DNA of 64,000 nt from assembly GCF_018687555.1 (NCBI RefSeq), contig NZ_CP061296.1, positions 868,001 through 932,000 of the forward strand, given 5' to 3'. The translations under genes were made by a program, and so were the position numbers. The DNA is from Polynucleobacter sp. MWH-P3-07-1 (GTDB lineage: Bacteria; Pseudomonadota; Gammaproteobacteria; Burkholderiales; Burkholderiaceae). The notes below the pieces were generated by a model. It searched no databases, was not told where the DNA came from, and was given only the letters and a program-made list of their open reading frames with translations. Of this stretch, positions 1 through 64,000 are shown piece after piece; positions within the stretch are counted from its first letter, which is position 1, and each line of letters begins with the position of its first letter.

Positions 1-351
1 AACAAAGACTTTGGCATCAGTTTGGATTGTCTTCAAACGACGATCATCGTCGGGAGTGCTGAACATCGTTCTTGCAGCAACAATCACCGCCGGATTGAGC
101 TCAACAACGGTATTGATGACAGATGGGCAGTGACGATAGGTAAATTTAGTCAATGCCCCCGTACCCAATCCAAGCTGAGCGACCTGCATCTTCGGTTTGG
201 TTTTAAGAAATAAGAGCCAAGCCATCATTTGCTGGTTGTATTCAAGATAAATCTCATCGGGATCGCGGATGCGCATTGCCCCTTGAATTAGTTCGCTACC
301 AAAATGGAGATAGCGAATACCGCCACTCTCCGAGAAAGTAACGGGTTCCAT
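1..351 (-). CDS. Spermidine synthase-like protein (N-terminal part only)
   Basis: The reading frame starts with ATG at 351 and runs off the left edge, so 117 N-terminal residues are visible and the C-terminus is missing. Residues 61-66 read GLGTGA, the glycine-rich nucleotide loop of the SAM/decarboxylated-SAM fold, and VELNP at 83-87 supplies the acidic residue ending the second strand. The preceding region with GGIRYLHFGSELIQGAMR resembles the N-terminal beta-hairpin domain of the spermidine/spermine synthase superfamily. It lies 10 bases behind purL and could be its last co-transcribed partner. The canonical spermidine synthase loop is GGGDG; here it is GLGTGA, so polyamine synthesis is not assured and a methyltransferase-fold relative is equally possible. 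The start has no clear Shine-Dalgarno. Confidence 0.72.
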   Translation of the reverse strand, partial: MEPVTFSESGGIRYLHFGSELIQGAMRIRDPDEIYLEYNQQMMAWLLFLKTKPKMQVAQLGLGTGALTKFTYRHCPSVINTVVELNPAVIVAARTMFSTPDDDRRLKTIQTDAKVFV

Positions 352-361
352 AGCCAACAAC

Positions 362-3300
362 TTAGTTGGCCCAGCGTCGGGCATTGCGGAACAAGCGAAG
401 CCAAGGGCTTGCACCGTCCGGTGTATCCAGCCACTTGGGCGGGCACCAGCTCATTTGCACAGCTCTAAATACGCGCTCAGGATGCGGCATCATGACCGTA
501 AAACGACCATCTGCAGTCGTTACACCCGTTAAGCCACCTGGGGAACCATTCGGATTTAGAGGGTAAGTTTCGGTAGCTTGACCGTAATGATCTACAAAAC
601 GTAGCGTGGCCAGATTTTGATTCAAAATCGTTTCAAGATTCCCTTGTTGGCTAAAGTTTGCATAACCTTCACCATGGGCGATTGCAATCGGTAGTTGGCT
701 GCCAGCCATGCCTTGAGTAAAGATACTTGGTGATGGCATGACCTCAGCCATTACCAAGCGCGCCTCGTACTGCTCTGATTGATTGCGAGTAAATTTAGGC
801 CACGCTTGCGCTCCGGGAATAATGCTCGAAAGATTACTCATCATTTGACAGCCATTGCAAACGCCTAACGCAAAGCTATCTTGACGATCGAAGAAAGCCG
901 AAAATTGATCTCGCAGAGCTGCATTAAAGAGGATGGTTTTAGCCCAGCCCTCACCGGCGCCTAATACATCGCCGTAACTGAAGCCACCGCAAGCAATCAG
1001 GCCGCGGAAGTCTGCCAATTGCGCTTTTCCAGATAGTAAGTCAGACATATGCACATCATGGCTATCAAAACCAGCTGAGTGCACTGCATAAGCCATTTCT
1101 ACATGGGAATTGACGCCCTGCTCTCGCAATATAGCAACCTTCGGCCTCAGATTTTTTTGAATGAATGGTGCGGAAACATTGTCTGAAATATCAAAACTCA
1201 GTTTGGGGGACATACCTGGATCTGTCAGATCATCTAAGCGCTGAAACTCACTGTCAGCGCACTCGGGGTTATCACGCAATCTGGCAATTTGATAGCTGGT
1301 GTTACTCCACATTTTTTGGAGTACTTGACGAGGTTCAGAGAAGATTTTTTTGGCGTCACGCCAAATCTCGATATTGCCATTGTGATTTGGCGTCGCAATC
1401 ACATGACTATGCGCACTTAGGCCATGATCGCGAAGTGTTGAGAAAACTACGTCACGTTGCTCACGGCGAACCTGAATAACAACGCCTAACTCTTCATTAA
1501 ATAGAGCTCGCAAAGTTTGTTCATGGCGACGTCCTTCAATTTGTTGTGCCCAATTCTTCGCATCGCCGTAATCAGGCTCGTGATCGCGATCCAGGGTAAT
1601 CATATCGACATTGATTGAAACGCCGCAGTGACTTGCGAAAGCCATCTCTGATATGCAAGCAAATAGACCGCCATCGGAACGATCGTGGAAGGCCAAGATT
1701 TTGCCGTCCTGCTTCAAAATACCGAGAGCTGTTACAAGAGACTTTACATCTTCAGGATGATCTAAATCGGGGGTCAAATTACCGGACTGATTGAGGACTT
1801 GAGCCAAAATGCTGCCAGCCATACGATTTTGACCTTTACCGAGGTCGATCAGAATCAATTCACTCTCAATGGGCTTTCCATCAGAATCATTGAGCAATAG
1901 TAATGGGGTGAGAGTTTTGCGAACATCGGCCACTGCCGAAAAAGCAGAGATGATTAGTGAGACCGGGGCAGTTACCTTTTTGCTATCTGAGCCATCCTGC
2001 CACTCAGTCGACATAGATAGAGAATCTTTGCCAACTGGAATAGAAATTCCGAGCGCTGGGCAAAGCTCCATTCCGATCGCTTTAACTGACTCATACAGTT
2101 TGACATCTTCGCCAGGAGAGCCGCAAGCTGCCATCCAGTTTGCGGATAACTTGACACCATGAAGATCTGAAATATCTGCCGCCAATAGATTGGTTAGCGC
2201 CTCACCCACTGCCATGCGAGCTGCCGCTGGTGCATTGATGACAGCTACAGGTGTCCGCTCTCCCATGGTCATGGCTTCGCCACGGTATCCCTGGTAATCC
2301 ATCAAAGTGACAGCACAATCAGACACGGGTACTTGCCATGGACCGACAAAAGGATCGCGAGCATTTAAGCCGCCAACCGTTCGGTCGCCGATCGTAATTA
2401 AGAAGGATTTACTCGCTACCGTAGGTTGCTGTAAAACCCAGGCAATACAGTCAGCCAACTTAGCGTCGGTGAGATTGAGGTCGGAAAAATGCTGCTCAAC
2501 AGTTTTCACTTGGCGATGCATACGGGGTGGTTTACCCAGCAAGACTTCCATCGGCATATCGATTGGTAAAGCAGCCTCAGGATCATCAGATTGTTTGCTA
2601 TCGCTGAGCTGAAGCTGTCGCTCATCTGTTGCAACCCCAACAATGGCATAGGGACAGCGCTCACGCTCACAAAGCGACTTCAGTAGGTCAATATCGTCTT
2701 CTGCAATTGCCAGTACATACCGTTCTTGAGATTCATTGCACCAAATCTCAGCTGGACTCATGCCGCTCTCCTCGAGCAGAATATTCCTAAGCTGGAACTG
2801 CGCACCTAAATTAGCGCCATCGGCTAATTCAGGAAATGCGTTTGAGAGACCACCGGCGCCAACATCATGAATCGAGACAATTGGATTATGTTCACCCATG
2901 GATCGGCAGGCATTAATCACTTCTTGAGCGCGGCGTTCCATTTCTGGATTGCCACGCTGTACTGAGTCAAAATCCAGATCGGCAGTATTTGTACCAGTGG
3001 CTACCGAGCTACCTGTTGCCCCACCCATACCAATCCGCATTCCAGGACCACCTAGTTGCACTAGTAAGTGCCCAGCCTGAATCGGTTTTTTGTGTGTATG
3101 AATTGAATCGATCGCCCCAATCCCGCCCGCAATCATGATGGGCTTGTGATAGCCTCGACGCGAACCAGCTAAGGTTTGCTCAAATACGCGGAAATATCCG
3201 CCCAAAATTGGTCTACCGAATTCATTATTGAAAGCGGCTCCACCTAAGGGGCCATCAATCATAATTTGCAGAGGGGTCGCGATCCGCTCCGGCTTCCCGT

Positions 3301-4399
3301 AAATTTCTGCTTCCCAGGGTAAATCTGTTCCTGGGATATTCAGATTCGACACAGAAAAACCGGTTAACCCTGCTTTCGGCCGTCCACCAATTCCCGTGGC
3401 ACCTTCATCTCGTATCTCGCCACCTGCACCAGTTGATGCACCAGGAAATGGCGCAATTGCCGTTGGGTGGTTATGGGTCTCCACTTTCATCAATGTGTGG
3501 ACCAAACGAGTCTCTTTTTGATATTGCTGTTGGTGTCCCTGTGGCTGCCATACTTCGGCTTCGCAACCTTCCATAATCGCCGAGTTATCCGAATATGCCA
3601 CCACCGTACCTTCTGGGTGGAGTTGGTGTGTGTTACGAATCATGGCAAACAAAGAGCGATCTTGTTCTACGCCATCAATTGTCCAGCTAGCATTAAAGAT
3701 TTTATGGCGACAGTGCTCACTATTGGCTTGAGCAAACATCATTAACTCGACGTCGCTAGGATTACGCTCCAGACGTTGAAAGTTTTCTAAGAGATAAATA
3801 ATTTCATCCTCAGAAAGCGCTAAACCCAATTCTTGATTAGCTTGATCGAGGGCTCGCTTGCCCTCACTCAGGATGGGGATGCGTTTGAGGGGACGATCTG
3901 ACAAGCTTTGATACAGAGGATCAACAGCGACAATATCCCGAACCACAGCCTCGGTCATACGGTCATGAAGTGAAGCCAAAATGGCATCAGTTTGTTTGAC
4001 ATCTAACTCTTGACTACTTTGCCAAGAGTACTGAATGCCTCGCTCAATCCGCAGAATGTCCAAGCCACATTGACGGGCTATCTCTGTGGCCTTACTGGCC
4101 CATGGAGATACAGTACCAAAGCGCGGTATCGAAATGGCTTGATATTTTTGATTGGAATCTTTGTTGAACCAACTGCCCTGCGCTTTTAAATGACTAACAA
4201 AAGGGTCGCCATAAGTTAATAACTGACTTAATAATTGGCGGTTGTTTGGTGATAACTCTGTATCAGTCCAAATGAAATGAATATATTGCGCTTCGATAGC
4301 CTCTAACTGGATGGCTTGAGCGGAGAGCGAAGCTAAAAGTCGCTGTTGGCGAAAGGCTGAAAGCGCATCGGCCCCGGGTAGAAAACTGAAAAATGACAT
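362..4399 (-). CDS. purL: Phosphoribosylformylglycinamidine synthase (PurL, large fused form)
   Basis: Converts FGAR, glutamine and ATP to FGAM, the fourth step of purine synthesis, in the cytoplasm. At 1345 residues it is the proteobacterial single-chain form, fusing the PurS-like, synthase and glutaminase parts that are separate in Gram-positives. The first synthase half carries [19 protein letters not shown] and the EIRDEGATG motif. The C-terminal class I glutamine amidotransferase domain has GVCNGCQMM, whose nucleophilic cysteine is near residue 1180, and [10 protein letters not shown] near the end for the catalytic His/Glu pair. ATG is preceded by no evident Shine-Dalgarno, and only 28 bases separate it from the upstream ppiD-like gene, so it is probably co-transcribed. 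No truncation or frameshift is seen. Confidence 0.97.
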
Positions 4400-4427
4400 G
4401 CTTAGATTATAAGGTTAAACTAAGCAA

Positions 4428-5894
4428 TTACCCTCCAGCATTACCGGTATTAACGGGCTTTAAAGGGTTGATGATCTTCACATTAGCCGCATCGCGCCAA
4501 TAGCTCATAAAGCCAGCAAATTCTTCCTGCGCCGCTAATGCCTGAATTTGTTGCGCCTGAGCTTTATGGAGCGCAGGATCTGCACCACCAGCCTGCCTGA
4601 CCTGATCAATACGATATAGGGTTGTACCAACGCCCGGATTGGCTACTGAAACTACTGCCGGTAACTGCTTGCTGTCAACCGTCATGATCTGGTCCAAAGC
4701 AGTGCCTGCAAGACTTCCTGGCTTATTTCTAGAAATCCAGAAAGCTTTCGTAAATCCGGTTGAATTTTGTGGATCTGCTTTAAGGGCAACTAACTTTTCT
4801 GCAGCAGCATTCATAGCCAGCTTTTCTGCTGAACGTTGCGTCACTTGACGCTTGATTTCGCCACTCACCTCATCGAAAGCGAGCGTTTGCGCCGGATGAA
4901 AAGCAATCACCCGCGCAGATACATATATGCCAGGAGATACCTGAACCGCTTCAATATTGCGTTTATTTTTTACTGCATCATCGCTAAATAACGATTGAAT
5001 AACTTTAGGATTTGTTAAAGGATGCCCATAACTTAGACCAGATGCACCGCCACGCGTCAAGCGTTGCTGTTTTTGGATGTCGAGTTTTAACTTATCTGCA
5101 GCAGGCTTGAGGCTATCGGGTTGATCGTAAGTCAGGTTAGCAAATTGATCCGCCTTATCGGCTAAGACTTTGGCATCACCCTTTGGGTCTAACTTCAAGA
5201 CGATGTATTCAACATCAATATATTCAGGACTTTGAAACAGCTGTGTATTGGCAGCATAAAAGTCTTTTAGCTCTTGTGCAGATGGATTTACCTTACTCAA
5301 ATAATCCTTGGCAGTGAACTCAAGGGTTTGAACTTCTCGCTCTGACTCATACAAAGAAGAAATGATTTCCGATAGCTTAGGGCTCCCAAGTTCAGTCCGT
5401 GCAACAGAACCAACCAGTTGCTGAATCTTGAGATCAAAACTTTGGCTGGCATAGAACTGCTCTTCATTCATGCCATTGCTAGAGAGTAATTGCTTAAAAC
5501 GGACATCATCGAAGCTACCGTCTTGTCGATATAAAGCCCGAATTTGAGGAATACTTTGAAGGCTACGAATGAGCTCTTCCTTGCTAACCTGTAAGCGTAA
5601 TTTAGTTACAGCAAAACCGAGTAATTGTTGCTGTAGAAGTTCATTCAGAATAGCCTGGCGAAATGGCTGGCTTTGAGCAATTTGAGGGCTGCCACCAATC
5701 CGTTGAGCTTGTCGCTTGGCTGCGTTATCTACTTCTTGAGCGGTGATTGGGCGACCGTTCACTTTAATTAGGTCGGTTTCTTTATCGAAGAACCCGGTGT
5801 AACTGGAAATCCCGAACATCAAGAATGAAGGGACAATGAACAGCATCAGAACGATTTGCAGAATCTTTTGATGCTTACGAACGGTATCGAACAT
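4428..5894 (-). CDS. ppiD: PpiD/SurA-like periplasmic chaperone lacking a recognisable parvulin domain
   Basis: The N-terminus (MFDTVRKHQK, then a hydrophobic segment at about residues 12-30) is that of PpiD, a chaperone anchored in the inner membrane that faces the periplasm and meets outer-membrane proteins leaving the Sec channel. A SurA_N-type helical region follows, including VNGRPITAQEVDNA and RQAILNELLQQQLL. E. coli PpiD has 623 residues, this protein 488. Between the N-terminal chaperone part and the C-terminal helical part I find none of the parvulin landmarks, such as an ARHIL-type strand and a GGDLG-type loop. The deficit of about 130 residues fits loss of that domain. It would then be a chaperone without isomerase activity. 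It precedes purL by 28 bases and follows tRNA-Val. Confidence 0.85.
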   Translation of the reverse strand: MFDTVRKHQKILQIVLMLFIVPSFLMFGISSYTGFFDKETDLIKVNGRPITAQEVDNAAKRQAQRIGGSPQIAQSQPFRQAILNELLQQQLLGFAVTKLRLQVSKEELIRSLQSIPQIRALYRQDGSFDDVRFKQLLSSNGMNEEQFYASQSFDLKIQQLVGSVARTELGSPKLSEIISSLYESEREVQTLEFTAKDYLSKVNPSAQELKDFYAANTQLFQSPEYIDVEYIVLKLDPKGDAKVLADKADQFANLTYDQPDSLKPAADKLKLDIQKQQRLTRGGASGLSYGHPLTNPKVIQSLFSDDAVKNKRNIEAVQVSPGIYVSARVIAFHPAQTLAFDEVSGEIKRQVTQRSAEKLAMNAAAEKLVALKADPQNSTGFTKAFWISRNKPGSLAGTALDQIMTVDSKQLPAVVSVANPGVGTTLYRIDQVRQAGGADPALHKAQAQQIQALAAQEEFAGFMSYWRDAANVKIINPLKPVNTGNAGG

Positions 5895-5932
5895 GAAGGT
5901 ATCGCCGGTGTACTAGGCTAGGAATGGGGGGC

Positions 5933-6008
5933 TGGTGGGCGCTGACGGGATCGAACCGCCGACATTCTGCGTGTAAGGCAGACGCTCTACCATCTGAGCT
6001 AAGCGCCC
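5933..6008 (-). tRNA. tRNA-Val (anticodon TAC)
   Basis: The minus strand folds as a 76-nt cloverleaf. The acceptor stem is GGGCGCT/AGCGCCC, followed by discriminator A and an encoded CCA. The anticodon stem TCTGC/GCAGA encloses the loop CTTACAC, giving anticodon TAC and valine. The T-loop is GTTCGATCC-type. It sits between lon and the ppiD-like gene, in the same direction as both. Confidence 0.97.
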
Positions 6009-6068
6009 CAAATTATTACAGTCGAGATTGTAACCCAGGAGCCCTAACTTCGGTACTTTAGACCGAAA

Positions 6069-8501
6069 TTAGTGCTTGAGGACTTCCCCAACCGTTCCCT
6101 TTTCAGCTGCTTTACTCGCCTCACTAGCCTTTTTGGCCAACTCTTCGGGGCTTGGCTCAGGCAATGCCTCAGGTTTACGCTCCAAGGCAAGTTCGAGGAC
6201 ATTGTCGATCCAGCGCACCGGAACAATCTCAATTGCATTCTTGACGTTGTCAGGAATATCAATCAAGTCCTTTACATTTTCTTCTGGTATCAATGCCAAC
6301 TTGATGCCACCACGATGGGCAGCCAAGAGTTTCTCTTTGAGACCGCCAATGGGCAACACTTCGCCACGCAAAGTAATCTCACCGGTCATTGCCACGTCTG
6401 AGCGAACTGGAATGCCAGTCAGAACGGATACCAAAGCAGTAGTAATGGCAATACCAGCCGATGGACCATCTTTGGGAGTAGCACCTTCAGGAAAGTGAAT
6501 ATGGATATCTCTCTTCTCGAAGGATTCATCTGTGATCCCCAAGCGTCGTGAGCGTGAGCGCACCACAGTTCTGGCAGCCTCCACCGACTCTTTCATGACA
6601 TCACCCAAAGATCCGGTGCGAGTAATAACGCCCTTACCTGGCATGACTGCCGCCTCAATAGTCAAGAGATCGCCACCAACTTCAGTCCAGGCTAAGCCAG
6701 TTACTTGACCAATTTGATTCTCTTTTGCGGCTAAGCCAAAGTCATACATGCGTACAGAAAGGAATTTCTCCAAATTATCCGCATTCACAACAACAGGCGC
6801 AGACTCTTTTTTAAGCAAGAGAAGCTTAACGACCTTACGGCAGATTTTGCTGATCTCACGCTCTAAAGACCGCACACCAGCTTCACGCGTGTAATAGCGA
6901 ATCATGCTGCGCACTGCGCTTTCCTCAATCTTCAACTCATCTTTCTTCAAGCCATTATTTTTGACCTGCTTTGGAATGAGATAGTTCACGGCAATACTGG
7001 TTTTTTCATCCTCGGTATAACCAGCTAGACGAATAATTTCCAAGCGATCTAATAAAGGACCAGGAATATTTAAAGAGTTTGCGGTAGCAACAAACATCAC
7101 ATCTGAAAGATCAAAGTCCACTTCAACATAATGATCTTGGAAAGTATTGTTTTGTTCTGGATCTAAAACCTCTAGCAAGGCGCTAGCTGGATCACCTCTG
7201 AAGTCCATTCCCATCTTGTCTACTTCATCCAGTAAGAACAAAGGATTACGCACGCCAACCTTAGTTAGGCTAGTCAGAATCTTGCCAGGCATCGACCCGA
7301 TGTAGGTGCGACGATGACCCCGAATCTCAGACTCATCTCGCACACCGCCTAATGCCATCCGCACAAACTTACGATTTGTCGCACGCGCAATTGATTGGCC
7401 TAAAGAAGTCTTACCAACGCCAGGAGGGCCTACCAGACAGAGAATAGGCGCTTTGACACGATCAACGCGTTGCTGAACAGCAAGATACTCCAAGATGCGT
7501 TCTTTGACCTTATCCAAACCATAGTGATCCTCATCCAAAACCTTCTCGGCATTGGTTAGGTCATTATTGATTTTACTTTTCTTCTTCCAGGGCAAGTTCA
7601 CCAAGGTGTCGATGAAGTTACGAATGACTGTTGCTTCAGCAGACATGGGTGACATGAGCTTGAGTTTTTTCAACTCGGACTCGGCTTTTTTTAACGCCTC
7701 TTTTGGCATGCGAGCAGTTTTGATCTTCTTCTCTAACTCCTCCAGATCAGCGCCCTCTTCTCCTTCGCCCAATTCTTTTTGAATGGCTTTGACTTGCTCG
7801 TTCAAGTAGTATTCGCGCTGACTCTTCTCCATCTGACGCTTCACACGTCCACGAATACGTTTTTCAACTTGCAAGATATCAATCTCACTCTCGAGGTCAG
7901 CTAAGAGACTTTCGAGGCGTTGAACAACATCATTCATTTCAAGCAAGCGCTGTTTCTGCTCAAGCTTGACTGGTAAATGCGCACAGATCGTATCCGCTAA
8001 ACGGCTAGGCTCGTCAATCCCCCCTAATGAAGACAAAATTTCTTGAGGAACTTTTTTGTTGAGCTTAACGTACTGATCAAATTGAGCCATGATGGCACGA
8101 CGTAAGGCTTCTGTTTCATGAGCATCTAGAGCGTTAATCGCTGTTGGTGTTGCCTCACAATTGAAGTAACCAAGACTATCTTCAATTTGACTCACTTCAG
8201 CGCGCTGGACGCCTTCAACCAATACTTTGACAGTGCCATCAGGTAACTTGAGCATTTGCAGAATATTGGCGATACAGCCCACTTCATAGAGGTCTTCTAC
8301 GGAGGGCTCATCTTTAGCTGCCGCTTTTTGGGCAACCAAGAGTACGCTCTTGCCAGTTTCCATAGCTGCCTCAAGGGCCTTAATGGATTTAGGGCGACCC
8401 ACAAACAATGGGATCACCATATGGGGGAATACAACCACGTCCCTTAAAGGGAGCAATGGGAGTTGAATTGGTTCAGAGGGTAGTAATAAGTGGCCAGGCA
8501 T
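6069..8501 (-). CDS. lon: ATP-dependent protease Lon
   Basis: Cytoplasmic AAA+ serine protease that degrades damaged and regulatory proteins. At 810 residues it is slightly longer than E. coli Lon (784). The substrate-binding N-domain begins [20 protein letters not shown], a coiled-coil region follows around 200-290, Walker A is GPPGVGKTS at 358-366, and the Ser-Lys dyad lies in [10 protein letters not shown] and [10 protein letters not shown] of the C-terminal protease domain. The tail is alanine- and lysine-rich. ATG at 8501 is preceded by a strong GGAGG site. The 179-base gap upstream carries sigma-32-like elements, annotated separately, which fits heat-shock control. It lies behind clpX, clpP and tig, making a proteostasis cluster. 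Confidence 0.98.
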
Positions 8502-8557
8502 GGGGCAAATCCTCCAAAGTAGTCAATTCTCGATAAATACCCAAAATAATATAAACA

Positions 8558-8622
8558 CTATATGGGGTAGGTATTTCTGAATAGGATACTACCTATATGG
8601 GTCACACTTTGTGAAAAACAAG
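8558..8622 (-). promoter_or_regulatory. Candidate heat-shock (sigma-32-type) promoter region of lon
   Basis: On the minus strand two copies of a CCCATATAG element (8593-8601 and within 8558-8567) match the sigma-32 -10 consensus CCCCATNT; the proximal copy reads CCCCATATAG. The distal copy has CTTGTTT at 8616-8622, 14 bases upstream, as a partial match to the -35 CTTGAAA. Well-placed -10 elements in front of a classic heat-shock gene support the call; the -35 elements are weak. Confidence 0.5.
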
Positions 8623-8680
8623 GGGAAAATAGCCATAAATGAGCAAAAAAGGCTCAAAAAAGGGCAAAAAGACGAAAAAA

Positions 8681-10042
8681 TTAGGCTTTTTTACTTAAAT
8701 CAGACTGTTCGGCAGTTTGTTTGTAGACCAAAAGGGGCTTACCGCCCTCTTGAATGCTGCTTTCGTCGATCACCACCTTTTGGACATTCTTTAAAGATGG
8801 TAGGTCGTACATCACGTCCATTAATGAACCTTCAAGGATCGATCTAAGGCCACGAGCGCCGGTTTTACGGGCAATGGCCTTCTTGGCAATAGCTGATAGC
8901 GCCGCAGGTCTGACCTCAAGTTCAGAGCCTTCCATAGTGAGCAAGGCTTGATATTGCTTTACCAAAGCATTTTTGGGTTCGGTCAGAATCTGGATCAATG
9001 CTGCTTCATCCAATTGCGACAGAGTAGCCACCACAGGCAAACGACCAATTAACTCTGGGATCAGACCGAATTTAATCAAGTCCTCAGGCTCAACTTCAAC
9101 CAATAAATCAGTAATACCGCGATCATCTTTACCAGGAACGCTGGCATTGAAGCCAATGCCAGTCTTAGCAGTGCGTTGTTGGATCACTTTTTCTAAGCCA
9201 TCAAATGCACCGCCACAAATGAACAAAATATTGGTAGTGTCGACCTGGAGAAAATCTTGATTAGGATGCTTGCGGCCACCTTGAGGTGGGACCGATGCCA
9301 TCGTACCCTCAACCAATTTCAACAGAGCCTGTTGCACACCCTCGCCTGAAACATCACGAGTAATGGATGGGTTATCTGATTTACGAGAGATCTTGTCAAT
9401 CTCATCGATATAAACAATGCCGCGTTGCGCCTTTTCTACGTTGTAGTCGCAGGCTTGCAACAGCTTTTGAATAATGTTTTCTACATCCTCACCCACATAG
9501 CCCGCTTCAGTCAAAGTAGTCGCATCAGCCATCACGAATGGCACATCAAGCATGCGAGCCAAAGTTTGCGCAAGCAAAGTCTTTCCCGAACCCGTAGGAC
9601 CAATTAGCAAAATATTACTTTTGGCTAACTCGACGCCATCCACAATGGCTTTACCTGGTTTTGGCGTTTCTTTTTTATCAGTTGCCTCGACGGGTTTGCC
9701 ATCTTTATCCAGCTTGGGGGTCTTGGGTTTAGGTAAATACTGCAAACGTTTATAGTGGTTATAAACCGCTACAGCCAAAGTTTTCTTAGCGTGATTTTGA
9801 CCAATTACATATTGGTCTAAATTCTCGCGAATCTCATGGGGTGTTGGTAAAGCCGCTTCGCCATCATCTTTAGGAAGCTTGGCAATCTCTTCTTGAATGA
9901 TGTCAGTGCAGAGATCAATACATTCATCGCAGATGAAAACAGATGGACCAGCAATCAGCTTCTTGACTTCGTGCTGGCTTTTGCCGCAAAAAGAGCAATA
10001 CAGGAGTTTTTCTGAATCGCTGTTGGTTTTTTTATCAGTCAA
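8681..10042 (-). CDS. clpX: ClpX, ATPase subunit of the ClpXP protease
   Basis: Unfoldase that recognises tagged substrates and feeds them to ClpP. The N-terminal zinc-binding domain shows C16, C19, C38 and C41 (YCSFCGK and [10 protein letters not shown]). Walker A is [12 protein letters not shown], Walker B is [10 protein letters not shown], and the IGF-type ClpP-docking loop appears as TGIGFNA. At 453 residues it is longer than the usual 420-430 because of a lysine/proline-rich insert before the Walker A motif (about residues 105-130). The start is TTG at 10042: no ATG or GTG in frame lies between the clpP stop and the zinc domain, and AGGTTA lies just upstream. It is 14 bases downstream of clpP and surely co-transcribed with it. 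Confidence 0.97.
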
Positions 10043-10056
10043 AATCGTAACCTGGC

Positions 10057-10686
10057 TTAAGGACGCTTTTCAATGACTTTATCAATCAGGCCATAATCTT
10101 TTGCCTGTTCTGCAGACATGAAATTATCGCGATCGGTATCCTTTGCAATCGTTTCAATCGACTGACCTGTGCGATCCGCAAGAATTTGATTCAAACGTTC
10201 ACGCAGATACAGAATCTCACGCGCTTGAATTTCGATATCTGAGGCTTGGCCACGAGCGCCACCCAAAGGCTGATGAATCATGACGCGTGAGTTTGGTAAG
10301 GCGTAACGCTTGCCTTTCTCACCAGCACACAATAGGAATGCACCCATGCTTGCAGCCATACCCATACACAAGGTACTGACATGCGGCTTAATAAATTGCA
10401 TCGTGTCGTAAATCGCCAGCCCAGCAGAGACGGAGCCACCAGGAGAATTAATGTAAAGAGAAATTTCTTTATCCGGATTCTCGCTCTCCAAGAAGAGTAA
10501 TTGCGCGATCACTAAGTTGGCAGTTTGATCATTCACTTCGCCAACCAAGAATACAACTCGCTCACGTAATAAGCGTGAATAAATGTCATACGCACGCTCA
10601 CCACGGCCAGAAGTCTCGATCACCATCGGCACTAAACCTAAACCCTGGGGTTCGATATGTTCAGAATGCATTTGATTTTGACTCAT
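10057..10686 (-). CDS. clpP: ClpP, proteolytic subunit of the Clp protease
   Basis: Serine protease that forms a double heptameric barrel with ClpX. The catalytic serine lies in [11 protein letters not shown], the histidine in [10 protein letters not shown], and the aspartate in the [10 protein letters not shown] region near the C-terminus. Length is 209 residues from ATG 10686, against 207 in E. coli. Another in-frame ATG at 10704 would add six residues (MSKVII); 10686 was preferred because AAGG lies at a suitable distance in front of it. It sits between tig and clpX, the standard tig-clpP-clpX order. Confidence 0.97.
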
Positions 10687-10713
10687 GATGATGACCTTAG
10701 ACATTTGGTGTAA

Positions 10714-12051
10714 TTAGTTCAGTTTACTCAGTTCTTCAAAGCTCACTGGCTTTTCGCTTACCTTGGCAATAGAGGTGAAGTGTTTGATCACATTATTCTC
10801 TAAAACCAGATTTTCAATTTCTTTTAAACGAGCGGGATTGCTGTAGAACCAACGTACCACCTCTTTAGGATCTTCATAGGTAGCAGCCTGCTCTTCAATT
10901 TCAGCCTTAATTTGATCGGCGGTAGCACTAAGATTCTGCTGCTTAACCAGATCACTCAAAATCAGGCCTAAGCGAACGCGTTTAAGAGCCTGTTCTGCAA
11001 ACATTTCGACAGGGATTGGCGCATCCTTAGCATTAGGAATACCGCGCTGCATTAGGTCTTGTCTAGCAGACTCTACTAAGCGCTCTTGCTCTGAAGCCAC
11101 TAAAGATTTAGGCACATCCAATTCGCACAGTGTGTTGAGCTTATCCATCACCTCATTTTTGAGCAAGGAAGTAATGCGACGATTGACTTCACGATCGAGG
11201 TTTTCTTTTACTTCAGCACGCATCTTTTCAACGCCACCTTCTGTTACACCCAAAGATAAAGCGAAGGCTTCATCAATCGCTGGAAGATGAGGCCAATTGA
11301 CTGACTTAACAGTGATTGTGAAGTCGGCGGTTTTGCCTGCAACATCTTTACCATGGTAATCAGCTGGAAATGCTAATGGGAAAGTCTTGCTCTCACCCGC
11401 CTTAAGGCCTAAGGTTGCCGCCTCAAATTCGGGGAGCATTCTGCCCTCACCCAAAACATATTCAAAGTTCTCTGCTTTACCACCAGCAAATTCAACACCG
11501 TCGATCTTGCCAACAAAATCAATGACGACTTGGTCGCCAGATTGAGCTGCGGTGTTCGCACCGCCATCACCGTGGGCACTTGCGGTGCCTCGTGGGTGGT
11601 AATGCACTTGCTGCTTGCGAAGAACGTCCAAGGCGCGATCAATCTCAGCTTCGCCAATGGTAGTGGTGTATTTGCTGACTTCAGCCTTACTGAGATCACC
11701 GATTTTGACTTCAGGCAACACTTCGAAGTAAGCATCAAAGACAATCTGGTCTGCATCAAGTTCGCTCTTGGGTTCCAAGCGTGGCTGTCCTGCTAATTTG
11801 ACTCCCTCTTTTTGACTCAACTCAAAGAAGAGCTCAGAGGCTTTATCAAACTGGATCTCAAAGTCCACTTGCATGCCATATTGTTTTTCAACAATATTTT
11901 TAGGTACTTTGCCGGGACGAAAACCAGCCATCTTCATCGTTTTGCCTAGCTTGGCTAAACGCTCATCGCGTGCTTTAGCTAAATCTGCACGGGGGAACTC
12001 TAAGGTCATTTTTCGGTCTAACTGACCTAAATTTTCTATTTGCAAAGCCAT
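10714..12051 (-). CDS. tig: Trigger factor
   Basis: Ribosome-bound chaperone and prolyl isomerase that meets nascent chains at the exit tunnel. The ribosome-docking signature GFRPGKVP occupies residues 43-50. The central FKBP-like domain spans about 160-245 ([19 protein letters not shown], then the lid before LPAIDEAFA). The C-terminal helical arms follow, to residue 445. Length matches the family (E. coli 432). It heads the tig-clpP-clpX cluster; the upstream 55-base gap to tRNA-Leu would have to hold its promoter unless it is co-transcribed with the tRNA. Confidence 0.98.
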
Positions 12052-12106
12052 TCTCGTCTCATCAATGAATTACAGGATATGAAGTCCAAGCCAAGTAACA
12101 AACTTG

Positions 12107-12193
12107 TGGTGCGAGGAGGGGGACTCGAACCCCCACACCATTTCTGGCGTCAGGACCTAAACCTGGTGCGTCTACCAATTTCGCCATCCTCGC
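12107..12193 (-). tRNA. tRNA-Leu (anticodon TAG)
   Basis: An 87-nt minus-strand cloverleaf with acceptor GCGAGGA/TCCTCGC, discriminator A and encoded CCA. The anticodon loop TTTAGGT gives TAG, leucine. The long variable arm expected of a class II tRNA is present. It lies upstream of tig in the same orientation. Confidence 0.97.
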
Positions 12194-12303
12194 GAACTCC
12201 GTTGAGCGCTACCGAGCTTAAACTTCACTCTAAAGACCCCAATTCTACAATGCTCAGCCTATTCGAGCCCTACAGAGGGGGTTTAAAGCTTGAAAGAGGC
12301 AAT

Positions 12304-12807
12304 TTATGAGGGCTTGTAGAGCAAGGCAACTGCATGAACAGCGATACCCTCGCCTCTCCCCAAATGACCAAGAGCTTCATTCGTCTTGGCTTTTAGGTTG
12401 ATGTGGCTGGGTGTTACAGCCAGATCAGCCGCAATATGCTCAATCATCTCTGGTAAAAAATCTGCCAATTTAGGCTTTTGACAAATAATCGTTGCATCCA
12501 CATTGCCGACTTGAAAACCGGCAGCCTGCACTTTTTGTAAAGCAGCTCGCAATAAGATCCGGCTATCCATCCCCTTAAATTGAGGATCAGTATCCGGAAA
12601 CAGCTGGCCAATATCGTTTAGCCCTGCCCCTCCAAGCAAAGCATCAGTGATGGCGTGGAGCAAAGCGTCTGCATCTGAGTGTCCGAGTAGGCCCTTTTCA
12701 TAAGGGATATGCACTCCTCCCAAAATGAGCTTGCGATCCGCCACTAAGGCATGAACATCGTAACCTTGTCCAATTCGAAATGGTGGCGGATTCATGTGAT
12801 TACTCAT
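12304..12807 (-). CDS. ispF: 2-C-methyl-D-erythritol 2,4-cyclodiphosphate synthase (IspF)
   Basis: Fifth enzyme of the MEP isoprenoid pathway; it cyclises CDP-ME 2-phosphate and releases CMP. The family start [11 protein letters not shown] carries the metal-binding Asp and His, [18 protein letters not shown] supplies the third ligand and active-site serine, and [22 protein letters not shown] closes the fold. Length is 167 residues (E. coli 159). It lies 29 bases behind ispD and is probably co-transcribed with it; the two enzymes act two steps apart in the pathway. Confidence 0.98.
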
Positions 12808-12836
12808 ATTGATCTCAATGTATGGTTAGAGAATCG

Positions 12837-13598
12837 TTATTGATTAGGTGAGGTACTCAATACTCTTTGCATCAGGTCCCAATCGGCTGGATGGGTTACC
12901 TTAAAATTCCGTGTTGCTCCCTCGATCAACAAGGGCCTCTCACCTTGTAGCTCCATCGCGCTTGCTTCATCGGTCACATCAGCATCGTTACGAATAGCAT
13001 CTTCAAGCGCATCAAAGAGTTTTTTTACACCAAACATTTGTGGAGTTTGCGCTTGCCATAAATGATTACGAGAGACTGTGGCTTCTGCTCGAGTGAACTG
13101 ATTTGCTACAACTGAACTTAAATCGGCTCGTTTCAGGGTATCGGCAACAGGCAGCGCTAATAGCCCGCCGCAATGATTTTCAACTACCGCAGAAATGAGC
13201 TTTTGAATTAAAGCCGACGTAATGCCTGGTCTTGCTGCATCATGAACCAATACCCAATCATCCTCAGAAATTCCACCCTGGAGCATCGCCTCGAGAGTGT
13301 TCTTCACAGTCTCTTGTCTAGTGGCGCCTCCCGTAGGCAAAAAAGCCAGTGACTTGGTGTTCTGTTTGAGTTCATTCAAGATCGGGTTATGCGCAAAATG
13401 CGGATTAATACCAACCCAAATAGAATGAATCTCAGGTGTATTTTGAAACGCCTCAATAGCATAGGCCAGCATCGGCTTACCCGCTAGGTTTTGGAATTGC
13501 TTAGGTAAATCACCCCCAAGACGAGAGCCACTTCCAGCTGTAGGAAGTAAGGCATGGCATTGGCGACCATTTAATGGAATCGGGCTGGCTTTAGGCAT
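12837..13598 (-). CDS. ispD: 2-C-methyl-D-erythritol 4-phosphate cytidylyltransferase (IspD)
   Basis: Transfers CMP from CTP to MEP, the third MEP-pathway step. The nucleotide-binding loop LLPTAGSGSRLGGDLPKQF is near the N-terminus. The conserved segments LVHDAARPGI, PVADTLKR and TPQMF follow, and DVTDEASAMELQG lies towards the end. The open frame extends to 13646, but that would overlap mfd; ATG at 13598 (MPKASPIPLNG) gives 253 residues and a normal N-terminus, so it was chosen. It faces away from mfd across about 23 bases, so the two promoters must be compact or overlap the genes. Confidence 0.96.
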   Translation of the reverse strand: MPKASPIPLNGRQCHALLPTAGSGSRLGGDLPKQFQNLAGKPMLAYAIEAFQNTPEIHSIWVGINPHFAHNPILNELKQNTKSLAFLPTGGATRQETVKNTLEAMLQGGISEDDWVLVHDAARPGITSALIQKLISAVVENHCGGLLALPVADTLKRADLSSVVANQFTRAEATVSRNHLWQAQTPQMFGVKKLFDALEDAIRNDADVTDEASAMELQGERPLLIEGATRNFKVTHPADWDLMQRVLSTSPNQ

Positions 13599-13621
13599 AC
13601 CTGATTCTATAATGAGCCTAG

Positions 13622-16600
13622 ATGTCTGATGCAGTAAAACCAACACCCCCTATCCCCGCCCCGCGGGTTGGGCAGCGCTTTACCTTTTCAGGCCTGGTTG
13701 GCTCCTCTGATGCGGCTTTAATTGCCCAAGCAGCCCAACAAAATCGTGGCAAATTTTCAGTGATGGTGATTTTTTGTGCTCAGGCGCAAGAAGCTCAGCG
13801 CCTCTTAGAGGAAATCCCTGCCTTTGCCCCTCAACTGAAGACACGCTTATTACCGGATTGGGAAATTCTTCCCTACGATCATTTCTCGCCACATCAAGAC
13901 TTGGTTTCAGAGAGGTTGGCGACCTTATATGAATTCCTGAATGCGAGCTGCGACATTGTTTTAGTACCTGTAACTACTGCATTACAAAGGATGGGGCCAC
14001 CTAGTTTCTTGTCAGGTCATACCTTCTTCTTTAGACAAGGCGACCAACTCAATGAAGCAGCGCTGAAATTACAACTGCAGCAGGCTGGCTATGACCCAGT
14101 CAGCGCGGTAATGCGACCCGGTGAATACAGTATTCGTGGTGGTCTGATTGATTTATTCCCAATGGGCTCTAGCCTGCCCTATCGCTTGGATCTTTTTGGC
14201 GATGAAATTGAGCAGATACGCTCTTTTGATCCCGATACCCAACGCAGCCTATTTCCCGTCAAAGAAATCCGATTACTACCTGGACACGAATTTCCATTTG
14301 ACGATCACTCAAGAACAGCGGCACGAGGGCGATGGCGAGAGGTCTTTGAGGGCGACCCCACCAGGTGCTCAATTTATAAAGATATCAATCTTGGGATCCC
14401 CAGCGCGGGTATTGAATCTTATTTACCCATCTTTTTTGATGAGACTGCCACCCTCTTTGACTACTTCCCTCGCTCGGGAGATCCAGTCTGGTTAGTCAAC
14501 ATTGGCGATATCGAATCCAGCATTCGCAGTTTCTGGAAAGATACCCAGCAGCGTTATGACTTTTTAAAGCATGATTTAGAGCGGCCCATTCTGCCGCCAA
14601 AAGCCTTGTTTCTCGATGTAGATCAATTTTTTACCTACGAGAAAGACAATGCAAGACTCGTATTAGAACGAGATCCCAATGAGGCACTCGTCTTTTTACC
14701 GACCCCTGATGTGGCCATTCATCGCCGTGATGCAGATCCCATCAGTCGCTTACGTAATCTGGTTGAGCATGGACAATCGCGAGTATTAATTTGTACTGAC
14801 AGTGCTGGTAGGAAAGAATCGATCCGTCAACTTCTAGAAGAGAGTAATTTCATAGTCGATGGTGCAAGCACCGCCGTCTATCAGTTAAAGCCTGATAGCG
14901 TTGAAACCATTCCAGAATTCTTACAAAGCTCATCACGCTTTGGCTTGGTTAGCAGTCCTTTATATGGTGGCTTTGCCTGGCCACAAGAGCAGGTCATCCT
15001 CATTACTGAGGCTGAGCTATTTACCACTACCGCTCGCCAAAGACGCAGGAGTAAAGGGAATGAAAACGCTGATCCAGATATGTTGTTTAAGGATCTATCT
15101 GAGCTAAAGATTGGCGATCCCGTAGTTCATGCTGAACATGGTATTGGTCGTTACCAGGGCTTAGTTCTTCTGAATCTTGCACCACCAAAGCAGGAGCCCA
15201 TATTTGAGGAGTTTTTGCATTTGGTTTACGCCAATGAGGCGACCTTGTATGTGCCTGTTCAGCAATTGCAGCTAGTCACTCGTTACGCCGGCTCTGATCC
15301 TGATACGGCCCCATTACATCAGCTTGGGTCTGGGCAATGGGATAAGGCCAAACGCAAAGCAGCTAAGCAAATCCGGGATACCGCGGCAGAACTTTTAGGG
15401 CTTTATGCTGCTAGAGCGATTCGCAAAGGTCATGCTTTTGAATATTCCCATCATGATTACGCTGCATTTGCTGAGAGCTTTGGTTTTGAGGAAACGCCTG
15501 ATCAGGCTAGCGCAATTAATGCCGTGATTGGTGATATGACAAGCGGCACGCCAATGGATCGACTCGTCTGTGGCGATGTTGGCTTTGGTAAGACTGAGGT
15601 CGCCTTACGAGCCAGCTTCATTGCAGTAATGGGTGGCAAGCAGGTGGCGATCTTAGCACCAACCACCCTTCTTGCTGAGCAGCACGTTAGTACTTGGAAA
15701 GAGCGCTTCGCTGATTGGCCAGTCCGCATTGTTGAACTGTCACGTTTTAAAAGTACCAAGGAAATTAATGCTGCTCTGGAAGCGATTGCCAAAGGTGAGG
15801 CGGACATTATTATCGGCACGCATAAATTGCTTTCTAAGGAAACCCAGTTTGCCAATTTAGGTTTGGTGATTGTGGATGAGGAGCACCGCTTTGGTGTTCG
15901 TCAAAAGGATGCACTCAAAGCCTTGAGGGCCGAAGTCGATATCCTGACATTAACAGCCACCCCGATCCCTAGAACGCTGGGTATGGCCATGGAGGGCCTA
16001 CGAGAGTTTTCGATTATCGCCACTGCACCACAAAAACGCTTAGCCATCAAAACATTTGTCCGGCGCGAAGGTGATGGAGTTATTCGAGAGGCAGTCTTAC
16101 GCGAGATTAAACGTGGTGGTCAGGTTTATTTTTTACATAATGAAGTTGAGACGATTGAGAATCGTAAGCATGCATTACAAGAGCTTATCCCTGAAGCACG
16201 CATTGGGGTAGCTCATGGGCAAATGCATGAACGTGATCTAGAAGCCGTCATGCGTGACTTTGTGACACAGCGCACCAATATTTTATTGTGCACCACCATT
16301 ATTGAAACCGGGATTGATGTGCCGACTGCCAACACCATCATCATGCATCGAGCTGACAAGTTCGGCTTAGCGCAATTGCATCAGTTGCGTGGTCGAGTCG
16401 GTCGCTCACATCACCAAGCCTATGCTTATTTGATGGTGCCAGATCCTGAAGCGTTGAGTAAACAAGCTCAATTGCGTCTCAATGCTATTCAAGCGATGGA
16501 AGAATTGGGCTCCGGTTTCTATTTAGCAATGCATGACCTAGAAATTCGGGGCGCTGGCGAAGTGTTGGGTGATAAGCAATCAGGGGAAATTCATGAGATC

Positions 16601-17158
16601 GGCTTCCAGTTGTATACCGAAATGCTCAATCGCGCAGTTAAATCTCTACGTAGTGGCAAAGAACCTGATCTCTTGTCACCATTGCAATCCATTACGGATG
16701 TGAATTTGGGTGTACCTGCCCTTTTGCCTCAAGATTACTGTCCTGATGTGCACGAGCGCCTCTCCCTCTATAAACGGTTTGCTGCTACCAATGATTTTTC
16801 TGAGCTCATGGGTTTGCGTGAAGAATTGGTTGACCGCTTTGGTGATTTGCCAGATCAAGCCAAATCCTTTTACGAGACCCATCGCTTGCGCCTTGAAATG
16901 ACAGGCTTTGGAATTAAGAAGATTGACGCGTCTGCAAGTGCTATCCAGATACAGTTTGTGCCGAACCCCCCTATTGATCCATTGCGAATTATTCAACTCA
17001 TACAGAGTTCGAAACATATTCAGCTAAACGGCCAAGATAAGCTCAAAGTTCTTCCTTTAAAGACGGGTGGCTTTGATCGTTTAGAGCAGCGTTTAGATCA
17101 AATTCGCCAAATCCTAAAGCGCTTAAATGAGGGCGCCGCTGTAGCGAACGCTTTATGA
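13622..17158 (+). CDS. mfd: Transcription-repair coupling factor Mfd
   Basis: Moves stalled RNA polymerase off DNA lesions and recruits UvrA. At 1178 residues it matches E. coli (1148). The UvrB-like N-terminal module includes LLPDWEILPYDHFSPHQDLVSER, read here only as that family resemblance. The RNA-polymerase interaction region begins around KIGDPVVHAEHGIGRYQG. The translocase domain has CGDVGFGKTEVALRA near residue 650, DEEHRFGVRQK near 750, and LTATPIPRTLGMA. The C-terminal TRCF domain ends at LNEGAA. serB follows 7 bases later in the same direction. Confidence 0.98.
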   Translation: MSDAVKPTPPIPAPRVGQRFTFSGLVGSSDAALIAQAAQQNRGKFSVMVIFCAQAQEAQRLLEEIPAFAPQLKTRLLPDWEILPYDHFSPHQDLVSERLATLYEFLNASCDIVLVPVTTALQRMGPPSFLSGHTFFFRQGDQLNEAALKLQLQQAGYDPVSAVMRPGEYSIRGGLIDLFPMGSSLPYRLDLFGDEIEQIRSFDPDTQRSLFPVKEIRLLPGHEFPFDDHSRTAARGRWREVFEGDPTRCSIYKDINLGIPSAGIESYLPIFFDETATLFDYFPRSGDPVWLVNIGDIESSIRSFWKDTQQRYDFLKHDLERPILPPKALFLDVDQFFTYEKDNARLVLERDPNEALVFLPTPDVAIHRRDADPISRLRNLVEHGQSRVLICTDSAGRKESIRQLLEESNFIVDGASTAVYQLKPDSVETIPEFLQSSSRFGLVSSPLYGGFAWPQEQVILITEAELFTTTARQRRRSKGNENADPDMLFKDLSELKIGDPVVHAEHGIGRYQGLVLLNLAPPKQEPIFEEFLHLVYANEATLYVPVQQLQLVTRYAGSDPDTAPLHQLGSGQWDKAKRKAAKQIRDTAAELLGLYAARAIRKGHAFEYSHHDYAAFAESFGFEETPDQASAINAVIGDMTSGTPMDRLVCGDVGFGKTEVALRASFIAVMGGKQVAILAPTTLLAEQHVSTWKERFADWPVRIVELSRFKSTKEINAALEAIAKGEADIIIGTHKLLSKETQFANLGLVIVDEEHRFGVRQKDALKALRAEVDILTLTATPIPRTLGMAMEGLREFSIIATAPQKRLAIKTFVRREGDGVIREAVLREIKRGGQVYFLHNEVETIENRKHALQELIPEARIGVAHGQMHERDLEAVMRDFVTQRTNILLCTTIIETGIDVPTANTIIMHRADKFGLAQLHQLRGRVGRSHHQAYAYLMVPDPEALSKQAQLRLNAIQAMEELGSGFYLAMHDLEIRGAGEVLGDKQSGEIHEIGFQLYTEMLNRAVKSLRSGKEPDLLSPLQSITDVNLGVPALLPQDYCPDVHERLSLYKRFAATNDFSELMGLREELVDRFGDLPDQAKSFYETHRLRLEMTGFGIKKIDASASAIQIQFVPNPPIDPLRIIQLIQSSKHIQLNGQDKLKVLPLKTGGFDRLEQRLDQIRQILKRLNEGAAVANAL

Positions 17159-17165
17159 TTTAACT

Positions 17166-18059
17166 ATGGCCGATATTCACGCTACCACTCTAGTTGCTAT
17201 CTCTAAAGAACCGATTAATCCGGCTTTAGATAGTGCTCTAAAGGATTTCTCCTCAAAGCAAGGCATGGAGATCACCAATACACATCCGAATGAATCCAGC
17301 AGTCATTATTTTTCAGAGCGCTGGTCCGTGCCTTTCTTACATGAAATCCATCGTACCGTCCTGAGAAATATTGCCGCTGAACATGGCTCTGATTTAGCTT
17401 TTTTATCACCATTATTTGATCCAGCAAACATACGGGTGCTGGCCATGGATATGGATTCCACACTCATCAATATTGAGTGTATTGATGAAATTGCAGACTT
17501 CGCAGGAAAAAAAGCGGATGTAGCCAAAATTACCGAAGCCACCATGCGCGGTGAAATCAAAGACTTTAAAGAAAGTCTGCGTAAACGCGTCGCTCTTTTA
17601 GAAGGCATCTCAGTCGATGTATTGACATCGGTTTATCAAGAACGCTTACGACCCAACCCAGGCGCAACCGAATTATTAGCTGCGGCTCATCAACGCGGTC
17701 TGCACACCCTCTTGGTCTCTGGCGGATTTACTTTTTTTACAGATCAACTTCGCGAGCAAATGGGTTTTACCCAAACCCAATCTAATACTTTAGAAATCGT
17801 TAATAACAAGCTGACTGGCAAAGTGCTCGGCAATATCGTCGACGGTGCTGCGAAGGCCTCTTATCTAGAGCAAGCTTGTGCATCATTGGGCGTAAGAAAA
17901 GTTCAATCGATTGCCATGGGTGATGGTGCAAACGATTTACTCATGATGGATGGAGCTGGTTTGAGCGTAGCCTATAAAGCAAAACCGCTTGTTAAAGAAA
18001 AAGCCGACGCGGCTTTTGACCGAGTCGGCTTAGATGCAACCTTGTTACTGCTGGATTAG
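17166..18059 (+). CDS. serB: Phosphoserine phosphatase SerB
   Basis: Last step of serine synthesis: dephosphorylates L-phosphoserine. It is a HAD-superfamily enzyme with the nucleophile motif DMDSTLI (D95 and D97), the phosphate-binding serine in LLVSGGFTFF, and the magnesium-binding GDGANDLLMM near residue 256. About 90 residues precede the catalytic domain and take the place of the ACT-like domain seen in other long SerB proteins, but are weakly conserved here. It follows mfd by 7 bases. Its TAG stop overlaps the stop of the convergent thiolase gene, leaving no room for a terminator between them. Confidence 0.96.
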   Translation: MADIHATTLVAISKEPINPALDSALKDFSSKQGMEITNTHPNESSSHYFSERWSVPFLHEIHRTVLRNIAAEHGSDLAFLSPLFDPANIRVLAMDMDSTLINIECIDEIADFAGKKADVAKITEATMRGEIKDFKESLRKRVALLEGISVDVLTSVYQERLRPNPGATELLAAAHQRGLHTLLVSGGFTFFTDQLREQMGFTQTQSNTLEIVNNKLTGKVLGNIVDGAAKASYLEQACASLGVRKVQSIAMGDGANDLLMMDGAGLSVAYKAKPLVKEKADAAFDRVGLDATLLLLD

Positions 18060-19240
18060 ATTCGCTCGAATATAGTCGCGATACCTTGGCCACCGCCGAT
18101 ACACATGGTTACCAGAGCGTACTTTCCATTTACACGTTGCAACTCATGCAGGGCTTTGGTTGCAATTGCAGCACCAGAGCAACCGATGGGGTGACCTAAA
18201 GCGATTGCGCCACCATTCACATTGGTCTTGGCAGGATCTAGGCCTAACCCCTTGGTCACTGCTAAGGCTTGAGCCGCAAAGGCTTCATTGGATTCAATGA
18301 CATCGATTTGATCTAACTTCAAGCCTGCTCTAGCCAATGCCAATTTTGATGCGGGGATGGGACCTTCACCCATGATGTGATTTGGAACACCCGCAACTGC
18401 ATAAGAAACCAATCTTGCGATGGGCTTATGACCTGCTTTCGCTGCAGCGTCGGCTGCTGCTAAAACAAAGAAGGCTGCACCATCATTAATTCCTGAGGCA
18501 TTACCTGCGGTGACCGAGCCACCCTCTTTTTTGAAAACGGCTTTCATCTTGCCAAGCGTTTCCATAGTGGTTTCCGGTTTACAGTGCTCATCGGTATCAA
18601 ATACGATGTCGCCTTTGCGAGACTTGACGGTAATCGGTACGATTTGAGATTTGAAGCGCCCCTCTTTAATTGCCACTGCGGCGCGGCGATGAGATTCGCA
18701 AGCGAAAGCATCTTGCTCTTCGCGGGTGAGCTGCCATTTCTCAACCAAATTCTCGGCTGTGACACCCATGTGACCAACGCCAAATGGGTCAGTTAATACT
18801 GCAACCATCAAATCAATCATTTTGCTATCACCCATACGCGCACCGCTTCGCATCGCAGGAGATCCATACATACCGCGTGACATCACCTCAACGCCGCCAC
18901 CAATACCGTAATCACAATCATTGAGCATGATTGCTTGTGAGGTGCTCACAATCGCTTGTAAACCTGAACTACACAAACGATTTAAGGCCATCGCTACAGA
19001 CTCCATCGGCAAGCCGGCCTGAATCGCTGCCACACGAGCAACGTAGGCATAACGGCTGTCGGTCGGAATGGTATTGCCAACGGTCACATAATTGATTAAA
19101 GCAGGATCCACTCCAGAGCGCGCAACGGCCTCCTTCATCACGATTCCGCCTAGTTCGGCTGGCTCAAAAGAGCTTAAGGAACCACCAAAGCTGCCAATGG
19201 CAGAACGAACTGCGCTTAAAACGACGACATCACGGCTCAT
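18056..19240 (-). CDS. bktB: Beta-ketothiolase (acetyl-CoA acyltransferase, BktB type)
   Basis: Condenses two acyl-CoAs, typically acetyl-CoA with acetyl- or propionyl-CoA, as the first step of polyhydroxyalkanoate synthesis, or runs in reverse for degradation. The catalytic cysteine is C90 (NRLCSSGLQ), the histidine is in ALGHPIGCSGA, and the second cysteine in TMCIGGGQG. Length is 394 residues, normal for the family. The N-terminus MSRDVVVLSAVRSAIGSFGG resembles BktB of Cupriavidus more than PhaA. It lies beyond rimO from the phaR-phbB-phaC group. The propionyl-CoA genes elsewhere in the window make a role with odd-chain units plausible, but substrate range cannot be read from the sequence. 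Confidence 0.9.
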   Translation of the reverse strand: MSRDVVVLSAVRSAIGSFGGSLSSFEPAELGGIVMKEAVARSGVDPALINYVTVGNTIPTDSRYAYVARVAAIQAGLPMESVAMALNRLCSSGLQAIVSTSQAIMLNDCDYGIGGGVEVMSRGMYGSPAMRSGARMGDSKMIDLMVAVLTDPFGVGHMGVTAENLVEKWQLTREEQDAFACESHRRAAVAIKEGRFKSQIVPITVKSRKGDIVFDTDEHCKPETTMETLGKMKAVFKKEGGSVTAGNASGINDGAAFFVLAAADAAAKAGHKPIARLVSYAVAGVPNHIMGEGPIPASKLALARAGLKLDQIDVIESNEAFAAQALAVTKGLGLDPAKTNVNGGAIALGHPIGCSGAAIATKALHELQRVNGKYALVTMCIGGGQGIATIFERI

Positions 19241-19308
19241 ATCAATTCCCTTCTCTTACCTCGTTTGAGGCTTCATTAATCAGCAAAATCGTATTTTGAT
19301 TGACTTAG

Positions 19309-20667
19309 TCAAGTCTCGGCTATTAGGTCATGCCCTTGGGCCTCAATTACCGTCGCACGGACAAAATCGCCAGCGCGATAACGCTTAGAAGGCTTGCTTG
19401 GGGGCAAAACCCTCACCAAACCATCAATTTCAGGGGCATCCCCAGCGGTTCGACCGATTCCGCCTGCTTCATCTACTCGGTCAATCAGGATCTGAATGCG
19501 TTTTCCAAGCTTATTTGTTAAACGGCGAATCGAGATTTCTTCGGCTTTTTCCATAAATCGGGCTTGCCGTTCATTGCGGATTGCCTCCGGCACGGGGTTA
19601 GCTAAGGCATTCGCAGCGGCACCTGCCACTGGTGAATAGGCAAAACAGCCAGCGCGATCAATCTCGGCCTCATCCAAGAAATCCAATAAATACTGAAACT
19701 CTTCCTCAGTTTCACCTGGAAAGCCAGCGATGAAGGTACTGCGAATCACCAAATCAGGACAAGCAGCACGCCATGCCTGAATGCGCTCGAGGTTTTTCTC
19801 ACCACTAGCAGGTCGCTTCATGCGTTTCAGCACATCAGGATGAGCATGTTGCAAAGGAATATCTAAATAAGGCAAGACACCATAACCATGATCTGAAAAC
19901 TCTGCCATCAAGGGCAGGATCTCATCAACATGGGGGTATGGGTAAACATAGTGCAGTCTGACCCAGGCTTGATGTTTACGAGCAATCGTATTCAAGGCAT
20001 TGACTAAATCAAACAAGCGAGTTTTGACTGGCTTGCCATCCCAAAAACCTGTTCGATATTGAATATCGACACCATAGGCACTAGTGTCTTGAGAAACAAC
20101 GAGCAATTCTTTAACGCCTGACTCAAAAAGTCTATCCGCTTCCAGCAATACCTCACCAATCGGTCGAGAAACTAAATCACCCCGCATGCTCGGAATAATG
20201 CAGAAGGTACAGCGATGATTGCACCCTTCTGAGATTTTCAAATACGCGTAGTGCTTTGGGGTTAACTTGACACCGATCGGTGGTAATAGATCAGTAAAGG
20301 GATCATGTGGTTTAGGGAGATGCAGATGAATAGCTTGCATGACCTCATCAGTAGCGTGAGGGCCCGTTACTGCAAGAACCTTGGGATGAATACTCTGAAT
20401 GAGATCTGAACCATCCGCATTCTTACGGGCGCCAAGACAGCCCGTCACAATCACTTTGCCATTCTCAGCAAGGGCTTCACCAATCGCGTTTAAGCTCTCT
20501 TCAACGGCAGAGTCAATGAAACCACAGGTATTGACCACAACTAAATCAGCACCAGCATACTCCTTAGCCGTCTCGTACCCTTCGGCGCTTAATTGCGTGA
20601 GGATGAGTTCGGAGTCTACTAATGCCTTAGGACAACCTAAGGATACAAAGCCAACTTTTCCTGCCAC
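19309..20667 (-). CDS. rimO: Ribosomal protein S12 methylthiotransferase RimO
   Basis: Radical-SAM enzyme that methylthiolates an aspartate of ribosomal protein S12. The N-terminal UPF0004 domain starts [16 protein letters not shown], with further cysteines in VVNTCGF and VTGCLG. The radical SAM motif is [15 protein letters not shown], and a TRAM domain ends the protein. An open frame with a TTG start extends to 20718, overlapping phaR by 50 bases. GTG at 20667, next to the phaR stop, gives the usual short N-terminus (452 residues) and was chosen; neither start has a strong Shine-Dalgarno. The gene sits among PHB genes but has no known link to them. Confidence 0.95.
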
Positions 20668-20668
20668 G

Positions 20669-21226
20669 TTATTCTTTTTCTGCTGATTTGGTTTGGGGGG
20701 TAAAGGGGAAGTTGCCAAATAGGCCCTGCGATCCTTGCATTTGCTCTTGCATCTTCACGAACAAATCTTTACTTTGATCCATATAGGTACCCATTAGGTT
20801 CTGCATGAGCGGATTTTGCATACTCAGCAGCTGAGACCAAGCATCGGGAGCGTTAGAGCCCATTCCCTTAGATTGGTCACTGAGCTTGTTATGGATATCA
20901 ACAAAAGACTGCATGGTCTTTTCGAGGTAATTACCCATAAGACCTTGCATGGAGTTTCCGTAAAAGCGGATGATTTGAGAAAGCGTTTGGCTTGAGAAGA
21001 CAGGTGCACCACCCGCCTCCTCCTCAAGAATGATCTGTAGCAGAATATTGCGTGTCAGATCTTCCTCAGTTTTAGCATCCAGCACTTTGAAGACTGCATT
21101 GGCCATCACCAGACCTTTAATGTCACTTAAGGTCACGTAGGTGCTCGTTTGAGTATCGTAGAGGCGACGATTCGGATACTTCTTGATCAATCGCTCTTCA
21201 CCAACTCGTTTTGCGCGGGTAGCCAT
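20669..21226 (-). CDS. phaR: Polyhydroxyalkanoate synthesis regulator PhaR
   Basis: DNA- and PHB-binding repressor that senses polymer granules and controls phasin genes. The N-terminal PHB/PHA accumulation regulator DNA-binding domain is clear ([17 protein letters not shown], then [11 protein letters not shown]). The second domain follows, rich in Gln/Met ([25 protein letters not shown]), typical of PhaR. Length is 185 residues. ATG at 21226 has GAGGAC upstream. It is the third gene of a phaC-phbB-phaR arrangement, as in Cupriavidus and Burkholderia. Confidence 0.95.
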
Positions 21227-21321
21227 AAATAGTCCTCAGTCTGCTTTGTCTTTACTGCAATGCAATAAAGGGGCTAGTGTAGCCCTAGTTTGGATCAGGG
21301 TAAAGAGCCAGGAGCAGCTAC

Positions 21322-22062
21322 TTAGCCAGTATGAATACCGCCATTCAGCGAAAAGTCTGCGCCAGTTGCATAGCCACTATCGCCAGAGGCAATCCAGCAA
21401 CAAATAGAAGCGATTTCATCTGGGGTGCCCAAACGCTTCACTGGAATGCCAGCTACGATCTTTTCGAGTACATCTTCACGAATGGCCTTAACCATGTCTG
21501 TGCCCACATAGCCAGGGGAAACTGTATTGACGGTTACACCTTTAGTGGCAACCTCTTGTGCCAAAGCCATAGTGAAACCATGCAAACCTGCTTTAGCGGT
21601 GGAATAGTTACACTGTCCAAACTGACCCTTTTGTCCATTAACAGAAGAGATATTAATAATTCGACCCCAGTTGTTGTCGCACATGCCATCGATCACTTGC
21701 TTGGTGACATTAAATAATGAATTGAGGTTGGTATCGATCACGGCCTTCCATGCATCAGGCGTCATCTTACGAAATACACCATCGCGAGTAATGCCAGCGT
21801 TGTTGATCAATACATCAACACGGCCGACTTCAGCCTTGACCTTGTCAAAGGCTGCGACAGTACTATCCCAATCAGCTACGTTACCCTCGGACGCAATAAA
21901 GTCAAATCCTAAAGCCTTTTGCTCACCGAGCCATCGATCTTTGCGTGGCGAGCTCGGACCACAACCCGCAATCACTTTGAAACCATCCTTGGCCAGTCTT
22001 TGGCAAATAGCTGTACCAATTCCACCCATACCACCTGTAACGTAGGCAATTTTTTGTGACAT
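21322..22062 (-). CDS. phbB: Acetoacetyl-CoA reductase (PhbB/PhaB)
   Basis: NADPH-dependent reduction of acetoacetyl-CoA to (R)-3-hydroxybutyryl-CoA, the second step of PHB synthesis. It is a classical short-chain dehydrogenase: the cofactor loop is TGGMGGIGTA, NNAGITRDG is the structural motif, and the catalytic triad is the serine in INISSVNGQKG with the YSTAK tyrosine and lysine. Length is 246 residues, identical to the Cupriavidus enzyme. AGGGAGA precedes the ATG, and phaC ends 17 bases upstream, so the two are co-transcribed. Confidence 0.97.
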   Translation of the reverse strand: MSQKIAYVTGGMGGIGTAICQRLAKDGFKVIAGCGPSSPRKDRWLGEQKALGFDFIASEGNVADWDSTVAAFDKVKAEVGRVDVLINNAGITRDGVFRKMTPDAWKAVIDTNLNSLFNVTKQVIDGMCDNNWGRIINISSVNGQKGQFGQCNYSTAKAGLHGFTMALAQEVATKGVTVNTVSPGYVGTDMVKAIREDVLEKIVAGIPVKRLGTPDEIASICCWIASGDSGYATGADFSLNGGIHTG

Positions 22063-22079
22063 TGTGTTCTCCCTATTTT

Positions 22080-23711
22080 TTATTTCTGTTCTGATATTTT
22101 TTCTTTTACATACTTCCCTGGTGCGGCAATTAATTTTGGATAGCTTTTGTTGCCAAGTATTTTGGATGCCGCTTTTTTCTCACCACCAAATGGCGCCAAC
22201 CAATTGATGTAATCGGGCCACCAACTACCGCGCTCATCTTTCGCAGCAGCAAACCAGGCATCGGCCGTTTTAACTAATTTCTCATTGACAAAATAATGAC
22301 GCTTATTTTTACTTGGCGGATTAATCACACCAGCAATATGGCCAGAAGCGCCCAAGACAAAACGGTTTTTGCCCTTCAACAAATGAGTAGACTTATATGC
22401 GGACTTCCAAGGAACGATGTGGTCATCGTGTGAAGCATAGATATATGCTGGACAATCAATCGTGCCTAAGTCCACCTTCTCTCCACAAATAGTAAGTTTG
22501 TTGGGTTGAATTAGCTCATTCTGAAGATAGGTGTGACGAAGATACCAGCAGTACATCGCTCCAGGTAGATTGGTGGAGTCTCCATTCCAGTAAAGCAAAT
22601 CGAATGGCGGCGGGGATTTACCTTTTAGGTAATTTTCTACAACGTAATTCCAGACCAAGTCGTTAGGGCGCAAGAAGGAGAAAGTATTACCAAGCTCGAG
22701 GCCCGACATCATGCCAAAGTTACCGGACTGACCCCCAATGGTGTTCTCGCGTAACTTAACACTACCCTCATCAATGAAGATATCGAGTATTCCAGTATCA
22801 CTGAAGTCTAAAAGTGTGGTGAGGAGCGTTAGGCTGGTAATGAATTTCTTTTTGCGTGCTGCAAGCACCGCTAAAGCAGAAGCTGTTAAAGTCCCGCCCA
22901 CGCAAAAGCCTAAGACATTAATTTGCTCAGTGCCACTGATTGCTTTGGCAACTTCAATTGCTTGGATCACTCCTTCACCAACGTAATCATCCCAGGTGAC
23001 TTGACTCATTGCATCATCGGGATTTTTCCAGGACACCAAGAAAATCGTATGGCCCTGCTCTACTAAATAACGGACCATAGAATTATCGGGTTGCAAATCC
23101 AATATGTAGTACTTGTTAATACAAGGCGGGACCATTAGCAAAGGCCGCTCATAAACAGCTTCAGTCAGTGGCGCATACTGAATCAGTTCAAATAAATTAT
23201 TGCGAAATACAACCGCACCCTCTGTGGTTGCTAAGTTCTTGCCAATCTCAAAAGCGGTTTCATCGGTCTGTGAGACTTTTCCTTTTTTAAGATCACCTAA
23301 CAGATTGCTAATGCCATTCTGAATGGATTGGCCTTGCGAACTAATAATATTTTCCAAGACTTCTGGATTGGTTGCAATGAAATTGGCAGGCGACATTGCG
23401 TCAATCATTTGCTCAGTGGTGAACACAATGCGATGCTTCGATTTATCGTCGGTCTCGACTGCATGAGCTAAAGCCAATAGATGTTTTGAGTTCAACAAAT
23501 AACTAGCCGCTATGGTTTTGCTCCAAGTGGAATGCCATGCTTGTCCTGAAAAGCGGCGATCTTTGATTTCAATGGCATCGGGATTGGTAGCTAGATGCGA
23601 TAACTCTTCAAAATATTGTTTTTGAATTTCAACCAAACGCTCGGGCGGAATGAGGGCCATATGATGAGGGGCCAAGGCAGGTGAGGTAGTTTGATTCATT
23701 CCAGAAAGCAT
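22080..23711 (-). CDS. phaC: Class I poly(3-hydroxyalkanoate) synthase PhaC
   Basis: Polymerises (R)-3-hydroxyacyl-CoA on the surface of PHA granules. The lipase-like box GFCVGG (268-273) carries the nucleophilic C270. Conserved downstream blocks are YASHDDHIVPW, with the catalytic aspartate, and GASGHIAGVINPP, with the catalytic histidine. Length is 543 residues, within the class I range (about 560-590), with a shorter N-terminal region than Cupriavidus. ATG 23711 follows an AAGAGA-type site; ATG 23699 (MNQTT) is an alternative. It heads the operon that continues with phbB. Confidence 0.97.
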   Translation of the reverse strand: MLSGMNQTTSPALAPHHMALIPPERLVEIQKQYFEELSHLATNPDAIEIKDRRFSGQAWHSTWSKTIAASYLLNSKHLLALAHAVETDDKSKHRIVFTTEQMIDAMSPANFIATNPEVLENIISSQGQSIQNGISNLLGDLKKGKVSQTDETAFEIGKNLATTEGAVVFRNNLFELIQYAPLTEAVYERPLLMVPPCINKYYILDLQPDNSMVRYLVEQGHTIFLVSWKNPDDAMSQVTWDDYVGEGVIQAIEVAKAISGTEQINVLGFCVGGTLTASALAVLAARKKKFITSLTLLTTLLDFSDTGILDIFIDEGSVKLRENTIGGQSGNFGMMSGLELGNTFSFLRPNDLVWNYVVENYLKGKSPPPFDLLYWNGDSTNLPGAMYCWYLRHTYLQNELIQPNKLTICGEKVDLGTIDCPAYIYASHDDHIVPWKSAYKSTHLLKGKNRFVLGASGHIAGVINPPSKNKRHYFVNEKLVKTADAWFAAAKDERGSWWPDYINWLAPFGGEKKAASKILGNKSYPKLIAAPGKYVKEKISEQK

Positions 23712-23798
23712 GGTGATCTCTTATTAATGAAAACATTCTCCTTCTATAAACACAGAAGGGTTATACGCACTAACCCTAGCACCGAGCGGATTTAAAGG

Positions 23799-24557
23799 TC
23801 AAGGCTCTATCCAGATTAGTGACGCGAAGCGTCCTGAAACCCCATCTCGACGGTGTGAAAAGTATTGACTGGACTGGGTATAGGTACACAAGCCCCCACC
23901 ATAGACATTCTGTACCCCAGCCCTTTTTAGGGCCTGATGGGCTAGCAGATCCAGATTGGCTAAATACTTCCCCGGCTTTTGGAGGATTGGCTGAAAAGTT
24001 TGCAGGTTGATCTCAAAATCCTGTTGGTCAAATGACTCAAGCACCTCTTTACCTACCTCAAAATGGTTTTGACCAATGGCCGGTCCAAGCCAGGCGAGCA
24101 ATGCTGATGGCGTTAAGCCCACTGACTGCTGAATTAAAGCACTCACAGTATTTTCTAAAATGCCAGCACAAAGACCGCGCCAACCTGCATGCGCTACCCC
24201 GATCTGCTTGCCATCTGCACTACAAAAAAATACGGGCAGGCAGTCTGCAGTTAAAACGGCTAATACCTCATTCGCACGGTTGGTCACTGCTGCATCTGCG
24301 TCCGGAACCAAGGACTCCCTCACGCCAGATAGAGACATGCTCACTAGAGTGCCATGAGTCTGCCGCATCCAAAGAGGTTCACTGGGCAAAACTGCTCTCA
24401 GTAATTGACGGTTGAGTAATACCGCATTCGGATCATCCCCCACATGGTCGCCTAAATTCAATGAATCATATGGACTTAAACTGGTGCCATGGGTCCGCTG
24501 CGTGACCATGGTGCGCACCCTCTTGGGGGCCGGCCAATCAGCTGAAATGAAGTCCAT
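23799..24557 (-). CDS. pgeF: PgeF/YfiH family laccase-domain protein
   Basis: Members of this family (polyphenol oxidase YfiH, multicopper oxidase-like in name) act in peptidoglycan quality control in E. coli by removing mis-incorporated residues, and some show purine nucleoside activity. The family signatures are LTADCLPVFF and GVAHAGWRGLCAGI, which carry the zinc/copper Cys and His, plus LGPAIGQNHFEVG. Length is 252 residues (E. coli 243). The ATG overlaps the rluD stop by one base (TAATG), the same rluD-pgeF pairing seen in many proteobacteria. Confidence 0.93.
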   Translation of the reverse strand: MDFISADWPAPKRVRTMVTQRTHGTSLSPYDSLNLGDHVGDDPNAVLLNRQLLRAVLPSEPLWMRQTHGTLVSMSLSGVRESLVPDADAAVTNRANEVLAVLTADCLPVFFCSADGKQIGVAHAGWRGLCAGILENTVSALIQQSVGLTPSALLAWLGPAIGQNHFEVGKEVLESFDQQDFEINLQTFQPILQKPGKYLANLDLLAHQALKRAGVQNVYGGGLCTYTQSSQYFSHRRDGVSGRFASLIWIEP

Positions 24558-25591
24558 TAATTGGCATTACCCATGGAGGAAATCGTAGCCGACTCAGCAG
24601 GCAAGTCTGTCTCGCTCAAGTGGAGTTGTGTCAACAATCCCATTAAATCGTCTGGGGGCAACTGAAACCAAGCCATTGCTTGATGCGTTGCGGGGTGCTC
24701 TAAGCCCAGAGCGAATGCGTGGAGAGCCTGTCTTTCAAGATCAATGGCCTTCGCAATGCCTGGAATTTTTTTCCGATAGACAGGATCCCCAATTAATGGA
24801 AAGCCTAACGATTCTAGGTGCACCCGAATTTGATGTGTCCTGCCTGTCTCCAAGCGACACTCCAATAGTGAAATTGGGTGATCTTGAAAGTGGCCCTGTG
24901 CTAAACGACGAAATTGCGTAGCAGCTGGCTTGCCCTGGGAGACACCTGCGGCCATTTTGAGTCGATCTCGTTGATCGCGCCCCACTGATGCAAGTACCTT
25001 GCCTTGACTTGGTGTACTGCCCCATACCCAGGCTAAATAGCGACGGCTTACAGTTCTCTCTTGAAGTTGGCGAACTAATGCCGTTTGCGCTTCTGCGGTT
25101 CGTGCCACCACCATCAGGCCGGAGGTATCTTTATCCAATCGATGCACTATCCCTGCCCTGGGTAAATGCTTCAGCTCTGGGTAATGAAACAGCAAGGCAT
25201 TGAGCAAGGTTCCACTCCAATTACCAGCGGCTGGATGAACTACTAAGCCCACTGGTTTATTGATCACAATCATGCTTGGATCTTCATAAACCACATCAAG
25301 CGGAATATCCTCTGGAGTAAAAGCAAACTGCTCGGGCATTTCTTGCGGAAACACCTTAATGCTCTCGCCACCACGCAGGATCAATCTTGCCTTAGTAACC
25401 TTGTCATCGACCGTAACCGCCCCTGCTTCAACCCAGGACTTCAGTCGATTTCGAGAATATTCAGGCAATAAGGTCGCCAAAGCCTTATCCAGCCGTTCCC
25501 CACCACCCTCCATGGGGATTTCTAGGGCAATGAAATCCTCTTCATCGATATAATCAATGGGATTCGATTCAGGAGTTTCCGGCAATGCCAC
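24557..25591 (-). CDS. rluD: 23S rRNA pseudouridine synthase RluD
   Basis: Makes pseudouridines in helix 69 of 23S rRNA. The N-terminal S4-like RNA-binding domain reads ERLDKALATLLPEYSRNRLKSW. The catalytic aspartate is in the motif GIVHRLDKDTSGLMV, and the closing motif is ETGRTHQIRVHL. Length is 344 residues. The start taken here is GTG at 25591, which overlaps the divergent bamD start by 7 bases; ATG at 25513 (MEGGGERLD) would be an alternative that loses 26 poorly conserved acidic residues. Confidence 0.93.
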   Translation of the reverse strand: MALPETPESNPIDYIDEEDFIALEIPMEGGGERLDKALATLLPEYSRNRLKSWVEAGAVTVDDKVTKARLILRGGESIKVFPQEMPEQFAFTPEDIPLDVVYEDPSMIVINKPVGLVVHPAAGNWSGTLLNALLFHYPELKHLPRAGIVHRLDKDTSGLMVVARTAEAQTALVRQLQERTVSRRYLAWVWGSTPSQGKVLASVGRDQRDRLKMAAGVSQGKPAATQFRRLAQGHFQDHPISLLECRLETGRTHQIRVHLESLGFPLIGDPVYRKKIPGIAKAIDLERQALHAFALGLEHPATHQAMAWFQLPPDDLMGLLTQLHLSETDLPAESATISSMGNAN

Positions 25592-26514
25592 GCTTAAAAG
25601 GCCTTTTTGTTATGTCCGACGTAATTTCAGACGCCAGTTTAAGGCTTGCCGCTGCTATTCAGAAAATTGTTTCTACACAACAGGGTCGTCGGTCGCTATC
25701 TCTTGTCTTTGTTATTAGCGGCACTTTATTGCTAGGTGCTTGCGCTGGTAGCGATGGTCAAAAAGATGATGCAGATATTTGGTCTGAATCGCGCTTATAT
25801 TCTGAAGCTACCGACAAACTCAATGATGCCGATTACGCGAAGTGCGGCAAGTATTTCGACAAGCTCGAGGCACGCTTCCCATTTGGGCCATATTCACAAC
25901 AAGCACAAATTAATGCAGCCTATTGCTACTGGAAAGCTCAAGAGCAAGCCCAAGCATTGGTAGCGATTGATCGATTTATTAAGCTTTATCAAGGCAGCCC
26001 TAATTTAGATTACGCCTATTACCTCAAAGGCTTAATTACCTTTAATGATGATTTGGGTTGGCTAGGTAAATTTACTGGTCAAGATCTGAGTGAGCGTGAC
26101 CCAAAAGCAGCCAAAGAGGCTTTTGAATCTTTTAAAACCGTTGTTGTCCGCTTCCCTGATAGCAAATATGCGCCCGATTCTATCGATCGGATGCGTTACA
26201 TCGTCAATTCATTGGCGGAAGCTGATGTGATTGTGGCTCGTTATTACTATCAACGTGGTGCTTACTTAGCTGCAGCAAACCGAGCACAACTTGTTATCCG
26301 AGACTACGACCGCGCACCTGCTGTTGAAGAAGCCCTGTACATCTTGATTAAGTCCTACAATAAATTGGACATGCCGGATTTAAGTGCGGACGCTGAGCGT
26401 GTCTTTAAATTGAATTTCCCAGATAGCCAGATGCTGATTACAGGTCAGCGTGTCAAAAAAGAAAAAAGATGGTGGCAAATCTGGGTTAAAGAGAACGACG
26501 GTCAAATTAAATAA
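25585..26514 (+). CDS. bamD: Outer-membrane assembly lipoprotein BamD
   Basis: Essential lipoprotein of the BAM complex that inserts beta-barrels into the outer membrane. The lipobox LGAC places the lipidated cysteine at C53. TPR repeats follow (SESRLYSEATDKLNDADYAKC, read as separate helices, then FDKLEARFPFGPYSQQAQ and YYLKGL). ATG at 25585 has AGGAG nine bases upstream. This gives a very long n-region of about 36 residues before the hydrophobic signal core; ATG 25612 would shorten it but lacks a ribosome site. The gene starts inside the rluD coding end and its stop overlaps that of alr. Confidence 0.94.
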   Translation: MPRLKGLFVMSDVISDASLRLAAAIQKIVSTQQGRRSLSLVFVISGTLLLGACAGSDGQKDDADIWSESRLYSEATDKLNDADYAKCGKYFDKLEARFPFGPYSQQAQINAAYCYWKAQEQAQALVAIDRFIKLYQGSPNLDYAYYLKGLITFNDDLGWLGKFTGQDLSERDPKAAKEAFESFKTVVVRFPDSKYAPDSIDRMRYIVNSLAEADVIVARYYYQRGAYLAAANRAQLVIRDYDRAPAVEEALYILIKSYNKLDMPDLSADAERVFKLNFPDSQMLITGQRVKKEKRWWQIWVKENDGQIK

Positions 26515-27631
26515 TCTTGACTGGGACTCTGGGCGCAACTGCACAGATCAGCTCGTACCCAATGGTGCCACTATGATGCGCCAGTACATCAACGGGTACA
26601 TGCTTACCCCATAGCTCAACGTTTGTCCCTATTTGCGCGTTTGGTACGCCCCTCAAATCGATTGTGAGCATGTCCATTGATATTCTGCCCACGATGGGGC
26701 AAATCATTCCGCCATTCTTCATCGTTGGATCGGAGACCCAAACTGGACTACCTTCTTTGGCATGTCGTGGGTAACCATCAGCATAACCACAGGCAACAAT
26801 ACCAATTCGCATTGGCTCAGATGCTTCATAAATTCCACCATAACCAACGCGATCACCAATTGCTAAATCTTGTATAGCAATAATTTCGCTCGCTAAAGAC
26901 ATTACCGGTTTGAGCCCGCTATGCTCTATATCAGAGTAAATGCCCGTAGGTGAAACGCCATACAAAATTACACCCGGCCTGACCCAATCCCCTAAGGTAT
27001 TGCGATGCCAAAGAACCGTAGCTGAATTACCGTAGGAGGTAGACCCTGGTAAGCCATCAATACCGAGATGAAAAGATTCCAATTGCTCATCTACTGTAGG
27101 GGAACGATTTAGTTGATCGGCATTCGCAAAGTGCGTCATGTGATGCATGTGATAGCCAGCAGCATGAAGACGATGAAAAGCAGTTCGATAGGCATCAGGT
27201 TTAAAACCCAGACGGTTCATTCCGGTATTCATCTTCAAAAATACATTCATTCTGGAATGTGGCTGCACCTCAAAACCCTCCAGCCAAGTCACTTGATTTT
27301 CGCAATGAATCACCACATCACAAGTCAGCTCATGGGCAAGACTGAGCTCATTTTCATGAAAGAGGCCCTCTAACAGCAAAATTCTGCCTTGCCAGCCATG
27401 ATCCCTAAGAAAGCGGGCATCCTCTAAATCCAGAACGGCAAACCCATCAGTAGAGCCTAGGCCCCTGAGGGCAGCCTCTAGACCGTGGCCGTAGGCCCTG
27501 GCCTTAATCACGCACCAAATCTTAGACTCAGGAGCCAAGCCCCTTATTTTGGCCAAATTATGCTCAAATGCAGCAGTATCTATAGCAGCCAAAATAGGTC
27601 TGGTCATTAGGCTATTAGCCGAACTGCCCAT
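26507..27631 (-). CDS. alr: Alanine racemase
   Basis: PLP enzyme that interconverts L- and D-alanine for peptidoglycan. The PLP lysine is K43 in VIKARAYGHG (the common form is VVKANAYGHG). The opposite-face catalytic tyrosine lies in VGYGGIY, and GRISMDMLTIDL closes the active site. Length is 374 residues. ATG 27631 has AAAGGGG upstream; an internal ATG at 27607 (MTRPILAAID) matches the usual family start and cannot be excluded. It is divergent from lplT across 50 bases. Confidence 0.95.
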   Translation of the reverse strand: MGSSANSLMTRPILAAIDTAAFEHNLAKIRGLAPESKIWCVIKARAYGHGLEAALRGLGSTDGFAVLDLEDARFLRDHGWQGRILLLEGLFHENELSLAHELTCDVVIHCENQVTWLEGFEVQPHSRMNVFLKMNTGMNRLGFKPDAYRTAFHRLHAAGYHMHHMTHFANADQLNRSPTVDEQLESFHLGIDGLPGSTSYGNSATVLWHRNTLGDWVRPGVILYGVSPTGIYSDIEHSGLKPVMSLASEIIAIQDLAIGDRVGYGGIYEASEPMRIGIVACGYADGYPRHAKEGSPVWVSDPTMKNGGMICPIVGRISMDMLTIDLRGVPNAQIGTNVELWGKHVPVDVLAHHSGTIGYELICAVAPRVPVKII

Positions 27632-27681
27632 GTAAAAAGCCCCTTTCGTGTTTTAATTGATGCAATGACTAGATTGTACGA

Positions 27682-29001
27682 ATGAACCGTAGTTTTTACA
27701 CCATTATGGCGGCGCAATTTTTTTCGTCGCTCGCCGACAATGCCTTGCTCATTGCAGCAATCGCTCTTCTGGTCCAGCTTCAAGCTCCGGCCTGGATGAC
27801 CCCTTTACTGAAATTATTCTTTGTCTTGTCTTATGTATTGCTGGCCGCTTTTGTTGGCGCCTTCGCTGATTCGAGGCCCAAAGGCAATGTGATGTTCATT
27901 ACCAACACCATTAAATTTATTGGGTGCGTCTTCATGCTCTGTGGCGCACACCCACTGCTCTCATATGCAATAGTAGGCTTGGGGGCGGCAGCCTACTCAC
28001 CAGCCAAATATGGAATATTGACTGAACTATTGCCACCAGAAAAACTGGTTGCGGCGAACGGCTGGATTGAAGGCTTAACCGTTAGCTCGATCATTTTGGG
28101 CACTGTTTTGGGCGGCATTCTGATTAGCAGCGGCGTCTCCAGCTCACTTCTGAGCTTTGATATGCCCATGATTGATACCGGGATCGATACCCCTGCTGAA
28201 TCGGCGATCTTGATCACCATGTTTATCTATCTGATTGCAGCACTGATTAATTTACGCATTCCTGATACGGGAGCGCGTTACCTGGCGCAAAAAACCAACC
28301 CAATTGAGCTGATTAAAGATTTCGGCCACTGCTTTGTGACACTCTGGAATGACCGTTTAGGACAAATCTCGCTAGCCGTGACAACGCTCTTCTGGGGTGC
28401 TGGCGCCACTCTGCAATTTATTGTCATTAAATGGGCAGAAGTTTCTTTGCATATGAATTTATCGCAAGGCGCTATTTTGCAAGCCATCACTGCTGTAGGA
28501 GTCGCTGGTGGCGCAGTTTGGGCTGCTTGGCGTGTACCTTTGCGTAAATCTCTAACAGTGTTGCCTTACGGCATCGCCATGGGTGTGGTGGTAAGTACTC
28601 TCGCCTTGTATAACTCCGACATGTTGCCTGATCTTGTCTTGGTCAATTTTTACTCCTTGAAGCTTCATCTGAATCTGTTGCCAGCGTATTTCTTGCTCAT
28701 GCTAGTGGGTTGTTTAGCAGGATATTTTGTCGTGCCAATGAATGCACTGCTACAACATCGAGGTCATGTATTGATGTCGGCCGGACATTCAATTGCAGTC
28801 CAGAACTTCAATGAGAATATTTCAGTGCTATTGATGCTGGCAAGCTATTCACTACTAATTTGGCTTGATTTTCCAGTCAAGTACGTCATCATTGGCTTTG
28901 GTCTAGTGGTCTGCTTAATCATGTATTTGGTCATGCGCCGACATAAAGCAAACCAAACTGAATACGACTCTCTGCACCTGATTGGTGAGCACAAGCACTA
29001 A
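27682..29001 (+). CDS. lplT: Lysophospholipid transporter LplT
   Basis: Major-facilitator protein that flips lysophospholipids from the outer to the inner leaflet of the inner membrane for re-acylation. Around twelve hydrophobic segments span 439 residues. The start FYTIMAAQFFSSLADNALLIAAIALL and the loop PAKYGILTELLPPEKLVAANGW are typical of LplT. In enterobacteria it is paired with the acyltransferase aas; no such gene is adjacent here. Its end is 16 bases from the end of the convergent HolD-like gene. Confidence 0.9.
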   Translation: MNRSFYTIMAAQFFSSLADNALLIAAIALLVQLQAPAWMTPLLKLFFVLSYVLLAAFVGAFADSRPKGNVMFITNTIKFIGCVFMLCGAHPLLSYAIVGLGAAAYSPAKYGILTELLPPEKLVAANGWIEGLTVSSIILGTVLGGILISSGVSSSLLSFDMPMIDTGIDTPAESAILITMFIYLIAALINLRIPDTGARYLAQKTNPIELIKDFGHCFVTLWNDRLGQISLAVTTLFWGAGATLQFIVIKWAEVSLHMNLSQGAILQAITAVGVAGGAVWAAWRVPLRKSLTVLPYGIAMGVVVSTLALYNSDMLPDLVLVNFYSLKLHLNLLPAYFLLMLVGCLAGYFVVPMNALLQHRGHVLMSAGHSIAVQNFNENISVLLMLASYSLLIWLDFPVKYVIIGFGLVVCLIMYLVMRRHKANQTEYDSLHLIGEHKH

Positions 29002-29016
29002 ATCAACAGGAATTCT

Positions 29017-29526
29017 CTACAGGCTATGTAAAACAGATTTGGCTAGTAAAAGGTCTTGCCATAACAATCTTTTATCTTGCGGCCTAGCGATGAAATGTTC
29101 TAGGGTAAAAGAAGGAACCAAGGGAATCTCTTCAAGCCCCTCTCGATTTAACTCTAGGATGGTGTCTCGCAACTCTTCTAGAGGATCTCTTTCTCCAGTC
29201 ATCGCTTGGACTGCTTGACCGCCAAAGGCAATTGAAATTACGGGTAAGGCTTCATCTGGTCTAGCCAGCTTCGCCTTATTAGCAGGCTCACACCAGAGCC
29301 ATTCTTTGGAATCTAAACCCAAAACGCGAATGAGGTTCTGAAACAAAATCTCTGCATCACCCTTTGGTTTGATCCCAAAGAACCACCATATACCCCGGGG
29401 CTTGGCTTGAGAAGAAACAGGGGTAGGCTCCTCAATCTGAGGAGCTTGAGCAGAGTCTTTGGCAACCCATTCAGAAATACCCATCTCTTTTAAAAGGGCT
29501 GAGTTGGAATTGCTTAATGTATTCAT
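29017..29526 (-). CDS. HolD-like (DNA polymerase III psi) or degenerate uracil-DNA-glycosylase-like protein
   Basis: A 169-residue cytoplasmic protein. It begins with LLKEMGISEWV (11-21), like the LGITQW start of E. coli HolD, and ends with FIARPQDKRLLWQDLLLAK (145-163), like the RANPTARAALWQQI end of HolD. The middle (PVISIAFGGQAVQAM) and the same C-terminal block also recall family 4 uracil-DNA glycosylases, but the iron-sulfur cysteines, the GEAPG loop and the HPA motif are all absent, so glycosylase activity is unlikely. E. coli holD lies directly beside rimI; here the gene overlaps the rimI stop by 4 bases. I infer a clamp-loader psi-type role. The HolD comparison is from memory of that sequence, not an alignment. 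Confidence 0.5.
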   Translation of the reverse strand: MNTLSNSNSALLKEMGISEWVAKDSAQAPQIEEPTPVSSQAKPRGIWWFFGIKPKGDAEILFQNLIRVLGLDSKEWLWCEPANKAKLARPDEALPVISIAFGGQAVQAMTGERDPLEELRDTILELNREGLEEIPLVPSFTLEHFIARPQDKRLLWQDLLLAKSVLHSL

Positions 29527-30035
29527 TGCGCTAGATTAATCGATTTGGCCATCACCTGGGCATCTTCTCGTTGACCAGTGGTCTGATCGGCCGGATAGTA
29601 GGCTTTACGAACCCCAATAGTTTGATAGCCAAGGCTCTCATATAGGGTAATTGCCGGAATATTGGATGGCCTAACTTCCAGGATAATCCGAGGCATTAGG
29701 CGACTAGCGGCAATGCCCTCAATAGCATTCATGATTCTTGCCGCTATACCAAGACGTCGTAATTTAGGCGAGACGGTGATATTGAGGAGATGTAGTTCAT
29801 CTACTGCCGGGTAGAGAACGCAATAAGCCCACAACACCTTGGGATCTAAATAGGTGCCCGGCTGAGCGCCATCTGATTCAGGCCTGATGCAATAAGCCCA
29901 ATGACCAGCCGCTAATGAATCATTGAAATTGCCTCTAGTCCAAGGATGTGCATGGGAGATTTGCTCGATAGACAAAACCTCATCTAGATCGACGCCTTGC
30001 ATTGGCAAAAAAGCCAACTCAGCAGTCCTAGCCAT
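29523..30035 (-). CDS. rimI: Ribosomal protein S18-alanine N-acetyltransferase RimI
   Basis: GNAT-family enzyme that acetylates the N-terminal alanine of ribosomal protein S18. The acetyl-CoA site is LRRLGIAARIMNAIE (R/QxxGxG/A type). The family blocks LEVRPSNIPAITLYESLGY and RKAYYPA are present. Length is 170 residues (E. coli 148). Its start overlaps the tsaB stop and its stop overlaps the next gene start, so translation of the three is probably coupled. Confidence 0.93.
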   Translation of the reverse strand: MARTAELAFLPMQGVDLDEVLSIEQISHAHPWTRGNFNDSLAAGHWAYCIRPESDGAQPGTYLDPKVLWAYCVLYPAVDELHLLNITVSPKLRRLGIAARIMNAIEGIAASRLMPRIILEVRPSNIPAITLYESLGYQTIGVRKAYYPADQTTGQREDAQVMAKSINLAQ

Positions 30036-30745
30036 TATTTGAGCAGGCCATGATGCAAGCGCTCTTCGGTTGTAAATGCAACTTTGTTACGGACATAGAG
30101 AGGCTCTAATTGAGCTACGGGTATTTGCATTCCTTGATCCCACATTGCTTGGGCACAGATGAGCACACCTAAGGCATGCGCACCAATTTGATCTTGCTTG
30201 ATGATGGTATCTGGTGTTAGCAAACGATCGCCATACTCTAAGATCGCACTCCCTATCACGATATCTGCCTCGCTTAGCTCAACCAATTCTGGTGCGCTAA
30301 GGTGCGCATCAGAGATGCGCTCAGCCTGCGCGTTCAGCTGTAATTGATACTGGGCCCAGTAAACCTCATCCATTCGTGCATCAATCGCCACCACCAGATT
30401 GGTTGCCTGATGGTTGGATAATCTGCCCTGATGAAATTGGGCTGCGATTGCATCCAAGCTCATTACCGGTATTACTGGCAAGTTTGCGCTGAGCGCTAAA
30501 CCTTGGGTAACCGCAAGCCCTAAGCGAACGCCTGTAAAGGCACCGGGTCCGATATTTACCGCAATCGCATCTAAATCCTGGAGCTCCAGCTTCGCCTCTT
30601 GCAAAAGCGCATCAATCCAGGGCAAGAGATGCTGACTGGCGGCTGACGATAATTTTTCATGACGAAATAATGGCTGTTCAGACCCAGTGCTGAGGGCGAC
30701 TGAACACCAAGAGGATGAAGTATCAATTGCAAGTAAACGCGACAA
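30035..30745 (-). CDS. tsaB: tRNA threonylcarbamoyladenosine biosynthesis protein TsaB
   Basis: Non-catalytic partner of TsaD in forming t6A37 on ANN-decoding tRNAs. It has the ASKHA-fold start LLAIDTSSSWCSVAL and the GPGAFTGVRLGLAVTQGLAL motif, and lacks the metal-binding histidines of TsaD, as expected. Length is 236 residues. The start at 30745 is TTG; no nearby in-frame ATG would preserve the first beta strand, and TAGG lies just upstream. It follows the epimerase gene by 21 bases, apparently within the propionate operon transcript. Confidence 0.94.
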   Translation of the reverse strand: MSRLLAIDTSSSWCSVALSTGSEQPLFRHEKLSSAASQHLLPWIDALLQEAKLELQDLDAIAVNIGPGAFTGVRLGLAVTQGLALSANLPVIPVMSLDAIAAQFHQGRLSNHQATNLVVAIDARMDEVYWAQYQLQLNAQAERISDAHLSAPELVELSEADIVIGSAILEYGDRLLTPDTIIKQDQIGAHALGVLICAQAMWDQGMQIPVAQLEPLYVRNKVAFTTEERLHHGLLK

Positions 30746-30766
30746 GCGAAGCCTATGAATAAATAA

Positions 30767-31231
30767 CTAAGGGCTCAAGCTCTGAATAATCTCTGCTGGA
30801 GCCTGTACCAGCTCAATTAGAACACCTTCACCGCCATAGGGAAATTCTTCATTCCCTTTGGGGTGCACGAAGGTAATGTCATGACCCGCAGCCCCTTTAC
30901 GAATACCGCCTGGAGCAAATCGCATCCCTTGAGCACTGAGCCATTCAACCGCTTTAGGTAAATCATCGACCCAAAGGCCGATATGGTTTAAAGGGGTTTG
31001 ATGAACGGCAGGCTTTTTATCAATATCAAAGGGTTGCATTAAATCAACTTCCACTTGATGTGCGCCCATTCCGATTGCGCAAATATCTTCGTCCACATTC
31101 TCCCGCTCCGAAACAAAAGTGCTGAGATATTCAAATCCGAGCAGGTCAATCCAGAGTTTTCGCAGGCGATCTTTGTTCTCACCACCAATGGCGATCTGCT
31201 GAATCCCAAGAATACGAAAGGGCTTTGTCAT
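30767..31231 (-). CDS. mce: VOC-family protein, probable methylmalonyl-CoA epimerase
   Basis: Would convert (S)- to (R)-methylmalonyl-CoA between propionyl-CoA carboxylase and the mutase. The 154 residues form two betaalphabetabetabeta units. [10 protein letters not shown] supplies H83, and FVHPKG followed by [10 protein letters not shown] gives the family ending with ligand E140. The first metal ligand is usually His in an HIAIA motif; here it is QQIAIGG (Q12). Position, operon context and the HPK/GVLIEL signatures support the epimerase; the ligand change leaves some doubt. It is 9 bases behind pccA. Confidence 0.78.
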
Positions 31232-31240
31232 TTTTACTCT

Positions 31241-33277
31241 TTACTCGAAACGGATAATCAATTGATCTACTGCCAAGCTATCACCCTCTTTCGCACATAT
31301 CTCAGCGATGATGCCGTCTTGAGCTGCGCTCAGGGTGTTTTCCATCTTCATTGCTTCGATTGCTGCGAGCTTTTGCCCTGCAGTGACGCTCTCACCTGCT
31401 TTAACAAATATTTTTGTTAGTAGACCCGGCATGGGAGATAAAACCAATTTAGAGGTATCGGGTGGAAGCTTGATAGGCATACGACGCTGCATTTCAGCGC
31501 CGAAGGAGCTCAGCACCATACAGTCATATTGAGCTCCATCAAGGACCAGATGGTACTTCACACCACGACGCTCTACTTGGGCGGTGATCTTGCTGGTGCC
31601 ATTGATTCTGGCATGCAAAGTGATGTCACCAGGACGCCAAGCACTCTCGATATCGTAGCGACTCAAGCCGTCGGCGGCATTGATATAAACAGAATAGACA
31701 CCTTGTTTTAACTCAATGCGGGCTGGAAGCTCATATGGAGCTTCACTTGCGCCGACCCGTTTACCAGTAACAATCACGAATTCTTTTGCAATGACCATCT
31801 CGTGCCCAGCTAACTGACCATCAATCAACTTGATGTGTTCAAGATAGCGGTAACGCATGAATGCTGCTAAAGCCGCCAATCTATTGGGGTCGGCGGGTTG
31901 AACAGAATCCTTTTTAAAGCCCTGCGGATACTCCTCTGCGATAAAACCAGTTGTGAAGTCACCAGAAACAAAGCGAGGATGTTGCAATAAAGCAGCCTGG
32001 AAAGGAACGTTTGAATGAATCCCCCGAATCACAAAGTTGTTCAGGGCATCACGCATCTTTTCGATTGCTGTTGCACGATCCTTGCCATAGACAATCAACT
32101 TTGCAATCATTGAGTCGTAATACATGGGGATCTCGCCTCCCTCATACACACCAGTATCGACACGCACGCCATCTTGCTCTTCCGGTGGACGATATTTAAC
32201 AAGACGGCCCGTGGAGGGCAAGAAGTTTCGGAATGGATCATCCGCATTGATACGGCATTCCATTGACCAGCCATTGAGTTTGATGTCATCTTGCTTAAAT
32301 GCCAACTTTTCGCCAGCAGCAACCCGAATCATCTGCTCAACTAGATCTAAACCAGTGATTCCCTCTGTAACTGGATGCTCTACTTGCAAGCGTGTATTCA
32401 TCTCAAGAAAGTAAAAGGACTTGTCTTTGCCAACCACAAACTCGACCGTACCAGCGGATTGATAGTTAACGGCCTTAGCTAAAGCTACCGCTTGTTCGCC
32501 CATTGCTTTACGAGTTGCGGGATCAATAAATGGGGATGGTGCTTCTTCGATGACTTTTTGATGACGGCGCTGAATCGAGCAATCGCGCTCCCCTAAATAA
32601 ACCGTATTACCGAACGCATCACCCAAAACTTGGATTTCAATATGGCGCGGGCCCTCAACAAATTTCTCGATAAAGATCCGATCATCACCAAAACTATTCA
32701 TCGCCTCAGTTTTGCAAGCTGCAAATCCCTCAGCAGCTTCTTTGTCATTGAATGCAACGCGTAAACCTTTGCCACCACCGCCGGCAGAGGCTTTGATCAT
32801 GACTGGATATCCAATAACCTGAGCGATCTTTACTGCCTCTTCAGTTGTTGCGATTGCCTCGTTATGACCAGGAATAGTGTTGACTTTAGCTTCGAGTGCT
32901 AATTTCTTGGAGGCAATCTTGTCTCCCATCGCTGCAATCGACTGATGCTTTGGTCCAATAAAGACAATGCCCTCTTCTTCACAACGCTTAGCAAACTGTT
33001 CGTTTTCGGATAAGAAGCCATAGCCTGGATGAACTGCTTCAGCGCCGGTATCCTTGCAAGCCTGAATAATGCGATCCATTACCAGATAGGATTCACGTGA
33101 CGGTGCTGGTCCAATCAACACAGCTTCATCCGCCAGTTGTACATGGCGAGCCTCTTTATCAGCCTCCGAATAAACGGCAACTGTTTTGATGCCCATTTTT
33201 TGAGCTGTCTTGATGACACGGCAAGCAATTTCGCCGCGATTGGCAATGAGAATTTTCTTAAACATCTTCGTAGTCAT
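31241..33277 (-). CDS. pccA: Propionyl-CoA carboxylase alpha subunit (biotin carboxylase + BCCP)
   Basis: Carboxylates its own biotin with bicarbonate and ATP, then passes the carboxyl group to the beta subunit. The biotin carboxylase domain starts KILIANRGEIACRVI; the ATP-grasp loop is KASAGGGGKGLR, and EMNTRLQVEHPVTE is the catalytic signature. The C-terminal biotinyl domain has EAMKMENTL, with the biotinylated lysine near residue 643. Length is 678 residues, within the 660-680 range of PccA. It follows pccB by 11 bases. ATG 33265 (MFKKIL) is an alternative start. Confidence 0.95.
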   Translation of the reverse strand: MTTKMFKKILIANRGEIACRVIKTAQKMGIKTVAVYSEADKEARHVQLADEAVLIGPAPSRESYLVMDRIIQACKDTGAEAVHPGYGFLSENEQFAKRCEEEGIVFIGPKHQSIAAMGDKIASKKLALEAKVNTIPGHNEAIATTEEAVKIAQVIGYPVMIKASAGGGGKGLRVAFNDKEAAEGFAACKTEAMNSFGDDRIFIEKFVEGPRHIEIQVLGDAFGNTVYLGERDCSIQRRHQKVIEEAPSPFIDPATRKAMGEQAVALAKAVNYQSAGTVEFVVGKDKSFYFLEMNTRLQVEHPVTEGITGLDLVEQMIRVAAGEKLAFKQDDIKLNGWSMECRINADDPFRNFLPSTGRLVKYRPPEEQDGVRVDTGVYEGGEIPMYYDSMIAKLIVYGKDRATAIEKMRDALNNFVIRGIHSNVPFQAALLQHPRFVSGDFTTGFIAEEYPQGFKKDSVQPADPNRLAALAAFMRYRYLEHIKLIDGQLAGHEMVIAKEFVIVTGKRVGASEAPYELPARIELKQGVYSVYINAADGLSRYDIESAWRPGDITLHARINGTSKITAQVERRGVKYHLVLDGAQYDCMVLSSFGAEMQRRMPIKLPPDTSKLVLSPMPGLLTKIFVKAGESVTAGQKLAAIEAMKMENTLSAAQDGIIAEICAKEGDSLAVDQLIIRFE

Positions 33278-33288
33278 GATTGGCCGCC

Positions 33289-34821
33289 TTACAAAGGAAT
33301 ATTGCCGTGTTTACGGGCGGGGTTCTTTAATTCTTTATCTTTCAACATGGCTAAAGATCTCGCAATCCGTTTACGCGTCTCGTGAGGCAATATCACATCG
33401 TCAATATAGCCCCGGCGTCCTGCTACAAAAGGATTGGCAAACTTGGCTTTGTACTCTGCCTCTCTTGCTGCAATTTTGGCGGGGTCGGATTTTTCTTCAC
33501 GGAAAATAATTTCTACCGCACCTTTTGGACCCATGACAGCAATTTCTGCCGATGGCCATGCAAAATTAACGTCGCCACGCAAGTGTTTGGATGCCATCAC
33601 ATCATATGCACCACCATAAGCCTTGCGAGTGATTAAAGTCACCTTCGGCACTGTGCAATCTGCATAGGCATACAGTAGCTTTGCGCCATGCTTGATAATG
33701 CCGCCATATTCTTGTGCAGTCCCAGGCATAAATCCTGGCACGTCAACCAAAGTCACGACAGGAATATTAAAGGCATCGCAAAAGCGCACAAACCGCGCTG
33801 CTTTGATGGAAGCTTTGATATCGAGACAACCTGCTAGCACTAAGGGCTGATTCGCAACAATACCAACGGTTGAACCTTCGATACGGGCAAAGCCAATAAT
33901 GATGTTCTTAGCAAAATCAGGTTGCAGCTCAAAGAACTCGCCATCGTCGACCATCTTATGAATCAGTTCTTTGATGTCATAAGGCTGGTTTGGATTCGAT
34001 GGCACCAAGGTATCTAATGAATAATCAGGCTCTTCATGCCGATTGGGGATCTTGACAACCGGAGGCTTCTCACGATTTGAGAGTGGTAAGTAGTTAAAGA
34101 AGCGTCTGAGCATCATGATTGCTTCAACATCATTCTCAAAAGCAAGATCACAAACTCCGGATACTGTGGAATGGGTCACTGCACCACCCAACTCTTCTGC
34201 GCTGACATCCTCATGCGTGACGGTCTTCACCACCTCAGGACCCGTCACAAACATATAAGAGCTATCTTTGACCATAAAGATAAAGTCAGTCAAGGCTGGC
34301 GAATAGACTGCGCCACCGGCAGACGGGCCCATAATTAAGGAAATTTGCGGAATGACGCCGGAAGCGGTGACATTACGCTGAAAGATTTCTGCATAGCCGC
34401 CCAAAGAGGCAACACCCTCCTGAATTCGTGCACCACCAGAATCATTCAAGCCAATTACTGGGGCGCCAACTTTCATGGCCTGATCCATGATCTTGCAGAT
34501 CTTTTCTGCATGAGCCTCTGAAAGTGATCCTCCCAATACGGTAAAGTCTTGCGAGAAGACAAACACTAAACGGCCATTAATCATGCCGTAACCCGTTACT
34601 ACACCATCACCGGGTACCGTTTGTTCATCCATACCAAAATCATGGCAACGATGCTCAACAAACATATCCCACTCTTCAAAAGAGCCCGCGTCGAGCAGTA
34701 ATTCAATTCGTTCACGAGCGGTTAACTTGCCTTTAGCGTGTTGAGCCTGTATTCGTTTTTGCCCTCCACCTAGTCGTGCTAATTGACGCTGATCTTCGAG
34801 CTGTTGGATGATTTCTTTCAT
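33289..34821 (-). CDS. pccB: Propionyl-CoA carboxylase beta subunit (carboxyltransferase)
   Basis: Transfers carboxybiotin carbon to propionyl-CoA, giving (S)-methylmalonyl-CoA. The crotonase-fold carboxyltransferase halves are complete: [16 protein letters not shown] at the start, the oxyanion-hole segment [11 protein letters not shown], and [25 protein letters not shown] in the second half. Length is 510 residues, normal for PccB. The aspartate in VTLVDVPGF agrees with propionyl rather than acetyl specificity seen in studied members. It lies between meaB (9 bases) and pccA. Confidence 0.95.
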
Positions 34822-34830
34822 AACATTTCC

Positions 34831-35856
34831 TTAGAAAAATTCATGGCCCATCGCCTCAAGCAAGCGTCGCGCCGCTACCGAGGCAGCCATGGTTCCAGCA
34901 TTTACCTCAGCACTGAGTCTGGGTAATAGTGCTTGCACTTCAGGATGGCTTCGGAAGGCGTGCTTTAATCCGGCATCGATGCGTTCCCACATCCATGAGC
35001 CTGCCTGTTGTTTCCGACGCTCCTCTAACTTGCCATTCGCAGTCTGCAATTTCTGAAAACGCAGAATGTTGTCCCAGAGTTCTGGAACGCCTTGGCCATT
35101 GAGAGCACTCAAACTCATGACGATGGGGTGCCAATAATCCGCTTGGTGAGAAGCATGGTCCGGATTGCCCTGAAAGCCAAGTAAGCGCAGTGAGCTCGTA
35201 ATAAAGGCTTGCGCTCTCATTGCGGCATTCGGATCAATATCTGCTTTATTAATGACAATCAGGTCAGCCAACTCCATCACACCTTTTTTAATAGCCTGGA
35301 GATCATCACCAGCATTGGGAAGTTGAAGCAAGAGAAATAGGTCTGTCATGCCCGCTACAGCAATCTCACTTTGTCCTACACCGACAGTTTCAACGATCAC
35401 CACATCATGACCAGCCGCTTCAGCAACAAGTAGCGCTTCACGGGTTTTTTCTGCAACACCACCTAAAGTCCCTGACGAGGGGCTTGGCCGAATAAAGGCA
35501 TGCTCATGAACTGACAGGCGCTCCATGCGAGTCTTATCACCCAGAATCGATCCGCCCGAGATGCTGGATGAAGGATCGATTGCTAAGACCGCAACCCGAT
35601 GTCCTTTGTCGATCAAATAGAGACCCAGGGTTTCAATTAAAGTAGATTTACCAACTCCTGGAACACCTGAAATTCCCAAACGAAAGGACTTTCCGGTCTT
35701 GGGCAACAGTGCATTGAGCACTTCGTCTGCGCGCTTACGGTGATCTGAGCGCGTGGATTCCAAAAGAGTAATGATCTTCGCCAGTGCACGACGTTGCGCT
35801 GGCGATGGTTGACCAGTGAGATCCTCAATTAAGGATTGATCAGCGGCATTCATCAT
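34831..35856 (-). CDS. meaB: Methylmalonyl-CoA mutase-associated GTPase MeaB
   Basis: G3E-family GTPase that gates B12 loading and protects methylmalonyl-CoA mutase from inactivation. The P-loop is GVPGVGKSTL near residue 62, the switch motif ETVGVGQSE follows, and VINKAD is the guanine-specificity motif. Length is 341 residues (E. coli ArgK/YgfD 331). AGGA precedes the ATG. It lies 18 bases behind the mutase gene, the same order as in most mcm-meaB loci. Confidence 0.96.
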   Translation of the reverse strand: MMNAADQSLIEDLTGQPSPAQRRALAKIITLLESTRSDHRKRADEVLNALLPKTGKSFRLGISGVPGVGKSTLIETLGLYLIDKGHRVAVLAIDPSSSISGGSILGDKTRMERLSVHEHAFIRPSPSSGTLGGVAEKTREALLVAEAAGHDVVIVETVGVGQSEIAVAGMTDLFLLLQLPNAGDDLQAIKKGVMELADLIVINKADIDPNAAMRAQAFITSSLRLLGFQGNPDHASHQADYWHPIVMSLSALNGQGVPELWDNILRFQKLQTANGKLEERRKQQAGSWMWERIDAGLKHAFRSHPEVQALLPRLSAEVNAGTMAASVAARRLLEAMGHEFF

Positions 35857-35874
35857 GGGTTTTGATTCCTAGAC

Positions 35875-38058
35875 TTAGCTAGGATTAACCTGTTTTCGAA
35901 TTTGCTCAAGCACATCTTTCGCTGAAGCTGGTATCGGTGTACCTGGTCCGTAGATACCCTTCACCCCTGCGTCGTATAAGAATTCATAGTCTTGGCGCGG
36001 AATCACACCACCCACAAACACGATGATGTCATCAGCACCCTGTTTTTTGAGCTCTTGAATAATCGCAGGGACTAGTGTTTTATGGCCAGCAGCTAAAGTA
36101 GAGATTCCTAAAGCATGCACATCGTTCTCGATTGCTTGACGGGCGCACTCTTCAGGTGTCTGAAATAAGGGGCCAATGTCGACGTCAAAACCCAGATCAG
36201 CAAAAGCTGTGGCCACCACCTTGGCACCACGATCATGACCATCCTGACCCAATTTGGCAATCATCACTCTAGGACGCCGACCAAAGTCTTTTGCGAAATC
36301 ACTAATTTCTAATTTGAGTTTTTCCCAGCCCTCGGCTGAGTCATAGGCAGCTGCATACACTCCGGTCACCTTTTGCGTATCGGCGCGATGGCGCCCGTAA
36401 ACTTTCTCTAATGCGTCTGAGACTTCACCGACCGTGGCACGCAAACGCATTGCATCCACAGCAAGTCCTAATAAGTTACCAGTGTTTTCTTCTGCGGCTT
36501 TGGTTAAAGCATCAAGCGCTACATCGACTTTCTTCTGATCGCGTTTGGCTTTGATATTTTTTAAGCGAGCGATCTGGCTATCACGCACCTTATCGTTGTC
36601 GATCATTAATACATCGACCAAATCTTCTTTAGCAAGCTTGTATTTATTCACCCCCACGATAACATCCGAACCAGAGTCAATCTTGGCTTGCTTTTCTGCT
36701 GCAGCGGCTTCAATCTTCAGTTTGGCCCAGCCACTTTCTACTGCTTTGGTCATACCACCCATGGCTTCGACTTCTTCGATAATTTCCCATGCTTTGTCAG
36801 CCATCTCTTGCGTGAGGTTCTCCATCATGTATGAGCCAGCCCAAGGATCGATCACACTAGTGATATGGGTCTCTTCTTGCAAAATGAGTTGGGTATTGCG
36901 AGCAATGCGGCTTGAGGTCTCAGAGGGCAAAGCAATTGCCTCGTCAAAGGAGTTGGTGTGCAGCGACTGCGTTCCGCCGAACACAGCTGCCATAGCCTCA
37001 ACCGTAGTGCGAACGACATTGTTGTAGGGGTCTTGCTCAGTCAAAGACCAGCCTGAGGTCTGGCAATGCGTCCGAAGCATCAGCGACTTCGGACTCTTAG
37101 GCTCGAATGATTTCATGATGCGCCACCATAAAAGCCTTGCTGCGCGTAACTTGGCAACTTCTAAATAGAAGTTCATGCCAATTGCAAAGAAGAAAGACAG
37201 ACGACCGGCAAATCCGTCAATATCCAAGCCTTTGGCTAGCGCTGTTTTCACATACTCTTGACCATCTGCCAAGGTGAACGCCAATTCCAAGACTTGATTG
37301 GCCCCTGCTTCTTGCATGTGGTAACCCGAAATGGATATCGAGTTGAACTTCGGCATGTACTTAGCGGTGTACTCAATGATGTCGCCAATAATGCGCATCG
37401 ATGGTTCAGGCGGATAAATGTAGGTGTTACGCACCATAAACTCTTTCAGGATGTCATTCTGAATGGTGCCGGAGAGTTGATCTTGCCTTACCCCTTGTTC
37501 TTCTCCAGCCACAATATACCCAGCCAAAACCGGTAATACCGCACCGTTCATCGTCATCGAAACAGAGACCTTGTCCAATGGAATGCCATCGAATAGGATT
37601 TTCATATCCTCGACCGAATCAATCGCAACACCGGCTTTACCGACATCGCCCGTCACACGCGGATGATCCGAGTCGTAACCACGATGCGTTGCCAAATCAA
37701 ACGCCACTGAGACGCCTTGGCCACCCGCGTCTAGCGCTTTGCGATAAAAAGTATTCGATTCTTCCGCTGTTGAAAATCCCGCATATTGACGTATGGTCCA
37801 TGGGCGCACTGAATACATCGTTGCCTGTGGGCCACGCACAAATGGCTCAAACCCAGGTAAGGTATCGGCATAGCTCAACCCCTCAAGATCGGCAGAGGTA
37901 TACAAAGCCTTTAAGTGAATTCCATCGGGTGTTTGCCAGCCCAATTGATCAACATCGCCATTAGGAGCGGATTTTTGCGCTGAGCCATTCCAATCTTCCA
38001 GACTCGCTTTTGGCACATTAGGCCAAGTCGAGGCATTGGTTTTTTTATCGCTAGCCAT
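35875..38058 (-). CDS. scpA: Methylmalonyl-CoA mutase (B12-dependent)
   Basis: Isomerises (R)-methylmalonyl-CoA to succinyl-CoA. The catalytic TIM barrel carries [18 protein letters not shown] and [12 protein letters not shown]. The C-terminal B12 domain has [11 protein letters not shown], with the lower-ligand histidine, then [10 protein letters not shown] and [11 protein letters not shown]. It is one full-length chain of 727 residues, so no separate small subunit is needed. The open frame extends to 38085, but ATG 38058 (MASDKKTN) has a GGGAG site seven bases upstream and was chosen. It is the first gene of the propionate operon and is divergent from the GntR gene. Confidence 0.97.
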
Positions 38059-38112
38059 CAATCGCTCCCATAAGGCTGTATTCATCTCACAAAGTAATTA
38101 TGGTCATTTTGC

Positions 38113-38147
38113 TTGACAAATCCTGGTTTGTCTAGATATTGTATACA
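38113..38147 (+). promoter_or_regulatory. Promoter and probable GntR operator between the mutase and gntR genes
   Basis: TTGACA at 38113-38118 and TATTGT at 38137-38142 are spaced by 18 bases and form a plausible plus-strand promoter. The perfect palindrome TGTATACA (38140-38147) covers the -10 element; TNGTNNNACNA-type palindromes are typical sites of FadR/FCD GntR proteins. A second dyad, GACAAA at 38115-38120 and TTTGTC at 38127-38132, overlaps the -35. Binding here would repress gntR itself and could control the mutase operon. Confidence 0.55.
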
Positions 38148-38152
38148 TAATT

Positions 38153-38791
38153 ATGAATACAAAACTAATTAATCGCCCCCTATATGAGGATGTCGCAGAC
38201 CGCCTCAGAGGGCAAATCTTTGCCCATGAACTGACTCCAGGGAGCTGGCTAGACGAGCAAAGTCTGGCTGTTCAGTTTGGGATTAGCAGGACTCCGATGC
38301 GAGAAGCAATCAAATTGCTGGCTGCTGAGGGCCTGGTAACCATCAAACTCCGCAGAGGAGCCTACGTTACCGAGGTGGAACGCTCTGATTTAGAAGAAAT
38401 CTTTACCGTACTCTCCCTACTTGAGGGTGAAGCAGCAAAAGAGGCCGCCCTAAAGGCAAATGAAGCTCAATTAAATCAACTTGACGATATTCACCACCGG
38501 CTAGAAAAAGCGGCAGCAGATCGCGATATTGAGCAATTTTTTGAAATTAATGTGAAATTTCATGAGCTAATCCTCGATATCGCTGGGAATAAATGGTTGA
38601 ACGGCGTTATTGCTGATTTGAGAAAAGTTCTCAAGCTGCAAAGAAAAGACTCCCTAAATAGAACCGGGCGTTTGCAAAATTCTCTGTTAGAGCACAGGCA
38701 AATACTGGAGGCTATCCTGAAAGGAGATGCTAGAGCAGCTGAAATGGCAATGCGCAAACATCTAGCCCAAGGTTTAGAGGCGGCGAGGTAG
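38153..38791 (+). CDS. GntR-family transcriptional regulator (FCD domain)
   Basis: The N-terminal winged helix covers about residues 8-72 (YEDVADRLRGQIF, then the recognition part FGISRTPMREAIKLL and LRRGAYVTEV). The C-terminal FCD effector domain is helical, with the metal-site residues in FHELILDIAGN and HRQILEAILKGD. Length is 212 residues. No Shine-Dalgarno precedes ATG 38153, and the predicted transcript starts only a few bases upstream, so the mRNA may be almost leaderless. Divergence from the methylmalonyl-CoA mutase operon suggests it senses a propionate or organic-acid metabolite; the effector is unknown. Confidence 0.88.
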   Translation: MNTKLINRPLYEDVADRLRGQIFAHELTPGSWLDEQSLAVQFGISRTPMREAIKLLAAEGLVTIKLRRGAYVTEVERSDLEEIFTVLSLLEGEAAKEAALKANEAQLNQLDDIHHRLEKAAADRDIEQFFEINVKFHELILDIAGNKWLNGVIADLRKVLKLQRKDSLNRTGRLQNSLLEHRQILEAILKGDARAAEMAMRKHLAQGLEAAR

Positions 38792-38829
38792 ATTTCGAGC
38801 TCAATGCTAAGATATTACCCATAAAAAAC

Positions 38830-38858
38830 AATGGCTTAGGAGATCATCCTAAGCCATT
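38830..38858. terminator. Bidirectional rho-independent terminator
   Basis: A 12-bp perfect stem (AATGGCTTAGGA / TCCTAAGCCATT) with a 5-base loop is followed by TTTT on the plus strand and, after a few bases, by a T-tract on the minus strand. It lies between the converging ends of gntR and the cytochrome pair. Confidence 0.85.
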
Positions 38859-38877
38859 TTGATATGCACTACAGCAA

Positions 38878-39228
38878 TTACTTTTTAATCACCAAAGTAC
38901 CTGGCAAAGAAGATACATAAGCAGCGATATCTTTTAAGTCCTGTTCTGAGTAGGATTGAACTTGGCCTGCCATGATGGCGTTATTGCGACCGTACTTCGC
39001 ATTGCTGCCACCAACTTGGTAGGCATGTAAAGCATAGTAGAGGTAATCGGCAGGTTGACCAGCCAAACGAGGATAGACCGGCAGAATTGGCGCATTGAGT
39101 CCAGCACCATGACAGGAGGTGCAATTACCCTTCTCTACCAAAGCCTGACCTTTTTCAATATTGGCGGCATTGGCCAAGCCAACGCAACAAAACACAAGAG
39201 TTGTGATGAATGCAAATTTCATAGACAT
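38878..39228 (-). CDS. Small periplasmic c-type cytochrome (class I)
   Basis: Signal peptide of about 21 residues ending in GLANA, then a single heme site CTSCH and the distal methionine ligand probably in NNAIMAGQ. The ending YSEQDLKDIAAYVSSLPG is typical of cytochrome c553/c5-type folds. Length is 116 residues. It follows a second cytochrome gene by 7 bases, so the pair is co-transcribed. It probably shuttles electrons in the periplasm; no partner oxidase or dehydrogenase is adjacent, so the pathway cannot be named. Confidence 0.9.
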   Translation of the reverse strand: MSMKFAFITTLVFCCVGLANAANIEKGQALVEKGNCTSCHGAGLNAPILPVYPRLAGQPADYLYYALHAYQVGGSNAKYGRNNAIMAGQVQSYSEQDLKDIAAYVSSLPGTLVIKK

Positions 39229-39235
39229 ATCTCGA

Positions 39236-39598
39236 TTACTTCAATGGGTTGATCGGTGAGCTGGATGTTTGAGCAGCATAGTATTCGCCAATATCAGCCA
39301 TATCCTGATCGGACAGACTTCCGGCAATCGCTCTCATCGTTGGGTGCTTGCGCTCGCCCTTTTTATATTCAGACAAGGCAACCGCAATATAGCCGGCATT
39401 TTGACCGCCCAACATGGGTACGCGATAGACCAAAGGGTAGTCAGCACGATAGTCAGGAATGGAATGGCAACCAGTGCAAAGCCAGACTTTGCCTGCACCA
39501 GCTTGAGCAGAACCCTGGACGTCATCGGCTTGCGCTGCAAGTGCGGTAAAAGCCAAACCAGCGCAAAGGGCCAATTGGGAAATCAAGTGTTTTTTCAT
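39236..39598 (-). CDS. Small periplasmic c-type cytochrome (class I)
   Basis: Signal peptide MKKHLISQLALCAGLAFTALAAQA, written here as its parts MKKHLISQ and a hydrophobic core ending AAQA, precedes the heme motif CTGCH. The likely axial methionine is in HPTMRAIAGSL. SLSDQDMADIGEYYAAQ forms the closing helix. ATG 39598 gives the cleanest signal peptide; the frame is open to ATG 39610. This first gene of the tandem pair resembles its neighbour in fold but not closely in sequence, so it is not a recent duplicate. Confidence 0.88.
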   Translation of the reverse strand: MKKHLISQLALCAGLAFTALAAQADDVQGSAQAGAGKVWLCTGCHSIPDYRADYPLVYRVPMLGGQNAGYIAVALSEYKKGERKHPTMRAIAGSLSDQDMADIGEYYAAQTSSSPINPLK

Positions 39599-39750
39599 AG
39601 AAATCATCAAGAAGCAGATTGATCAAAAGTTTGAGAGAGTATAGCGGAGACTGCTGGCAAACGGCCTGGAATGCGTATTTTTGGTGAATCGGCGGTACTA
39701 GGCAATATTTTTCCCTATACTTTCCGCTATTCCCATTCAACGAGAAGCCC

Positions 39751-40209
39751 ATGACCACCCTAGCCTCAGATCGCCTTAACACTTTAGGCATCGAATTACC
39801 CCCAGCCGGCCCTCCCGCCGCCGCTTATGTAATGGCCACTACCTCAGGAAATACCGTCTATCTCTCTGGGCATATTGCAAAACAAGCTGGCAAGGTTTGG
39901 GTTGGCAAACTCGGTCAAGATATGGATACCAAAACAGGTCAGAATGCGGCACGCTCGATAGCCATCGATTTACTGGCTACCCTTCAAAATCACCTAGGCT
40001 CGATTGATCGAGTCAAACGCATTATTAAAGTGATGGGTTTGGTTAACTCCACTGCAGACTTCACTGAACAACACTTGGTTATCAATGGATGTTCAGAATT
40101 GCTATTCGAAGTGTTTGGCGATGCTGGCAAACACGCTCGCAGCGCCTTTGGTGTCGCTCAAATTCCTTTGGGTGCCTGCGTCGAAATTGAACTCATTGCA
40201 GAGATTTAA
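39751..40209 (+). CDS. RidA-family (YjgF/YER057c/UK114) protein
   Basis: RidA proteins hydrolyse reactive imines/enamines made by PLP enzymes; this longer subgroup (152 residues versus about 128) is less well characterised. The fold signatures are NTVYLSGHIAKQAGKVWVGKLG, read as strand and loop, then INGCSELLFEVFGDAGKHARSAFGV and IPLGACVEIELIAEI, whose arginine would bind the substrate carboxylate. It is monocistronic: the cytochromes diverge from it and parC converges on it. The 140 bases upstream (39611-39750) contain no other gene. Confidence 0.9.
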   Translation: MTTLASDRLNTLGIELPPAGPPAAAYVMATTSGNTVYLSGHIAKQAGKVWVGKLGQDMDTKTGQNAARSIAIDLLATLQNHLGSIDRVKRIIKVMGLVNSTADFTEQHLVINGCSELLFEVFGDAGKHARSAFGVAQIPLGACVEIELIAEI

Positions 40210-40218
40210 AGCAGCGCT

Positions 40219-42687
40219 TTAGTTGGCTTTGAGCTTTCCGTCTTTCAGACGAGGCTCAACAAAGTGGCCTTTGCGGGCACGATTACCGACAAATGTCTTG
40301 AGCGTCTTGGCATCCAAATTGAGCTCGGTTGGTTTGCCGGCTCGACCCGCACCACTATACGTTGCGCCTTCGGCACCGACTGCAATCGCGGAAGCCAAAG
40401 TCTCTTTAGCATCTAAGCCCATCAAGATCACACCTTTACCACCAGCAGGTAAGCGCTTGAGCTCATCCAATGGAAATACCAAGAGCTTTGCACTCTCAGA
40501 CAAACAAGCAACCTGTTTCATGCCGACTGATACTTTGGCGGCACCAAGCGGAGCATCTCCACCTGGGAACTTAGCATCAACACCCACAAAAGCTTTACCG
40601 GCTTTATTGCGGGTCATCATGTCGCTCACATTAGCCAAGAAACCATTACCTGCTCGCGTTGAGATTAAAACCAAATCATCGGCATGGCCTGCGTAATACG
40701 CCACCATTTGGGATCCGGCGGCCAGATTCACAAAACTGGTGAGGGGCGATCCATCTCCACGCGCACCCGGGAGCTCGCTCACCGGCACTGTGTAAACGCG
40801 ACCATCACTACCAAAGCCTTGCATTACATCGACCGTGCGGCATTCGAAAGTGCCATACATGCCATCACCAGCCTTAAATGCAAACTGGCTAGGGTCGTGC
40901 TCATGACCTTGACGCACTCGTACCCAACCTTTTTGAGAAACAATCACAGTCACGGGCTCATCAACTACCTTGGTCTCGGCTACAGCACGCTTATCTTCTT
41001 GGATGATGGTGCGACGATCATCACCAAAGCCTTTCATATCGGACTCAATCTCTTTGATGATGCGCTTACGTAAATTGCTATCGTTTTGTAAGAGTCCTTC
41101 AAGATCATCGCGCTCGGTTTTCAGCTCCTTGAGCTCTTGCTCGATCTTAATGCCCTCTAAGCGAGCCAACTGACGCAAGCGGATGTCCAAAATGTCTTCT
41201 GCTTGACGCTCAGTGAGTTTGAAGGCGGTAATCAAATCCGCCTTAGGCTCATCGCTATTACGAATAATCTTGATGACCTTATCAATATTGAGAAGCACCG
41301 TTAAACGGCCTTCCAAAATATGCATACGGTCTTTGACTTTACCCAAACGGTACTCAGTACGCCGGGTAACGGTTTGCACCCGGAAACCAATCCACTCAGA
41401 AATAATATCTTTGAGGCCTTTTTGACGGGGTCGACCGTCAGTTCCAATCATCACCAAATTCATTGGAGCATTGGATTCTAAAGAGGTATGGGCTAACAAA
41501 AGATTGACGAACTCGTTGAGATCGATGTTCTTACTCTTAGGCTCAAACACTAAGCGCACTGCTGCATCTTTACTTGACTCGTCACGCACCCCATCTAATA
41601 CCGCCAAGATCGTTGACTTCAGGTTGTTTTGATCAGTCGTGAGGGTTTTCTTGCCAATCTTGACTTTAGGGTTGGTAATCTCTTCAATCTCTTGCAAAAC
41701 CTTTTGGGAAGAAGTTGAAGGCGGTAATTCATTTACTACCACTTGCCACTGACCGCGAGCCAACTCCTCTACAGACCAACGGGCTCGGACTTTTAGGCTC
41801 CCGCGACCACCCTCATAGATCTGGGCAATTTCGTTAGCCGGGGAAATAATTTGACCACCGCCAGGGAAATCAGGGCCAGGGATGATCTCCAGCAGTTCAG
41901 CGGTCGACATCTTGGGCGACTTCATTAAGGCAATGGCTGCGCTAGCGACTTCACGAAGGTTGTGCGAAGGTATTTCGGTTGCCATACCCACCGCAATGCC
42001 TGAAGCCCCATTCAGGAGCACAAAAGGTAAACGTGCGGGTAATAGTTTGGGCTCTTGAAAAGATCCATCATAGTTCGGGGCAAAATCCACCGTACCTTCA
42101 TCAATCTCACTAAGCAATAAACCAGCAATCTTGGTTAAGCGCGCTTCGGTATAACGCATGGCAGCTGCGCCATCACCATCGCGAGAACCAAAGTTACCCT
42201 GACCATCGATTAAGGGATAGCGCAAGGAAAAGCTTTGTGCCAAACGGACCAGCGCGTCATATGCAGATTGATCACCATGTGGATGGAACTTACCCAATAC
42301 ATCACCTACCACCCGCGCACTCTTAACAGGTTTCGCATCAGCACGGAGACCCATCTCGCTCATCGAGAATAAGATCCGGCGTTGAACTGGCTTTTGTCCA
42401 TCTGCGACATCCGGTAAAGCGCGGCCCTTCACAACGCTAATGGCGTAATCTAAGTAGGCGCGCTCGGCATAGACTGCTAGCGTGAGGCTGTCTTTATCAT
42501 CCTCATTAAGCTCAACCTTGTTGGGATCATGTGGGGGTGGATTGCCACCTGACTGTAAGGACTTGGGTGAAGCTAGTTCAAGCTCAGTTATCTCAACCTC
42601 ATCGATATTCGAAAAAAGATCCGCCTGCTCTACTGACTTAGCCGTTTTCCCTGGAACCGTTTTATGAATCGGTTTCTTAGTAGCCAT
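40219..42687 (-). CDS. parC: DNA topoisomerase IV subunit A (ParC)
   Basis: Cleaves and rejoins DNA to decatenate daughter chromosomes. The active-site tyrosine is in [12 protein letters not shown], preceded by the quinolone-region motif [17 protein letters not shown]. The C-terminal blades are degenerate, as usual for ParC, and the GyrA box is not evident. Length is 822 residues (E. coli 752), with an N-terminal extension of about 65 charged residues before [17 protein letters not shown]. Start and parE stop share bases (TAATG), so the subunits are translationally coupled. Confidence 0.95.
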
Positions 42688-44675
42688 TAGATATCTGCCT
42701 CAACTTCATTACCGCGCTCCTCTAACCAATCGCGCCGCGCGCCGGATTCGGATTTACCCATCAACATATCCATAGTTTTAATGGTTTCATCCTGAGTCCA
42801 CTCACCGAGTGTTACAGGCAGCAAACGTCGAGTGTCGGGGTTTAAAGTGGTATCCCACAATTGCTCTGCACTCATTTCTCCCAAACCTTTAAAGCGGGAG
42901 ATCTGCCATGCGCCCTCTCGAACGCCGTCCTTGCGTAATTTGTCTTCAATAGCCTGAAGCTCATTCGCATCGAGGGCATAGATTTTTTGAGCAGGCTTCT
43001 TGCCGCGGGCTGGAGCATCGACTCTAAATAAAGGTGGCCTTGAAATATAGACATGACCCAAATCAATCAGTTTGGGAAAGTGCTTATAGAACAAAGTGAG
43101 CAGCAATACCTGAATATGCGCTCCATCAACGTCCGCATCAGAAAGTATGCATACCTTGCCATAGCGTAGATTCGATAAATCGATCTCATCATTGGGGCCA
43201 TGAGGATCAACGCCGATCGCTACCGCGATATCGTGTACTTCGTTATTCGCAAAAAGACGATCGCGCTCTGCCTCCCAAGTATTAAGCACCTTACCGCGTA
43301 GAGGCAAGATTGCCTGATATTCCTTATTGCGACCCATCTTCGCTGAACCACCTGCTGAATCTCCCTCGACTAGGAAAATTTCATTCATAGCGATATCTTG
43401 ACTCTCGCAATCGGTTAACTTCCCCGGCAGCACAGCTACGCCAGAAGATTTCTTCTTTTCAACTTTTTGACCGGCACGTGTTCTAGCTTGTGCCTGTTTA
43501 ATCACGAGATCAGCAAGCTTACGACCATAGTCGACATGCTGGTTTAACCAAAGCTCTAGAGCGGATTTGGAATAGGCCGAGACCAATCGAACGGCGTCGC
43601 GTGAATTGAGGCGCTCTTTAATTTGCCCCTGAAACTGGGGGTCTAGCACTTTGGCAGACAGAATAAAGGAAGCTCTCGCAAATACATCCTCAGGCATGAG
43701 CTTGACACCTTTAGGTTGTAGGGCATGCATTTCGATAAACCCTTTGACAGCATTAAAGAGGCCTTCGCGTAAACCACTCTCATGAGTTCCTCCTGCTGGA
43801 GTAGGAATCAGATTGACGTAGCTCTCACGCACGGGTGCGCCATCTTCAGTCCAAGCCACGACCCAAGCGGCGCCCTCACCTTCAGCAAAACCATCTTCAT
43901 CACTGTTGCCGGTGGCATATTGCTCACCTTCAAATGGAGGAATGACCTCAGCACCATGACCTGCTTGGGCGATTGCTTCATTGAGATAGCCGCGTAACCC
44001 TTGAGCATATTGCCAAGTTTGACTGTCGCCCGTTTTTTCTTGAATGAGAGTGACTTTGACCCCAGGCAGCAATACAGCCTTAGATCTGAGTAAACGAATC
44101 AACTCCGGCATCGGAATTGCTGCACTATCAAAGTACTTTGCATCAGGCCAAGCCCGTACTCGCGTGCCGTGTGACTTATCGTCTTTGCTGGATGCTTTGG
44201 ATTTGAGTTTCTCAATCACCTTGCCATCAGCAAAAGTCAAGGTAGAAACTTGCCCATCACGCCAAACTGTCACTTCCAATCGTTTTGAAAGTGCATTGGT
44301 AACCGAGACGCCAACCCCATGTAGACCGCCTGAGAAGGCGTAAGCGCCACCACTGCCCTTTTCAAACTTACCGCCAGCATGCAATTGAGTAAATACGATT
44401 TCTACAACGGGAAGTTTTTCGGTAGGATGCATTCCCACTGGAATCCCTCGACCATCATCTTCGACACTCACGCTGCCATCGGTGTGCATGGTCACAATGA
44501 TGTGTTTGCCAAACCCGCCTAGCGCCTCATCCGATGCGTTATCCAAAACCTCTTGAATGATGTGCAAAGGATTATCGGTACGGGTGTACATACCGGGCCG
44601 TTGCCGGACAGGTTCAAGGCCTTTCAGGACCTGAATCGATGATTCGCTGTATTCGGAGGTTTTACGTGTAGCCAT
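42687..44675 (-). CDS. parE: DNA topoisomerase IV subunit B (ParE)
   Basis: ATPase subunit of topoisomerase IV. The GHKL ATP site has [30 protein letters not shown] and [15 protein letters not shown]; the TOPRIM domain has [14 protein letters not shown] and [16 protein letters not shown]. Partnering with the adjacent parC distinguishes it from GyrB. The open frame extends to 44714, but ATG 44675 ([12 protein letters not shown]) starts just before the conserved region, giving 662 residues. It is divergent from the CoA-transferase gene. Confidence 0.96.
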
Positions 44676-44753
44676 TCGCGCAAATTGTAGCCATGTCTGA
44701 CTGACACCCTCCAATTTCAGTGATTAACCCTGTATTCATGCCAAAATTGGCTC

Positions 44754-45974
44754 ATGGGTGCTTTAAGTCATATTCGTGTTTTAGATCTAAGCCGAGTGCT
44801 AGCGGGACCCTGGTGTACCCAAAATCTAGCCGACCTTGGTGCAGACGTGATCAAAGTAGAAAAGCCCGGTGTGGGAGACGATACCCGTCATTGGGGGCCA
44901 CCCTTTGCAAAAGATGCTCAAGGCATCGATAGCAGTGAGACAGCTTATTTCATCGCTATTAATCGGAATAAACGCTCGATCACGGTTGATATCAGCACCC
45001 CGGAGGGGCAAGCCATTATTCGCAAGCTAGTCGAGAAGTCTGATGTTCTGATCGAAAACTACAAAGTCAGTCAGCTGGTGAAATACGGCCTTGACTATGC
45101 ATCACTCCAAAAAATCAAACCCGATTTAATTTACTGTTCGATTACTGGCTTTGGTCAAACTGGCCCTTATGCCAATCGCCCAGGTTATGACATGATTGTT
45201 GAAGGGATGGGTGGCTTTATGAGTGTGACCGGGGAGGCCGAGAATGTGACAGGATCTTCACCTCAAAAAGCAGGCGTTCCGATTGCCGATATTCTGACTG
45301 GTATGTATGCCACGAACGCCATCTTGGCAGCCGTCATCCATCGCGATCGCACTGGCGAAGGCCAATCCATCGATATGGCTTTACTCGACACCCAAATTGC
45401 GATCATGGCCAATGCATCCAGCGCGTATTTATGCTCAGGAGAAATTCCGAAGCGTTTGGGAAATGCATCGGCAACCATCGTGCCCTATCAAACCTTCCCA
45501 ACATCCGATAGCTGGATCATTGTTGCCGCGGGTAACAATAGTCAGTTCAAACATTTTGTCACCGTGGGTGGTCAAGCCCACTTAGCAGATGATCCCCGTT
45601 TTCATGACAACCCCGAACGGGTTAAGCATCGCGACCAGCTCATTCCCCTCCTAGAGGAAATGACACGCCAAAAGACCAAGGCGGAATGGATCGCACTACT
45701 TGAAGAAGCCAAAGTTCCCTGCGGCCCGATTAATAATTTCAAAGAAGTATTCGAAGACCCTCAGGTGAAAGCAAGAGGCATCGAGCTGACCGTGCCACAT
45801 CCAGCAGTAGGTCAAATGAAATTAGTCGCTAGTCCGATGCATTTATCCAAGACTCCTGTCGATATCAGAATGCCTCCACCAATACTGGGACAACATACTC
45901 GAGAAATTTTGCAGGAACAATTGCAGCTGGATGCTGGCACAATTGAGGCGCTAAAACTGAAGGGTGTTGTTTAG
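44754..45974 (+). CDS. CaiB/BaiF family (type III) CoA-transferase
   Basis: Moves CoA between carboxylates through an aspartyl anhydride; relatives act on formyl/oxalyl, succinyl, carnitine or bile-acid CoAs. The start LSHIRVLDLSRVLAGPWCTQNLADLGADVIKVE is characteristic, here cited in two parts, LDLSRVLAGPWC and LGADVIKVEKPG. The catalytic aspartate is in PGYDMIVEGMGG. The ending PPPILGQHTREIL is the family tail. Length is 406 residues. The substrate cannot be told from the sequence. It is a single gene between divergent parE and tRNA-Arg. Confidence 0.9.
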   Translation: MGALSHIRVLDLSRVLAGPWCTQNLADLGADVIKVEKPGVGDDTRHWGPPFAKDAQGIDSSETAYFIAINRNKRSITVDISTPEGQAIIRKLVEKSDVLIENYKVSQLVKYGLDYASLQKIKPDLIYCSITGFGQTGPYANRPGYDMIVEGMGGFMSVTGEAENVTGSSPQKAGVPIADILTGMYATNAILAAVIHRDRTGEGQSIDMALLDTQIAIMANASSAYLCSGEIPKRLGNASATIVPYQTFPTSDSWIIVAAGNNSQFKHFVTVGGQAHLADDPRFHDNPERVKHRDQLIPLLEEMTRQKTKAEWIALLEEAKVPCGPINNFKEVFEDPQVKARGIELTVPHPAVGQMKLVASPMHLSKTPVDIRMPPPILGQHTREILQEQLQLDAGTIEALKLKGVV

Positions 45975-45995
45975 CCAATCTCTTGCAGCAAAGGC

Positions 45996-46025
45996 TTGTA
46001 TCTATTTAGGCTCTCGTGGTGTAAT
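45996..46025 (+). promoter_or_regulatory. Candidate promoter of tRNA-Arg
   Basis: TTGTAT at 45996-46001 and TGTAAT at 46020-46025 are separated by 18 bases; transcription would start about 15 bases before the tRNA. Both hexamers are imperfect but well placed. Confidence 0.4.
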
Positions 46026-46046
46026 TTCGCTACCGATTCTTGATAG

Positions 46047-46121
46047 CCCGCTGTAGCACAATGGATAGTGCAACCGCCTCCTAAGCGGTAGATCCAGGTT
46101 CGACTCCTGGCGGAGGGACCA
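46047..46121 (+). tRNA. tRNA-Arg (anticodon CCT)
   Basis: A 75-nt cloverleaf with encoded CCA. The D stem GCAC/GTGC, anticodon stem ACCGC/GCGGT around loop CTCCTAA (anticodon CCT, codon AGG) and T stem CCAGG/CCTGG are all perfect. The acceptor stem CCCGCTG/CGGAGGG has a G4:A69 mismatch and a T6:G67 wobble. It starts with C1 paired to G72, which is uncommon. Confidence 0.93.
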
Positions 46122-46127
46122 TCACTT

Positions 46128-46179
46128 TTAGCAAAGTTATCCACAGCATCTGTGGATAAATACTGAAATGTTTTGCTAA
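46128..46179. repeat. Nested inverted repeat built on two DnaA boxes
   Basis: The inner stem TTATCCACAG (46137-46146) and CTGTGGATAA (46150-46159) is perfect with a 3-base loop; each arm is the DnaA-box consensus TTATCCACA. The outer arms TTAGCAAA (46128-46135) and TTTGCTAA (46172-46179) are also perfect inverted copies. It starts 7 bases after tRNA-Arg. There is no T-tract directly behind the inner stem, so a simple terminator role is not obvious. Confidence 0.85.
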
Positions 46180-46282
46180 GTCACCGATTTATATAGACCG
46201 AGCTGGCTTGCCTAATATTTGAGCAGAATATCTTGCTTGACATTCCGCATAGTTCACCCGCAATTTCTCTTACACTCTGCTG

Positions 46283-47131
46283 ATGCAAAAAATAAACGAC
46301 AGTACCTTAGCCGCCTTAGAGGAGATGTTGCAGAACTCCGCTCGCTCTGCACCGCTCGATTTTTTACCGGTCTTCTTCAAAGGTGCACAGGCAGAAAAGC
46401 AAGCGATTGGTCATCTCAATCCTGAGTTCCTGCCTTTTATTCAGTCCTCTCTGCAAGAAAAGCGTATTGCTAATATTGAACTGAATCATCACGGCCTGTT
46501 TATTGATAATGGCAGTCCATCTCTCATCTCTGCCAGCATGAGTGAGTTAGCCAATCGACTTCGCCAAGGTGGATTTATACCGGGCTGGCGTAATGAAGAG
46601 TTTTCTTGGATTGATCACAATGGTCACGCCTACTTTCGCTTAGAAAGAGCCGCTTTTCGGACTTTGGGTTTGCGGAGCACTGCCAGCCACATCAATGGTT
46701 TTACTAAAGAAGGAAACTTATGGCTTGGACGCCGCAGTGAGAGCAAAAGGACTGATCCAGGTCTCTTAGACAACTTGGCAGCTGGTGGTATCTCCGCTGA
46801 TGAGACCCCTTGGGTTTGCGCTATGAGAGAGTTGTGGGAAGAAGCTGGCGTACCGCCACAATTGGCCAATGACATTGCACCCGCTGGTAAGGTTCATATG
46901 CGCCGCCCTATTTTAGGGGGTGGTTTTCATGATGAGCAGCTGTTTATCTACGACCTCGCACTACCAAGCCACTTTATTCCTACTAATCATGATGGTGAGG
47001 TGAGCGGCTTTATTGAGACCTCGCTAGCAGAGGCGGCGGCCAGAATTTTGGCTGATGAATTCACAACCGATGCCGCCTTTGTCACGGCGGACTTTATATT
47101 GCGGAGCAATAAAGGAAGTTTTCTCCCCTGA
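46283..47131 (+). CDS. NUDIX hydrolase with DUF4743-type N-domain (Tnr3/thiamine-diphosphate type)
   Basis: The perfect NUDIX box occupies residues 168-190 (first glycine at 168, REL at 182-184, EE at 186-187, AGV at 188-190), giving a magnesium-dependent diphosphatase. Residues 1-130 form the extra domain found in the NUDIX part of yeast/fungal Tnr3 and YJR142W and their plant and bacterial relatives. Known members hydrolyse oxidised, toxic forms of thiamine diphosphate. The gene lies immediately upstream of the TPP riboswitch and thi operon, in the same direction, which supports that role here. Length is 282 residues. It is outside the riboswitch and so probably not TPP-controlled. Confidence 0.85.
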   Translation: MQKINDSTLAALEEMLQNSARSAPLDFLPVFFKGAQAEKQAIGHLNPEFLPFIQSSLQEKRIANIELNHHGLFIDNGSPSLISASMSELANRLRQGGFIPGWRNEEFSWIDHNGHAYFRLERAAFRTLGLRSTASHINGFTKEGNLWLGRRSESKRTDPGLLDNLAAGGISADETPWVCAMRELWEEAGVPPQLANDIAPAGKVHMRRPILGGGFHDEQLFIYDLALPSHFIPTNHDGEVSGFIETSLAEAAARILADEFTTDAAFVTADFILRSNKGSFLP

Positions 47132-47163
47132 ACACCATTTCATGGTTAAATTAGCACAAGGAT

Positions 47164-49188
<2,025 letters not shown>

Positions 49189-49205
49189 GCGCATTTAAGC
49201 TGACG

Positions 49206-50345
49206 ATGTCTTCATTCGGAAGTATGCGCTTTGGGATCATTGGTGCCGGCCTTATGGGCCGGCTCCTCGCCGTCGAGCTCGCCAGAACCGGTGCCCATGT
49301 TGATCTTTATGATCAAAGTGGTCCTGATGCGGCATTGTCAGCAGCTCGCGTAGCTGCAGCAATGTTGGCGCCGTTAGCAGAGTCAGCGATCACCGAGCAC
49401 AATGTGGTGAGTATGGGTGTGCATAGTTTGACGCGCTGGCCAGAGTTACTTGCAAAGCTTGCTAGTCCGGTGTTCTTTCAGAAAAATGGCAGTCTCATTT
49501 TGTGGCATCGCCAAGATGCGCATGATGCAGAGCGCTTTATTAAGCATTTGCAGAAGAATCAGCGCAGTAACCCATTGCTGACCGAGCCAGAACTACTGGA
49601 TTCTGCAAGGCTGATGGAGATTGAACCAAGTGTTACCGATCGATTTAGTCAAGGTCTCTATTTGCCCAATGAGGGTCAACTCGATAATCGGCAATTGTTA
49701 AATGCTTTAGTGGTAGAGCTTTCTACCTTGCCCGTCAATTTGCATTGGAATCACGCAATAGAGCCGCAGGCTCTAGAGCAAAGCGGTCGATACGATTGGG
49801 TAATCGATTGTCGCGGCCTAGGTGCTAAAGCGGATTGGCCAGAAATCCAAGGAAACTCCCTGCGTGGAGTGCGGGGGGAAGTGATTCGGCTTTACGCCCC
49901 AGAGGTTCAGCTTCTAAGGCCCACCCGTTTAATACATCCACGCTACCCCATCTATATTGCGCCAAAGGAGAATCACATTTATGTAGTTGGTGCTACGGAG
50001 ATTGAGTCGGATGACCATTCAGAAATGAGTGTGCGCTCTGCGATGGAGCTACTCAGTGCGGTCTATACAGTGCATAGCGGTTTTGCTGAAGCTCGGATCT
50101 TGGAAATGGCCACCCAATGTCGACCAACCTTAAAAAATAATTTACCTGAAGTTCACATTGATAAAGGTAATAGTCTCACTAAGCATATGTCCATCAATGG
50201 ACTCTATCGACATGGCTTCATGATTGCCCCAGCCATTTTGGATAGCGTGATTGAGCTACTAGAAAATGACACGAGTAAAACAGCGAATCAATTGGGATTC
50301 CAGGTCGTTCAATCATCAGCTGCAAAGGTAGCCGCATGCGCGTAA
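49206..50345 (+). CDS. thiO: FAD-dependent glycine oxidase ThiO
   Basis: Oxidises glycine to dehydroglycine for thiazole formation, the aerobic alternative to ThiH. The FAD-binding start is GIIGAGLMGRLLAVEL, and the GLYRHGFMIAPA region near the end closes the FAD site. Length is 379 residues. The use of ThiO instead of ThiH points to an oxygen-using thiazole pathway. Its stop overlaps the thiS start by 10 bases. ATG 49224 (MRFGIIGAG) is an alternative start. Confidence 0.94.
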   Translation: MSSFGSMRFGIIGAGLMGRLLAVELARTGAHVDLYDQSGPDAALSAARVAAAMLAPLAESAITEHNVVSMGVHSLTRWPELLAKLASPVFFQKNGSLILWHRQDAHDAERFIKHLQKNQRSNPLLTEPELLDSARLMEIEPSVTDRFSQGLYLPNEGQLDNRQLLNALVVELSTLPVNLHWNHAIEPQALEQSGRYDWVIDCRGLGAKADWPEIQGNSLRGVRGEVIRLYAPEVQLLRPTRLIHPRYPIYIAPKENHIYVVGATEIESDDHSEMSVRSAMELLSAVYTVHSGFAEARILEMATQCRPTLKNNLPEVHIDKGNSLTKHMSINGLYRHGFMIAPAILDSVIELLENDTSKTANQLGFQVVQSSAAKVAACA

Positions 50346-50533
50346 TGATTAATCAAATTGAACATCAACTACCGCAAGGGGCAAAGCTTGAGAATGCTCT
50401 AGCAGCTATACAAGCTCAGGCACCATTTGCAGTAGCCATTAATTTGCAATTCATTCCCAAATCCCATTATGGTCAATGCACGCTTGCTGAAAATGATCAA
50501 ATTGAAGTCATTTCACCGGTAACTGGCGGCTAG
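50336..50533 (+). CDS. thiS: Sulfur carrier protein ThiS
   Basis: Ubiquitin-like 65-residue carrier that brings sulfur to ThiG as a C-terminal thiocarboxylate. The required Gly-Gly terminus is present (SPVTGG). The start MRVMINQIEHQL forms the first beta strand; ATG 50345, which overlaps the thiO stop as TAATG, would cut into that strand and was not chosen. It is 5 bases in front of thiG. The activating enzyme ThiF is not in this window. Confidence 0.96.
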   Translation: MRVMINQIEHQLPQGAKLENALAAIQAQAPFAVAINLQFIPKSHYGQCTLAENDQIEVISPVTGG

Positions 50534-50538
50534 TTTTT

Positions 50539-51360
50539 ATGAATACGAACACCCTTAACGAGCAACAAGCCTTGAGCAAAGATGATCTGGTGCTCTATGG
50601 AGAGCATTTCTCTAGTCGCCTATTGCTAGGAACATCGCGCTACCCTTCTCCACAAATCCTAGAGGAAGCTGTTCTCGCCTCCAAACCGGCGATGATTACC
50701 GTCAGCTTGCGTCGCCAAGGGGCTACAGGTCAAAGTGAAAATGCTTTTTGGGATCTTCTAAAGAAAATGTCAGTGCCTGTTTTGCCAAATACGGCTGGCT
50801 GTCATAGCCCTCAAGAGGTCATCACGACAGCACAGATGGCCAGAGAAGTATTTGAAACACACTGGATTAAGCTGGAGTTGATTGGTGATGATTACACCTT
50901 GCAACCAGATACTCTGCGCTTAGTGGATACGGCCAAGATCCTCATTAATGATGGTTTCAAGGTACTACCCTATTGCACTGAAGATCTGATTCTTTGTCAG
51001 CGTCTCGTCGATGTTGGCTGCCAAGCTGTCATGCCTTGGGCCGCCCCAATTGGAACGGGTCAAGGTCCGCTCAATCCATTTGCCATGAAGCTCCTGCGAG
51101 AGCGCCTACAAGTTCCGCTCTTAGTAGATGCTGGTCTTGGTCTGCCATCGCATGCCTGCGCTGTGATGGAATGGGGATTTGATGGCGTTCTCCTCAATAC
51201 AGCTGTGGCACTGGCTGATCACCCCATCGCCATGGCTAAAGCATTTGCATTGGCGACTCAGGCTGGTCGTGCAGCGTATTTATCGGGAGCCATGCCTGCT
51301 CAAGAGTCTGCTCAAGCCAGTACCCCATTGGTGGGTACGCCCTTTTGGCATCAATCCTAA
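50539..51360 (+). CDS. thiG: Thiazole synthase ThiG
   Basis: Forms thiazole phosphate from DXP, dehydroglycine and ThiS thiocarboxylate. The Schiff-base lysine is in HWIKLELIGDDYTLQPD, and PYCTEDLILC, MPWAAPIGTGQG, VDAGLGLPSHA and GVLLNTAVALA are the barrel motifs. Length is 273 residues. The N-terminus carries about 20 extra residues before LVLYGEHFSSRLLLG, and the C-terminus ends with a Pro/Ser-rich stretch. It lies between thiS and thiE. Confidence 0.97.
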   Translation: MNTNTLNEQQALSKDDLVLYGEHFSSRLLLGTSRYPSPQILEEAVLASKPAMITVSLRRQGATGQSENAFWDLLKKMSVPVLPNTAGCHSPQEVITTAQMAREVFETHWIKLELIGDDYTLQPDTLRLVDTAKILINDGFKVLPYCTEDLILCQRLVDVGCQAVMPWAAPIGTGQGPLNPFAMKLLRERLQVPLLVDAGLGLPSHACAVMEWGFDGVLLNTAVALADHPIAMAKAFALATQAGRAAYLSGAMPAQESAQASTPLVGTPFWHQS

Positions 51361-51377
51361 GTGGTTGATCGATTGAG

Positions 51378-52304
51378 ATGAGTTTAGTTCGCGACCTCGC
51401 CGATCAAATTGTGGCTGCACATCGAGCCGATGATGTGAGCCTTCCGCAGCCTATCTATAGCCTCAACTCACCACCGCCTCGAATTGATAATGAGCATGCT
51501 GTTGATCACTATGAACTCGCTGCTACTGTAGCTGCAGTTTCTATGGGATTTATAGAGGCCGATGCCGCAGTCCTTGGTAAAGCTTGGTCAAGAATGGTTC
51601 AACACGATGGCAATTTTGATCCACTGAGATGGCCAAATCGCCCTGAGTACTTTGATTTATTGCCCTGGACCCGCATCATGAATCCCAAAGCCTTTCCAGA
51701 ATGTCCTAAGCGCTTAGGGCTCTATGGAGTGATGCCAGATGCTGATTGGGTTAATCGCATGGTCGAAGCAGAATTACCAACCGTTCAACTCAGATTAAAG
51801 AGTGACGATGCAAATTACATTCGTTCAGAAATCAAAAGATCAATAGCGGCAGTTAAAGGTAGTAAGACTGTGCTCTTTATTAATGACTACTGGCAGGATG
51901 CCATTGAGTTAGGCGCTTATGGTGTGCATCTCGGTCAAGAAGACTTAGTCACCGCTGATCTTGATGCCATCAGAAATGCTGGCCTTCGTTTAGGCTTAAG
52001 CACCCATGGATATGCTGAGATGGTCTATGCAGATCGCTTCTGCCCCAGCTATATTGCCATGGGAGCGATATTCCCAACAACACTTAAACGCATGCCTACC
52101 GCACCTCAAGGCCTGGGGCGCTTATATAAATACGCTCAATTAATGCAAGCCTATTCATTAGTGGCGATTGGTGGCATCGATGAGGGCAGTATTCATGCTG
52201 TTGCTCAGAGTGGCGTTGGATCCGTAGCGGTGGTTAGAGCCATTACTGGATCGAATGATCCGCGGGCTGCCGTCAAGCGACTAAAGGAATTAATGCAGGC
52301 CTAG
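51378..52304 (+). CDS. thiE: Thiamine-phosphate synthase ThiE with N-terminal extension
   Basis: Joins HMP-PP with thiazole phosphate to give thiamine phosphate. The core TIM barrel starts near residue 112 (KRLGLYGVMPD). It includes VQLRLKS, the diphosphate-binding FINDYWQDAIELGAYGVHLGQED (quoted in parts: FINDYWQ and GVHLGQED), LGLSTHGYAE and VAIGGID. The typical THS-PTxTK loop reads MGAIFPTTLKRMPTAPQGL. The first 110 residues form a helical and loop extension not found in E. coli ThiE (211 residues); the total here is 308. It ends the operon, 14 bases from convergent thiD. Confidence 0.93.
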   Translation: MSLVRDLADQIVAAHRADDVSLPQPIYSLNSPPPRIDNEHAVDHYELAATVAAVSMGFIEADAAVLGKAWSRMVQHDGNFDPLRWPNRPEYFDLLPWTRIMNPKAFPECPKRLGLYGVMPDADWVNRMVEAELPTVQLRLKSDDANYIRSEIKRSIAAVKGSKTVLFINDYWQDAIELGAYGVHLGQEDLVTADLDAIRNAGLRLGLSTHGYAEMVYADRFCPSYIAMGAIFPTTLKRMPTAPQGLGRLYKYAQLMQAYSLVAIGGIDEGSIHAVAQSGVGSVAVVRAITGSNDPRAAVKRLKELMQA

Positions 52305-52317
52305 CAGTATTGAGAAT

Positions 52318-53196
52318 CTATCGATCCTCTTGAGGCAATGATGTTGGGTAAAACTCAAACATTGGCCAAAGCGGTCCCGACCCTTCTCCGATCGATAGGT
52401 AACGCCCCGCCTCAAGCCCTGCTTCAACATAGGCAATAGCTTTTGCTACAGAATGAGCCAAATCATGCCCATCCGCTAGATAAGTTGCAATTGCGGCCGA
52501 AAGGGAGCAGCCTGTGCCATGCGTATTTTCTGTATCAATACGACGGTGCTTAAACTCTTTTGATTGAGTAATTTCTAGGCCGTCTTCAATACTGCGCCAC
52601 ATCAAAAAATCGGTGAGTTCATCATGCTTTGCATCCAAATGGCCGCCCTTAATCAAAACCGCCTGAGGACCTAAGGCTAATAATTCATCTGCGGCAGATT
52701 TGAAGTCATCAACTTGATAGATATCACGGCCCAGCAGTAAAGAGGCCTCTTCTAAGTTGGGTGTTACTAGGCTAGCCATCGGAAATAATTCACTGATCAT
52801 CGCCTGCGCAGTATCGTCGCCACCCAAACTTGCCCCAGATGTTGCTCGCAACACAGGATCTAAAATGATTCTGGTAACACCATGTTTTCGCAAGGATTTG
52901 GCAACCAGCTGCACAATTTCTGGACTAGCCAACATTCCAATTTTGACTGAATCAGCGCCGATATCACTGAGGACTGCATCAATTTGAGCCTCGATAATCT
53001 GCAAATCAATATCCTGAATCGCAGTAACGCCCAATGTATTTTGGGCGGTGATTGCCGTAATCACTGACAAACCATAAGCGCCTAAGGAGGTAATGACCTT
53101 GAGGTCCGCCTGGATCCCAGCACCTCCCCCGCTATCGGAGCCAGCAATGGTCAGTACTTTGGGGATCTGGACGGAAGTCGGAAGCAGGGTCTTCAT
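52318..53196 (-). CDS. thiD: Hydroxymethylpyrimidine/phosphomethylpyrimidine kinase ThiD
   Basis: Phosphorylates HMP and HMP-P to HMP-PP. Ribokinase-fold motifs are TIAGSDSGGGAGIQADLK at the start and NTHGTGCSLSAAIA, with the catalytic aspartate replaced by the usual Cys of ThiD, near the end. Length is 292 residues. It is transcribed towards the thi operon and so is not under the TPP riboswitch here. The ATG is preceded by no Shine-Dalgarno and only 21 bases separate it from the divergent tRNA-Asn. Confidence 0.95.
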   Translation of the reverse strand: MKTLLPTSVQIPKVLTIAGSDSGGGAGIQADLKVITSLGAYGLSVITAITAQNTLGVTAIQDIDLQIIEAQIDAVLSDIGADSVKIGMLASPEIVQLVAKSLRKHGVTRIILDPVLRATSGASLGGDDTAQAMISELFPMASLVTPNLEEASLLLGRDIYQVDDFKSAADELLALGPQAVLIKGGHLDAKHDELTDFLMWRSIEDGLEITQSKEFKHRRIDTENTHGTGCSLSAAIATYLADGHDLAHSVAKAIAYVEAGLEAGRYLSIGEGSGPLWPMFEFYPTSLPQEDR

Positions 53197-53201
53197 ATTG
53201 C

Positions 53202-53207
53202 TATAAT
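53202..53207 (+). promoter_or_regulatory. -10 element (TATAAT) of tRNA-Asn
   Basis: A consensus TATAAT lies 10 bases in front of the tRNA, giving a start at about 53213. The matching -35 would fall inside the thiD 5-prime coding end and is not consensus. The reverse strand of the same bases (ATTATA) might serve thiD. Confidence 0.5.
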
Positions 53208-53217
53208 ATTCGCTTAT

Positions 53218-53292
53218 TCCTCGATAGCTCAGCGGTAGAGCAGCAGACTGTTAATCTGTTGGTCCGTGGTTCGATCCCACGTCGAGGAGCCA
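53218..53292 (+). tRNA. tRNA-Asn (anticodon GTT)
   Basis: A 75-nt cloverleaf with acceptor TCCTCGA/TCGAGGA, discriminator G and encoded CCA. The anticodon loop TGTTAAT gives GTT, asparagine. It is a t6A substrate of the TsaB pathway. A strong terminator follows after 11 bases. Confidence 0.97.
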
Positions 53293-53303
53293 AGTTCTTG
53301 CAG

Positions 53304-53327
53304 AAAAGCCACCCTAGGGTGGCTTTT
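53304..53327. terminator. Rho-independent terminator of tRNA-Asn
   Basis: A 10-bp perfect stem, AAAAGCCACC and GGTGGCTTTT around CTAG, continues into TTTTTCTTTT. Because the palindrome is complete and the lipoprotein gene ends at 53350 in the other direction, it probably terminates both transcripts. Confidence 0.9.
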
Positions 53328-53349
53328 TCTTTTAGCACATTATGTTGGG

Positions 53350-53835
53350 TTATTTTTGAACGGTAGGTTGAGCTGGCGGGCTAGTCGCCTGCGGATTGTT
53401 GGATGCAGGAGCAGTTTGAGCTGGAGACGCATTACCTGCACCCGGAGTTAAATTGGTCACCTGGTCAACGCAATCATTGCTGTCATAAGTCACTTCATAG
53501 ACCATTAAGTTGCCATCGGCAAGCGATTCAACTGGAGTAGTAACAACCTCACTAACACCTAAAGTAAAGACGTCCGCCGTTCCTTCGGCAAGTGCTCGCG
53601 CAGTTTTCGCACCTTCAGTGTAGCCTTGCGTGAATCTATAAATCTCATACTTCTTGCCGTCTTTAACGCCACTGGTTACAGGTACGCCAAATTCTGCGAT
53701 TAAGGCATCTCGTGGTGTGCCTACTCTAAACAGAGAGACATCTTTTTTGGTTGGTTGATGTGCCGCCATATAGACAGAGCAACCACCTAATAAAAAAAAT
53801 ATGGAGGCGATAGCGCCGATTTTTATAAACTTCAT
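53350..53835 (-). CDS. Small lipoprotein of unknown function
   Basis: The signal peptide ends in the lipobox LGGC, placing the lipidated cysteine near residue 19. The mature part reads KDVSLFRVGTPRDALIAEFGVPV, here noted as the RVGTPRDALIAEFG segment, which resembles the small BamE/SmpA-like fold (a conserved G-x-P-r-x-x-v/l x-x-x-G-P pattern). TPSS-type low-complexity Ala/Pro/Gln/Thr sequence fills the last 35 residues. It is 161 residues. I do not recognise a characterised family member. It follows the TAXI gene by 38 bases in the same direction and may be co-transcribed. Confidence 0.8.
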   Translation of the reverse strand: MKFIKIGAIASIFFLLGGCSVYMAAHQPTKKDVSLFRVGTPRDALIAEFGVPVTSGVKDGKKYEIYRFTQGYTEGAKTARALAEGTADVFTLGVSEVVTTPVESLADGNLMVYEVTYDSNDCVDQVTNLTPGAGNASPAQTAPASNNPQATSPPAQPTVQK

Positions 53836-53873
53836 TGAATACCTTATGTTTAACAGTGAGGGAACAACTTAGA

Positions 53874-55154
53874 CTAATTTATTCCATAGCGTTTCATGAC
53901 TTGGGCTACGTGCTCCCTGAGGTCGTAAAGGAGATTGGTATACGAACTGGGAATTTTTTCTTGTTTAATCAAAGCATCAATCTCAGCGCGCAAGCTTTCC
54001 AGTTCCTGCTGCGCTATCTCTCGCTTGCCACCTTGATCAAAGCGCTTCTCAATTTTGACTAACATCAAATAGAAGCGATTCACTCTACGGGTATAGAACC
54101 ATTGGGTTAATGCTGGGTACGCTTGTGAAAATGGATAAATAATGGCCAAGAGAGGAACGAGCACCAAAAGCAACTTTCCAACAAAGCTGGCTGCCCAGTA
54201 TGGCAAATGTTTTTGTAAAAATGGTTTGCCGCCCTTGGCGTAATAGTTTTGGGCATCAGAACTTAATGGAAAATCGACATCACGATCGGCCGGAAACTCA
54301 TTCTCACCATGTAAAAAACTGGGTGGCTGATGAACATCATCCATGATCCCCATCATGAGATAAATTAATGCCGAATGTGTCTCTTTTTGGGCAACCACCG
54401 TAAAGGTAGTTGCTAGCAAGTTCATATTATTAGCTGGTTTATTGTGAATGAGATCAATCGTCCCCATCGGCAATGTAAGAACATGAAACTCTCGCATATT
54501 GCGTGAGATTCCCTCTGCATCAGGCCAATTAAGGACCTCTATACCTGGGCTATTAAAGAGCTTTTTAATTAAAGGGTCTTCGGCTGGGGCCGAGGTAAAC
54601 ATGGCATCAATCTCATTAGCATCAAGCGCTTTGAGCGCATCTTGGCGACCAAGATCCAAAAATTGGCTATTTTGCGCCGTGATCCCTACTGCTTTGAGGA
54701 TTTGAGTTGCATTAGCGTGTATCCCCTGGGTAGGAAAGCCAATCGCAATGCGCTTTCCTTTTAGATCATTAATGTCCTGAATTTTTCCCAATTTGCTTTG
54801 GTAAAAAACCCAGACAGGGGCATAAACAATGCTACCTAGTGATTCAAGATTCGGATAGTTCGCACTATTAGCCGCACCACCTTCAATAAAACCAAATTCA
54901 ATGTTTTTAGTATCGTGATTAACTAATGCAATATTTTCAAGGGTGCCGTTCGTTTCAATCACATTGACCTTAACCCCAGCCTTTTCAAACTCTTGGGCAT
55001 ATTTTTGGGCTGTCTCATAGAGAAAGGTTCCCTTTGGCCCTGCCGCAATATCGACAGTATTTGGGGGCAGCAAGAACAACTCCACCACTGCGACAGCGAT
55101 AGCAATCAGAATGCCTAAACCGGCTATATAGAGGGCTGCTTGTTTTTTAGTCAT
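53874..55154 (-). CDS. TAXI-family TRAP transporter solute-binding protein with C-terminal membrane segment
   Basis: TAXI proteins bind carboxylates such as glutamate or 2-oxoglutarate-like solutes for TRAP transporters. The N-terminus has an uncleaved-looking hydrophobic anchor at about residues 7-30. The binding domain starts VDIAAGPKGTFLYETAQKYA and contains GFIEGGAANSANYP and KGKRIAIGFPTQGIHANA. After about residue 325 there is a second hydrophobic stretch (FVGKLLLVLVPLLAIIYPF), followed by a charged, coiled helical tail. Length is 426 residues, about 100 more than a soluble TAXI protein. No TRAP permease gene (DctQ/DctM) is adjacent. Confidence 0.88.
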   Translation of the reverse strand: MTKKQAALYIAGLGILIAIAVAVVELFLLPPNTVDIAAGPKGTFLYETAQKYAQEFEKAGVKVNVIETNGTLENIALVNHDTKNIEFGFIEGGAANSANYPNLESLGSIVYAPVWVFYQSKLGKIQDINDLKGKRIAIGFPTQGIHANATQILKAVGITAQNSQFLDLGRQDALKALDANEIDAMFTSAPAEDPLIKKLFNSPGIEVLNWPDAEGISRNMREFHVLTLPMGTIDLIHNKPANNMNLLATTFTVVAQKETHSALIYLMMGIMDDVHQPPSFLHGENEFPADRDVDFPLSSDAQNYYAKGGKPFLQKHLPYWAASFVGKLLLVLVPLLAIIYPFSQAYPALTQWFYTRRVNRFYLMLVKIEKRFDQGGKREIAQQELESLRAEIDALIKQEKIPSSYTNLLYDLREHVAQVMKRYGIN

Positions 55155-55198
55155 AATGTCTCATTAAAGCATATGCACCAAGGGGAGATTATTACAAA

Positions 55199-55741
55199 AT
55201 GAACAATCTAAAGACTCATAACACTATTGTTCATACTGGCTCTTTCGAAGATAAGTTAAAGAGTGAGTTCAAAAAAGGGGTCTCCCTATCGCTTTACTTT
55301 GGTATCTGGTTCTGTGCATTGGCATTTTTGGGAGCCACAACCCTAAGAGAATGGCCTATTCCATGGCGGATGTTTGGTTTTGCCCTGATTAAGGCTGGCT
55401 TATGCGCAAAATTTATGCTGATTGGTGAAGCAGCTTTCCCACTAAATCCCAATCGTCGACTAGGCATTGTCCCCTCGCTTTTGGCCCAATCTATTATTTA
55501 TCTTGCCATTGTTTTATTGCTAAATTTCCTCGAATACGGTATTGATGGCGTCATTCATGGCCGAGACTTTGTGAGCTCTCTGGCGAGTTTTGGCAATGGA
55601 GACCCCCTGCATATCGTGGCTCTTTTAATTGTTTACTGGTTAATTGTTTGGCCCTATCTTTTATTTACAGGGATGAGTATTGTTTTAGGAAACACCCATA
55701 CGATTGCCATCCTGTTTGGACCGCCCAAGAGTCCTCATTAA
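55199..55741 (+). CDS. Membrane protein of unknown function (about four helices)
   Basis: The 180 residues have four hydrophobic segments, at about 29-48, 61-78, 95-115 and 137-170. The short N-terminal tail is hydrophilic. The polar loop GIDGVIHGRDFVSSL lies between helices three and four. I do not recognise a family. It is divergent from the TAXI gene across 44 bases, and its stop overlaps the fadD stop. The TAXI protein also ends in a membrane segment, so the two could act together, but this is only an inference from position. Confidence 0.75.
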   Translation: MNNLKTHNTIVHTGSFEDKLKSEFKKGVSLSLYFGIWFCALAFLGATTLREWPIPWRMFGFALIKAGLCAKFMLIGEAAFPLNPNRRLGIVPSLLAQSIIYLAIVLLLNFLEYGIDGVIHGRDFVSSLASFGNGDPLHIVALLIVYWLIVWPYLLFTGMSIVLGNTHTIAILFGPPKSPH

Positions 55742-57438
55742 GCATGACGATCTTGATTTGAGGGGTCCTCTAACTTTCTCACTTCACGACGTAAGATTTT
55801 GCCTACGTTTGATTTAGGTAGCTCCTTTACGAACACAATCTTTCTGGGGCGCTTATAACTGGTCATCTGTTCTTTGCAATATTGCAAAACATCTGCACTA
55901 GTGAGTTCATGTTTGTCTTTCACAATAAAAGCTTTGACAATTTCCCCAAGCTTGCGATGCGCCACCCCAACTACAGCACATTCGTGAATACCGGGCATCA
56001 AGGCCAGCACTTCTTCAACCTCATTGGGAAAGACCTTGAAGCCACCAACCACAATCATGTCTTTGATACGATCAACAATAGTGATATAGCCCTCACTATC
56101 CATAAAGCCAATATCACCTGACTTAAAGTAACCGTCTGAGGTAAATGCGGTTAGATTTTCATCGGGCTGATTCCAGTATCCCGCCATGACTTGTGGCCCT
56201 TTAATGCAAATCTCTCCCACTTCGCCAAAAGGAAGTCTTTCACCGCCTTCTCCAAGAATGATCAGGTCTGTGCTTGGTAAAGGTAAACCAATATTTCCGG
56301 TAAATTGCTTAATCAATGGCGTATTGACACAGACTACTGGAGAGGTTTCAGATAGTCCATAGCCTTGCGCAATCGGATTACCTGTAATTTCCTGCCAATG
56401 ATCCGCTGTCTTCTTTTGCATTGCCATTCCGCCACCAATCGTGACCAGTAGGTTGGACAAATTGAGTTTTTTAAATTCAGGGCGATGTACCAGTGCATGG
56501 AAAAGTGTATTGACGCCTGGGAAGATATTCACATCCGGATGCTTATCCAGTAATTTGATTAGGCCTGTGATGTCCCTCGGGTTAGAAACCAAGAGTAGTA
56601 AGCCACCCTTGCGTAAGCCCAATAAGGCACAGGCAGTGAGGGCAAAGATATGGTTTAAGGGTAAAGCACATAAAAATACGAGTTGTTTTTCTTGCTTACC
56701 CTGAAGTGCGGGCTCAATCCAAGCTTCTGTTTGCAAAACATTTGCAAGGATATTTCGGTGCAATAAAGTAGCGCCCTTGGATATGCCGGTAGTGCCGCCA
56801 GTGTATTGGAGAAAAGCAATCGCATTCGGATTAATCGAGGGTTTTCTAAAAGGATGCCGGTTCCCTAACTTGAGCGAATCCGTAAAACGCACATGCGGAA
56901 ACGCCCACAGTGGAATCATCTTCTGAATATAGCGAGCAACAAAATTGACGATCCAACCTTTTGGACCCAATAAATCACCCAAACTACTGACGATGACCTG
57001 CTTTAAAGTAGTGTGTCCGGCTATTGGTTGATAGATATGAGCAAAGTTTTCAGAAAGAACGAGTACCGATGCTTGACTGTCATTCAGTTGATGCTCTAGC
57101 TCTCTGGGTGTATAGAGTGGGTTGATATTAACGACAGCAAAACCTGCTCGCAATACTCCTAGCATTGCAACCAGATATTGCGTTACGTTGGGAAACATAA
57201 TGGCTACTCGTGAACCCTCAGGCAAGTTCAGTGATTGCAAATAGGATGCAAATTGAAGGGAAAGTCTGTCTAACTCGCCATAGCTAAAAGATTGGCCCAT
57301 AGACTCAATCGCAGTGCGCTTTGAATACCGCGCAAAGGACTCATCCAATATGTCTACTAAAGAAGCATGAAGAGGAAGAATAATCTCCGTTGGAACCCCT
57401 GCTGGGTAATTCTTCAGCCAAGGCTTAGCCATATTCAT
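55738..57438 (-). CDS. fadD: Long-chain fatty acid-CoA ligase
   Basis: Activates fatty acids with ATP and CoA for beta-oxidation or phospholipid use. The adenylate-forming P-loop YTGGTTGISKG is at 212-222. The A5 motif GYGLSETSP, A7/A8 SDGYFKSGDIGFMD and the lysine of LPKSNVGKILRR near the end are all present. The fatty-acid gate region (VRFTDSLK) suits FadD rather than acetyl-CoA synthetase. Length is 566 residues (E. coli 561). It follows the yqjD-E-K-type genes by 14 bases. Confidence 0.94.
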   Translation of the reverse strand: MNMAKPWLKNYPAGVPTEIILPLHASLVDILDESFARYSKRTAIESMGQSFSYGELDRLSLQFASYLQSLNLPEGSRVAIMFPNVTQYLVAMLGVLRAGFAVVNINPLYTPRELEHQLNDSQASVLVLSENFAHIYQPIAGHTTLKQVIVSSLGDLLGPKGWIVNFVARYIQKMIPLWAFPHVRFTDSLKLGNRHPFRKPSINPNAIAFLQYTGGTTGISKGATLLHRNILANVLQTEAWIEPALQGKQEKQLVFLCALPLNHIFALTACALLGLRKGGLLLLVSNPRDITGLIKLLDKHPDVNIFPGVNTLFHALVHRPEFKKLNLSNLLVTIGGGMAMQKKTADHWQEITGNPIAQGYGLSETSPVVCVNTPLIKQFTGNIGLPLPSTDLIILGEGGERLPFGEVGEICIKGPQVMAGYWNQPDENLTAFTSDGYFKSGDIGFMDSEGYITIVDRIKDMIVVGGFKVFPNEVEEVLALMPGIHECAVVGVAHRKLGEIVKAFIVKDKHELTSADVLQYCKEQMTSYKRPRKIVFVKELPKSNVGKILRREVRKLEDPSNQDRHA

Positions 57439-57452
57439 ATGAACAGAGAAGC

Positions 57453-57737
57453 TTAGAGAATAGACTTAGCAGTTTTGACTAACTTCATTGCACCCCAGCC
57501 AAGAGCCAAAACTTTACTAGCCAATTTCGGCTTAAAGTGAGCCAATACCGCAAACGCACTAGTCCACAAAATGGGACTGCTCTTGATAAACTGCACAGCC
57601 TCAAGGCCTTTATCAGCCCAAGAAAACGGTTTCTTGAGGACTGTGAAATGGGAGCTGATTTCCTGACGCTCTTTAGCGGCCTGAGCTTGCAGGACGCGCT
57701 GACGCGCTAGAAGAGTTTCAAGTGATTGACTCATCAA
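57453..57737 (-). CDS. YqjK-like small protein
   Basis: A 94-residue protein with a charged N-terminal helix (LLARQRVLQAQAAKERQEI) and weakly hydrophobic C-terminal half (FIKSSPILWTSAFAVLAHF). It is of the YqjK type by position behind YqjD- and YqjE-like genes. Function is unknown. ATG follows the previous stop by 12 bases. Confidence 0.7.
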   Translation of the reverse strand: MMSQSLETLLARQRVLQAQAAKERQEISSHFTVLKKPFSWADKGLEAVQFIKSSPILWTSAFAVLAHFKPKLASKVLALGWGAMKLVKTAKSIL

Positions 57738-57749
57738 GAATTAGTCTGA

Positions 57750-58121
57750 TTAATGATGATTAAGAGCGGAGCGATCTTTTTCTAGCTCGGCGATCGACGC
57801 AGCAAATAGTGCCGGCATCGTTTTGATGGCACGCATTATCATGAGTCCAAATACTAGACCAGCCAGCAAAAATCCACCGGTTAAGAAAGCTAAGGCAGCC
57901 ATTCGGTTGGTCTCGGAGCTATAAACCACAATCCAGAGTGCCAGCATGACTAGGCCAAAGAACAAGCAAAATAAGCAAAACAGAATTAATACGAGCAGCT
58001 TAATGAACTGAGCCCGAGCAACAGAAACATCACTGGAAAGTAATTCAAGACGAGTTTGGGCAATCGAAGTTGCACTAGATAGTAAGCCCTTCAGAGAGCT
58101 TAATAGATGCTCTGTTGCCAT
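57750..58121 (-). CDS. YqjE-like phage-holin-family (DUF1469) membrane protein
   Basis: The 123 residues begin with a soluble helix (SLKGLLSSATSIAQTRLELLSSDV), cited here as the SIAQTRLELLSSD part. Two hydrophobic helices at about 38-62 and 74-98 follow, separated by a short loop. This is the Actinobacterial/phage holin superfamily III architecture of E. coli YqjE. The function is unknown; members are thought to act in the envelope. Start and stop are 12 and 6 bases from its neighbours. Confidence 0.85.
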   Translation of the reverse strand: MATEHLLSSLKGLLSSATSIAQTRLELLSSDVSVARAQFIKLLVLILFCLFCLFFGLVMLALWIVVYSSETNRMAALAFLTGGFLLAGLVFGLMIMRAIKTMPALFAASIAELEKDRSALNHH

Positions 58122-58127
58122 GGATTT

Positions 58128-58454
58128 TTAACGACGACCGATTAAAAGGCCAATCAATAGGCCTGCACCTGCAGCGATACCAACTGCTTGCCAAGGTTTC
58201 TCGTGCACAAATACATCCGCTTCTTGGGCCGCTTCTTTTGCTTTTTCAGCAATCACATCCTGAGCCTCAGATAAGCTTTCTTTAGCGGTACTCAAAGTTT
58301 GTTGAGCCTTGGCTCGGACAGAGTGCATTGCTTCACCGCCATGCTCTGCACTGGCCTTGATTAAGGCCTCTGCATCTGAAATTAAGGCCTTGAAATCATC
58401 CACGAGCTTATGGGAAGCATGCTCAGCAGATAGCGGGGATTGATGATTCGTCAT
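58128..58454 (-). CDS. DUF883-family membrane protein (YqjD/ElaB type)
   Basis: A long amphipathic helix (DFKALISDAEALIKASAEHGGEA, shortened here to LISDAEALIKASAEH) is followed by repeated Ala/Lys/Glu sequence and then the family ending EKPWQAVGIAAGAGLLIGLLIGRR, cited as PWQAVGIAAGAGLL and LIGRR. The C-terminal helix anchors it in the inner membrane. E. coli YqjD and ElaB tether ribosomes in stationary phase. Length is 108 residues. It is the first gene of the yqjD-E-K-type group upstream of fadD. Confidence 0.9.
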   Translation of the reverse strand: MTNHQSPLSAEHASHKLVDDFKALISDAEALIKASAEHGGEAMHSVRAKAQQTLSTAKESLSEAQDVIAEKAKEAAQEADVFVHEKPWQAVGIAAGAGLLIGLLIGRR

Positions 58455-58497
58455 GGTTACTCCAATAAATGGTTATTGCCTATTCTAAGCAATTCTT

Positions 58498-58519
58498 GTG
58501 GCATCACCCATCATGCCAC
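58498..58519. repeat. Hairpin between the secreted-protein gene and the DUF883 gene
   Basis: GTGGCAT (58498-58504) and ATGCCAC (58513-58519) form a perfect 7-bp stem with an 8-base loop. On the minus strand it lies 20 bases behind the stop of the secreted-protein gene but has no T-tract, so it could be a weak terminator or a leader structure of the DUF883 gene. Confidence 0.45.
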
Positions 58520-58539
58520 CTTTTCCCTTCCCCGCCACC

Positions 58540-58836
58540 TTAAGAACAGTATTTACGCTCTAAGGTGCTGATATCCCTTGTTTGGTCATCCACCATGCGA
58601 TTCATGGCCTTTTGCGCTCTTTCTCTATTTTCTGGCGCTTGAAGATTGGTATTAATCAATCCACTCACGTCCTTGCGGATGGAGGTATTTCCATACTGAA
58701 GGCCTTTCAGCATGGCAACGGTTTCTGCCGAAAGCTTGCATTGCTGGCTCACTAACTCCGATGAATCTGGTGAGGAATTCGCAAAAGCAAATGCAAATAT
58801 GGAGATCGACAGTATTCCTATGATCGTCTTTTTCAT
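58540..58836 (-). CDS. Small secreted protein of unknown function
   Basis: The signal peptide (MKKTIIGILSISIFAFAFA, cleavage near residue 20) precedes about 78 mature residues with two cysteines, in SQQCKLSA and at the C-terminus KYCS, which could form a disulfide. The middle is polar and helical (GLINTNLQAPENRERAQK). No family is recognised. The ATG is 1 base from the stop of the small HTH gene, so the two are certainly translated from one message. The small size and single-domain form suggest a periplasmic regulator or binding protein rather than an enzyme. Confidence 0.75.
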   Translation of the reverse strand: MKKTIIGILSISIFAFAFANSSPDSSELVSQQCKLSAETVAMLKGLQYGNTSIRKDVSGLINTNLQAPENRERAQKAMNRMVDDQTRDISTLERKYCS

Positions 58837-58837
58837 T

Positions 58838-59017
58838 TTATTTCCTTATTTTTTGACCACACGTTGGACAGCAACCTAAATCTTTTGCCTTGAGTTTCCT
58901 CAGGGCGGCATAAACACTGGATTCTGAAATCTCCATCTTCCTGGCTGCTTGGGCAGCTGTAAGACCTTTTCCAACCCACTCCACTGCTTGATATGTCTTT
59001 GGTATCGCTCTTTTCAT
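58838..59017 (-). CDS. 59-residue helix-turn-helix protein with C-terminal Cys motif
   Basis: ATG at 59017 has GGAG eight to eleven bases upstream. Residues 15-45 form a helix-turn-helix (GKGLTAAQAARKM, then SESSVYAALRKLK), as in small phage-like or resolvase-type DNA-binding proteins. The end has CCPTCG (49-54), a half zinc-ribbon-like cysteine cluster that might bind metal or dimerise. The stop is followed after one base by the start of the secreted-protein gene. It is too short for ordinary gene calling and may be unannotated in related genomes. No function is claimed beyond probable DNA binding. Confidence 0.7.
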   Translation of the reverse strand: MKRAIPKTYQAVEWVGKGLTAAQAARKMEISESSVYAALRKLKAKDLGCCPTCGQKIRK

Positions 59018-59051
59018 ATTGCTTTCTCCATAACGTTACTATACTACAGAA

Positions 59052-59067
59052 GTTGTGAAGTTGTGAA
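59052..59067. repeat. Tandem direct repeat upstream of the small HTH gene
   Basis: GTTGTGAA occurs twice without a gap, 35 to 50 bases in front of the small HTH start. It sits where an operator would be expected. Loosely similar TTGTGAG and TCGTGAA words recur at 59138-59151 beyond the terminator. Confidence 0.45.
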
Positions 59068-59110
59068 CTTTATTTATAAAAATATATTCTGTTGTTTTGA
59101 GGCAATAAAA

Positions 59111-59130
59111 AAGCCCCTAAAAAGGGGCTT
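59111..59130 (-). terminator. Rho-independent terminator of the RND efflux operon
   Basis: On the minus strand the stem AAGCCCC/GGGGCTT around TTTTTA is followed by TTTTTTATTG. It lies 23 bases behind the stop of the pump gene at 59153, ending the efflux operon and isolating it from the small HTH gene. Confidence 0.9.
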
Positions 59131-59152
59131 TATGCAATTGTGAGATCGTGAA

Positions 59153-62100
59153 TTAAGGAGAAATTTCGGGCTCGGGGTGTTTTTGATCGTGGTGATCAGC
59201 GCCGAGGAAGAGGTACATAGAAGGAACCACAAAAAGTGTAAAGAGCGTTCCAATCGATAAGCCAGTGAAGATGACTAAACCCATCGACTTGCGCCCTGCA
59301 GCACCCGCTCCCGAAGCAATGACTAGAGGAAAAACTCCCAACACCATTGCAAAAGTAGTCATCAAAATGGGTCTGAGTCGCACTGTGGCAGCTTCAATGA
59401 TTGCCTCTAACTTTGTTCTGCCAGCAATTTGCAACTCATTCGCAAATTCGACAATCAAAATACCGTGCTTACTAATCAAACCCATCAGAGTTACTAAGCC
59501 AACCTGGGTATAAATATTGAGCGTTGTGAAACCAAGATTGATGAAGATCAAGGCGCCAAATAAAGCCAACGGTACTGAAACCAAAATCACAATCGGATCC
59601 CTAAAGCTCTCAAACTGAGCTGCTAAGACCAAGAAAACGATCAGAATTGCGAAGAACATGGTTCCCAAGAAACCACCAGACTCATTGGCAAATTGACGGG
59701 ATGGTCCTGCATAGTCAACTGAGTAACCATTGGGGGCGACTTCTTTTACCGTGTCAGCCAAAAACTTCAGGACCTCCCCTTCAGAAATAAACGGAGTACT
59801 GACCCCAGAAATTGTTGCTGAATTCAGTTGCTGAAAGTGATTAATGGACTCAGGCACCACCTGCTTTTGAATGGTTGCAAATGTTCTGACCTGTATCAAA
59901 TCCCCCTTCGGTGTTCTGATGTAGTAATCCAAGATCTGGTCTGGATTCAAGCGATTGACCTGCTCTACTTGCGGAATGACGCGATACGAACGCCCTGCGA
60001 TCGAGAAGTAATTCACGTAGCCACCACCCAAGGCTGCCGTTAAAGCACCGCCTACTTGCTGTTGGGTCATGCCGAGGGAAGAAACTTTATCCTTGTCGAT
60101 CACCAGCATATCCTGAGGTTTGTCGATCTTTAAGTCTGTATCCACAAAGAAAAAATTACCACTTCTCCTGGCTTTATCAAGCACCGCTTGTGAGACTTCA
60201 TTCAAAGCTTGGTAGGGTTCAGTTGTTTTAATGACAAACTGAACGGGCAAGCCCTGCGAGCCCGGTAAAGCCGGGAACTGGAAGGCCGCAATCCGAACAC
60301 CGGCAATCGCGTTCCACTTGTTTTGGAGAATCTGCTGCAGAGTCATTGCGCTGCGGCTACGCTGTGAATAGTCTTTTAGATTGATACCGCCAAAGCCAGT
60401 ACCTGGACTCGTAATTTGAAACGATGCGGCAAACTCAGGCTCCGTTTTAGCCATATCAAAAACTTGGTCTGCATAGAGCTGCATCTGCGCTACGGTGCTG
60501 TTGGGCGGACCAGTCAAATTCATCAAGACAATGCCTTGATCCTCTGTGGGAGCCAATTCTGCTTTGGAGGTCGAGTATAGGTAAGCTACGCCACCAAGTA
60601 GGATGACACCCATTACGATCACAACCTGCCAGGTTCTCAACAGACTCCGTAAGGCTGTTTCATAGGTGTGATGAACCTTCTCAAACACACGATCAATCTT
60701 TAAAGCAAATTCTGTCGTCTCTTGATCCGCTTTAAAGATACGTGAACACATCATGGGCGATAAGGTCAGCGCAATGAGTCCCGAGACGGCTACGGCACTC
60801 GCCAACGTAAATGCAAATTCAGTAAACAATGCGCCGGTCAAGCCACCCTGAAAGCCGATTGGGATATAAACCGCGATCAAGACCACGGTCATCGCTAGAA
60901 TTGGGCTACCAAGTTCTCGTGCAGCAATAATCGCAGCATCAAAAGGTGATTTACCCTCTTTCATATGGCGGTCGACGTTTTCCACCACGATGATGGCATC
61001 ATCAACCACCAGACCAATGGCGAGCACCAGCGCCAATAAAGTCAGTAAATTAATCGAGTAACCCAGCACCTGCATGAGGAAGAAGGTGCCGATTAGCGAC
61101 AAGGGCATCGCAATCACTGGAATCGCAACAGCCCGATAGCTTCCTAAGAATAAATAGATCACCACAGTCACAATGATCAGTGCCTCAAACAGTGTTTTGA
61201 CAACCTCACTAATCGAGCTCGTAATAAATTCAGTAGAGTCATAAACAATCTGACCGGTCATACCAACTGGTAATTGCTTTTGAATACCGGGCAACAGTTT
61301 GCGCACTCGGTCAACTACGTTCAATATATTTGCTTGCGGCGCTACTTGAATACCAATAAAAACAGATTGTTTGCCGCTAAAGGCAACGTTAGTGTTGTAA
61401 TCCTCTGAACCTAAAGTGACAGTAGCAACTTCACCGAGGTGTACTAGATTAATACCATCACTCTTAATCACCAGCCTGCGAAATTCTTCAACTGTATGCA
61501 AATCAGTATTGGCCATCAAATCGACCGAGACCATATCACCCTTAGTGGTACCAACGGCCGAGAGATAGTTGTTTGCAGATAAGGCGTTATAGACATCGTC
61601 AGCAGCAACTCCAAGGCCCGCCATTTTTTCCCGATTAAGCCAAGCACGTAATGCAAACTTTCTGCCTCCGATTAACTCTGCGTTCTGAACCCCATCTACA
61701 GCATCAAACTTCGGTTTGACTTCACGTAGCAAATAGTCGGTGACGCTATTGCTCGGTATGTCCACGCTTGAAAAGCCCATATACATCGCATCGGTGGTTT
61801 GACTCATTTGGACTGTAAGCACAGGCTGCAATGCTTGGGGAGGAAGCTGATTTCTAACTGAACTAATTTGTGTCTGTATCTGCGTTAAAGCTGCATTCGA
61901 GTCGTAATTCAGCTTTAGATTTGCAGTGATAGTAGAAAGGCCGCTAACGCTGGTGGATGAGAGGTAATCAATACCCTGCACCTGTGCAATCGCCTGCTCC
62001 AAAGGTTGAGTAATAAACCCCGCCATGGTTTGTGCATCTGCACCGTAGTAATTCGTTGTGATAGTGACAACCGCATTTTCAGTTTTTGGGTATTGGCTCA

Positions 62101-62200
62101 CTGGTAAAGAACCAATTGCCTTAAAACCAAACACCAAGACCAATGCACTAACCACCAGCGATAAGACTGGCTTATTGATAAAGAGATCAGTCCATTTCAT
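59153..62200 (-). CDS. RND-family multidrug efflux pump, inner-membrane permease
   Basis: Proton-driven trimeric pump of the HAE1 type (AcrB/MexB/MexF relatives) that exports hydrophobic compounds from the periplasm and inner membrane. The twelve-helix layout has the two large periplasmic loops after TM1 and TM7. The proton-relay aspartates are in GLVVDDAIIVVENVDR in TM4. The start LFINKPVLSLVVSALVLVFG and the end block LGVFPLVIASGAGAAGRKSMG are family hallmarks, cited in parts. Length is 1015 residues. It follows the adaptor by 3 bases. The substrate cannot be read from the sequence. Confidence 0.95.
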   Translation of the reverse strand: MKWTDLFINKPVLSLVVSALVLVFGFKAIGSLPVSQYPKTENAVVTITTNYYGADAQTMAGFITQPLEQAIAQVQGIDYLSSTSVSGLSTITANLKLNYDSNAALTQIQTQISSVRNQLPPQALQPVLTVQMSQTTDAMYMGFSSVDIPSNSVTDYLLREVKPKFDAVDGVQNAELIGGRKFALRAWLNREKMAGLGVAADDVYNALSANNYLSAVGTTKGDMVSVDLMANTDLHTVEEFRRLVIKSDGINLVHLGEVATVTLGSEDYNTNVAFSGKQSVFIGIQVAPQANILNVVDRVRKLLPGIQKQLPVGMTGQIVYDSTEFITSSISEVVKTLFEALIIVTVVIYLFLGSYRAVAIPVIAMPLSLIGTFFLMQVLGYSINLLTLLALVLAIGLVVDDAIIVVENVDRHMKEGKSPFDAAIIAARELGSPILAMTVVLIAVYIPIGFQGGLTGALFTEFAFTLASAVAVSGLIALTLSPMMCSRIFKADQETTEFALKIDRVFEKVHHTYETALRSLLRTWQVVIVMGVILLGGVAYLYSTSKAELAPTEDQGIVLMNLTGPPNSTVAQMQLYADQVFDMAKTEPEFAASFQITSPGTGFGGINLKDYSQRSRSAMTLQQILQNKWNAIAGVRIAAFQFPALPGSQGLPVQFVIKTTEPYQALNEVSQAVLDKARRSGNFFFVDTDLKIDKPQDMLVIDKDKVSSLGMTQQQVGGALTAALGGGYVNYFSIAGRSYRVIPQVEQVNRLNPDQILDYYIRTPKGDLIQVRTFATIQKQVVPESINHFQQLNSATISGVSTPFISEGEVLKFLADTVKEVAPNGYSVDYAGPSRQFANESGGFLGTMFFAILIVFLVLAAQFESFRDPIVILVSVPLALFGALIFINLGFTTLNIYTQVGLVTLMGLISKHGILIVEFANELQIAGRTKLEAIIEAATVRLRPILMTTFAMVLGVFPLVIASGAGAAGRKSMGLVIFTGLSIGTLFTLFVVPSMYLFLGADHHDQKHPEPEISP

Positions 62201-62203
62201 CGT

Positions 62204-63538
62204 TTACTGCTCTTGTGGCTTAGGATCAGGCAGGTTGGTAGGTTGAACCGTGTTGTTGATATTCAGAGGGCTACCATTTTTCAGCTTAAGCTGCCCGCTG
62301 GTAACCACTGTCATACCCTCTTCAATGCCTTTCAAGATTGCTACTTGATCACCGCGAGTTTGTCCGGTAGTGACAAAGACCTGTTGGGCTTCATAAATCG
62401 TTTTGCCCTCTTTATCCTTCTTGCCAGAGTCTTTACTGATGAATACAGTTGCTCCATAGGGGTTATAGGTCACCGCAGTTTGTGGAACAGTGATGAGGTT
62501 AAGTTGGCTGCCCACTTCAATATTCACATTGGCAAACATTCCTGGGAGAATCTTCTTATCCGGATTATCAATCTGCGCTTCGACTTGAAGATTGCGGGTA
62601 TTGGTATCCACCTTAGGGCTCACAGCCGTGATCTTGCCCACAAAGGTCGCATTCTTAAATGCATCCGTCGTCACATTAATCGACTGCCCTACCTGAATAT
62701 TGGCTGCATCACTCTGAGGTAAGTTGAAATCAATAAAGATGGGATCTAAAGTCTGCAAGGTCATCAGCTTGTCACCAGGATTGATATATTGACCTGGGTT
62801 AATCGTGACGATGCCAACTCGACCGCTAAACGGTGCTCTAATATTTTTCTTTGCTACTAAGGCAATTTGCGCTTCCACTTGCGCCTGCTTGGACTTTGCA
62901 TCGGCCTTAGAAGTATCGTACGTATTTTTACTAATGGCTTGAATCGCCAACTGTTGGCGATCCCGCTCATTAATCACTTTAGCCAATTCAGCCAGAGCTT
63001 TGAGCGAATTCAATTGGGCAACATCCGAAGCGTCATTCAGCTTCACCAGTAAATCACCCTCTTTGACATCCACTCCAGATTGAACGGGGACATTGACTAC
63101 CAAGCCCCCGATTTCTGTACTCAAATCAACGCCCCGATAAGCACGAACACTGCCGACGCTGGTCAGTTTAGGTTGCCATATATCTGCTTTAGCGACCATG
63201 GTAGAAACTGACTGAGGAGGCATGCCCATGCCAGCGACATACTGCTTAATCATGAACGTCTTCAACTGATTGAAAGCAAAGATGAGTCCGAGTAGTAGGA
63301 ACACCCCAATCAACATGATGACCATCCGTCTTTCCATCTCAGGTAATGCCATGAGTTTTGCGTAGGCACGGGTGTTCTTGAAACGTTCTTTAAAGCGCCC
63401 TATCAGACCTGCCAAGTAAGTCTTGATCTTCAAAAGGTGTTCTTGCATATGCCAAACTGCCCATTGCTGGATCGCCCAAGCTTGTACCTTTTTGGCAGCT
63501 TCAATCAGTCTGAGCTTTAATGTATCAAGGCGTGTCAT
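62204..63538 (-). CDS. RND efflux membrane-fusion (adaptor) protein with N-terminal cytoplasmic extension
   Basis: Periplasmic adaptor linking the pump to the outer-membrane factor. The lipoyl halves are GGLVVNVPVQSGVDVKEGDLLVKL (VPVQSGVDVKEG) and RAPFSGRVGIVTINPGQYI, with the beta-barrel and membrane-proximal parts after VGQSINVTTDAF. Usual adaptors start with a signal peptide or lipobox. This one has about 70 basic and helical residues before its hydrophobic segment at 72-88, so it is probably anchored by that helix with a cytoplasmic N-tail. Length is 444 residues. The start overlaps the outer-membrane-factor stop by 14 bases. Confidence 0.92.
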   Translation of the reverse strand: MTRLDTLKLRLIEAAKKVQAWAIQQWAVWHMQEHLLKIKTYLAGLIGRFKERFKNTRAYAKLMALPEMERRMVIMLIGVFLLLGLIFAFNQLKTFMIKQYVAGMGMPPQSVSTMVAKADIWQPKLTSVGSVRAYRGVDLSTEIGGLVVNVPVQSGVDVKEGDLLVKLNDASDVAQLNSLKALAELAKVINERDRQQLAIQAISKNTYDTSKADAKSKQAQVEAQIALVAKKNIRAPFSGRVGIVTINPGQYINPGDKLMTLQTLDPIFIDFNLPQSDAANIQVGQSINVTTDAFKNATFVGKITAVSPKVDTNTRNLQVEAQIDNPDKKILPGMFANVNIEVGSQLNLITVPQTAVTYNPYGATVFISKDSGKKDKEGKTIYEAQQVFVTTGQTRGDQVAILKGIEEGMTVVTSGQLKLKNGSPLNINNTVQPTNLPDPKPQEQ

Positions 63539-64000
63539 TTTGATTTTCGTTTAGGATTGCTTTAGGTTGAAAGGCCGGCTCTGTCCGATTCCACCAACCA
63601 CCGCCAAGTGCGGCGAATAAGGCAGCGGTATCTGCAAAGCGGTTAGCTTGTGCTTGAATCGACTTGATCTTTGCTTGCTGATATTGGGTCTGATAATAAA
63701 GGACCTGGAAATAACTGGTGGTACCCAGCTTGTACTGAATCTCCGATAACTTTAGCGTTTCATAGGCATAACGTTCAGCATTCGAGGCTGAGCGCAAGGC
63801 TCTAGCGCCAGTTTCCAAGGCCTTTAAAGCGTCTGCTACCTGCTGGAAGGCGCTGAGCACTGTAGCTTGGTATTGATAGACGGCTTGTTCATAGTTCGCC
63901 ACAGCTCCTCTACGTTGCGCTAGCAACTGACCGCCCTGGAATAAGGGCTGAAAGACGCCCCCACCTACAGACCATAGGGCAGCGCCAGGCCCAAACAATG
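63525..64000 (-). CDS. RND outer-membrane factor (TolC/OprM/NodT family), C-terminal part
   Basis: The frame runs in from the right edge, so only about the last 157 residues are visible. WSVGGGVFQPLFQGGQLLAQRRGA matches the beta-barrel/helix junction of OprM-type factors, cited as SVGGGVFQPLFQGG. The long helix YQATVLSAFQQVADALKALE and the repeat-like LKLSEIQYKLGTTSYFQVLYYQTQY, given as SEIQYKLGTTSYFQVL, are characteristic. It is the first gene of this efflux operon in the window, followed by the overlapping adaptor. The family N-terminus and lipobox lie beyond the window. Confidence 0.92.
   Translation of the reverse strand, partial: LFGPGAALWSVGGGVFQPLFQGGQLLAQRRGAVANYEQAVYQYQATVLSAFQQVADALKALETGARALRSASNAERYAYETLKLSEIQYKLGTTSYFQVLYYQTQYQQAKIKSIQAQANRFADTAALFAALGGGWWNRTEPAFQPKAILNENQNDTP

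Follow-up and report, generated by a model that had tools for sequence, protein, structure and literature searches.

A compact two-gene cassette lies on the minus strand of the window (the whole 64,000-nucleotide stretch of DNA analyzed here), in which the gene for a small HTH protein is followed by the gene for an exported protein (Table 1). The HTH open reading frame encodes MKRAIPKTYQAVEWVGKGLTAAQAARKMEISESSVYAALRKLKAKDLGCCPTCGQKIRK, with the C-terminal end ...GCCPTCGQKIRK, and is separated from the second open reading frame on the same strand by 1 nt. A preliminary description of this DNA had reported a 59-residue HTH protein with a CCPTCG tail, a one-base gap, and a secreted two-cysteine protein, and its coordinates proved exact. 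Two copies of GTTGTGAA (59052–59059 and 59060–59067) are present upstream of the HTH gene, and a terminator-like hairpin (59110–59131) lies between the stop of an efflux operon (59153) and the cassette.

Table 1. Positions of the cassette, its upstream signals, and its downstream neighbors in the window.
Feature	Position	Strand	Basis
Intrinsic terminator, efflux operon/cassette boundary	59110..59131	-	9-pair stem and T-run
Putative operator GTTCACAACTTCACAACTTC, tandem 8-bp repeats	59049..59068	-	sole exact genomic site; 15-mer exclusivity; conserved block
-35-like hexamer TTCACA, within first repeat	59062..59067	-	TTCACA-18-TATAGT
-10-like hexamer TATAGT	59038..59043	-	near-invariant block in 67 S34-type loci
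Ribosome-binding site GGAGA	59025..59029	-	sequence; GGAG-type site in most homologues
HTH protein gene, 59 aa, CCPTCG tail at C-terminus	58838..59017	-	ORF
Predicted recognition helix, residues 32–47	58877..58924	-	AF2 model, homologue comparison
CCPTCG tail, residues 49–54, candidate inter-subunit zinc hook	58856..58873	-	invariance, weak Rad50_zn_hook similarity
Exported protein gene, 98 aa; C33 and C97	58540..58836	-	ORF
Signal peptide, about residues 1–20, MKK...AFAFAN	58777..58836	-	sequence; low pLDDT at residues 1–21
DUF883 (YqjD-type) gene, conserved downstream neighbor	58128..58454	-	Pfam DUF883_C 3.7e-16, DUF883 1.7e-9; synteny
Phage_holin_3_6 (YqjE-type) gene	57750..58121	-	Pfam 1.6e-15; synteny
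YqjK-like gene	57453..57737	-	Pfam YqjK 5.1e-11; synteny

The cassette is a genuine genus-restricted two-gene unit of freshwater Polynucleobacter. Of 61 Polynucleobacter genomes, 38 contain the cassette, and neither gene was found without the other. A scan for the HTH locus with one genome per species yielded 73 loci, one of them truncated at a contig end. In the set made up of the window and 72 of these loci, the exported partner stands directly behind the HTH gene at 71 of the 73, with an intergenic spacing of 1 nt at 65 of these 71 and of −4 to +3 at the remaining loci. All named records among the 73 loci are Polynucleobacter, and the others are unnamed betaproteobacterial or Burkholderiaceae MAGs. 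The 72 full or near-full homologues of the HTH protein, from Polynucleobacter and unnamed betaproteobacterial MAGs, share 76–89% identity with it, and homologues of the exported protein share 58–68%. Both genes are under purifying selection, as synonymous sites are strongly diverged and amino acids are retained, giving a median dN/dS of about 0.1 (0.097 for the HTH gene and 0.089 for the exported-protein gene, from pairs with unsaturated synonymous sites). The intact and adjacent reading frames across the genus, the low dN/dS, and the conservation and exclusivity of the operator lead us to judge the genes non-random. Two copies in one genome (L171 and L172) match over both genes and the preceding ~70 bp, with one base different, and then diverge abruptly; since the edges of the duplicated block coincide with the promoter and the end of the second gene, the unit that moved consists of the promoter and the two genes. 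This duplication as a block, together with the co-occurrence of the genes, bears out the two-gene cassette of the preliminary description, and the search for the pair in other genomes that it had proposed returned homologues that keep the reading frame. We found no paper on the pair in the literature.

The HTH protein matches no known family above threshold and gives only weak generic HTH scores. Its HTH part scores 23.3, 21.2, and 19.9 bits against Pfam HTH_28, HTH_23, and Sigma70_r4_2, where the gathering thresholds of 25, 24.6, and 25.7 are not reached, and it shows similarity to sigma-70 region 4 in Pfam (E 6e-4). The AF2 model (mean pLDDT 85) predicts a tri-helical HTH with helices at residues 7–16, 21–28, and 32–47 and a short cysteine tail. 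Foldseek searches with this model gave weak matches (best E 0.35, none <0.001), and ArdK was among those with the highest query TM-scores (0.67). The tail residues C49, C50, P51, T52, C53, and G54 are invariant in 73 of 73 homologues, and the invariance of the three cysteines makes metal binding by the tail plausible. Rad50 zinc hooks likewise carry a lone CPxC that needs a second copy to form a four-cysteine zinc site, and it is this need for a second subunit that leads us to propose a hook joining an HTH dimer; the HTH protein differs in having no coiled coil, and its similarity to Rad50_zn_hook is weak (E=0.065 over 15 residues).

The second product begins with MKK and carries a predicted AFA/N-type cleavage site, and it would be located in the periplasm. 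In its AF2 model, every 10-residue block from residue 31 onward has a pLDDT >90, and the mature protein is predicted with high model confidence to be a four-helix bundle. The fold search found no clear solved relative, only weak saposin-like helical matches, and no homologues outside the genus were detected in 300 sampled genomes of the order. Searches of Pfam, NCBIfam, and PADLOC gave no convincing toxin or defence family. An assignment as YqjC (DUF1090) was rejected, with an hhalign probability of 0.6% and no Pfam DUF1090 match in 14 members. The earlier statement that neither product belongs to a known family thus holds for both products, apart from the weak generic scores of the HTH part.

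The conservation of the upstream region points to a dedicated operator. Across loci whose HTH protein has serine at residue 34 (S34 type; S in 67 homologues, G in 6), the operator is near-invariant and its flanks drift. A search of 101 genomes gave 34 copies of the exact 15-mer TTCACAACTTCACAA, each just upstream of this HTH gene and none in the 23 Polynucleobacter genomes that lack the pair (Fisher p 5e-11, with genomes counted as independent). Given this exclusivity, the site is much more likely to serve a dedicated local regulator than to be a shared site for another factor. The promoter and terminator consensus matches alone do not score clearly above shuffles, so the case is carried by conservation. 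The operator-like character first noted for the GTTGTGAA repeats is strongly supported by the 15-mer exclusivity, this conservation, and the altered operator of the S34G paralogues. A wider regulon of the HTH protein was considered and rejected, as the source genome holds one exact operator and two sites with two mismatches, about as many as were counted with the pattern reversed as a control. In the small genome G016, both genes are kept, and the operator and −10 region are degraded.

The operator occurs in two layouts that, to judge from the gene tree, interchanged several times. S34-type loci carry TTCACAAC-type tandem repeats, some substituted, just upstream of a TATAGT-type −10. Layout A reads ACTTCACAACTTCACAACTTC-TGTRG-TATAGT (44 loci by first classification), and layout B has an additional inverted half-site, ACTTCACAACTTCACAACTTCAGAAGTTGTGATATAGT (23 loci). 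A TTCACA copy is found 16–18 bp before the −10 in both layouts, so this copy doubles as the −35 box. When the layout labels are placed on the gene tree, which is short and partly unresolved, at least five changes are required even if only starred branches are counted. The six paralogues with G34, within the predicted recognition helix, have an altered operator of the AGTTGTGAAGTTCAGTACTTCTGTAGTATAGT type. As these six fall in a single clade, the S34G substitution and the operator change represent one event. Neighbors were read for four G34 loci: at three of these (L093, L097, and L099) the cassette is found outside its usual setting, immediately ahead of a lone gene for a membrane histidine kinase, and at the fourth (L098, the site also labelled L172) it occupies the usual place. 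The kinase genes directly after these second cassette copies (L093 7295–8740, L097 799–2241, and L099 4951–6393) encode multi-pass proteins.

The cassette usually sits before a yqjD-yqjE-yqjK-type operon. In most relatives it is followed by a Smr-domain gene and then by DUF883, DUF1469-type, and YqjK genes. This Smr-domain gene, found ahead of the DUF883 gene in most Polynucleobacter but missing from the window, encodes a protein with a zinc-ribbon-like stretch at its N-terminus. The same DUF883/DUF1469-type/YqjK order occurs in Escherichia coli (yqjC-yqjD-yqjE-yqjK) and Pseudomonas aeruginosa (PA3040-PA3042); the latter operon, related to the yqj-type genes, responds to envelope stress (PMC11302039). 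In E. coli, a small leader-bearing protein, YqjC, comes before yqjD, as does the exported protein in the window, but the listed neighbors of yqjC include no HTH gene, and the exported protein of the cassette is not a DUF1090 protein. Per genome, the DUF883 gene and the pair are both present in 24 cases and both absent in 11, and DUF883 alone is present in 2 (genomes counted as independent), one of which, G020, is an incomplete assembly with a contig end nearby. The preliminary description had held that a terminator isolates the cassette; this stands for the 5′ side, towards the efflux operon, but not for the 3′ side, where the yqjD/yqjE/yqjK-type operon follows on the same strand. A conserved link with the RND efflux operon was rejected, as this neighbor in the window is not kept in relatives. 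A hairpin (GTGGCAT/ATGCCAC, 58498–58519) between the exported-protein and DUF883 genes is terminator-like for the plus strand only, and the intergenic stretch containing it has a fold z-score of −2.06. At six loci (L062, L069, L073, L078, L087, and L095), the Smr/yqj-type genes are separated from the cassette by a 364-aa gene on the opposite strand, which encodes an alpha/beta hydrolase in L073.

ArdK of plasmid R388 (KorA family; 7bca, 7bcb) is, as proposed here for the HTH protein, a small sigma-70-like HTH repressor acting at direct repeats at the −35 box. ArdK exerts repression through direct repeats of TTGACA adjacent to the −35 box, and binding to inverted repeats is also possible (PMC9723621). 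As in ArdK-type operators, a −35-like hexamer is directly repeated at the −35 box of the cassette promoter, with TTCACAAC as the repeat unit instead of TTGACA and a spacing of 8 instead of 10 bp. ArdK has 102 aa, a separate dimerisation domain, and five target promoters, whereas the HTH protein has 59 aa, a cysteine tail, and one target. The C-terminal dimerisation domain of KorA/ArdK proteins (a beta strand and a helix in a protein of about 100 aa) is absent from the HTH protein, which places it outside the family; a sequence relationship was not detected, as ArdK was not among the PDB sequences that a profile search returned with E values up to 1. We therefore read the likeness as a parallel in working rather than membership.

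Relatives of the HTH protein occur on viral contigs and in another Burkholderiales genus (L185, L187, L188, L179, and L180). These HTH-CPxC proteins share an SKTQ/PKT..A start, one HTH, and a CP[TC]C(G) tail, and L185 is 51% identical to the HTH protein over residues 5–57. They differ in having terminase-like genes or a 121–132 aa putative membrane protein as neighbors and no exported partner of the cassette type, and we found no described function for them. In L179 (1489–2102, other Burkholderiales genus) and L187 (from 1348, viral contig), the HTH-CPCC gene overlaps the putative membrane protein gene by 4 nt, an arrangement parallel to the cassette. An order-wide search with the HTH gene gave distant HTH-CPCC proteins only, and class-wide matches cover the HTH part only. 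Phage records yielded nothing beyond two weak partial matches, and plasmids one weak match; carriage of the pair by phages or plasmids was rejected on these weak HTH matches and on the exported protein having no viral-contig match. Nonetheless, the relatives on viral contigs, one of them beside a terminase-like gene pair, suggest that the HTH gene may be derived from a phage.

The cassette is very probably autoregulated. The account we consider probable is a self-regulated unit of a dimeric autorepressor HTH protein and an exported four-helix protein, with a probable role in an envelope response. The recognition helix would read the TTCACAAC repeats that cover and follow the −35 box of the HTH gene's promoter, and the bound protein would block RNA polymerase and so repress its own gene and the co-transcribed exported-protein gene. 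The HTH protein would most likely act as a dimer held by one zinc between two CPxC tails, and with such a shared zinc, repression would be open to control by zinc or thiol state. When repression is lifted, the periplasmic four-helix protein, probably with one disulphide, would be made, and transcription may read through from the cassette into the downstream yqj-type operon. A part in an envelope response is probable for the exported protein because the cassette usually precedes that operon. We infer these elements with decreasing support from repression to zinc to the envelope role. Several observations speak against the account: the 8-bp spacing puts neighboring repeats on different DNA faces, the Foldseek matches and the zinc-hook similarity are weak, the G016 upstream region is degraded, and in several species a gene on the opposite strand stands between cassette and yqj-type operon.

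Autorepression can be extended, with some but lesser likelihood, to a larger envelope-stress operon with DUF883-DUF1469-YqjK, of which the pair is the front and all of which the HTH protein regulates. The conserved synteny, the gene co-occurrence, and the E. coli gene order favor this extension, and no minus-strand terminator-like site was seen between 58540 and 58454; the exported protein, however, is not a YqjC homologue, the opposite-strand hydrolase gene intervenes in several species, second copies precede a histidine kinase gene, and G010 has the yqj-type operon without the pair. The operator evidence would be identical if the HTH protein were an activator or dual regulator that acts at the −35 region to bring in RNA polymerase, and the weak −35 hexamer (TTCACA, not TTGACA) and the sigma region 4-like HTH would suit such a role. 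We consider it unlikely, as the repeats extend from the −35 into the spacer towards the −10 in both layouts, a placement that normally blocks polymerase.

Two tiny near-touching genes, autoregulation by the first, and patchy presence in the genus also recall a toxin-antitoxin-like or bacteriocin module with an HTH antitoxin/repressor and a small exported toxin. The signal peptide on the second product, the lack of a toxin or defence family match, the mostly fixed chromosomal position, and the failure of the searches to find copies of the HTH gene on plasmids or of the exported-protein gene on viral contigs make this improbable. Least probable is that the HTH gene is a phage remnant with no regulatory link to the second gene: HTH relatives do occur on IMG/VR contigs, one beside terminase-like genes, but the strict pairing, the purifying selection, and the restriction of the operator to the HTH gene promoter argue against it. 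A bolder form of the autorepressor account, which we hold only tentatively, is that a phage-related, zinc-hook-dimerised repressor of 59 residues, which would rank with the smallest specific regulators, reads direct tandem repeats of 8 bp, tolerates repeated changes of operator layout from direct to inverted and back, and controls a new family of exported helical proteins serving as sensor or chaperone.

Beyond the preliminary description, our analysis adds the conserved yqj-type neighborhood, the paralogues, and the HTH-CPxC relatives on viral contigs. The loci form a natural series of more than 70 promoter-regulator pairs with two interchanging layouts and an altered-specificity paralogue, which could test how a minimal HTH handles direct versus inverted repeats. 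A regulator and its exported partner are thereby named for a common freshwater genus and tied to the poorly understood yqjD-type envelope operon.
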